From positions 1 to 41,083 of the forward strand of contig JABUTA010000004.1 of the NCBI GenBank assembly GCA_021443845.1: 41,083 nt of DNA, given 5' to 3'. Shown piece by piece: positions 1-41,083 of the stretch; position 1 is the first letter of the stretch; every line of letters starts with the position of its first letter. The DNA comes from Parasporobacterium sp. GTDB taxonomy: Bacteria > Bacillota > Clostridia > Lachnospirales > Lachnospiraceae. Below the pieces are notes generated by a model. It was not told where the DNA came from. It saw nothing but the letters and a program-made list of their open reading frames with translations, and did not search any database. A program made the position numbers and the translations under genes.

Positions 1-155
1 ACAAAGGGGCACTCTCTTTTTTGTTATTCTTCATTTCCCGAGGAAAACTTTACGCTATCCAACAAAAAATAAAGAACAGCTTCCCACAGCATATCAGATG
101 TATGTGTGATTCTGGAAACTGCTCTTTAAGTATCTGTTATTTATAAATCAGCGTA

Positions 156-473
156 TCACGCCCTAACTGCGTCAAAATCAAAGGATCCCATAGGATTTGA
201 TGACTGTCCCTTTAATGTATCGCCTTCCAATGTGCCTGTAAGGGTGTTGGTCATTTCACCGACAGCCGTCTTGATGGTCATTACCCATGAGAAATTCTTT
301 CCGTCAAATGTACCATTTTCGATCGGGGCTGTGGCGCCGTTGGATGCATCGGTGGCTGTACCCTCCAGCTTGTCACCGACTACTTTGATATCATAAATCG
401 ATCTCATATCACCCATAAATGTGTGTACTGTAAAATTCCATTTTCCTTCCATTGTGTAATCCTCCTGATTCAT
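156..473 (-). CDS. small hypothetical protein, beta-rich, 105 aa
   Basis: ORF with AGGAGGATTACAC just upstream of an internal ATG; alternating beta-like pattern (GDKLEGTATD, GTLEGDTLKG). No family recognised with certainty. Confidence 0.6.
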   Translation of the reverse strand: MNQEDYTMEGKWNFTVHTFMGDMRSIYDIKVVGDKLEGTATDASNGATAPIENGTFDGKNFSWVMTIKTAVGEMTNTLTGTLEGDTLKGQSSNPMGSFDFDAVRA

Positions 474-727
474 TTGTTTTCTGTGTATATTTTTCTTTTT
501 TACTCATAATCACAGCAGACAAAAATCCCTAAAAGTCAAAATTTTTCTTATCACGACATGATTTTCATTGAGTCTGCAATGTGGTATGCCCAAGCTCACC
601 TGTGTTCTTACAGATGATAGTATGAAATGCCCGTAGAAAGGCATTTTTCTTGATTATCCAAATAAAGCTGAGAAAAAACTCCCGCAGCGACGGTAAATTC
701 TCGAGCAGAAAGTCATCTCCGGAGTGT

Positions 728-1708
728 TCAGTCGAACGCCAGCGTGCTGTAATCACCATACTTCTTGCCTTCGTCATCTATGATGCCGTCAACTCCCGGA
801 ACTGTAGAGAACATTACAGCTGATGAGCACAGAAGTCCTCCGCCTTTGCCAAGGGTATCTATTACTCTTCTTACCTCTGCCCTGATCTCTTCCTCAGCTG
901 CTCCCGGCTTGTCTGTAACCTGCGGATCTACTGCTCCTGCAAAGATCAGTCTGTTCCCGTAAGTTTCCTTCAGCGTTTTAAGGTCATTCATAGGCTGAAC
1001 AGAATGCCAGCTGTCCACTCCGATTTCCACCATGTCAGGAACTATCGGTGTAATATATCCGCAGCTGTGATGCATGTAGTGCATCCCCAGCTCATGGGCT
1101 GCTGCCGCCATACGGCGTTCCGGCTCCTTGTAGAACCTTCTCCACATTTCAGGTGACATGAACATGTTGGACTGATTGCCCCAGTCGTCATGCATCATTA
1201 CAAAGTCCACATCCAGATACTTCTTTATAAATTCGAACTGCTCAATACGGTGATCTGCATAGGCATTCACGTAATCTGCATAGGCTTCCTCATCGTCATA
1301 TGGTGCCATAAGCCCGTTTGCATGGCCCATCATGGCGCAGATTCTTTCAAACGCTCCCATATTGCCTACCCAGTATCCCTGAAGCTGATCTTTTTTTGCC
1401 CACATGGCCTTTGTTCTCATTGCTGCAGCTTCCCAGTTGGCGTCCTTGCAGCTTTTGAACTTAACAAAATCCGGCCAGGCAGTTATGTCGTCAAAAAGCC
1501 CTGCTCCCGGTTTTACATGGCTCATCAGTTCAGGGTGTGCCGGATCTATTTCCCATTCCAGGCCGAAGTCGTCCTTTCCGTTCATGAACAGACATCTGTC
1601 ATTGATTTCCGGGCATATGATCATCTGCGATGCAGTATTGATCATGGGTACCCATTCGGGCTGTTTGTGTGCCCAGCATATTTCCATATTCTCGCGCTCT
1701 GTCAGCAT
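728..1708 (-). CDS. uroporphyrinogen decarboxylase (URO-D)/MtaA-like methyltransferase family protein
   Basis: Protein shows URO-D-like features (MHDDWGNQSNMFMSPEMWRRFYKEPERRM, HSCGYITPIVPDMVEIGVDSWHSVQP). The ORF track starts at 1870, but an ATG at 1708 is preceded by AGGAGGAAAGATT, and the N-terminal extension covers a palindromic operator-like site, so 1708 is preferred. Confidence 0.85.
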   Translation of the reverse strand: MLTERENMEICWAHKQPEWVPMINTASQMIICPEINDRCLFMNGKDDFGLEWEIDPAHPELMSHVKPGAGLFDDITAWPDFVKFKSCKDANWEAAAMRTKAMWAKKDQLQGYWVGNMGAFERICAMMGHANGLMAPYDDEEAYADYVNAYADHRIEQFEFIKKYLDVDFVMMHDDWGNQSNMFMSPEMWRRFYKEPERRMAAAAHELGMHYMHHSCGYITPIVPDMVEIGVDSWHSVQPMNDLKTLKETYGNRLIFAGAVDPQVTDKPGAAEEEIRAEVRRVIDTLGKGGGLLCSSAVMFSTVPGVDGIIDDEGKKYGDYSTLAFD

Positions 1709-1750
1709 AATCTTTCCTCCTGCTGCATATTCACAGTCAATCAATAAACA

Positions 1751-1765
1751 TGTGATATTATCACA
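1751..1765. promoter_or_regulatory. palindromic operator-like site TGTGATATTATCACA
   Basis: Perfect 7-bp arms TGTGATA/TATCACA around one central base; matches a second site at 1850-1864 at 14 of 15 positions. Confidence 0.6.
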
Positions 1766-1832
1766 ATCACCTTTCTTGTGTAATTTCAGAATATCACTGA
1801 TATTTTCCGGTGTCATCATGCCGTTTTTTGAA

Positions 1833-1860
1833 TTCACATCCTTATATTTTGTGATATAAT
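1833..1860 (+). promoter_or_regulatory. putative sigma-A promoter of the PucR-type regulator (TTCACA-N16-TATAAT)
   Basis: TTCACA at 1833-1838, consensus TATAAT at 1855-1860, followed by AAAGGA and ATG at 1894. Confidence 0.5.
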
Positions 1861-1865
1861 CACAA
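1849..1865. promoter_or_regulatory. palindromic operator-like site TTGTGATATAATCACAA overlapping the -10 box
   Basis: Perfect TTGTGAT/ATCACAA arms; contains the predicted TATAAT. Confidence 0.6.
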
Positions 1866-1893
1866 CACAATATGTCAAAAGGAAAATATAATT

Positions 1894-3366
1894 ATGAATC
1901 CTGAGCTTTTATGTCATTTATTGGAAAATTTTTCAATTTTGAAGAAAAATACCGCCCATTTCCGGAATGCAGAATGTATTCTGTTTCTTACGGAGGATTC
2001 CGAAGATACTGAAAACACAGTGTATGTTGCACCGGATTCCTGTGACATCCCTGCATTTTCAAATGCTCTGGTAGTGTTTTCCGGAAAACGCAGAACAAAA
2101 TGCAGCAGCTATATCCATCTGCTTTCCGGCAGTGCAGCAGAAATACTGAATGTCCTGCTTAAGGCAAAGGCTCATCTGGACAGGCTCAACAACATATTAT
2201 CCGGCGGTTCAGAGAACCGGGAGATTATTGACAGAGCATACGAATACCTGGGGTTTCCCATGTTTTACTTCGATGCCAGTTACAGGATTCTGGCCATGAG
2301 TACCTCAGTTGATTTTCCTGATGATTCTGAGTGGGTCCATATGAAGCAGAACGGTTTCCTCTCCGGAGAATCCGCCAGACTGATGGCCGAAAACGGTGAC
2401 CTGGATCTTCTGGCAGACAAAAAGGATCCTTTCCACTACAATGCCAGTTTCTTTCCCTTCGAGTCCCTGGTATGCAACATATGGCTTGAGGGCAGATTCT
2501 ACGGAAGGCTGAATGTGCTTTTTACTGACAGAAGTCCTGATGAAATGAACCTCCAGGAATGCAGGATAATCTGCAGTCACCTGGAACGGATTGCCGCCGG
2601 GGATCGTGACAGGCTGTCCTTTACAGGTCCTGTAAGCAGCATGATCGCCGATCTGCTTAAGGGAATACCCATTTCCGAGGAGCTGATCCTCGACAGGCTG
2701 AGCCGCATGCCCGGCATTCTGAACAGTACATGTCAGGTATGCTGTATAGATCCTGATGTCCGGAATGACCCCCAGGTTCTGATGTATTATACATCTTCAA
2801 TTGACAGCCTATTTGCCGGGCACCGGGCAGTGACTCTGGAATTTGAAAATAAAATAATTGTTATAATGCACGGGTATGACCATGAATCTTTTGAAAATTA
2901 TCATGCCGAACTGGATGTATTCCTGAAGAAGCAGAACCTCAGGGGATGTGTGAGCAATTATTTCACCAGGTTCAGTTCTCTGAGGGAGCATTATCTGCAG
3001 GCAGAAAGCCTGCTGGAAACCACAGAAACCGCCGGGCTTATGCATTTTACCGATCTTTTCTTCAGTTATGCTGTGTCATTTATCCCCCGGAACCGGGCTC
3101 TGGCCATGATTTCCCATGATATACTCAGGCTGAAAGAATTGCAGAAAGACTATCAGTTTCCGCTGGCAGGGACCTTAAGAACATATCTGGAGTGCGGATG
3201 CAATCTCCAGTTAACTGCCCAAAAACTGTTTGTACACAAAAATACCGCTCTCTACAGGATAAACCATATAAAAGAGCTGCTGGGCACAGACCTTGATGAC
3301 GGCAGAGTGCGGGAGCAGCTTATGTTTTCTTTTCATATTATGGATGCATTTCCCGATCAGCTTTAG
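1894..3366 (+). CDS. PucR/CdaR-type transcriptional regulator with C-terminal helix-turn-helix
   Basis: C-terminus LRTYLECGCNLQLTAQKLFVHKNTALYRINHIKELLGTDL is a typical PucR C-terminal HTH; long variable sensory N-terminus. Confidence 0.85.
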   Translation: MNPELLCHLLENFSILKKNTAHFRNAECILFLTEDSEDTENTVYVAPDSCDIPAFSNALVVFSGKRRTKCSSYIHLLSGSAAEILNVLLKAKAHLDRLNNILSGGSENREIIDRAYEYLGFPMFYFDASYRILAMSTSVDFPDDSEWVHMKQNGFLSGESARLMAENGDLDLLADKKDPFHYNASFFPFESLVCNIWLEGRFYGRLNVLFTDRSPDEMNLQECRIICSHLERIAAGDRDRLSFTGPVSSMIADLLKGIPISEELILDRLSRMPGILNSTCQVCCIDPDVRNDPQVLMYYTSSIDSLFAGHRAVTLEFENKIIVIMHGYDHESFENYHAELDVFLKKQNLRGCVSNYFTRFSSLREHYLQAESLLETTETAGLMHFTDLFFSYAVSFIPRNRALAMISHDILRLKELQKDYQFPLAGTLRTYLECGCNLQLTAQKLFVHKNTALYRINHIKELLGTDLDDGRVREQLMFSFHIMDAFPDQL

Positions 3367-3389
3367 TTTTCCCTTTATGGCAAAATTAA

Positions 3390-3412
3390 AGAGCAGCTGC
3401 GAAAGCTGCTCT
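3390..3412 (+). terminator. stem-loop after the PucR-type gene
   Basis: AGAGCAGCT-GCGAA-AGCTGCTCT; weak downstream T-tract. Confidence 0.45.
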
Positions 3413-3494
3413 TCAATATCTGTCATTATCTGTCCGGAATCCGACTCAAGGATTGTATCAGATTCTTCCCTACTGTATCAGATTCCCTGAAAAA

Positions 3495-4640
3495 TCACGG
3501 CATGAAGTCTGCCTTGTCCCAGTTCAGTTTGCCTGTGTAGGTCTTCAGTTCTTCCTCACCGTCTAATACTCTGGCTGCGCCTGAAGCCATAGCTTCCATT
3601 TCGAATTCGCCCGGATATGCTGTTACCGGAGCGATGAATGAGCAGGCCTTTGTGATTCTTGCAACCAGTTCTTTGTTGTGAACCATACCGCCGCCAAGGA
3701 GGATGCCGTCTACATCGCCTTCAAGGATGGCTGCCATAGCACCGATCTGCTTGATGATCTGGAAGATCATGGTATCCCAGCAGAGCTTTGCAAATCTGTC
3801 ACCTTCTGCTGCTCTGTTGGAAACTTCGATAGCATCAGAGGTCCCCAGAAGATTTACAAATCCGCCTGTCTTGGTAGAAAGTCCCTTAGCTGCCTTAACA
3901 TCATATTCACCCTTGGCAATGATATTAACGATCTCGGCTACAGGAACACTGCCGCATCTGGTCGGGGTCATCGGGCCGTCACCGCCTACGGTGTCATTAC
4001 CGTCGATCATCTTGCCCTTTCTGTGGGCTGCGATGGATGTACCGCCGCCGATATGAGCTACTACATAGTTGCAGTCTTCATATTTCTTGCCTACATTCTT
4101 AGAATGCTGGATAGCTGTTTCCTTCTGGTTTAATGCATGAAGGTGAACATTTCTGAACACACCCTTGATACCTGTCATTCTTGCTTCAGGAACGATCTCA
4201 TCTGTGTCAGGAGGGTTAACTACGAATGCAGGGCATCCGCATTCTTCTGAGAACAGTTTTGCGATCTGAGGGCCTAACTGTGCAGGATGCTGTACGCCGT
4301 TGAATCCGAGAACTGCATGCTCATACAGTACATCATTGATTCCGTATACACCGCCGTCACATGCGATAAGTCCGCCGCCTCTGCCTACTACTGCATCAAG
4401 ATCTGAAATATCTACGCCTGCCTTGGCGATCATTTCCTTGATGATGCCCAGTCTGAATTCACGCTGATCGGAAATAGTTGCAAACTGTGCCAGTTCTTCT
4501 GCTGCATGAGAAATGTTTTCTGAAAAAAGCTTTTCTGTTCCCTTGAAAACAGCAACCTTGGTTGATGTTGAGCCCGGGTTAATGGCTAAAACCTTGTATT
4601 CTTTCACTGTAAAACCTCCGTTGTATTTACTTTTATACAT
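3495..4640 (-). CDS. buk: butyrate kinase
   Basis: Acetokinase-family motifs NPGSTSTKVAVF, VVGRGGGL, VVAHIGGGTSIAAH, GSVPVAEI, GILLGGGMVHN; full length. A GTG at VKEYKVLAINPG may be the true start. Confidence 0.9.
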   Translation of the reverse strand: MYKSKYNGGFTVKEYKVLAINPGSTSTKVAVFKGTEKLFSENISHAAEELAQFATISDQREFRLGIIKEMIAKAGVDISDLDAVVGRGGGLIACDGGVYGINDVLYEHAVLGFNGVQHPAQLGPQIAKLFSEECGCPAFVVNPPDTDEIVPEARMTGIKGVFRNVHLHALNQKETAIQHSKNVGKKYEDCNYVVAHIGGGTSIAAHRKGKMIDGNDTVGGDGPMTPTRCGSVPVAEIVNIIAKGEYDVKAAKGLSTKTGGFVNLLGTSDAIEVSNRAAEGDRFAKLCWDTMIFQIIKQIGAMAAILEGDVDGILLGGGMVHNKELVARITKACSFIAPVTAYPGEFEMEAMASGAARVLDGEEELKTYTGKLNWDKADFMP

Positions 4641-4796
4641 AGATATTTAGATGTTACATCAGAGTAAGTGAAATGTCCATAGTTAGTTGCTGCCCTGCCC
4701 GGCAGGCAGAGGCCCGAACCACGGATCTCTGCTACGTCCGGGTATACAACACTGCCCACGGCGCCATTGTCCAGCCTGTGACAGTGCTCTGAACTG

Positions 4797-5417
4797 TCAG
4801 TCCTTCAGCTCCCACAGGTCATATCCGAAATCCACCAGAGGCTTTATGGTGTCCATCTGTTCTTCTATTATCCTTTCCATATTTTCATAATATGCCTCGC
4901 CATATTCAGATGTATCCAGCTCAGCCGCCGTCCAGGGAATGATCTCCAGATTCCTGTTGATCTTGACAACGCCTCCCTCGTTCAGGTTGGAGGGGTCCCA
5001 GATATCAAGAGTCTGCACTGTTTTCCCCACTGCAGGTCTGGTTATGCGCATGGTTATCATATATCCTCCCGATGCCTTCGCATTACCCTCTGAGTCAGCA
5101 GGAACTGCCACCTGGCTGTTCCGCCCTGTACTTAAATATATGTTCCCAAAGTCCAGATATTTCGGCGGGTCATAGAGGCTGAACGTATAATCTTCGTTTT
5201 CATAGGATACATGGTCATCTATAACCTCCTCCGTCACCGGTTTTGCAGGAAGATTCCTCAGTTCACCATGAGTCTTTGCAATATCCTCATAGTGTTTATA
5301 CGGCATCAGTATCATGAATACCCATGCAAGGTTAATTGCCGCAAATACAGCTGCTGCTGTCAGGATTACTATAATAAAAGTACGGATCGTTTTATTTCCG
5401 ATTTTCCGTTTTTTCAT
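4797..5417 (-). CDS. membrane-anchored hypothetical protein
   Basis: Single N-terminal TM segment (TFIIVILTAAAVFAAINLAWVFMIL) and soluble C-terminal domain; same strand as and close behind the anti-sigma/LRR gene. Confidence 0.65.
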   Translation of the reverse strand: MKKRKIGNKTIRTFIIVILTAAAVFAAINLAWVFMILMPYKHYEDIAKTHGELRNLPAKPVTEEVIDDHVSYENEDYTFSLYDPPKYLDFGNIYLSTGRNSQVAVPADSEGNAKASGGYMITMRITRPAVGKTVQTLDIWDPSNLNEGGVVKINRNLEIIPWTAAELDTSEYGEAYYENMERIIEEQMDTIKPLVDFGYDLWELKD

Positions 5418-5453
5418 GATCTGGATCTCCTTTCTGTAAATATGCTCATGGAC

Positions 5454-6665
5454 TTAATGTCCGTCTTTCTCTTCCGGATTTGTACACGGGATATTATTTT
5501 CTTCTGCATATCCTGCTGCGTAGCTCTCCGGACTGCAAGTGATGGTAAGACTGCTGCTGCATTCGTAAAATGCACTGCTGCTTATGGATGTCATACTGTC
5601 AGGGACAGTTACTCTCTGAAGACTGCTGCACATTCCGAAGGCCATGCTCCCGATTTCAAAAGTCCCGTCAGGTATCTGCAGTTCCTCTAACTGAGTACAT
5701 CCCATAAATGCACCGTATCCTATTACCTTCAGCTTTTCAGGAAGAATAATGCTTCTGAGCTTGCCGCATCCGGCAAAGGTATGGTCACTGATATTTATGA
5801 TCCGGGAAGGTATGCTGATTTCTTCAAGAGCCCTGCAGTACGCAAATGCATTCCCACCTATTTTTTCGACGCTTTCCGGAATACTGATCTCTTTCAGATG
5901 CAGGTTTCCGTAAAATGCATATTCTTCTATTTCCGTTACGCCATCGGGTACGATATAACTCTCATCAGCTCCGGATAACGGATACAGCACAAGCTTTGTG
6001 AGATCTTCGGTGAATAATACTTTATCAACCACTTCAAAAAATCTGTTTTCAGGATCAACTTTAATTTCCAGATTCTCACAGCGGTCAAAGGAAGCCGGAT
6101 TTATCCTGTTGATATATTTGGATATGGTCACCTCTGTCAGCTGATCGTTATAGGAAAATCCGCCGGAACCTATCCCTGTGACCCTGTGACCGTCGATTGT
6201 CTCAGGAATCGTGATCACGGCCTCATTCCCCAGGTATCCTGTGACCATTATTCCGTCAGCTCCCAGATCCGTATACGTGTACATGCCATCTTTTGAAATG
6301 CGGGCTTTGTTGTTGGACACAATGATAAAACGGTATATTCCGGTAAAAAGGAGGAATGCGATGATCACCGCGATAACTGCATATATTATCTTCTGTCTTT
6401 TCAGTCGTCCCGTGAATTTCCGGAAGCTTTTCCGGGATAATTCCTCTATATTTTCTTTGGAATCTGCCAGACATTCGACTGTTTCACGGGATACGGCATT
6501 GTATTTTTCTCTGCATCCATCGCATGTATCCAAATGTTTTTCGACAAATTTCCTTGTTTTTTCACTCAGCACATCGTCCTGATATAAGGGCATCAGATCC
6601 TGCAATATGCTGCACTCGGTTTCTCTATCCGTAACTGTTCTCTGCACGTCCGGTTCAGTTTTCAT
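5454..6665 (-). CDS. zinc-finger anti-sigma-like protein fused to BspA-type leucine-rich repeats
   Basis: N-terminal HxxxCxxC (VEKHLDTCDGCREKYNAV), central TM (IIYAVIAVIIAFLLFTGIYRFIIV), then LRR_5-like repeats (VTEIEEYAFYGNLHLKEISIPESVEKIGGNAFAYCRALEEISIPS...). Confidence 0.8.
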   Translation of the reverse strand: MKTEPDVQRTVTDRETECSILQDLMPLYQDDVLSEKTRKFVEKHLDTCDGCREKYNAVSRETVECLADSKENIEELSRKSFRKFTGRLKRQKIIYAVIAVIIAFLLFTGIYRFIIVSNNKARISKDGMYTYTDLGADGIMVTGYLGNEAVITIPETIDGHRVTGIGSGGFSYNDQLTEVTISKYINRINPASFDRCENLEIKVDPENRFFEVVDKVLFTEDLTKLVLYPLSGADESYIVPDGVTEIEEYAFYGNLHLKEISIPESVEKIGGNAFAYCRALEEISIPSRIINISDHTFAGCGKLRSIILPEKLKVIGYGAFMGCTQLEELQIPDGTFEIGSMAFGMCSSLQRVTVPDSMTSISSSAFYECSSSLTITCSPESYAAGYAEENNIPCTNPEEKDGH

Positions 6666-7180
6666 AATGTGACTCCTTTCTCGGCGAGTTTACCGGTTAT
6701 TAACTGCTTCGCCCTGAAGAAGGTAACTCTTCCCCAGCTTTCGCTTTTATTGAATATTGCTGAAATGTCCTTGAATTCCAGTTCCCCGAACACTCTGAGG
6801 GTAAACACCTCTTTGTAGGGTTCATCCAGCTCGTGAAGGATCTCGTGAATCTTCATGGCAGTGTCTTTGCGGACCAGCGCCTCTTCAAAGGATTCTTTTC
6901 CCCAATCGGGATGATCCTGTTCCTCCGGCAGAGGCTGTATCTTCTTAGCCCTTTTTATGTCATTCAGCCATGTGTTTCTGGCAATGCTGCACAGCCATGT
7001 CAGGAGGCTTGACCTGCCGCTGAACTTACCAAACCCGTTAACAGCCTTCAGAAATGTTTCCTGGGTCAGTTCCGAGGCCGTATCCTCGTCCTTCGTAAGG
7101 GAAAGGGCGTACCTTAACACAGCCTCATACTGTTCCTGAAGCAGCTTCCATGTATTTTCCCTTTCTTCTGTCCTGTTCAC
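6662..7180 (-). CDS. ECF-type RNA polymerase sigma-70 factor
   Basis: Sigma region 2 and 4 patterns (DEDTASELTQETFLKAVNGFGKF, LLTWLCSIARNTWLNDIKR); stop overlaps the start of the downstream anti-sigma-like gene by 4 bp. Confidence 0.88.
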   Translation of the reverse strand: MNRTEERENTWKLLQEQYEAVLRYALSLTKDEDTASELTQETFLKAVNGFGKFSGRSSLLTWLCSIARNTWLNDIKRAKKIQPLPEEQDHPDWGKESFEEALVRKDTAMKIHEILHELDEPYKEVFTLRVFGELEFKDISAIFNKSESWGRVTFFRAKQLITGKLAEKGVTL

Positions 7181-7261
7181 TTCTTTTCCTCTTTCAGCTC
7201 AGCAAAATTCTGCTTACATATATTAGACAATTAAGTATAGCTGAGCGTTACAGCTTTTTCA

Positions 7262-7306
7262 AAAAAATAAGCGGCACCATATCAGGTTTTCTGATATGGT
7301 GCCGCT
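7262..7306 (-). terminator. Rho-independent terminator after the DUF4179-like gene
   Basis: Perfect 16-bp stem AGCGGCACCATATCAG/CTGATATGGTGCCGCT followed on the minus strand by TTATTTTTTT. Confidence 0.88.
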
Positions 7307-7365
7307 GTACGATTTTATATGTATTCCGGAAGGAGCACTTAGTGTCTGGGGAAATGCAATCCATA

Positions 7366-8547
7366 TTATCTGTGGATTTCCTCGGCGATCACCGCTGCAT
7401 CCTTTGCTGCGTCCATTCCTCCGCCGAACTTGTACACATCGAACCAGGTTTCATCATCCGGCAGTACGAATACATGAACAGTTGATACATCCTGCCCGTC
7501 TACGGCAAATCTGGCATTACCGGTTACGGACTCTGCAAGCATCTGCAGCTTGTTTCCGTCTTTATCAAATGCCACCACAGGAGCTGCCTTGCCGGTAATA
7601 GAGTTCTGATAATCTGCATATATACTGCATAACGTGTCATCATCAGCATCAGGATACATTTCTCTGAGGCATTCAACTGTATACGGGTCAATTTCATCTA
7701 TGGATGAAACAACTATTTCAGGAGCCTGCCTGTAAGCATATACTATTACCTGATACGGAGTCACAACCACTCTGTCCAGAGCCATTCCGGATGATTCTTT
7801 TCCTGAATTTACAGTGTAGGATGCATTTTCATCTATGTGAAGAGGTATGTCAAATTTCCATTCTCCGTCTGTCCAGAAGCTTGCTCCGGTGTATTCCTGA
7901 TATTCCGATCTGGCATCATCATAACCTATTCCGTGTATGGTGATGACAGCAACAGTATCTCCTGTTACCCCATCCGGAGCACTGTTATTCAGATCCAGCT
8001 TTACAACGCCTCCCACCGTGTTGTCTTCCAGATTGCCCTCGAGGATCAAGCTTGTATCTGCATCCGAGTTGCTGCTTCCTTCAACCTGCCATTCCATATT
8101 CACATACATGTAGCCCGGGTATGCCATATTGGAAAGATCCCATTCACGTCCTTCTATTGCCATGGCCAGGTATATCGAATAACCGTCACTGTATACCTCT
8201 GAGGCGGTTACCTTTATGCCGTTGTTTTCAGCAGTGTATGTTTCCGAACCGTTTTCAAGAACAGTGGCCTTGTCGGCAAATTCTCCTGAATATGAAAGTT
8301 TGTCTTCTGTCTGTAAAAATATATTTCCTATAAGAGGGATTTTTGATGCCAGCACGGGATTGATGGCTCCCAGAGCCCCTATTCCCAGCACTGCTGCTGC
8401 TGCAATTGATGCGGCTGCGGTTAATATTCTTCGTTTTATCTTCATTATCTTGCTCGGCCTCCTTCTTCTGACCAGTCTGATATCTTCATCCGATATTTCA
8501 GGAGCAAGGGCAGCATTTAATATTTCATCCAATCTGTTATCGGTCAT
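7366..8547 (-). CDS. DUF4179-like membrane protein, probable anti-sigma factor
   Basis: LDEILNAAL...RRRPSKIMKIKRRILTAAASIAAAAVLGIGALGAINPVLASKIPLIGNIF arrangement; start overlaps the end of an ECF sigma gene. Confidence 0.75.
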   Translation of the reverse strand: MTDNRLDEILNAALAPEISDEDIRLVRRRRPSKIMKIKRRILTAAASIAAAAVLGIGALGAINPVLASKIPLIGNIFLQTEDKLSYSGEFADKATVLENGSETYTAENNGIKVTASEVYSDGYSIYLAMAIEGREWDLSNMAYPGYMYVNMEWQVEGSSNSDADTSLILEGNLEDNTVGGVVKLDLNNSAPDGVTGDTVAVITIHGIGYDDARSEYQEYTGASFWTDGEWKFDIPLHIDENASYTVNSGKESSGMALDRVVVTPYQVIVYAYRQAPEIVVSSIDEIDPYTVECLREMYPDADDDTLCSIYADYQNSITGKAAPVVAFDKDGNKLQMLAESVTGNARFAVDGQDVSTVHVFVLPDDETWFDVYKFGGGMDAAKDAAVIAEEIHR

Positions 8548-9076
8548 ATCCTAGTTCCTCCAGTTTTTTCTTAAGAATTGTTCTGGCAGTATGCATGCGT
8601 GACTTTACGGTGTTCTCGGGTATGTTCAGTACCCCGGCTATTTCATTGATCTTCAGATCCGCACAGTAATGCAGGTATAAGGGAAGCCTGTATTTCTCAT
8701 CCAGTGAGGCAACCAGCCTTCTGACAGTCTCGTTCTGCTCTCTGCTTACCAGTATGTCTTCAGGTCCCTCATGACTGCTCATATCTGTGCTCTGTACTCC
8801 TTCTTCATTTAACTCGTCCAGACTTCCTGTGGGAGCCAGTCTCATGCGTACTGCGTGTTTACGTTTTCTGTTTTTCCAGAGAAGTATGCACATAGACAGG
8901 GCGTAGCTTTTTATATTCTGCGCAGCATCAAGCTTATGCCTTTTTTCCGATAGTCTGAGCATCACATCCTGATAAAGATCATTTCCCATATCCTCATCCC
9001 AGGCAGTCATCCGGCAGAATCTCAATATGTCCTTTCCGGAGGTCATTATGAATTGTTCAAACTGTTTCTGTGTCAT
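8537..9076 (-). CDS. ECF-type RNA polymerase sigma-70 factor
   Basis: Sigma region 2/4 patterns (DILRFCRMTAWDEDMGNDLYQDVMLRLSE; LDEKYRLPLYLHYCADLKINEIAGVLNIPENTVKSRMHTARTILKKKLEE). Confidence 0.88.
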   Translation of the reverse strand: MTQKQFEQFIMTSGKDILRFCRMTAWDEDMGNDLYQDVMLRLSEKRHKLDAAQNIKSYALSMCILLWKNRKRKHAVRMRLAPTGSLDELNEEGVQSTDMSSHEGPEDILVSREQNETVRRLVASLDEKYRLPLYLHYCADLKINEIAGVLNIPENTVKSRMHTARTILKKKLEELGYDR

Positions 9077-9282
9077 AACCGGTGTCCTTCTCTTGTCACT
9101 TAAGGTTTTGCCCTTACACCTGTATATTGTCCCGGGCAGGGGAAAAGTTCGGTGGGACTGAAATTTTTCTGCAATTATTCTAATATTACATGCTGCCAGA
9201 CCATATAATTTACTTAATGTATTATTTTTTAATAGATTAAGTAAAGGATAATAAAGCCTTATCGGCAGAAGGAAGTATGAGT

Positions 9283-9405
9283 ATGGATCAGGTCCTTAAA
9301 TATTGGCGGATGTATTTTTATTGCCTAAAAGCACACGAACCTCTATTACGAATCAATGAAGAAAACCATCGAAAGCAGAGTAGAAAAGGGAGTGAAAAAG
9401 AATGA
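9283..9405 (+). CDS. possible 40-aa small ORF
   Basis: ATG 7 nt after AAGGAAG; encodes MDQVLKYWRMYFYCLKAHEPLLRINEENHRKQSRKGSEKE; too short for the provided ORF track. Confidence 0.25.
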   Translation: MDQVLKYWRMYFYCLKAHEPLLRINEENHRKQSRKGSEKE

Positions 9406-9414
9406 AGAAAAGCG

Positions 9415-10014
9415 TTAAATCGGGACAGTTGTCAGCACCGCCCGGCAGGGTGCACCGTCAAAGCCTGCCAGTTTAAGAGGTGCGGCATATAAAATATACT
9501 TTCCTTCTGGAACTTCATCCAGGCATATGCCCTCCAGAATGACAACCTCCTTTTCCAGGAGAATCCTGTGCACCTTCATAGGGGCGTCCTCCGGTCCTAC
9601 TGTCTGGGATTCATTTCCCAGAAGTAATATGCCTGCCTGCACAAATGCCTGTGCCGCAGCTTCACTTACAACTGCATTGCCTTTAATAAGAATTCGTTTG
9701 TCGCATCCGTCTCCGGCAGCTGCCGCCTGCTGCAGTATTTCGGCTGCACCCTCAGCATTCACTGTTCCTGTGTGTTCTGCCACATATGCGGGACCGATTA
9801 CTGAATCCAGGGGAATCTTTTCTATAGTCTTACCACCATCAATAAAATGATATGGTGCGTCAATGTGGGTCCCGTTATGGGCGCACATGCTGAAAGCAGA
9901 CAGATTGCATGGGCTGCCTTCTGAAATACGCATCAAGGTTTCTTTCTTCGGTGCCGGATCTCCCGGATACACTCTGCAGGATAAAATTTCCTGTGAAATA
10001 TCATATATCTTCAT
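9415..10014 (-). CDS. cyclase-family (kynurenine-formamidase-like) metal-dependent hydrolase
   Basis: Motif HNGTHIDAPYHF (HxGTHxDxPxH) typical of the cyclase family; N-terminus MKIYDISQEI...YPGDP. Confidence 0.82.
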   Translation of the reverse strand: MKIYDISQEILSCRVYPGDPAPKKETLMRISEGSPCNLSAFSMCAHNGTHIDAPYHFIDGGKTIEKIPLDSVIGPAYVAEHTGTVNAEGAAEILQQAAAAGDGCDKRILIKGNAVVSEAAAQAFVQAGILLLGNESQTVGPEDAPMKVHRILLEKEVVILEGICLDEVPEGKYILYAAPLKLAGFDGAPCRAVLTTVPI

Positions 10015-10109
10015 TATCGCATTACCTCACATATGTCAGCATTATATCTCGAAAGTGTCCGCAGCGGTACTTTTTCTTTAGGTATGTGGGGATGGTCTGA
10101 CCTTTTCTC

Positions 10110-10294
10110 TTTTATCGTATAAGGCCACGGAATGCTTCGCAGCTTCGCTGCTTACGCATTCCTGCGGTACTCGTGCTCCCGGTCCTACGGACCTTCGCAC
10201 TCGTGCCGCTTGGCGTCGCTAAAGCCCCCCTCACAGCATTCTGAGCGAGCTCAATGCTGTGAGGGGGCTTTGCGACTGGCCTTATACGATAAAA
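10110..10294 (-). repeat. structured element, copy 1 (terminal 18-bp inverted repeats, three internal hairpins)
   Basis: Perfect terminal arms TTTTATCGTATAAGGCCA (10110-10127)/TGGCCTTATACGATAAAA (10277-10294). Minus-strand internal hairpins: long stem capped by GAGCTCGCTC, GCGG..GTGC-GAA-GGTCC-GTA-GGACC..GCAC..CCGC, and GGAATGC-GTAA-GCAGC-GAA-GCTGC-GAA-GCATTCC. Shares architecture with 40881-41064. Confidence 0.8.
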
Positions 10295-10363
10295 ACACCG
10301 ACCACAACCCGAAGTCATGACCGGTGCCTTTGGCAATAATTATGAAATTGGAATACTTATCGA

Positions 10364-11383
10364 TTATTTTGTGATAAGTTCTGAGAAGTATCTGATTGTT
10401 CTGCACATGTTAGATGTGAATGAGCTTTCATTGTCATACCATGAAACAACCTGTACTTCTGTCTTTCCGTCACCAGCTTTGATTACGCTTGTCTGTGTAG
10501 CGTCGAAAAGTGATGCATATGACATACCGATGATATCACTTGAAACGATCTGATCTTCGTTATATCCGAAAGATTCGTTGCTGTACTTCTTCATCTGAGC
10601 GTTGATCTGATCAACTGTAACTTCACCGTCAACAACTGCTGTAAGGATTGTTGTAGAACCTGTTGCTACAGGAACTCTCTGTGCAGCGCCGATGAGCTTG
10701 CCGTTAAGTTCAGGAATAACAAGACCGATAGCCTTAGCTGCGCCTGTTGAGTTAGGAACGATATTAACTGCTGCTGCACGTCCTCTTCTCTGGTCACCTT
10801 TTCTGTGTGGTCCGTCAAGGATCATCTGATCGCCTGTGTAAGCGTGGATGGTCATCATGATACCTGACTGGATAGGTGCAAGGTCATTGAGTGCCTTAGC
10901 CATAGGTGCTAAGCAGTTTGTTGTGCATGATGCTGCAGAGATGATATCGTCTTCAGCTGTAAGTGTGTTGTGGTTTGTATTGAAAACAACTGTAGGAAGG
11001 TCATTTCCTGCCGGAGCAGAGATGATAACTTTTCTTGCACCTGCAGTAATGTGAGCCTGTGCTTTTGCCTTTGATGTGTAGAAACCTGTGCATTCAAGAA
11101 CTACGTCTACATCAAGTTCGCCCCAGGGAAGCTTGGAAGCATCTGCTTCTTTGTAGATTTCGATTTCTGTACCGTCAACGATGATTGAGTGGTCAGTGTT
11201 TGAAACCTTGTCAGCAAGTGCGTAACGTCCCTGTGTTGAATCATACTTAAGAAGGTATGCAAGCATTTCAGGGCTTGTAAGGTCATTGATAGCTACGATT
11301 TCATATTCAGCATCACCAAACATCTTTCTGAATGCTAAACGTCCGATACGGCCAAAACCGTTGATTGCAACTTTTACTCCCAT
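10364..11383 (-). CDS. gap: type I glyceraldehyde-3-phosphate dehydrogenase
   Basis: [17 protein letters not shown], active site [34 protein letters not shown]. Confidence 0.95.
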
Positions 11384-11560
11384 TTTTGATCTCCTATTCT
11401 GTTCGGCCGGTTCAGTGCCGGTCGGTTGTAAATTATTGATTTAACGCCCTTATATTAGTATTTTTAAAAAAATGTGTCTATTAGCATAAATTCCAAACTT
11501 TTGTTAACTCGCATAATTTTTATGGTAAAAATTGCACCATATTGCACAATAGAATAAAAA

Positions 11561-11603
11561 GCCTCCCGGCAGACAGTTCTGATAACCGCCTGACCGGGAG
11601 GTC
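11561..11603 (-). terminator. Rho-independent terminator of the NuoE/NuoF/GltD-like operon
   Basis: CCTCCCGG/CCGGGAGG stem with a T-run on the minus strand (GCTTTTTATT). Confidence 0.75.
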
Positions 11604-11647
11604 TGTTTTCAAATGTGCATTAATGCTTTCACATGAGCACGATCATT

Positions 11648-13756
11648 TTATTTTTCAAGGATCTTCAGTGCACCTGTCGGGCATGCATCTGCGCAGAGAT
11701 GACAATCCCTGCACCCTGCAATAACCGCAGGATCATTGAATTCAGGTTTGATTACTGACTTGAATCCGCGGCCTACCAGACCTAAGATACCCTTCTTTGC
11801 GTTTTCATCGCAGGTACGGATACAGAGGTTGCACAGGATACACTTGTTCTGGTTTCTTTCGATGGCAACCAGCTTCTGCTCAACAAATCCGGTATGCTTC
11901 TCGCCTGCCATACGCTCAGGCTTAATATCATTCTGACGTGCACAGAAGATGAGACGGCAGTCATTATAATCATGGCATCCGCATTCAAGACAGCGTGCAG
12001 CTTCTCTGATAACCTCATCACCGGATTCAAAGCCCAGATTAACCTCCTTAAAGTTGGTCTTTCTGTCTTCAGGTGAACGCTTAGGCATCTTAATACGGTC
12101 GATCTTTTCTCTGCCTTCAAGCTCTTTCTTAACTACCTCTTCATCCCTTTCAGATACGTAAGGCTTCTTATAAGGAATGATTTCACCGTTAAGATAAGAA
12201 TCAACAACTGCTGCTGCCTTGCTGCCTTCGCCTATGGCGGAGATAGCAATGTCGGCGCCCTTGTTGGTAGCATCACCTATTGCAAATATACCTTCAACGC
12301 TGGTTCTGAAGGTTCCCTCATCAGAAGCGATGGTGCCCTTACGTGTAAGTTCCAGCTCTTCAAAACCTGTCGGATCAAGTTTCTGACCGATAGCTGCGAT
12401 AACAGTATCCACATCCAGAATCTCAAATTTGCCTTCTACGGGAACAGGGCTTCTTCTGCCTGAAGCATCAGCCTCTCCCAGTTCCATAACCTGAAGCTTT
12501 ATCTGCTTAACCTTACCGTTTTCGGAAATGATCTCTGCCGGATTGGTAAGGAATTTGAAGGTTACGCCTTCTTCAATGGCCTCGTCGATTTCCTCTTCGT
12601 CGGCAGGCATCTCGTTTCTGGTTCTTCTGTATATTACATATACATTTTCTGCACCGAGACGTACTGCAGTCCTGCAGGCATCCATTGCAGTATTGCCGCC
12701 GCCTACTACAGCCACATTCCTGCCGATGTTGATCTCACGGGTAAGCTTGCCTTCTGTGCTGTATGGGTCAACTGCCAGGGCAACGTCTCTCAGGAAGTCG
12801 ATGCCTCCCAGTACGCCCTCAGCATCTTCTCCCGAACATCCTACAGAAGAGCTCTTCCATGCGCCGGACGCAACTATGACTGCATCATATTCCTTACGAA
12901 GGTCTGCCAGAGAAACTGCTTCTGCGGCATTTTCAAATGCTGCCGGGCTGTTTGTCAGACCCACCCGGACATTATTTTTAAATACAACACCCAGGTTGGC
13001 TATCTCTGCAGCTTCCCTCTGTACTATCTTCTTAGGAAGACGGTACTCAGGAATACCGTAGCGGAGCATGCCGCCCATTTCAGGCATCGCATCATATATA
13101 GTGGCATCATGTCCCTTTAATCTCAGGGCAAATGCCGCTGTAAGTCCTGCAGGACCTCCGCCTATTACTGCAACCTTCTTTCCTGTTGAAGGAGCGGTCT
13201 CCGGCACATAGGTTTCTCCTGCCAGATCCTGATCAGCTGCATAGTATTTAAGATAAGCAATGCTCAGAGGCTTCTCTACCAGTCTTCTTCTGCAGGCCTT
13301 CTCACATGGATGCGGGCATACACGGCCTATAGATGCCGGAATCGGATAAGTTGACTTGATGATCCTGATGGCACCGGTGTAATCTCCTCTGGAGATAGCC
13401 TTAATGTAGCCCTGTACATCGGTTCCTGAAGGACAGTTCAGAGAACATGGTCCCTTGCAGTCTCCGTCATGGTCGCTCATCAGCAGTTCAAAAGCAACCT
13501 TTCTTGCTCTTTTTACTCTTTCTGTTTCTGTGCTCAGTACCCAGCCGTCTGCAGGTGATGTGGAGCATGCTCTCATAAGCTTGGGAAGACCTTCTCCTTC
13601 AACCAGACATACGCCGCAGGCACCGTAATCCTTTACGCCTTCAAAATGGCAAAGGGTAGGTATGAACACTCCGTTTTCTGAAGCGATCTTCAGAATGCTG
13701 TCGCCTTTATTTCCAAGGCATTCTTTTCCGTTTATTGTAATCTTGATCTGTTCCAT
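11648..13756 (-). CDS. FAD-dependent GltD/NfnB-like oxidoreductase with N-terminal 2Fe-2S and C-terminal 4Fe-4S domains (StnC-like)
   Basis: N-terminal [2Fe-2S] CHFEGVKDYGACGVCLVEG...RACSTSP; GltD-like GRVCPHPCEKACRRRLVEKPLSIAYLK, AVIGGGPAGLTAAFALRLKGH, AVVGGGNTAMDACRTAVRLGA; C-terminal CILCNLCIRTC and CRDCHLCADACPTGAL clusters. Confidence 0.88.
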   Translation of the reverse strand: MEQIKITINGKECLGNKGDSILKIASENGVFIPTLCHFEGVKDYGACGVCLVEGEGLPKLMRACSTSPADGWVLSTETERVKRARKVAFELLMSDHDGDCKGPCSLNCPSGTDVQGYIKAISRGDYTGAIRIIKSTYPIPASIGRVCPHPCEKACRRRLVEKPLSIAYLKYYAADQDLAGETYVPETAPSTGKKVAVIGGGPAGLTAAFALRLKGHDATIYDAMPEMGGMLRYGIPEYRLPKKIVQREAAEIANLGVVFKNNVRVGLTNSPAAFENAAEAVSLADLRKEYDAVIVASGAWKSSSVGCSGEDAEGVLGGIDFLRDVALAVDPYSTEGKLTREINIGRNVAVVGGGNTAMDACRTAVRLGAENVYVIYRRTRNEMPADEEEIDEAIEEGVTFKFLTNPAEIISENGKVKQIKLQVMELGEADASGRRSPVPVEGKFEILDVDTVIAAIGQKLDPTGFEELELTRKGTIASDEGTFRTSVEGIFAIGDATNKGADIAISAIGEGSKAAAVVDSYLNGEIIPYKKPYVSERDEEVVKKELEGREKIDRIKMPKRSPEDRKTNFKEVNLGFESGDEVIREAARCLECGCHDYNDCRLIFCARQNDIKPERMAGEKHTGFVEQKLVAIERNQNKCILCNLCIRTCDENAKKGILGLVGRGFKSVIKPEFNDPAVIAGCRDCHLCADACPTGALKILEK

Positions 13757-13768
13757 GACTGCTCCCCC

Positions 13769-15520
13769 TTACATCACCTGTACAGCGCCGAACTTACAGT
13801 TCTTTATGCACTGGCCGCATTTGATACATTTTTCATTGTCAATAACATGAGGAGTCTTAACCTGACCTGTGATAGCTGCTGCAGGGCAGTTCCTTGCACA
13901 TAATGTACAGCCCTTACATTTATCAGCATCAATGGTAAATGTCAGAAGATCTCTGCATTCACCTGCAGGACATCTCTTTTCACGGATATGAGCATCATAC
14001 TCGTCTCTGAAATATCTGATGGTTGTAAGTACAGGGTTCGGAGCTGTCTGTCCCAGACCGCATAAAGCACCGTCCTTGATGGAAATGCAGAGCTCTTCAA
14101 GAAGTTCCACATCCCCTTCCCGGCCATTGCCTTCAACTATACGGGTAAGGACCTCAAGCATTCTCTTGGTGCCGATACGGCAGTGAACGCATTTGCCGCA
14201 GCTTTCCTTGGATGTGAAATCCAGGAAGAACTTGGCCATACCTACCATACAGGTGTCCTCGTTCATTACAACCATACCGCCGGAGCCCATGATGGCGCCT
14301 GTTGCACCGAGAGCCTTGTAATCGATGACAGTATCAAGGAGATGCTCCGGAATACATCCGCCGGATGGTCCGCCCATCTGAACAGCTTTGATCTTCTTAT
14401 CATCACGGATACCGCCGCCGATGTCGAAGATAACGTGTCTTAAGGTCTGTCCCATAGGGATTTCTACCAGACCGCCGCGCTTGATCTTGCCTGTAAGTGC
14501 AAATACCTTGGTGCCCTTGCTGGTTTCTGTTCCCATAGCTGCGAACTTATCACCGCCGTTTAATATGATCCATGCAACATTGGCAAATGTCTCAACATTA
14601 TTGATATTGGATGGCTTCATCTTATAGCCTGCTGCTGCAGGGAACGGAGGCTTAAGACGAGGCATACCACGCTTGCCTTCCAGGGATTCTATAAGGGCAG
14701 TTTCTTCGCCGCATACAAATGCACCGGCACCTGCCATATATCTGAACTCGCATGAGAAATCAGTTCCCATGATATTCTTTCCGATGATTCCCTCTGCTCT
14801 GGCCTGGCTGATGGCATTATTAAGGTTGATGATAGCCAGAGGATACTCTGCTCTTACGTATACGATAGCCTCTGAAGCACCGATGGCATAGGCACCGATA
14901 AGCATACCTTCTATAAGCGTATGAGGATCGGATTCGATAACTGCTCTGTCCATGAATGCACCCGGGTCACCCTCGTCAGCATTGCAGATAAGATATTTTT
15001 CTTCGCCTTTGGACTGTCTTGCAGCATTCCATTTGAACCATGTAGGGAAGCCTGCACCGCCTCTGCCTGCGAGACCTGATACCTTTATCTCTTCAATAAC
15101 TTCTTCAGGAGTCATGGTCTTCAGCACCTTTTCAAGAGCCTTGTAACCATCCCTTGCCTTATATGAACCGATGTCTGTAGGATCGATGATACCGCAGTTC
15201 CTGAGTGCGATACGTGTCTGCTGCTCCAGGAAGGATGCATCATCATCGGAAATAAACAGGTTGGATATTCTGTCCAGTTCCCCTGCTCTTACTGCATCCA
15301 CTATGGCTGCAGCATGATCCTCCGTAACATGAACAAGTCTTTTTACCAGTTCATCACCTTCGTAAACATCAATGATCGGCTCAAGGAAGCACATACCGAT
15401 ACAGCCTGTGCTGCCCAGTTCGAAGGTGTCATTTTCATTCATAAGAGCCTTTATGGCTGCATAAGTCTTTCCTGCACCTGCAGCAACACCGCAGGAGCCC
15501 TGTCCAACTACTAATCTCAT
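13769..15520 (-). CDS. NuoF/HydB-like NADH-binding flavoprotein subunit with C-terminal ferredoxin domain (StnB-like)
   Basis: GLAGRGGAGFPTWFKW, CNADEGDPGAFMDRAVIESDPH, CGKCVHCRIGTKRM, C-terminal CKGCTLCARNCPAAAITG and CIKCGQCIKNCKFGAVQV. Confidence 0.92.
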   Translation of the reverse strand: MRLVVGQGSCGVAAGAGKTYAAIKALMNENDTFELGSTGCIGMCFLEPIIDVYEGDELVKRLVHVTEDHAAAIVDAVRAGELDRISNLFISDDDASFLEQQTRIALRNCGIIDPTDIGSYKARDGYKALEKVLKTMTPEEVIEEIKVSGLAGRGGAGFPTWFKWNAARQSKGEEKYLICNADEGDPGAFMDRAVIESDPHTLIEGMLIGAYAIGASEAIVYVRAEYPLAIINLNNAISQARAEGIIGKNIMGTDFSCEFRYMAGAGAFVCGEETALIESLEGKRGMPRLKPPFPAAAGYKMKPSNINNVETFANVAWIILNGGDKFAAMGTETSKGTKVFALTGKIKRGGLVEIPMGQTLRHVIFDIGGGIRDDKKIKAVQMGGPSGGCIPEHLLDTVIDYKALGATGAIMGSGGMVVMNEDTCMVGMAKFFLDFTSKESCGKCVHCRIGTKRMLEVLTRIVEGNGREGDVELLEELCISIKDGALCGLGQTAPNPVLTTIRYFRDEYDAHIREKRCPAGECRDLLTFTIDADKCKGCTLCARNCPAAAITGQVKTPHVIDNEKCIKCGQCIKNCKFGAVQVM

Positions 15521-16020
15521 GCCTCTGCTCCTCCTTCCTCTCTGCTGCGGTAATCGTTTAAGATGGCTACCGCCTTATTAGGTGTAAGGGAACCGTAGGC
15601 CTCATCATTGATCATCATTACAGGTGACAGTGAGCAGCATCCCAGACATGCAACTGTTTTAAGGGAAAACAGTCCGTCCTCTGTGGTCTGTCCGTCCTTG
15701 ATTCCCAGCTCATCACAGATAGCAGTCTCTATAACTCCTGCACCGTTAACATGACATGCTGTTCCCTTGCACAGCATGATAAGGTACTTGCCCACAGGCT
15801 CTAATCTGAACTGTGAGTAAAATGTAGCAACGCCCATTACTCTTGCAGGTGAAATACCTGTCTGGGCAGCTACATAATAAATGATTTCTGCCGGAAGATA
15901 TCCGTAGATTTCCTGGGCACTCTGGAGAATAGTGATGAGATTGCCTGCGTCATGACCGCATTTTTCCAGTGTTTCATCTAATGTCAGCATTTTTTCGTCT
16001 TTACAGCTGCATTCGCACAT
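15517..16020 (-). CDS. NuoE/HydC-like 2Fe-2S thioredoxin-fold subunit (StnA-like)
   Basis: LITILQSAQEIYGYLP, VATFYSQF, CKGTACHVNGA, CLGCCSLSPVMMIND; overlaps the NuoF-like start by 4 bp. Confidence 0.92.
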   Translation of the reverse strand: MCECSCKDEKMLTLDETLEKCGHDAGNLITILQSAQEIYGYLPAEIIYYVAAQTGISPARVMGVATFYSQFRLEPVGKYLIMLCKGTACHVNGAGVIETAICDELGIKDGQTTEDGLFSLKTVACLGCCSLSPVMMINDEAYGSLTPNKAVAILNDYRSREEGGAEA

Positions 16021-16143
16021 TTTTATGCCTCCTTATGGTGAATGACCGGCAGATCATCTTCCGGCCATCTGTCTTTACAGCAGAAGCCCGATCTTATTCG
16101 GATCAGTTTTCCAATTATTTCATTTACTGTTCAGAATGTGATA

Positions 16144-16464
16144 TTATTCCTCGTCTGCTCCTTCTGATTCTGCGATGATTCTTTCGAATTCTGCTGAAAC
16201 AGCTTCGAATTCCTCATCATCTTCGATATCAAGGAATTCGAATTCATCTTCCGGAAGTTCTCTGTAAATGTATAAGTATACGTCATCTGATTCCTCATCA
16301 ACAGGAACAAGTGCAACATAGTCCTTGTTGTTAAGGCTGAAAATGAATAACGGTTCCACTACTACATTTTCACCATCATCAAATTCGAGAGTTATGCTCA
16401 TGTCTTCTGCATTGTCCTGGCATCCGCAGGTGCAGCCTTCCCCATGATTTGTGTTGTCTGCCAT
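16144..16464 (-). CDS. DUF1292 domain protein
   Basis: Acidic small protein with SLNNKDYVALVPVDEESDDVYLYIYRE..DEFEFLDIEDDEEFEAV, typical of DUF1292/YrzB-like proteins. Confidence 0.85.
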   Translation of the reverse strand: MADNTNHGEGCTCGCQDNAEDMSITLEFDDGENVVVEPLFIFSLNNKDYVALVPVDEESDDVYLYIYRELPEDEFEFLDIEDDEEFEAVSAEFERIIAESEGADEE

Positions 16465-16657
16465 TTAATATTTCCTCCTGACTTTTAAGCTTTCTGTGGC
16501 CTGCATGGCCATCAGTATTATAAAAATTAAACATACCAAATGTACCGAACGAATCCGGTAAATCACCTTACATTCTACCCTTTATAAGCGGTTTTGTAAA
16601 TTGAATATAGGCGATGAATGTGGGATTATCGGCGTATATTATGCAATTATCCGGCTA

Positions 16658-17716
16658 TCATGACCGGCCCGGTCTTATAAACACTCCGCCTCCCAGGACT
16701 TTATCCCCATCGTAGAATACTGCCGACTGTCCCGGAGTAATGGCTCGCTGGGGATTCATGAACTCTATACGGGCCGTGTCCTTTCCTGTAGGTATAACCA
16801 GTGCGTCATCCTCTTTATGTCTGTAACGTATTTTAACCTTGCAGGCTACAGGAGCTTCGGGAACCTCTCCCCTCATCCAGTTCACATCCCGGACCCGGGC
16901 TTCAGTGCTCATGATGTCTCCTGCCCGTCCCAGCACAACCCTGTTCTCCTCAGGACAGATACCGCATACATAATAGGGTTCTGTTGATGCTATGCCCAGC
17001 CCCTTTCTCTGACCGATGGTATAGTGTATGATGCCCCGGCTCTTTCCTATTAATTTTCCTTCGGTGTCAGTAAACTCTCCCGGAGGAAAGCTGCTGCCGG
17101 ACACAGACTCAACCACCGAAGCATAATCACCATCCGGCACAAAGCATATATCCTGACTCTCGGATTTTGATGCGTTGCCCAGGCCATATTTCCCCGCCAG
17201 AACCCTCGCTTCTGATTTACTTATAGTGTTCAACGGAAACATGGTATGGGAAAGCTCCTTCTGGGTAAGGCAATGAAGGAAATAGCTCTGGTCCTTGGCC
17301 GGATCGGAGGCCTTTCGCAATACATAATATTCATTCCCCTTATCGTCAGTTTCCTTATCTATGCAGGCATAATGTCCCGTGACCAGCACATCACAGCCCA
17401 GTTCTTCAGCCTTTTCTGACAGCAGTCCGAACTTGAAATATCTGTTGCAGTCCACGCATGGGTTTGGGGTCATGCCGTTAATATAACTTTCTGCAAATCT
17501 GCACATGATCTGTTCCCGGAACTCACCCCGGAAGTCAAATACATGAAAGGGAATTCCCAGCTTATCTGCCGCTGCCCGTGCATCCTCAATATCAGCCGAG
17601 CCTTCTTTGTCATACAGTCTCATTATGCAGCCGATACATTCGTATCCTGCCTCTTTCATCATTATTGCCGCGGCGCCTGAATCCACTCCGCCGCTCATGG
17701 CGATCAATGCTTTCAT
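16658..17716 (-). CDS. mnmA: tRNA-specific 2-thiouridylase
   Basis: MKALIAMSGGVDSGAAAIMM PP-loop, MTPNPCVDCNRYFKFG, DQSYFLHCL, SESQDICFVPDGDY, HYTIGQRKGLG. Start set to 17716 because the upstream in-frame ATG (17746) lies inside a terminator hairpin. Confidence 0.93.
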   Translation of the reverse strand: MKALIAMSGGVDSGAAAIMMKEAGYECIGCIMRLYDKEGSADIEDARAAADKLGIPFHVFDFRGEFREQIMCRFAESYINGMTPNPCVDCNRYFKFGLLSEKAEELGCDVLVTGHYACIDKETDDKGNEYYVLRKASDPAKDQSYFLHCLTQKELSHTMFPLNTISKSEARVLAGKYGLGNASKSESQDICFVPDGDYASVVESVSGSSFPPGEFTDTEGKLIGKSRGIIHYTIGQRKGLGIASTEPYYVCGICPEENRVVLGRAGDIMSTEARVRDVNWMRGEVPEAPVACKVKIRYRHKEDDALVIPTGKDTARIEFMNPQRAITPGQSAVFYDGDKVLGGGVFIRPGRS

Positions 17717-17737
17717 ATTTTTCCTCATATTATGAAA

Positions 17738-17776
17738 CAGCAGCATTACAGCCGAAAAATAACTGTAATGCTGCTG
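17738..17776 (-). terminator. Rho-independent terminator between nifU and mnmA
   Basis: 14-bp perfect stem CAGCAGCATTACAG/CTGTAATGCTGCTG. Confidence 0.7.
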
Positions 17777-17811
17777 AAAAATACCGTTTTAAATAATACA
17801 GCCTGCGTTTA

Positions 17812-18249
17812 TCATACCATATGACAGCTTTCGCAGTCTCCGCCGCAGTCCGGGAACTGACTTGCATCATATTCGATGCCGTTTCTGTCATAGTAATCCT
17901 TCACTGCTGACTTAACAGCCTCTTCGGCAAGAACCGAACAGTGAAGCTTGTGGGGCGGAAGTCCTCCGAGAGCCTCAACTACCTGTTTGTTGGTAACATT
18001 CAGAGCATCCTCTATGGTCATGCCCTTGATCATTTCCGTTGCCATTGAACTGGAGGCTATGGCACTGCCGCAGCCGAAAGTCTCAAACTTTACATCTGAG
18101 ATAACATTATCATCTATCTTGAGATAGATCTTCATGATATCCCCGCATTTTGCATTGCCTACTTCACCTACACCGTCAGGATTTTCTATGGATCCGACGT
18201 TTCTAGGATTGGTGAAATGATCCATAACTGTTTCTGTATATAATGCCAT
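17812..18249 (-). CDS. nifU: NifU/IscU-like Fe-S cluster scaffold
   Basis: HFTNPRNVGSIENPDGVGEVGNAKCGDIMKIYL, FETFGCGSAIASSSMATEM, LHCSVLAEEAVKSAVKDY. Confidence 0.93.
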   Translation of the reverse strand: MALYTETVMDHFTNPRNVGSIENPDGVGEVGNAKCGDIMKIYLKIDDNVISDVKFETFGCGSAIASSSMATEMIKGMTIEDALNVTNKQVVEALGGLPPHKLHCSVLAEEAVKSAVKDYYDRNGIEYDASQFPDCGGDCESCHMV

Positions 18250-18344
18250 TTTCTTTCTCCTTAATGTATACCGGCAGCCTGAAGTCCTGTCATTAATATT
18301 CCGGATATAACATCAGTCCGGGACACGGCTGCTTTTATTTTCAA

Positions 18345-19532
18345 TTACAGAATAAATGGTTTTCTGCCGTTTACAAGGTCCTTCCACATAGGTGACATGT
18401 TTCTCAGGTAGTCTACAACCTTCGGAACCTCCTCAACTATATAGTCCATTTCTTCCATTGTGTTGCTCTCGCAGAGGCTCAGCCTCAGGGAACCATGAGC
18501 CACCTCATGAGGGCGTCCGATTGCCAGAAGGACATGGCTCGGGTCTAATGAACCGGATGTACATGCACTTCCTGAAGATGCACATATTCCCTTCATGTCC
18601 AGAAGAAGCAGAAGGCTCTCGCCTTCAATTCCTTCAAAGCAGAAGCTTACGTTGCCCGGAAGTCTGCTGTCAGGATCACCGTTAAGGGCGCTGTGTGAAA
18701 CCTTTGATAAACCTTCTATAAGACGGTCTCTTAATGCGCTGACCTTTACTGCATTTTCATCTATATGTTCGCATGCATCCTTAAGAGCTGCCGCCATGCT
18801 TACGATACCCGGGATATTTTCCGTGCCGGCACGCTTGCCTCTCTCCTGGGCACCGCCTTCTATAATGTTGGTCAGGGCAATACCTGAACGGACATATAAA
18901 GCACCTACGCCTTTAGGACCATGGAACTTGTGGGCTGAAAGTGAGAGCATATCAATGTTCTGCTCTTTGACATTAATGTGGAGATGTCCTGCTGCCTGAA
19001 CCGCATCTGTATGGAAAATAACTCCTTTTTCCTTACATACCGCACCGATTTCAGCTATGGGAAGCACTGAACCTATCTCATTGTTGGCATACATTACCGT
19101 AACAAGGCAGGTGTCGGGTCTGATGGCATCGGCAACCTGCTGTGCAGTGATATTCCCCTTACTTCCTACCGGAAGGAGTTCAACTTCATAGCCTTCCTTT
19201 TCCAGCTTTTTCAGGGTATGAAGAACTGCATGATGTTCAAACGCTGTTGAAATAATATGCTTTTTATTCCTGCGGGCTCCCATTACAGCGGCTGAGACTA
19301 TAGCCTGATTGTCAGCTTCACTTCCGCCGGATGTGAATATGATTTCCTTCGGAATGCATCCCAGGCAGTCTGCCACTGTCTGTCTTGCAGCTGCAAGAGC
19401 CTCTGCAGCTTCCTGTCCTGCTGTATGCAGGCTTGATGGATTACCGTAAATTCCCTGTAAATATGGCATCATTGCCTGTACGGCAACGTCACTCATTCTT
19501 GTTGTTGCGGCATTATCCGCATAAATGTTCAT
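18345..19532 (-). CDS. nifS: cysteine desulfurase NifS
   Basis: YADNAATTRMSDVAVQAMMPYL, FTSGGSEADNQAI, SLSAHKFHGPKGVGALYVR, ICASSGSACTSGSLDPSHVLLAIG. Confidence 0.94.
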   Translation of the reverse strand: MNIYADNAATTRMSDVAVQAMMPYLQGIYGNPSSLHTAGQEAAEALAAARQTVADCLGCIPKEIIFTSGGSEADNQAIVSAAVMGARRNKKHIISTAFEHHAVLHTLKKLEKEGYEVELLPVGSKGNITAQQVADAIRPDTCLVTVMYANNEIGSVLPIAEIGAVCKEKGVIFHTDAVQAAGHLHINVKEQNIDMLSLSAHKFHGPKGVGALYVRSGIALTNIIEGGAQERGKRAGTENIPGIVSMAAALKDACEHIDENAVKVSALRDRLIEGLSKVSHSALNGDPDSRLPGNVSFCFEGIEGESLLLLLDMKGICASSGSACTSGSLDPSHVLLAIGRPHEVAHGSLRLSLCESNTMEEMDYIVEEVPKVVDYLRNMSPMWKDLVNGRKPFIL

Positions 19533-19780
19533 AATATATATCCTCCGTTCCGCGCATAAGAGCGCTTACAGTTGAAATCAATCTGTATTTACTGTTTTTA
19601 TTTGGAATCCGGACAGTATATATAATTCTGAACGGACATTTAAATAAATACATAATAAATACTGCAATTAGGTCATTATATATCCGAGAGCAGATTATTT
19701 CAATATCATGCTGATTTTCTTATTGATTCTTATCCTGCTTTCCGTAAGATTCCGTTTTTTTCTTACGACAGATACTAATA

Positions 19781-19812
19781 AAAAATGCGGCAGAATTTAT
19801 ATCTGCCGCAGC
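19781..19812 (-). terminator. Rho-independent terminator after the 19844-20518 gene
   Basis: TGCGGCAGA/TCTGCCGCA stem followed on the minus strand by TTTTTTA. Confidence 0.75.
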
Positions 19813-19843
19813 TCATGTATTTATCCGGATACAATCAGGCCAT

Positions 19844-20518
19844 TTATTTTTTCACTCTGTCCGGTCTTCCGATATTTTTATTATTCAGCGAGCTTCTGTA
19901 ATCTTCTGATACTGATTCCACTGGATTGAATGTTATTATATTCCCTGAATATACAGAAGAAATATCCGTTTCACCTTCACACCCGTCCATAGTTACAGAA
20001 CTGATAACCGATGCAAACAATTCATCATCCGGTTCGCCGAATGCACTGTAGGAAACCAGCAGTCCCTTTCCTGCCATGTCGGCAACAACAAAATACATAG
20101 TGATAACCTCATCATCCTCATCAACAGACTTTGATGTGATCCATACTGCAGGCTGTCCGCATATGGTGATATTCTGTGATTCCATGTCAGCATCTTCTTC
20201 CCCAAGCATCTCAAGAAGTCCTGCCATGGCATCCTCATCGTTAAGATCAATAGTTTCCCCGCCATAGCTTTCAGAAGCTATAGCCATGAACTGTCCCAGG
20301 TCAGGACTTGTCAGTGTATATGCACCTGCATATTTTTCAAATTCCCAGTCAGAAGGAACCAGGACCTTTGCCCCGGTAACACCGTATTCGCAGGCATCCA
20401 CTGCCTGCTGAACTGCTGCGGCATCGCTTCCTTCTGCAGCAAATGTGCTCATTCCCGAAACCATGATCATCGATGCTGCGAGTATGCAGCCACAAGTTTT
20501 TATTATTGATTTTTTCAT
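19844..20518 (-). CDS. secreted hypothetical protein
   Basis: Start reset to the ATG at 20518 (AAGGAAGGATTTTGAG upstream); signal peptide MKKSIIKTCGCILAASMIMVSGMSTFAAEG. Confidence 0.72.
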   Translation of the reverse strand: MKKSIIKTCGCILAASMIMVSGMSTFAAEGSDAAAVQQAVDACEYGVTGAKVLVPSDWEFEKYAGAYTLTSPDLGQFMAIASESYGGETIDLNDEDAMAGLLEMLGEEDADMESQNITICGQPAVWITSKSVDEDDEVITMYFVVADMAGKGLLVSYSAFGEPDDELFASVISSVTMDGCEGETDISSVYSGNIITFNPVESVSEDYRSSLNNKNIGRPDRVKK

Positions 20519-20537
20519 CTCAAAATCCTTCCTTTTA

Positions 20538-21653
20538 TCATTTAAACAGAACATCCTTAAACACATACCATGAATGCGGAACAACCTGGTCTGTATGTGA
20601 AAATTCAGATACTGCAAAGCAGAAGTTGTTAACCCCGGTGTCGGTACCATATGAATATGTTTCCGGATGGGCGTAGAACTGCTGAAGCTGAGGAATCATG
20701 TTCTGTCCTGCCCCGTCTTCTTCACCTCCCGATGTTGCAAATATGAAGAAATCCAGATCACTGTTAGCAGTCACTGTCTCATTGATATATTCAAAGGCTT
20801 CCTCAGGAGAAAAATAATCAATTCCGTTTCCCAGAACCATATTTTCCGGGCAGATATTCGCACTCATCGGCATGAAGTACTTAAAATACTCAAAATCATT
20901 ATGTATGATATTCCATGTACATACAGATCCTCTGGAATATCCGCAGAATGCCCTGTGATCCCTGCTTGCCTTTATGCCCTCAGGGCTGAAGTCTTCACAG
21001 TAAACATTATATCTGCTTTCTATCTGAGGTATCAGATCCTCTACTATCTCCTTGTAATAGTTCCCCGGAATGCCTTCGTAGCGCCCGTCACCTGCGGGAA
21101 TCGAGCCGTCTGCAATGAATTTTGTTTTCTCGTTAAGGTCAAAATAGTAAGTGGGTGATATGATAATGAATGGTTCCATAGCCTGATGGTCAGGATCAAA
21201 GAGGTTGTCAACCATCTGCTTCGGAATCATCCCCTGTGTATAACGTTCCCATAACTGGTTAGGAGAATTCTGATTGCCGTGCTGGAAGTACAGCACATTA
21301 TATTTTTTCTCCTTATCATCCTGGTCATATCCGTACGGAAGATAAACAGTAACATATTTCTGATAGGTTACACCGTCCTCATAAACATCTGTTTCATAAA
21401 ACAGTTTCTCAATAGTACCCTTATGCTCAGTCGGATAATTCTCATACCCCTCCGGCATAACAGCAAAAACCGTCTGTGTCCCCTCAAAAATATCATCATG
21501 CACTACATATTCTTCAGTTTCAAAATCATACACCCTGTTGGAATCTGCTTCCTTTTTTCCTCCTCTTGCAGGTCTTGTGGCTGCTGAAACATTAATTGAA
21601 GCAGCTATCACAAATACAAGCATCAGGCACGAAATGCTTCTAATCTTTTTCAT
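20538..21653 (-). CDS. secreted alpha/beta-hydrolase esterase (CE1/esterase-D-like), paralog 4
   Basis: Start reset to the ATG at 21653; signal peptide MKKIRSISCLMLVFVIAASINVSA; nucleophile elbow CGYSRGSVC; VTVYLPYGYDQ...YNVLYFQHG. Confidence 0.82.
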   Translation of the reverse strand: MKKIRSISCLMLVFVIAASINVSAATRPARGGKKEADSNRVYDFETEEYVVHDDIFEGTQTVFAVMPEGYENYPTEHKGTIEKLFYETDVYEDGVTYQKYVTVYLPYGYDQDDKEKKYNVLYFQHGNQNSPNQLWERYTQGMIPKQMVDNLFDPDHQAMEPFIIISPTYYFDLNEKTKFIADGSIPAGDGRYEGIPGNYYKEIVEDLIPQIESRYNVYCEDFSPEGIKASRDHRAFCGYSRGSVCTWNIIHNDFEYFKYFMPMSANICPENMVLGNGIDYFSPEEAFEYINETVTANSDLDFFIFATSGGEEDGAGQNMIPQLQQFYAHPETYSYGTDTGVNNFCFAVSEFSHTDQVVPHSWYVFKDVLFK

Positions 21654-21690
21654 AATCCAATTATGCCTTTCAATATTAATGAAATTATTG

Positions 21691-21725
21691 TTAAAGGCTG
21701 CCGCACGTATATGCAGCAGCCTTTG
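21691..21725 (-). terminator. stem-loop between esterase genes
   Basis: AAAGGCTGC/GCAGCCTTT stem with T-rich flanks. Confidence 0.55.
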
Positions 21726-21782
21726 TTTTAAATGATCGCTCTGTTCTGAGAATACTGCTTCAGACTGCATTTATAGTTCTTA

Positions 21783-22796
21783 TTATCTGAACCATACCAG
21801 CATGCTGTTGTACAGGTCTACGATCCAGCAGTTGTATGCATGTGAGCCACCCTTGAAATCGATCCAGCAGAAGTTCTTTCCATCCTGGAACCAGTCAGGC
21901 ATTTCAGCAAGTATGCCATGTGCAAACTCGTCATGCTCATCATGTGCAATATCTGTTGTTCCGTTGCCGTTGTACATGTAAAGTATCGGATAGTCAGGTC
22001 CGAAGCTTTCTACTGCAGCCTTGAAGTCGGCAACTTCTGTCTTGGCACCTGAGTATGCGCCGAACCAGCCTACTATATCAAGGTTGTTCATCATTATTGC
22101 ATTGATAGTGCAGATAGAGCCCATTGAGAAGCCGCAGAATGCTCTGTGATCTCTTGTTGCCTTAAGGTTTTCTTCACTTACATCACCTTTAGCATAGGTT
22201 GAATATGTGCTGTCGATAAGAGGAACGATAATCTCACGGAACTCCTTTGCAAATGCATCAGTGTCATAATTCGGAACATTGTTGTATGTTGTAACACTTG
22301 TAGGTGCAACAAAGATAGTAGGCTCAATCTTTTCATCTTTCAGCATGTTATCAACAACTGCTTTAGTGGTCTTGCCCATGGCCTTTGTGCCTTCGTATAC
22401 CGGTTCATCGTTCAGCCAGTAATACTCGCTTTCACCGCCTCCGTGCATAAGATACACAACATTGTATGTCTGTGACGGGTCATATCCGTAAGGAAGATAT
22501 ACCTGAAGTGTCTTTTCTACTTCCTTATCCTCGCCGAATGCATAAGCAGGAGTTGTGTATGTAAGTGTTTCGAGGGTACCTGTTTCATCAATCTGCTTGG
22601 TGTACTTTTCCTTCAGAGGAATTCTTGTGATAAAAGCTGCTTCGTATTTGCCGCATTCACAGATTCCGTCTGTAAATACATGCTCGTGCTTTTCTTCCTC
22701 TGCCATTGCAGCCTGAGAAAACATTCCCACTGCCATTACCGATACAGCTGCAAATACAGCTATACGTTTAAATAATCCTTTTTTCATATATTCCAT
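21783..22796 (-). CDS. secreted esterase (CE1/esterase-D-like), paralog 3
   Basis: Signal peptide, HEHVFTDGICECGKYE, YNVVYLMHGGGESEYYW, CGFSMGSIC nucleophile elbow, FKGGSHAYNCWIVDLYNSMLVWFR. Confidence 0.87.
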   Translation of the reverse strand: MEYMKKGLFKRIAVFAAVSVMAVGMFSQAAMAEEEKHEHVFTDGICECGKYEAAFITRIPLKEKYTKQIDETGTLETLTYTTPAYAFGEDKEVEKTLQVYLPYGYDPSQTYNVVYLMHGGGESEYYWLNDEPVYEGTKAMGKTTKAVVDNMLKDEKIEPTIFVAPTSVTTYNNVPNYDTDAFAKEFREIIVPLIDSTYSTYAKGDVSEENLKATRDHRAFCGFSMGSICTINAIMMNNLDIVGWFGAYSGAKTEVADFKAAVESFGPDYPILYMYNGNGTTDIAHDEHDEFAHGILAEMPDWFQDGKNFCWIDFKGGSHAYNCWIVDLYNSMLVWFR

Positions 22797-22926
22797 TCTC
22801 CTTTTTTATCCGGCCCCTTTGCCGGAGTTATTCATAATAAATTTAAGACATATTCACAGTCTGCTATTTGACCCCTGTCAGCATGCTATAATGCTGCCGA
22901 TAGCCAGGCAGTTTCTGAAACGTCTG

Positions 22927-23964
22927 CTATTTGAACCATACCAGCATGCTGTTGTACAGATCCACTATCCAGCAGTTATATGCATGTGAGCCGCCCTTGA
23001 ATTCTATCCAGCAGGTGTTCTTTCCGTTCTGGAAATGCTCCGGAAGTTTTTCAAGCAATGCATTGTAGAATTCCTGATGGCCTTCAAGTGCAAAGTCTGC
23101 AGAGCCGTTGCCGTTGTACATATAAAGTACAGGATATTCTGTGATGACATCTTTTATTGCTTCAATAACACCGTCCGGATCTGATGTAGCGCCTGAGTAC
23201 GGACCGAAATATCCTACGATATCCAGGTTATGCTTAAGTATGCCGTTAACTGTGCAGCCTGCTCCCATGGAAAATCCGCAGAATGCTCTGTGATTTCTGG
23301 TAGCCTTAAGGTTTTCCTCGCTTACATCTCCCTTTGTGTATGTAGAGTATTTGCTTTCTACCAGAGGAACAATGATATTACGGAATTCCTTTGCATATGC
23401 ATCGTTATCATTTACCGACTCTTCACCGTTCTTTGACAGGCAGGTGGTTGCAACATAGATAGTAGGCTCTGTCTTTCCGTCTTTAAGCATGTTGTCAACA
23501 ACAGCCTTTGTGGTCTTTCCCATAGCTTTGGTATCTTCGTAAACAGGCTCATCATTCAGCCAGTAATATTCGCTTTCACCGCCGCCATGCATAAGGTATA
23601 CAACATTATAGGACTGTGACTCATCATACCCGTACGGAAGGTACACCTGCATAACCTTTTCAACTTCCTGAGTCTCGTCAAATGCGTAAAGCGGTGTTGT
23701 GTAGGTGATTGTTTCAAGCGTTCCTTTTTCATCAATTTCTTTTGTATACTTTTCTTTTAACGGAATTCTTGTAACAAATGACGCCTCATACTTACCGCAC
23801 TCGCAGATGCCGTCCGTAAACACATGCTCGTGCTTTGTTTCTTCCTCTGCCATTGCTGATGCGGATAACATAGTGACCGCCATTGCCGATGCAAGTACCG
23901 TCATACATATACGTTTCACAAAACCTTTCTTCATCTTTTCCTCTCCTTTCAACAAAATTTTCAA
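22927..23964 (-). CDS. secreted esterase (CE1/esterase-D-like), paralog 2
   Basis: Close paralog: HEHVFTDGICECGKYE, CGFSMGAGC, FKGGSHAYNCWIVDLYNSMLVWFK. Confidence 0.87.
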   Translation of the reverse strand: MKILLKGEEKMKKGFVKRICMTVLASAMAVTMLSASAMAEEETKHEHVFTDGICECGKYEASFVTRIPLKEKYTKEIDEKGTLETITYTTPLYAFDETQEVEKVMQVYLPYGYDESQSYNVVYLMHGGGESEYYWLNDEPVYEDTKAMGKTTKAVVDNMLKDGKTEPTIYVATTCLSKNGEESVNDNDAYAKEFRNIIVPLVESKYSTYTKGDVSEENLKATRNHRAFCGFSMGAGCTVNGILKHNLDIVGYFGPYSGATSDPDGVIEAIKDVITEYPVLYMYNGNGSADFALEGHQEFYNALLEKLPEHFQNGKNTCWIEFKGGSHAYNCWIVDLYNSMLVWFK

Positions 23965-24010
23965 TGTAACACCTGGCTGTACAACATTATTTTTAAGAGA
24001 TTACATCCCA

Positions 24011-25048
24011 TTATTTAAAGAACACCAGCAAGCTGTCATACAGATCCACGATCCAGCAGTTGTATGCATGTGAGCCACCCTTAAACTCGATCCATGCATA
24101 GTTTGCACCGTCCTGGAACCAGTCAGGCATATTTGCCAGAACTTCCTGGTTGAAATTCCAGTGAGCGTCACGGACAAAGTCGGCTGTGCCGTCACCGTTG
24201 AACCAGTAATTTACAGGGTAATCTTTTCCGAAGCTTTCGAGAGCTGCCTGGAAGTCAGCAGGTGTATACGGAAATACTTCAGCACCAAATGCTGCTGAAT
24301 ATGTGCCGAACCATGAGAACATATCGAGGTTAGGCATCATAACCTGTGCAGCTGTAACGGCTCCGCCCATTGAAAAGCCTGCAAATGCACGATGATCACG
24401 GGAAGCTATAAGTCCTGCCTCACTTACATCACCGCCGGCATAGGTTGAATACCTGGATTCAACGAAAGGTACGATGTCATTGCGAAGTTCTTTTGCAAAA
24501 TCGTTGTTATCCACAAACTGGGTTTCTTCTCCCTCCGGAGCCTTTGTGATGCTGGTCACCGATACAAATATGATAGGGTCTGTGATTCCCTGTTTAAGGC
24601 AGTTATCGATAACAGCCTTGGTTGTCTTACCCATTGCCTTTGTTCCCTCATAAACAGGTTCATCGTTCAGCCAGTAATATTCGCTTTCACCTGCACCGTG
24701 GGTCAGATAGAAAATGTTATACTGCTGAGCCGGATCGTACCCGTAAGGAAGGTATACCTGAAGATTCTTCTCAACTGTAACTTCCTCGCCCTTTGCTTCT
24801 TCCAGTGAATATACGTGAGTAGTGTAGGTCAATGTTTCAAGAGTACCTTTTTCTTCAATATCCTTGGTCAGCTTGTCCTTAATGGGAATACGTGAAGAAA
24901 AAGCCACCTCATACTTGCCGCATTCGCAGATACCGTTATTAAATACATGCTCGTGTTTTCCTTCTTCGGCACCTGTGAGCATGGGGGTGCAAAGACACAC
25001 TGCCAGCACTGCCGCAAGTGCCACTAATGAAACTATTCTTTTTTTCAT
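24011..25048 (-). CDS. secreted esterase (CE1/esterase-D-like), paralog 1
   Basis: Signal peptide, HEHVFNNGICECGKYE, AGFSMGGAV, FKGGSHAYNCWIVDLYDSLLVFFK. Confidence 0.87.
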   Translation of the reverse strand: MKKRIVSLVALAAVLAVCLCTPMLTGAEEGKHEHVFNNGICECGKYEVAFSSRIPIKDKLTKDIEEKGTLETLTYTTHVYSLEEAKGEEVTVEKNLQVYLPYGYDPAQQYNIFYLTHGAGESEYYWLNDEPVYEGTKAMGKTTKAVIDNCLKQGITDPIIFVSVTSITKAPEGEETQFVDNNDFAKELRNDIVPFVESRYSTYAGGDVSEAGLIASRDHRAFAGFSMGGAVTAAQVMMPNLDMFSWFGTYSAAFGAEVFPYTPADFQAALESFGKDYPVNYWFNGDGTADFVRDAHWNFNQEVLANMPDWFQDGANYAWIEFKGGSHAYNCWIVDLYDSLLVFFK

Positions 25049-25176
25049 AAACTCCTCCTCCGTTTTATATATTTTGGATATTCCGTACTATATTGCTTTC
25101 CCTGTCTTAAACAACTCTTTTGTACTATACGGCATTTTTTTTGCCACAAACTGCGAAGCCTATGCGTTATAAGGAT

Positions 25177-25230
25177 ATTTTCCTACCACTTGAGACACAA
25201 CAAATCTTTCACCTGAAAGTTGGTAGTAAA
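25177..25230. promoter_or_regulatory. nested inverted repeats in the esterase/symporter divergent intergenic region
   Basis: Outer imperfect repeat TTTTCCTACCA-CTT / AAGTTGGTAGTAAAA enclosing inner CTTTCA-CC-TGAAAG. Confidence 0.4.
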
Positions 25231-25368
25231 ATCCGGTATGAATAAATGTATAACTTGAACAACTGCAGCTTTCATGCAGACATAAATCAGACAGGTCTTT
25301 AATACAGCAGTATCAGTTTCGTGTCCCTTTTTTATCTGTATGCAGCTGCAAGAACGGGGTGAACTATT

Positions 25369-27033
25369 ATGAGCAGCAAAACCAGTATTTTTGAAAAGCC
25401 TTTATTTTCCACAAAGATCAGATCGGCTAATGTAAAACTCCCGGAACTCGCTCTGGGATATCTTATAGGTCCCTTCGGAGGCCTGTTATTAAGCGGCATC
25501 TTAGGTGCCCAGATCACCACCTATTGGAAATATGTATTATTCGCAAACGAACTTGCAGACTCTTCTACCGAGGTTTACAGATCTGTAATGCAGTTCATGA
25601 CACTGCTTCCTTTGCTGTCTGCCATTCTTGTTGTTGCAGGAAACCTTCTGGTAGGGCAGCTGATTGAGCGCACCAGAACAAAAGCAGGTAAGGCAAGACC
25701 CTGGATTTTGCTTTCCTCTGTCATGCTGGGAATTGCATGTATATTAATGTTCATTGCCCCATCCGATGCAGCGCCCACCACCAAGATGATAATCCAGGCT
25801 ATTTCCTACAATATCTATTACGCGATAGCCTATCCTCTTTACAACACCTCCAACAGTACCCTTGTTCCTCTATCCACAAGAAACAGCAAACAGAGGGGTG
25901 CCCTTGCTTCCGCTACCAACATGGCCAGTATAGGTGTTATGGGTACCGGAGCCATGATCTTTCCTATAGTCATAGACCTGTTCATTAAATACAACTCATC
26001 TTCATGGACACTGTGCTTTGTATTGGTGGGAATATTAAGCTTCCTTATCGTAGTGCTCCAGTACTATTTCACAAGAGAGAGAGTATCAGAAGAAGTATTT
26101 TCAATGCCAGAGTCCGGTCAGGACAAGCCTTCCGTAAAAAAACAGCTGAAGCTGGCGGCATCCGATAAATACTGGTGGATCGTTATCATCTTCTACTTTG
26201 TGTTCCAGTTCGCAGGAACCTTCAAGAATGCTTCCATGTATGACTTCTGCAATGTTCTTTTCGGAGACACCGTAGGCGGTGCCGGCACCATGCAGGCCAT
26301 CCTGGGTTTTGTAGGTGCTCTTCCCATGGCAGTTGCCATTGTCATCATCTGGCCCCTTGCCAATAAATTCAACAAAAAGGTTGTTGTGCTGTCAGGCCTG
26401 GCGCTGGGCGTTATAGGCGGTGTGATCGCAGGCCTGTTTGTAAACAATATCATTGCCGTTGCCATAGGTATTGCACTTAAGTGCCTTGGCTCATCCCCTG
26501 CATGCTACATGATACTTGCTATGATCGCAGACGTACTGGATCATATAGAAGCCACAGGCAGGTTAAGGTGTGACGGGTTTACCATGTCCATCTACAGTGC
26601 CATCATGATAGTAACTGTCCCCCTTTCCATAGGTATATTCAACGGTCTTATGGGTGGTGCGGGCTTCGTTTCCGGAGGCGCTGCTCAGCCTGAAGCTGTA
26701 AAAAATGTTGTTACTATCAGCTATATCTGGATAGAAACCATAGGTTTCATTATCTGCGGACTCATGATTCTTTTCTTCAATGTTGAAAAGAATCTGGATG
26801 CCGATCATAAGACTATCCGTGAGCATCAGAAAGCTGCTGCCCTGGCAGCCGGTATTGAATGGATAGAGCCTGAAGAAAAGTTAAGGCTCGAAGAAGAGGC
26901 TGCGGAAAAAGCCGCCGAAGAAGCACGTATAGAAGAACTCAGAAAGCGCTGTGGGGAAAAGGGTCTTGATTTCGCACAGGAAGAAGCAAAATATCAGGCC
27001 AAGCTTGCCTCAAAGAAGAAAGGTAAAAAATAA
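25369..27033 (+). CDS. MFS transporter, GPH-like (glycoside-pentoside-hexuronide:cation symporter) family
   Basis: Multiple TM segments; GQLIERTRTKAGKARPWILLSSVMLGIACILMF is typical of GPH symporters; charged C-terminal tail. Confidence 0.85.
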   Translation: MSSKTSIFEKPLFSTKIRSANVKLPELALGYLIGPFGGLLLSGILGAQITTYWKYVLFANELADSSTEVYRSVMQFMTLLPLLSAILVVAGNLLVGQLIERTRTKAGKARPWILLSSVMLGIACILMFIAPSDAAPTTKMIIQAISYNIYYAIAYPLYNTSNSTLVPLSTRNSKQRGALASATNMASIGVMGTGAMIFPIVIDLFIKYNSSSWTLCFVLVGILSFLIVVLQYYFTRERVSEEVFSMPESGQDKPSVKKQLKLAASDKYWWIVIIFYFVFQFAGTFKNASMYDFCNVLFGDTVGGAGTMQAILGFVGALPMAVAIVIIWPLANKFNKKVVVLSGLALGVIGGVIAGLFVNNIIAVAIGIALKCLGSSPACYMILAMIADVLDHIEATGRLRCDGFTMSIYSAIMIVTVPLSIGIFNGLMGGAGFVSGGAAQPEAVKNVVTISYIWIETIGFIICGLMILFFNVEKNLDADHKTIREHQKAAALAAGIEWIEPEEKLRLEEEAAEKAAEEARIEELRKRCGEKGLDFAQEEAKYQAKLASKKKGKK

Positions 27034-27036
27034 GCC

Positions 27037-29436
27037 ATGAAGCACGCAGATATCATTTCCAAATTATCAAGAAGACAGAAAGCCAACCTCCTTACAGGGA
27101 AAGACTTCTGGTCCACCCTGCCGATAGAAAATGCCGGTATTCCGTCTGCATATCTTGCAGACGGACCTCACGGCATCAGAAAACAGGCCGCTGCATCAGA
27201 TCATTTAGGGCTTAATGCCAGTATACCCGCAACATGTTTTCCAACAGCTGCCGGTATGGCCAACAGCTGGAATCCGCAGCTGGGTGAGGAAATGGGCCGG
27301 GCTCTCGGAGAAGAAGCCGCTGCCCAGAATGTAAATGTGTTATTAGGGCCCGGCACTAACATAAAGAGGAATCCTTTATGCGGCAGGAACTTTGAATATT
27401 TCTCAGAAGATCCCTACCTGGCAGGTAAGATGGCCGCCTCTTATATAAAAGGCATCCAGTCTAATGGGATATCCGCCTGCATCAAGCACTTTGCCCTTAA
27501 CAGTCAGGAAAACCGCCGTATGGTCATCGATTCTGTCGCTGATGAACGAACCATAAGAGAAATCTGCCTCACTGCCTTTGAAATAGCAGTAAAAGAAGGC
27601 CATACCAGGACCCTTATGTCCTCATACAATAAAGTTAACGGTGAATATGCCAATGAAAACCCGCATCTGATGCAGGATATTCTGAGAGGTGAATGGGGTT
27701 ATGACGGGGTTGTGGTCACTGACTGGGGAGGCTGCAACGACAGAGTAAAGGGGCTCGAATGCGGCAACGAGCTGGAAATGCCGGCCTGTGTATACGGTGC
27801 AGACGATATATACAAAGCCATGGAAGAAGGGACACTGGCAGAAAACCTGGTAGATGAAAATCTGGACAGGCTCATAGACCTTATCCTTACAACTGATGCT
27901 GCTGTAAAAACCGTTCCTGAAACCTTTGATGTAAATGCCCATCATAATATTGCCCGCCGTTGTGCAGAAGAAGCCATGGTTCTTCTGAAAAATGATGAAA
28001 ATGTTCTTCCCCTGTACACAGACTCCAGAGTGTGCTTTATCGGATCTTTTGCAGGAAATCCCCGGTTCCAGGGCGCCGGATCTTCTATTGTTAATCCTAC
28101 CATGACAGAAACCTTCCTGGATGAGGTGAGAAAATACAATTTCCATTTTACAGGTTATGCTGAAGGCTTCAAACGTTATGGAGGATCCGACAGAAAACTT
28201 GCTGAAAAAGCAGTTACTCTTGCTGCATCATCCGATATCATTATTTTCTTTGCCGGTCTGGATGAATTAAGCGAGGCCGAAGGTATAGACAGAAAATCCA
28301 TGAAGCTTCCTGACAACCAGCTGTCACTCTTTGCAGAACTTAAAAAGCTGGGCAAGAAGATCGTAACCGTCCTGTTCTGCGGAAGCCCTGTGGAAATGGA
28401 TATCATCGAACAGTCTGATGCCATCGTCCATGCATATCTTGCAGGACAGGCTGCACCTACTGCCCTTCTCAACATCCTGAGCGGCAGGACATGCCCCAGC
28501 GGCAAACTGGCAGAAAGCTATCCTTACAGATACGAAGACTGCTCCACTTCCCATCTGTTCCATGCAGATGATTTTATTTCAGAATACCGTGAAAGCATCT
28601 ATATAGGATACAGATATTACGATACTGCCGGTATTAATGTGCGTTATCCTTTCGGTTATGGACTGTCCTATACAACATTCGAATACCGCGGCCTGAGATG
28701 TGATGAAAATGGCGCAGTTTTTACTATCAAAAACACCGGGAAGCACAAAGGAGCAGAAACTGCCCAGCTGTATATCAGAAAAGAATCTGATAAAATATTC
28801 CGACCTGCAAAGGAGCTTAAGGGATTCATAAAAATCTTTCTGGAGCCCGGAGAGGAAAAGGAAGTATTCATACCGTTCGACAGTTATTCATTCAGAGTAT
28901 ATAACTCCCTGGCTGATGAGTGGCAGACTGAGTCCGGAGATTATGACATCCTTATAGGTGCTTCCAGCCGGGATATAAGGCTGAATGACACTGTTTATAT
29001 TCAGGGAAATGACACCACATTCTATGAAAATGCTGAAGCATTGAAAAAATACTTTGATGCAGATGTTAAGAATATTTCCCGTGAAGAGTTCGAATCCCTT
29101 CTTGGGAGAAAAGTCGTAATACCGGAATATAACTACGTTAACCGCAAAAACACCCGTATAGAGATAGGACTCAATAATACTGTTACAGAACTTAAATATT
29201 CCAGAAGCCTGATAGGGCGTGTATTTTCCGGGGGTATAAATACAGCTCACAAGGTTTTATGGAAAACAGGAAAACGTACAACCGCCAACACACTGGAAAT
29301 GGGTATGGTTCACCAGCCTATGCGTGCTCTTGCCAAGTTTGGCGGCATGAGTCAGAACCAGCTTGACGGAATGCTGCTGGTATTTAACGGAAATCTTATG
29401 AAAGGACTGAAGAAATTCCTCTCCAAACAGAAGTGA
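27037..29436 (+). CDS. glycoside hydrolase family 3 (canonical domain order)
   Basis: LADGPHGIRKQ, GRNFEYFSEDPYLAG, KHFALNSQENRR, MSSYNKVNG, YDGVVVTDWGG, then AMVLLKNDENVLPL and YPFGYGLSYTTFEY; starts 3 nt after the symporter stop codon. Confidence 0.93.
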   Translation: MKHADIISKLSRRQKANLLTGKDFWSTLPIENAGIPSAYLADGPHGIRKQAAASDHLGLNASIPATCFPTAAGMANSWNPQLGEEMGRALGEEAAAQNVNVLLGPGTNIKRNPLCGRNFEYFSEDPYLAGKMAASYIKGIQSNGISACIKHFALNSQENRRMVIDSVADERTIREICLTAFEIAVKEGHTRTLMSSYNKVNGEYANENPHLMQDILRGEWGYDGVVVTDWGGCNDRVKGLECGNELEMPACVYGADDIYKAMEEGTLAENLVDENLDRLIDLILTTDAAVKTVPETFDVNAHHNIARRCAEEAMVLLKNDENVLPLYTDSRVCFIGSFAGNPRFQGAGSSIVNPTMTETFLDEVRKYNFHFTGYAEGFKRYGGSDRKLAEKAVTLAASSDIIIFFAGLDELSEAEGIDRKSMKLPDNQLSLFAELKKLGKKIVTVLFCGSPVEMDIIEQSDAIVHAYLAGQAAPTALLNILSGRTCPSGKLAESYPYRYEDCSTSHLFHADDFISEYRESIYIGYRYYDTAGINVRYPFGYGLSYTTFEYRGLRCDENGAVFTIKNTGKHKGAETAQLYIRKESDKIFRPAKELKGFIKIFLEPGEEKEVFIPFDSYSFRVYNSLADEWQTESGDYDILIGASSRDIRLNDTVYIQGNDTTFYENAEALKKYFDADVKNISREEFESLLGRKVVIPEYNYVNRKNTRIEIGLNNTVTELKYSRSLIGRVFSGGINTAHKVLWKTGKRTTANTLEMGMVHQPMRALAKFGGMSQNQLDGMLLVFNGNLMKGLKKFLSKQK

Positions 29437-29437
29437 C

Positions 29438-30466
29438 ATGAAATTGATTTCTTTTGCAGTGCCTTGTTACAACTCTGCGGCATATATGAAAAAATGTATA
29501 AACAGCCTCCTGGCCGGCGGAGAATATGTAGAGATCATCATCATTAATGATGGTTCCACAGACAATACTGCAGATATTGCTGATGCTTACAGTGTCTGCT
29601 ATCCATCCATAATCAGGGTTATCCATAAAGAAAACGGTGGTCACGGATCCGGCATAAACTGTGGACTAAAGGCGGCAACCGGTCTGTATTTCAAGGTGGT
29701 GGACTCAGATGACTGGCTGGACAGTGATGCCTTGCTGGATCTTCTCAGCACCATAAAAACCAATCTGGAGCAGGATATCATTGCCGATCTTTATATAACC
29801 AACTTTGTCTATGAAAGGGCAACTGACAACACTCATTATGTAAGTAGTTTTCGGAGAAACTTTCCGGCAGGCAGGATATCCTCCTGGGAGGAATCAAGGC
29901 CTATGTACCTGTGGCATATGCTCCTTATGCATTCCATTATATCCCGCACTGATATGGTGCGAAATTCCGGAATAACCCTTCCGGAGAAAACATTTTATGT
30001 GGATAATCTGTTTTCCTACGCACAACTGCCTTTTGTTAACAAAATATATTATTCCGATACAGACCTGTATCATTATTACATAGGACGGAGTGATCAGTCC
30101 GTAACCATTGAGAACATGGTATCCCGCTACAGACAGCAGATTCTGGTTACTTCTTCCATGATGAAATTATACTCGTATGAAGAGATCAGCTCCCTCTGCA
30201 AGCCGCTTCAGAAGCAAATGTATCACTTTCTTCACTCTGTTCTGGCCAATACATATTTCTTTACCACCCAGAAGGATGAATATGTACGCAGAAAGGATCT
30301 GGAGTGCATGTGGCATTCGCTCCGTTCAAACGACTTTAAGCTCTATAATAAGCTCAGAAAAATGCCATTGATGATAATAACCGGAATCTGTCCGTGGAAG
30401 GTCAATGGATTCATATCGCTTTTTGCATACAAAGTCCTCACAAAAATAACCAGGCTGGGAGTCTGA
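29438..30466 (+). CDS. family 2 glycosyltransferase
   Basis: ISFAVPCYNSAAYMKKCINSLL...EIIIINDGSTDNTADIADAY...GHGSGINCGLKAATGLYFKVVDSDDWLD; starts 1 nt after the GH3 stop. Confidence 0.9.
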   Translation: MKLISFAVPCYNSAAYMKKCINSLLAGGEYVEIIIINDGSTDNTADIADAYSVCYPSIIRVIHKENGGHGSGINCGLKAATGLYFKVVDSDDWLDSDALLDLLSTIKTNLEQDIIADLYITNFVYERATDNTHYVSSFRRNFPAGRISSWEESRPMYLWHMLLMHSIISRTDMVRNSGITLPEKTFYVDNLFSYAQLPFVNKIYYSDTDLYHYYIGRSDQSVTIENMVSRYRQQILVTSSMMKLYSYEEISSLCKPLQKQMYHFLHSVLANTYFFTTQKDEYVRRKDLECMWHSLRSNDFKLYNKLRKMPLMIITGICPWKVNGFISLFAYKVLTKITRLGV

Positions 30467-30500
30467 AGGCTCCTGGCCCGGTTATTTCACTTATTGCCTG
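30444..30500 (+). terminator. Rho-independent terminator after the GT2 gene
   Basis: Imperfect AAATAACCaGGCtGGGAG / CTCCtGGCCcGGTTATTT stem overlapping the GT2 stop, followed by a T-run nearby. Confidence 0.6.
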
Positions 30501-30590
30501 TATTTTTTTGTTTTCTGTATATAGAAGACGACATTATCTGCCATCACAACACATATAGACTGCATTATTTACAGTAACCTGCTACGTAAA

Positions 30591-31913
30591 TCACTGCCTT
30601 GCTATCGGTATAATAATCTTCAGTTCAAAGATTCCTCCGTCACTTATGATCGTCATCTCTCCGTCATATCTTCTTATGATAGTATCTATGCTTATCATGC
30701 CGAAACCGTGATTGGAATTATCCCCTTTGCTGGTTTCCGGAAGATAGTCACGCCATTTTATCTGCCCTTTGTACGGATTGGTCGTGTTGATAATGACAAA
30801 GCCTTCTCTGGTCATGACATTTATCAGTATGAATTTTTCCTGATCCTCGAACTTTTCCACAGCTTCGATGCAGTTATCCATAATATTGCCAAACAGGACG
30901 AACAGGTCTGTTTTGTCCATGAAGTTAAGACCCCTTCCGTCGGCCATACATTCTATATGAATTTTTTTATCCGCACATATAAGGTTCTTTTCAGCCAGTA
31001 TGACATCCAGTACCTCATTGCCTGTTTTCACCCTGCTGTCATAAAAATCTATGGCTCTGTAAATGTCATCGAAATCAACCTGAGAATTACAGTTCTGAAG
31101 TTCCATTACCCGATGCTTAAGGTCATGGCATTTACGGTTAATGGCATCAATAGTGTCTTTGGTTATATCGTAATGTGTCTTGGACCTTGCCCATAGGGCA
31201 TTAACACTGTCCAGCTCCGTCTTTATCTCTGAATTCTGGTATATGGTATTGAGGAGGAAGATAACAAATATATGCATGAAAAGCTCAATGCAGTAATACA
31301 TTACCTGCCCTATCGTATTTAACGGATTATCCCCCTGTTCCATATATGCAGAGAACATAAAATACATTACTATATCAACAATGAATATCATGATAAAGAT
31401 CATCCACAGAACAGGACTCCATTTCCTGCTGATATTGATTCTTTTATATTTTCGGGCAAATAATAAATATATTATGGGAAATATGACTGCAACTCCAAAA
31501 AGCGCTTTTCCATAAAACATAAGGCCCCGGGCAGTGAAAATGGAATCAAGTGCAAACTTCCCCGGGAGCAAAATAGCAAGGGGCTTTTCCATGATACTTG
31601 CCATCATAGTGCAGACTTTACCTTCTGACACTATGAATAAAATAGTATTCATGTCTATTTTAAAGCAGAAGAACAGCCACAGCATGGACAGCAGCATATG
31701 AAACAGAAATATGATAGTTCCGCTGATAAGCTGATTCGGAAAATCAATCGGCACAACAAATGCTATAGCAATGCACAGTATTCCGGATCCTATGAGTCTT
31801 GGCCAGAAATGATCTCGTCTCGGAATATATCTGCAGAACATAAGTTCTGCAGATAGCAGTATCAGCATCTTTATACCCATTAGCTGAGCCAGGTTCATTT
31901 TCCAGTATATCAT
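30591..31913 (-). CDS. GHKL-type sensor histidine kinase (AgrC/VirS-like)
   Basis: N-terminal multi-TM domain; CHDLKHRVMELQ; GNIMDNCIEAVEKF; NHGFGMISIDTIIRRYDGEM. Confidence 0.87.
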   Translation of the reverse strand: MIYWKMNLAQLMGIKMLILLSAELMFCRYIPRRDHFWPRLIGSGILCIAIAFVVPIDFPNQLISGTIIFLFHMLLSMLWLFFCFKIDMNTILFIVSEGKVCTMMASIMEKPLAILLPGKFALDSIFTARGLMFYGKALFGVAVIFPIIYLLFARKYKRINISRKWSPVLWMIFIMIFIVDIVMYFMFSAYMEQGDNPLNTIGQVMYYCIELFMHIFVIFLLNTIYQNSEIKTELDSVNALWARSKTHYDITKDTIDAINRKCHDLKHRVMELQNCNSQVDFDDIYRAIDFYDSRVKTGNEVLDVILAEKNLICADKKIHIECMADGRGLNFMDKTDLFVLFGNIMDNCIEAVEKFEDQEKFILINVMTREGFVIINTTNPYKGQIKWRDYLPETSKGDNSNHGFGMISIDTIIRRYDGEMTIISDGGIFELKIIIPIARQ

Positions 31914-32647
31914 TGAAGCCTCCCCAGATTAAGCTTGTAATTTCCGTGAAATTCAGCAAGTCTTTGCATGAACAGTGATTTCTTTGTCCTGCTCAGGGAC
32001 AGTTCCTCGCCGTTATTCAATATCAGCTTAAAACCTTCTACCCCTGACACTTTTGACAGATTTACCAGTATGCCCTTATTGCATTCTTCAAAGTACAGAT
32101 CGTTTAAAAGTTCCTTTGCAGCAAGGAGGGTACCCCGCATCTTATATACTTCATCGGTATCATCTATGTGAAAGTTCAGGTAATGATTGTACATTTCTAT
32201 GAATATGATATTTTTAACATCTATTACCTTTACTTTATTGTCCGTTCTGATAACTATCTGTTTGCCTTTGTTTTTCGATACTGCTGTAAGCGCCCTGGTC
32301 ATCTTGGTTTTAAACACATTATAATTGACCGGTTTCAGCAGGTAATCCATTGCCCCTACATCATAGCCCTGAATGGCATACTGGGCCAGGGCCGTAACAA
32401 AAATCAATACCACCTTATCGTCAATTTTCCGGAGTTTCTTGGTGGCCTCTACACCGTTTATCAGCGGCATATCTATATCCATGAAGATCAGCTCATAATC
32501 CGGTCTGTACTGATCCAGAAAAATCACTGCATTATTAAAATGGGTTATACAAAAAGTTTCGTTATGCTCTTCCCCGAACCGTTCTATCGTCTTTATAAGA
32601 TAATCGGCCTCCTGCTGATTATCCTCCACTATAGCAATCCTTATCAT
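31910..32647 (-). CDS. LytTR-family response regulator (AgrA/VirR-like)
   Basis: Receiver domain (IAIVEDNQQEADYLI, LIFMDIDMPLINGVEATKKLR, AMDYLLKPVN) plus a LytTR DNA-binding domain; 4-bp overlap with the kinase gene. Confidence 0.9.
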   Translation of the reverse strand: MIRIAIVEDNQQEADYLIKTIERFGEEHNETFCITHFNNAVIFLDQYRPDYELIFMDIDMPLINGVEATKKLRKIDDKVVLIFVTALAQYAIQGYDVGAMDYLLKPVNYNVFKTKMTRALTAVSKNKGKQIVIRTDNKVKVIDVKNIIFIEMYNHYLNFHIDDTDEVYKMRGTLLAAKELLNDLYFEECNKGILVNLSKVSGVEGFKLILNNGEELSLSRTKKSLFMQRLAEFHGNYKLNLGRLQ

Positions 32648-32832
32648 TTTCTCACCCCCAATGGCAGAATAATCTCCCCCCGATCAGATCTGCCGATGTG
32701 CCGTAAGCACGCAGAATTTCTCTTCCCCTTGTGCAATATTGTCTCACTTTATGTTCAACATGTCACGACAATATCAGTCATAACATACAGCAACATACAG
32801 AGTCCTTTCGGGCTCTGTAAAAATGTCTGCAT

Positions 32833-32866
32833 ACAGGGCAGCCTCCTAAAAAGGATGCCGCCCTGT
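32833..32866 (-). terminator. stem-loop downstream of the 32906-33355 gene
   Basis: ACAGGGC..GCCCTGT stem between the small secreted protein gene and the response regulator. Confidence 0.55.
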
Positions 32867-32905
32867 ATAATTCAATTGATATGAATCCGTTAAGGATTAT
32901 TTCAA

Positions 32906-33355
32906 TTATTCAGCATAAGCATATTTAGATGTTTCAAGATTGATTTCGATAGTTTCTTCTTCGAAGTACTCAAGAAGGCTTTCGTCATCATCAACTGTTG
33001 TAAGAGCATCATTCATAACGTATTCAACGTCTGTAGGAGCCTTAAGAACAACAACTCTTGTTTCACCGTCATTTTCTACTTCTTCATACTCGCCCCATGC
33101 TGTGTATGTCCAGTATGTTACAACGTTACCGGAAACATGGATGATCTCTGTGTTTTCTGTACGAACATAAGTGCCGTCTTCGCTGAGGATTACGTTTTCG
33201 CAAACACCGTTCCAAACATCGCCTTCATAGCCTTCTTCGATGTAAGCTGACTGTGTTGTAACTACCATAGGTCCTTTTCCCTTAGCGCCTGCTACTGTGA
33301 AGAGTGCTGCGCAAAGCATAGCTGCCAATACTACTGATGCAATAATTTTTTTCAT
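32906..33355 (-). CDS. small secreted hypothetical protein
   Basis: Start reset to the ATG at 33355 (RBS AGGAAAG); signal peptide MKKIIASVVLAAMLCAALFTVAGA; acidic C-terminus. Confidence 0.72.
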   Translation of the reverse strand: MKKIIASVVLAAMLCAALFTVAGAKGKGPMVVTTQSAYIEEGYEGDVWNGVCENVILSEDGTYVRTENTEIIHVSGNVVTYWTYTAWGEYEEVENDGETRVVVLKAPTDVEYVMNDALTTVDDDESLLEYFEEETIEINLETSKYAYAE

Positions 33356-33418
33356 GATTTTTTTCCTTTCCTTATAAAGAATTTTATTTACACCCCATAG
33401 GGTAAGTAACAAATTGTT

Positions 33419-36400
33419 TTATTCGGCATTCTTTACCTCTATGGTGGTTTTGCCGGCTTTCTTTCTCTTTACTATAAAGATTACGATAAGCACTATGACA
33501 GCTGCTGCAAGTACACCGTCAAGTCCGAACAGAAGCTTCTTCCATGGTGACATATCATAGGTTACTGTTGTAGTTGCACTCTTTCCGTTTACCGCATTGG
33601 AGTTGACTATGGTATAAGCACAGTTCTTAACTGCCTGACGCATATATTTGATAGTGCTCTTATTCTTTGGATCTTCGATCTTTGTCGGAATAGTTGCAAC
33701 ATTGGAAAGCATCAGGTCATTTCCGTTCTTAACACCGAGTTCTACAAACATGAACGGATATCCGTTAAAGTCTGTTATAACTGTTCCCAGAAATCCCCAT
33801 TCACTCCTGAGTACTTCGTTAAGAAGTGCTGAGCATCCTCCTGCCCAGGTTTCGCCGATTCTGTTGAAGGAGCTCATGATCGCCGTTGCTGCACGCATAT
33901 CCTTATAAAGGACTTCACCATCGTCGCTTAAGTACTTAAGGGTTACTACCGGAGTCTCAACTGCAATTTCATATGCCTTGAGATATATCTCTCTGAGCGC
34001 CTGCTCATTTACCCATACACAGAAACCTGCTTCATCTATTCTGTGTTCTTCACTGTCATTAAGTGCAAAGTGTTTGAAGTAACAGATAAGACCTTTCTGT
34101 GCACAGCCCTGAACTGTATAAGCACACATGAAGCCTGAGATTATCGGATCCTCTGAATAATACTCAAAGTTACGTCCGCCGAAAGCTGATCTGTGCATAT
34201 CAAGACCCGGTGCATACCAGCCGTTCTTATTGGCTATAAGGGCTTCACTTGCTACTGAGTATCCGAAGTCTTCCGCAAGATCTATATTCCAGGTTGCTGC
34301 AAGAAGTGTCGAACTGCAGTTAAAGTTACCGCTTGTGGACATTCCCAGACCACCGTACTGCTTAAGGCCCGCAGGACCATCGGTTGCATCCGTTGCCGGA
34401 AGTTCAATACCTCTTAACGGGGTTGTTCCCTGATTACCTGCATAGATGAACTCTGCCATCTTCTTAGGTGTCAGCTGATCCAGGAGCTGTTCCCACATAG
34501 GATCATCATATGAGGCACCTCTCATGGACAGAACGCTGAGTCCTGTTTCCGCACCTGTTACAGGTTCCGGATCCGCATCATCATAGTAATCCGGCGTATA
34601 TGTTCCGAATGCATACATTATTTCTTCCGGTGCCGTAAGGTCTGCTGCTGTCGGAGCTGTCGGGAAGGAAGCTGCAAAATCTGCTCTTGTGAAATTAACA
34701 GCCTTTCCGTCCACTGCATCTGCGTATGCTGTGAATCTGTCAGATAAGTTCTGGAATCTGTTAACTGCCGCCTCAACTGTATGGGAGGCTTTAGCTTCAT
34801 CAGATATATTCACGAACTGACCTGTCTGGGCTTCCTTTTCTGCATTACGCGGGTTGGCATCATTATAAATCTTTGTATCTGCAACCTTTACTGTGTATTC
34901 ACAGTTATCTCCATATAATTCGTGAGCATTCTTTCTTACTGAAAGAACGTAGTCTCCGGCTTCAAGAACATAGCATCCGCTGCCTGAATAATCATAAGAA
35001 GCCATGTCTTCATCCCTGATAGTAAGGACTACTTCGCATTCCTGCCCCGGTTCAAGCATTTCTGTCTTGTCAAATGCTGCCAGCACGAGGGCTGATTTTT
35101 CTATTCCACCCGGTGTATAAGGTGCTGAGTAGTATAACTGAACTACGTCTTTTCCTGCATAACCGCCTTCAGGCTGTGTGTTCTTAACAGTTACTGTTAC
35201 ATTGATGACACCGTCTTTTTCTTCAACATTCTTTATAGACTGTTCGAAGCTTCCATAGTTAAGTCCGTATCCGAAAGGATAAACCACTGCTTCTTCATAA
35301 GACTTTCCGCCCTCGCCTTCAACTGTGAAGGTTCCGCCGTCTGCATAAACTGTTTCGTAGTATCTGTAACCGAAATACAGACCTTCTTCATAATCTACTG
35401 TTGATACGTGTCCTATGGCATTCGATGAATCAACATTGAGATATCTCTTGGAGTTGGTATTAACAAAGGTTGGGTCTGCGGTGAGATCTGTAATCCAGGT
35501 ATCAACTGTATGTCCTGACGGATTAACCTTACCGGATACTATGTCTGCAACAGCTTCAAGTCCTCTTGAACCCGGATAGCTGATCCACAGGATTGCATCT
35601 ATCTTGTCGTTATTGGCAAGTTCCCCGATTTCCATTACGTTGGCGCTGTTTACCAGAACTACAACTTTGTCAAAGTTCTCAGTAACATGTGCGATAAGAT
35701 CTTTTTCTTCCTTACTGAGCTCTAACTGAGTCTGTCCGTCAACATAGTTCTTGGTTTCCTCAACACTGGCTGACATTGCTGTCTCGCCTGATGTAATTGA
35801 CCCCTTAAGGTCTGTACAGAAGTCCATTCCTTCACCGCCCTGGCGGCCGATTACTACGAAACCTACATTGTTATAATCCTTATATGAATCCGTAATCTTG
35901 GAATCATAATAGCTCTGTGGAAACTCTCCGATGTAGTATGTTCTTCCTTCAGGATGATCCATGCTGTTTTCCTGTACCGGAACCTTACTGAGATTGTCAG
36001 TATAAAGGGCTGTAAGCTTAGGATTTACACTGTATCCTGCTGTTGTGAACACATCCGTAAAACTGTGAGCCTGTCCTTCGGAACCTGAACCCGATCCGGT
36101 ACCTCCGAATACTGTATCAACACTTCTTCTTCCGAAGAACGAAATCTTCGTCTCGTCTGCTGAAAGAGGTAATGCACCGGCTTCATTCTTAAGAAGTGTT
36201 ACACCTTCAGAAGCTATTCTGTAAGTTACATCCTTAGCAAACACATCGCAGTCCTCTGCTGATGCAAATTCTGAAGAATAGTATTCCTTGTCCCAGTTCT
36301 CTGAACCCGGTACTTCAATTATATGCTCTTCTCCTTTTCCCACATAAATGTCCAGAATTCTTTCGAAATAGAAGGCTGCGGCATTGATCGCTATCCCCAG

Positions 36401-36490
36401 AACAAGTATGACTGCTATGGCGATTATGAGCCCTTTGCCTTTCTTTTTTGTTTTGACTTTCTTTTCCTTACTCATAATATATGCTCCCAA
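33419..36490 (-). CDS. membrane-anchored glycoside hydrolase family 3 with reversed (permuted) domain order
   Basis: TM near the N-terminus (GLIIAIAVILVLGIAINAAAFYF); first half has GVTLLKNEAGALPL and YPFGYGLNYGSFEQ (GH3 C-terminal and Fn3-like); second half has ATDGPAGLKQ, GRNFEYYSEDP, KHFALNDSEEHR, EWGFLGTVITDFNG (GH3 catalytic barrel); second TM at the C-terminus (VLAAAVIVLIVIFIVKRKK). Confidence 0.9.
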   Translation of the reverse strand: MGAYIMSKEKKVKTKKKGKGLIIAIAVILVLGIAINAAAFYFERILDIYVGKGEEHIIEVPGSENWDKEYYSSEFASAEDCDVFAKDVTYRIASEGVTLLKNEAGALPLSADETKISFFGRRSVDTVFGGTGSGSGSEGQAHSFTDVFTTAGYSVNPKLTALYTDNLSKVPVQENSMDHPEGRTYYIGEFPQSYYDSKITDSYKDYNNVGFVVIGRQGGEGMDFCTDLKGSITSGETAMSASVEETKNYVDGQTQLELSKEEKDLIAHVTENFDKVVVLVNSANVMEIGELANNDKIDAILWISYPGSRGLEAVADIVSGKVNPSGHTVDTWITDLTADPTFVNTNSKRYLNVDSSNAIGHVSTVDYEEGLYFGYRYYETVYADGGTFTVEGEGGKSYEEAVVYPFGYGLNYGSFEQSIKNVEEKDGVINVTVTVKNTQPEGGYAGKDVVQLYYSAPYTPGGIEKSALVLAAFDKTEMLEPGQECEVVLTIRDEDMASYDYSGSGCYVLEAGDYVLSVRKNAHELYGDNCEYTVKVADTKIYNDANPRNAEKEAQTGQFVNISDEAKASHTVEAAVNRFQNLSDRFTAYADAVDGKAVNFTRADFAASFPTAPTAADLTAPEEIMYAFGTYTPDYYDDADPEPVTGAETGLSVLSMRGASYDDPMWEQLLDQLTPKKMAEFIYAGNQGTTPLRGIELPATDATDGPAGLKQYGGLGMSTSGNFNCSSTLLAATWNIDLAEDFGYSVASEALIANKNGWYAPGLDMHRSAFGGRNFEYYSEDPIISGFMCAYTVQGCAQKGLICYFKHFALNDSEEHRIDEAGFCVWVNEQALREIYLKAYEIAVETPVVTLKYLSDDGEVLYKDMRAATAIMSSFNRIGETWAGGCSALLNEVLRSEWGFLGTVITDFNGYPFMFVELGVKNGNDLMLSNVATIPTKIEDPKNKSTIKYMRQAVKNCAYTIVNSNAVNGKSATTTVTYDMSPWKKLLFGLDGVLAAAVIVLIVIFIVKRKKAGKTTIEVKNAE

Positions 36491-36659
36491 TAAATACTAC
36501 GTTTAAAATTCAATTGATAACGGGATAGTAATCTCGCAGAGACTTCATCTCAATAACTGTGTACTCAACTGTCAGTTTTTTGCCCTATGTGGCATGGGAT
36601 CAAGCGTCCCCGCAGACCTTCTTAAATTTCACATGTTGCTCAACAGTTGCATAAGTATA

Positions 36660-36704
36660 AAAATGTCAGCATTGAAAGCACAGTATACTTTCAATGCTGA
36701 CTTC
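36660..36704 (-). terminator. Rho-independent terminator after cysK
   Basis: 14-bp perfect stem GTCAGCATTGAAAG/CTTTCAATGCTGAC followed on the minus strand by ATTTTTAT. Confidence 0.78.
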
Positions 36705-36794
36705 TTGTTATTGTTCATCTTTTTAACATCATTCCGACAGGTTTAATGCCTGTCTTTGCAAAATGTCCGGCGCGTCAAATGCGGAAATTTTCAA

Positions 36795-37727
36795 TCAGTT
36801 TTCATACATTTCCGTAGACAGGTATCTGTCTCCTGTGTCAGGAAGAAGTACCACTATATTTTTGCCCTCATTTTCCGTGCGTTTCGCAATTTTAATTGCC
36901 GCACTGAGTGCTGCACCTGATGATATTCCCACCAGGATTCCCTCTGCGCGTCCCATCATTCTTGCAGCTTCATAGGATTTCTCCGTATCCGCGCAGATGA
37001 TTTCATCATATATTTCAGTATCCAGAACTGCCGGCACAAAGTTGGCTCCTATGCCCTGGATTTTGTGAGAACCCGCATATCCCTTTGACAGAAGGGGAGA
37101 GTCCGACGGCTCAACCGCTATGATTTTTATATCAGGTTTTCTGCTCTTGAGATATCTGCCTGTTCCTGTAAGGGTGCCTCCTGTTCCTACTGTGGCTATA
37201 AATATATCTGTTTTTCCGTCTGTATCCTCATATATTTCAGGACCTGTGGTATCGAAGTGAGCCTTCGGGTTGGCGGGATTGTCAAACTGTCCTGCTATCA
37301 TAGACCCCGGAATCTGATCATGAAGTTCTTCAGCCTTTGCTATGGCACCCTTCATGCCTTCTGCTCCGGGAGTCAGAATAACCTCTGCGCCGTAAGCCTT
37401 AATGGTACGGATACGTTCCACGCTCATGGTGTCCGGCATTACTATTACTGCCTTGTACCCTCTTACAGCAGCCACACTTGCCAGTCCTATCCCCGTATTG
37501 CCGCTGGTGGGCTCGATGATCACTCCGCCGGGCTTTAACTGTCCCTTTTCTTCTGCGTCGTTTATCATAGCCAGGGCCACCCTGTCCTTGGCAGATCCTG
37601 CCGGGTTCATACCCTCCAGCTTGGCGAATATCTTTGCCTTCAGCCCCGTTTTCCTTTCAATATTTACAAGCTCCAGCAGCGGAGTCCTTCCTATCAGCTG
37701 CTCTGCAGAAGTATATATTCTTCCCAT
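36795..37727 (-). CDS. cysK: cysteine synthase A (O-acetylserine sulfhydrylase)
   Basis: IGRTPLLELVNIE, KLEGMNPAGSAKDRVA, EPTSGNTGIGLASVAA, ATVGTGGTLTGTGRYLK, GISSGAALSAAIKIA. Start set to MGRIYTSAEQLIGRTP (37727). Confidence 0.95.
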   Translation of the reverse strand: MGRIYTSAEQLIGRTPLLELVNIERKTGLKAKIFAKLEGMNPAGSAKDRVALAMINDAEEKGQLKPGGVIIEPTSGNTGIGLASVAAVRGYKAVIVMPDTMSVERIRTIKAYGAEVILTPGAEGMKGAIAKAEELHDQIPGSMIAGQFDNPANPKAHFDTTGPEIYEDTDGKTDIFIATVGTGGTLTGTGRYLKSRKPDIKIIAVEPSDSPLLSKGYAGSHKIQGIGANFVPAVLDTEIYDEIICADTEKSYEAARMMGRAEGILVGISSGAALSAAIKIAKRTENEGKNIVVLLPDTGDRYLSTEMYEN

Positions 37728-38076
37728 ATCTGTTTTCCTCGCATGTATCTTCGGATGTTTCCGGTATTTTATTTTGTTTGTACTGCGGCTGAACCGGCAG
37801 CGGGACAGCACATATGTCTCTCCAGAGCATAAGTGTCCTCAGATTACCTGCCCTCCGGATCCGCATGTCACATAGCATATACCCGTATACTCCCAATGGC
37901 AAGTGCCCTTCAGCATTATACATATGTTTCCTCAGCATCAGAATATGCCCGGTAATAATGCAGACAGTTCAATATCATATCAATTCAGTAGGTTTTATGT
38001 TTCAAAGTAAGGGCAATGCATGCCGCACTGCCCCTGCTTTGATCATTTCTCCACCAAATTCAGACTATTCCGTCTG

Positions 38077-38502
38077 TTATATTTCATCTTCATTTCCTGA
38101 TCCTTCGATTACAGTCTGAAGATTAATACCATCAAGATATTCATCAACTACCTTTCTGAGCCCCTTCCATACAGGAAGTGTCACACATTCACCGCAGCGG
38201 ATGCAGGTATTCTCCGGAGTTTCCAGGCATGATACCGGTGCAGTGCTGCCTTCTGCAGCACGCAGTATCTCCCCTACGGTATATTCCTCAGGCAGTTTTG
38301 CCAGGCGATATCCTCCCTGAAACCCCCGTGTGGTAGTAAGAAGACCGGCCTTGTTAATAAGAGGTATTATCTGCTCAAGGTATTTCTTTGATATCTGCTG
38401 CCGCTCCGCTATATCTTTCAGAGCTACATAGCCATCCTTCTGATTAACTGCCAGATCTGCCATCATACGAAGCGCATATCTGCCCCTTGTTGAAACCATC
38501 AT
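38077..38502 (-). CDS. Rrf2-family transcriptional regulator
   Basis: MVSTRGRYALRMMADLAVNQKDGYVALKDIAERQQISKKYLEQIIPLINKAGLLTTTRGFQGGYRLAKLPEEYTVGEILRAAEG; cysteine-rich segment SCLETPENTCIRCGECV. Confidence 0.92.
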   Translation of the reverse strand: MMVSTRGRYALRMMADLAVNQKDGYVALKDIAERQQISKKYLEQIIPLINKAGLLTTTRGFQGGYRLAKLPEEYTVGEILRAAEGSTAPVSCLETPENTCIRCGECVTLPVWKGLRKVVDEYLDGINLQTVIEGSGNEDEI

Positions 38503-38523
38503 ATTGATTCACCTGCTGAATAA

Positions 38524-40767
38524 TTATCTGGATACAACAATACGGAGTCCCATTTCTGTGGTGCCGTTTTCCGGGCAGAGAACATATTCATAGATTTCCA
38601 GCTCGCCGCCGGCAGTATTCGGCTCAATCCTGCTGGATACAGCCTCTGTTGAAAGAATCGTATATCCTTCAGTCGGGATAAGCTTGTAATATACATTTCC
38701 GTCAATGTAATTCTGTCTCTTAACGGTTACAGCCCTGGAATCAAGTTCGCCGTCTTCTGTCATTGCCACAAATGAATATTTAACGTTTCCGTAGGTCTGC
38801 CCTGCATCGCAGATACCGTTGTCAATTACTTCTATGGCAGTAGAGTCAACAACTATTGTAATATTGCCCTGGTTATATGTTCCGTCTTCATATGCTTTTC
38901 CGCCGATGGTAAGAGCCTTAACCGTTACGGTTACAGGGGCTGCTGCTGTGATATCTGTCAGATTATCTGCTGCCAGTGCATTCAGATATCCGTCTCCTGT
39001 TACTGTCCATTTAGCATTCTTAAGGGTAACATTGATCGGATTGTTCAGCACAGGAGCTGCTGTGTGCTTATAACGTCCGATGAGCTTGCAGTCCTGTGTA
39101 TATCCGCCTTTTTCAGCCAGGTAGTTGCAGTGGTCATATTCCTTTGATCCCATGAAAGCATTGAGAACCGTGCCGTTTGGTACAAGATTTCCTTCAAGGT
39201 CAACATGAACATATGTTGTGGAAGAAACTGTTCCTTCATACTCTGCATTTTCCACTGTTACGTTAAGGTTCTGCTTATAATTGTAGATGCAGTTGTAGAT
39301 ATTGCCCTTGTAAGAACCGTTCTTCATGGTAAATGAAGAATCATTTACGGAGCTGTTTGTAGCAACTGCCTCCTCTGAGTGGTCATTGATAGTGTATGTA
39401 AGGATACCCGGATTGCCTGCATCATCTGATTCAACCAGCTCGCAGAGGATTCCTGTGTCACGGGTAGATGTCCCTGAGAAGTTTACCTCTGTACTGTCAA
39501 GAACCATGTTTGCAAAACCGGTATTTGCAGCCCCTGACTTGATCTGGAGCAATGAATCTACAGTATTGATCTTTGTGTTTTCAAATGTGAATGTACCCCC
39601 TGAGGTCTGCTGTGACATGAAAGCTGTATGTCCTGCATTAAGCACGGAATTCCTATAATCAGAGCCTGTATTGCCCGAACCCATGATCTGGATAAAGTCA
39701 GGTGACCAGAATTCAACATTGTCATAGAAATTGTGAACGCCTGAGTCTGCGTAGGTTACATAGCCTGAGCCCCCAACTGTGAATCCGTACTTAACACCGT
39801 TCATTTCCTTAACTGCGGTGTATTCCTTTCCTTCCTGAGCAATCTCAAGCGTACCGATGCCTGAGAATGTGTCCTTTGCATTGATAGCATATGTGCCGCA
39901 GAGATCATAAGCCGTACCTGAGTCGGTTGACAGGGTTCCCCAGCTGGTGGATACCACGATACAGTTTTCGAAAATACCCTGGCCATCAGCCATAACGTTG
40001 AAGGATCTGATGGTTCCGTCCATACCCAGTGCAAAAGGTACTCTCTTCATCATACCCGGCACCAGATTCTGATATTCTTCATAGGTATCAGGTGTTTCTT
40101 TTGTATAGATAACAGTGTTCTTGACATTTGCGATTGATGTGTTGTCAGCGTAGATAGAGCATCTTGTTGCGCCTTCTGTTTCAATATAACAGTCGCTGAC
40201 ATTCAGCACTGACTTGTTGTCAGCCATAAGCAGAGTGCCCCAGCCGGACAGGTCATCACCGCCGTCACCGTATCCGTAGAACTTTGAGTTGGTGATAGTA
40301 TATTCAGAACCGTTATCTACGAGGATACCGTTGAAATGTCCGCCTCCGGAAACCAGCGTGATTCCATCTGCAGACTTATCATCATATCTGCCCCCTGTGA
40401 TGATCTGTTTTACTGAGTAATCGTCTTCAATTTTTCCTTCATTTACCAGCAGTGCCTGACGGAAATAGTATGTAGCTTTTTCCTCATCCTTTGCATTGAG
40501 CCACGGAGCGGCAGAAGGTCCGGCTTTTCTGTAAACCTTTGTAGATACTATTTCGAAGCTGTCCTTAACCTCATAAGATCTGCCCCCAATAAGGTCCTTC
40601 TGGGCACCGTCAACTACCAGAACCAGAACTTCACCCTCGCCTGCAGTCCTGCATTCAGCCTTACCGTCCACAGCATATTCTGCAGCAGTCACAGTAGAAG
40701 CAATACCTGTAGCATTATAGTCATTAACCAACGATGTTCTTATAATGTCTAATTTCATTATTATCAT
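38524..40767 (-). CDS. leaderless right-handed beta-helix-like repeat protein, hypothetical
   Basis: Long Thr/Asn/Gly-rich repetitive strand pattern (GILVDNGSEYTITNSKFYGYGDGG, LMADNKSVLNVSDCYIETEG, SIYADNTSIANVKNTVIYTKE); no signal peptide visible. Confidence 0.65.
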   Translation of the reverse strand: MIIMKLDIIRTSLVNDYNATGIASTVTAAEYAVDGKAECRTAGEGEVLVLVVDGAQKDLIGGRSYEVKDSFEIVSTKVYRKAGPSAAPWLNAKDEEKATYYFRQALLVNEGKIEDDYSVKQIITGGRYDDKSADGITLVSGGGHFNGILVDNGSEYTITNSKFYGYGDGGDDLSGWGTLLMADNKSVLNVSDCYIETEGATRCSIYADNTSIANVKNTVIYTKETPDTYEEYQNLVPGMMKRVPFALGMDGTIRSFNVMADGQGIFENCIVVSTSWGTLSTDSGTAYDLCGTYAINAKDTFSGIGTLEIAQEGKEYTAVKEMNGVKYGFTVGGSGYVTYADSGVHNFYDNVEFWSPDFIQIMGSGNTGSDYRNSVLNAGHTAFMSQQTSGGTFTFENTKINTVDSLLQIKSGAANTGFANMVLDSTEVNFSGTSTRDTGILCELVESDDAGNPGILTYTINDHSEEAVATNSSVNDSSFTMKNGSYKGNIYNCIYNYKQNLNVTVENAEYEGTVSSTTYVHVDLEGNLVPNGTVLNAFMGSKEYDHCNYLAEKGGYTQDCKLIGRYKHTAAPVLNNPINVTLKNAKWTVTGDGYLNALAADNLTDITAAAPVTVTVKALTIGGKAYEDGTYNQGNITIVVDSTAIEVIDNGICDAGQTYGNVKYSFVAMTEDGELDSRAVTVKRQNYIDGNVYYKLIPTEGYTILSTEAVSSRIEPNTAGGELEIYEYVLCPENGTTEMGLRIVVSR

Positions 40768-40880
40768 CCGCCTTTCCCATAAAAATATAAATATATATCA
40801 AATTGCCATTAAGTCTCCGAAAACATCATATACAAAGTCAAGAGTAAATACCAGTAAATTGGTATAAAATATTCATGAAT

Positions 40881-41064
40881 ATTTTACAAGCCACGAGTCA
40901 AAACGCCGGAATTGACAGCCGGGAGCTTGCTCACGGATGAAAATTCCAGCGTTTTTGACGACGGCAGGAAATGAGCACGAAGGGATGGAACATCCCGAAA
41001 GTGCGAATTCCTGCAGGGATGCGAAAGCAGCGCCAGCTGCGAAGCAGCCCGTGGCTTGTAAAAT
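40881..41064 (+). repeat. structured element, copy 2 (terminal 15-bp inverted repeats, three internal hairpins)
   Basis: ATTTTACAAGCCACG (40881-40895)/CGTGGCTTGTAAAAT (41050-41064). Internal: GTCAAAACGC..GCGTTTTTGAC with inner GGAATT/AATTCC; GCAGGAA..GCAC-GAA-GGGATG-GAA-CATCCC-GAAA-GTGC-GAA-TTCCTGC; GGGATGC-GAAA-GCAGC-GCCA-GCTGC-GAA-GCAGCCC. Confidence 0.8.
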
Positions 41065-41083
41065 GCCATCCTTTTGACGACGG

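Follow-up and report, generated by a model that had tools for sequence, protein, structure and literature searches.

Two structured elements of about 185 bp, some 30 kb apart and in opposite orientations, lie in a 41,083-nucleotide stretch of DNA from a Parasporobacterium sp. of the Lachnospiraceae (contig JABUTA010000004.1 of assembly GCA_021443845.1; the whole stretch is called the window here). They had been picked out from sequence as the possible products of selection for a folded RNA or, alternatively, as a hairpin-based mobile element. The question that they raise is thus what the repeat is, how it reached its positions and why copies of it should be kept there.

Identity and surroundings of the window elements

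Both elements are present as described, with respect to position and to relative orientation. The original prediction did not recognise a named RNA family, and here comparison with Rfam decided otherwise: both match Clostridiales-1 RNA (RF01699) over the full model (cmscan, model positions 1-166) with 100 and 84.2 bits, the Rfam gathering cut-off for membership being 48 bits. An unknown RNA family is therefore rejected, which removes the novelty of the element and leaves its structure standing. The original description reports the family from Clostridiales and the human gut, and treats it as a probable RNA that is unlikely to be cis-regulatory or a riboswitch (Weinberg et al. 2010, PMC2864571). 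In the literature searched, which lay mostly outside subscription journals, no other description of Clostridiales-1 and no report of its mobility was found. The features of the two copies and their neighbours are as follows.

10120..10284, minus strand: copy 1, Clostridiales-1 RNA (RF01699), full length (cmscan 100 bits, model 1-166)
10111..10293, minus strand: copy 1 with its extended closing helix P1 (predicted fold)
10293-10277 paired with 10127-10111, minus strand: P1 of copy 1, 17 bp, UUUAUCGUAUAAGGCCA/UGGCCUUAUACGAUAAA (predicted fold)
10215..10276, minus strand: hairpin P2 of copy 1, cap G(CUCG)C (predicted fold)
10164..10209, minus strand: hairpin P3 of copy 1, GA-rich internal loops (predicted fold)
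10129..10162, minus strand: hairpin P4 of copy 1, GUAA/GAA internal loop (predicted fold)
10291..10330, minus strand: terminator-like hairpin and T-run after gapA (sequence, by eye)
10364..11383, minus strand: gapA (glyceraldehyde-3-phosphate dehydrogenase), sense neighbour upstream of copy 1 (PF02800/PF00044)
9415..10014, minus strand: putative cyclase gene, sense neighbour downstream of copy 1 (PF04199)
40886..41059, plus strand: copy 2, Clostridiales-1 RNA (RF01699), full length (cmscan 84.2 bits)
40880..41065, plus strand: copy 2 with its extended P1, 40880-40894 with 41051-41065, 15 bp (predicted fold)
40897-40959, 40964-41014 and 41016-41050, plus strand: hairpins P2, P3 and P4 of copy 2 (predicted fold)
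41070..41083, plus strand: CCTTTTGACGACGG, probable beginning of a further tandem unit, truncated at the contig end (motif recurs at the P2/P3 junction of copy 2)

Copy 1 is preceded by the terminator-like hairpin of gapA, the T-run of which enters the 5' strand of P1; a similar hairpin, judged by eye, follows gapA in the sister genome G009, where the element is absent. A promoter-like box separates copy 1 from the next, cyclase-like gene. With a terminator-like hairpin in front and a promoter-like box behind, transcription of copy 1 is uncertain and may occur by read-through alone. The sole known neighbour of copy 2 is a divergent gene about 119 nt away. At the other side of copy 2, the final 14 nt of the window (41070-41083) resemble its P2/P3 junction, and the contig end probably falls inside a tandem second unit, since the junction motif recurs and tandem copies are common in relatives.

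A conserved four-helix fold

Folded as RNA, copy 1 (10110-10294, minus strand) reaches -114.4 kcal/mol (z -13.7) and copy 2 (40876-41070, plus strand) -94.7 kcal/mol (z -10.4), values attained by none of 200 shuffles in either case. The two predicted folds share the anticipated layout of an outer helix and three hairpins: a closing helix P1, a long P2, P3 with internal loops and P4 with a GNAA/GAA internal loop, P2 being capped by G(CUYG)C in both window copies. The outer helix is longer than had been noted, and longer than in the Rfam model, reaching 17 bp and 15 bp in copies 1 and 2, respectively. The third hairpin is likewise paired, albeit with one A-G mismatch in the strands of copy 2 (GGGATGC/GCAGCCC).

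That the helices covary, originally proposed from the two window copies, holds in a set of 38 diverse, mutually related copies, for which RNAalifold predicts 20 pairs that all (20/20) vary on both sides. Standard pairs fill 94.8% of the cells of these 20 pairs, compared to 68.6% after shuffling and 27-47% in slid controls, which flatter the result since the structure was predicted from the very alignment on which it was tested, the margin being large all the same. Selection for a folded RNA is thus supported by covariation. The usual P2 cap across the family is G(CUUG)C, and since the CUUG tetraloop is stable as an RNA loop, the folded form would more probably be RNA than DNA.

The mobile form of the family

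Alignment of the flanks of 167 copies revealed that the Rfam match in several genera forms the left portion, and most, of an element with a total length of 185-212 bp, a form found in many Lachnospiraceae. This form begins with TGATACCAGGGTCAAAAGG and ends with CCTTTTGACCCCAACATCA, which constitute 19-nt terminal inverted repeats (TIRs) in several genera, and it inserts at a TA[TWWTA]TA-like target; exact 5-bp direct repeats flank 19 of the 35 full-ended copies (mean 1.4, maximum 6 in 2000 shuffles). Perfect duplications and the same ends recur in named genomes, among them Muricomes intestini, Lachnoclostridium sp. An14 and Clostridiaceae bacterium 1XD21-72, and the RF01699 matches of these genomes are located inside TIR elements. 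Short derivatives of about 70-105 bp exist, some of them with target-site duplications (TSDs), and tandem units occur too. At the level of the family the repeat is short, non-coding and multicopy, with terminal inverted repeats and a 5-bp TSD; judged from these sequence features, Clostridiales-1 is a MITE-type repeat, the body of which is a four-helix structured RNA.

The suspicion of a MITE-like element is therefore borne out for the family by TIRs, 5-bp TSDs and empty sites, but not for the window copies themselves, which have the closing helix P1 only, neither full inverted repeats nor a TSD having been seen. No clean empty site was found for them, the gene order behind gapA being different in all relatives compared. 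Because their own ends lack a full TIR and TSD and synteny breaks behind gapA, it is from the relatives that we infer the window copies to be resident descendants of insertions.

Duplications together with inverted repeats point to a transposase of the DDE type. A search of five genomes and the named loci for TIR pairs 0.6-8 kb apart, with ends allowed to differ by up to 2-5 mismatches, yielded no autonomous transposon with the same ends; the sole long TIR pairs, G020:C65 and L271, have ordinary genes of housekeeping type between them and were rejected as autonomous partners. No copies of the exact left end were found in viral contigs. E. coli REPs, which are about 35 nt long, are linked to RAYT (Y1) transposases, and the original prediction had considered a single-strand transposon. 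A hairpin-rich element with REP-like, stop-proximal placement would suit such a mode of movement, be it as a single-strand hairpin transposon or as a RAYT-dependent REP, and 30 of the 61 relatives possess Y1_Tnp genes. It is nonetheless contradicted by the TIRs and 5-bp TSDs and by the genomes G015 and G006, which have about 30 and five copies, respectively, and no Y1_Tnp match. Among the relatives Y1_Tnp genes do not correlate with copy number, and dependence on RAYT/Y1 is rejected; movement by a Y1 transposase is disfavoured as very improbable. Clostridiales-1, with its approximately 165 nt and four helices, thus differs from REPs also in not requiring Y1 genes, and the RAYT (Y1_Tnp) association characteristic of REP/BIME elements was not found for it.

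Two variants deserve mention. The TIR-type elements L295 (4364-4611, 248 bp) and L313 (246 bp), from two Lachnospiraceae isolates, have P3 and P4 separated by an extra palindrome (GGGCACT...CGTCC..GGACG...AGTGCC), which may be another small repeat nested within the first. At L226 (G342:C18:4212 and 12297) two copies 8 kb apart each follow an identical terminator and are flanked on either side by GCGT; this may be a direct repeat of 4 bp, unlike the 5-bp duplication seen with the TIR form.

Distribution, gain and loss

RF01699 is carried by at least 18 of 393 Clostridia genomes (at most seven candidates were scored per genome), mostly of the window's own family; about 14 of the 20 same-family genomes listed are carriers, with few elsewhere in the class. 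The source genome holds seven Clostridiales-1 copies above the cut-off and two weaker ones, and across 61 related genomes the number ranges erratically from 0 to about 35. Copy 2 is situated at a contig end (window 40500-41083), as are many copies in relatives; the repeat breaks assemblies, and such copy numbers are consequently lower bounds. A Butyrivibrio fibrisolvens plasmid (NZ_CP146964.1, 63122-63304) has three places resembling the element.

Turnover between sister species is apparent in the genus g49 at a locus between two genes assigned by eye, from sequence, as nspC and lys1. Three genomes have the full element there (G386, G482, G083), G478 and G460 have P1 and P2 alone, G455 has a P1 remnant, and no element is found in G479 (the flanks of which are 92-96% identical), G476, G356, G450, G451, G475 and G464. 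Read in this way, the empty and decayed sites represent gain or loss of the element, and some of the empty ones could be losses given the remnants in sister species. Where the element is missing, nspC and lys1 overlap by ATGA. A comparison of L248 with L245 illustrates the difference: the element-bearing pair is separated and has a new ribosome-binding site, in place of the ATGA overlap. Species with and without the element at nspC-lys1 offer a natural test of translational coupling.

Orientation and placement next to genes

Copies were classed by the mismatches of their left end to the mobile left end, the diverged class corresponding to the window type. Between co-directional genes, called by a simple ORF rule, the ratio of sense to antisense copies is 23:10 at four or fewer mismatches, 21:5 at five to seven and 47:2 at eight or more. 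With the named genomes added it is 56:39 for near-mobile and 64:6 for diverged copies (Fisher p 2.5e-6), bearing in mind that the copies are partly orthologous, hence not all independent, and that the genomes supplying the young class differ in part from those supplying the old one. An upstream sense stop codon lies within about 15 nt of the start in 51 of 91 diverged copies, and of the 41 copies in gaps of 80 nt or longer, 22 abut the stop, where 4.2 would be expected if placement were uniform but kept clear of the 20 nt ahead of the next gene. The sense bias and the stop placement were seen first in 87 clusters and recurred in a further set of 65 that came mostly from other genomes, the split by divergence having been made after both sets had been seen. 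By these counts the near-mobile copies have no clear gene-orientation bias, whereas the diverged ones lie in sense between co-directional genes and often start at the stop codon. Sense hairpins within 15 nt of stop codons, as in REP/BIME elements, are therefore a property of diverged Clostridiales-1 copies; window copy 1, behind its terminator-like hairpin, is unlike the stop-abutting members of this class. Two near-identical copies, G006:C15 and G006:C38 (L103, L102), start precisely where a tRNA gene has its 3' end (GAGTCTCATCTGGGT).

The Rfam type of the family, 'Gene; sRNA', implies a stand-alone gene for a trans-acting sRNA with its own promoter, in agreement with its filing as a probable RNA that is probably not cis-regulatory and with the TATAAT-like boxes immediately left of many copies. 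The box is, however, half of the symmetric TA-rich insertion target and is present at both ends, which accounts for it and leads us to reject a promoter of their own beside the mobile copies. Many copies moreover start inside or at the stop codon of the upstream gene, and copy number is erratic, which makes an sRNA gene improbable.

A more serious contender is a selfish MITE devoid of host function, the placement and orientation of which would reflect tolerated sites, namely the space from a stop codon to the following ribosome-binding site, combined with replication-strand bias. The signs of mobility (TIRs and TSDs) and the presence, absence and decay to P1 remnants between sister species are compatible with this, and the pneumococcal BOX and RUP repeats have been interpreted in the same manner (PMC3049150). 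In G057, the sole genome checked and one with few copies, genes are strongly co-oriented with replication, and strand bias may hence contribute to the orientation bias. Selfishness accounts less well for a bias that is barely present in near-mobile copies and strong in diverged ones, for stop abutment above that of uniform placement sparing 20 nt before the next gene, and for helices that remain paired at an orthologous locus in several species. It is a possible reading rather than a likely one.

The closing helix and the upstream stop codon

In 103 copies that lack the right-end repeat, complementarity of the flanks extends P1 beyond the Rfam model by a mean of 1.76 bp; with shuffled right flanks the mean extension is 0.46 bp and the maximum 0.81 (2000 shuffles). 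The upstream stop codon is often paired into the closing helix of diverged copies. In G157, a 20-bp P1 takes in the end of groEL (ATGATGTAATTCACCAGTTT/AAACTGGTGAATTACATCAT), and the sister G485 has at this site just ATGATGTA and TACATCAT, 12 nt apart. Behind an SDR-type gene in the window's genus, the last sense codons at orthologous copies read GTATGC, GTTTGC and GTCTGC; the changes GTA/GTT/GTC are matched on the 3' strand, which points to P1 pairing kept under vertical descent. Stop-codon strands of P1 may have originated through compensatory change, or the target may have been copied when the element inserted. A bolder proposal builds on this pairing: the structured RNA would travel as a MITE and then be kept as a stop-codon-seated mRNA element, in which the 5' strand of P1 consists of the stop and last codons and co-evolves with them, such that the terminating ribosome would control closure of the RNA and couple upstream translation to the fate of the operon transcript. 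We regard it as speculative and rather unlikely.

A probable MITE-derived repeat of mRNA 3' regions

The explanation that we consider the best, with moderate confidence, is that Clostridiales-1 derives from a MITE and is a REP/BIME-like hairpin repeat, kept in cis within the 3' and intercistronic parts of mRNAs, where it would exert its effect at the level of the mRNA. A MITE-type element with a four-helix RNA body would insert and duplicate 5 bp of a TA-rich target, and the copies subsequently tolerated or useful would be those read in sense in mRNA. The RNA of resident copies would fold behind the terminating ribosome and could act in cis like the E. coli REP/BIME elements: the transcript on either side of it might be protected, processed or insulated. 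Sequence leaves protection, processing, stalling and insulation indistinguishable, and a cis role as such is suggested by the parallel with E. coli REPs near stop codons. Of 496 REPs, 260 lie within 15 nt of a stop codon, and such REPs are reported to stall ribosomes and to bring about mRNA cleavage (Liang, Rudd and Deutscher 2015, as cited in PMC12306157). Both systems are dispersed palindromic repeats near stops, the corresponding number for diverged Clostridiales-1 copies being 51 of 91.

The pneumococcal BOX, a presumed MITE, is a second system that is alike by description: its short repeats are modular, have inverted ends and variable internal modules, and are predicted to fold as RNA (PMC3049150). 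Clostridiales-1 shares these traits. BOX elements are enriched between convergent genes, with about 61% on the leading strand (PMC3049150); unlike BOX, the diverged Clostridiales-1 copies lie mostly in sense between co-directional genes and are not concentrated between convergent ones.

Compared with the RF01699 record, the four-helix layout and the CUUG-type P2 cap are the same, whereas the longer P1, the MITE form with TIRs and TSDs, the stop-codon placement and the sense bias of diverged copies were not found described there. What is new here is the genome-wide picture: MITE form, TSDs, stop-codon placement and the sense bias of diverged copies. A family catalogued in 2010 without a function is hereby interpreted as a probable MITE-derived stop-codon repeat of gut and rumen Lachnospiraceae, an account that would explain the origin of the element and its erratic copy number. 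If correct, it would give REP elements a Gram-positive counterpart based on a larger, unrelated RNA. Elsewhere in the window, four neighbouring genes for secreted esterase-like proteins (20538-25048, minus strand) include three with a KHEHVFTDGICECGKYE-like N-terminal segment and are apparently tandem duplicates.
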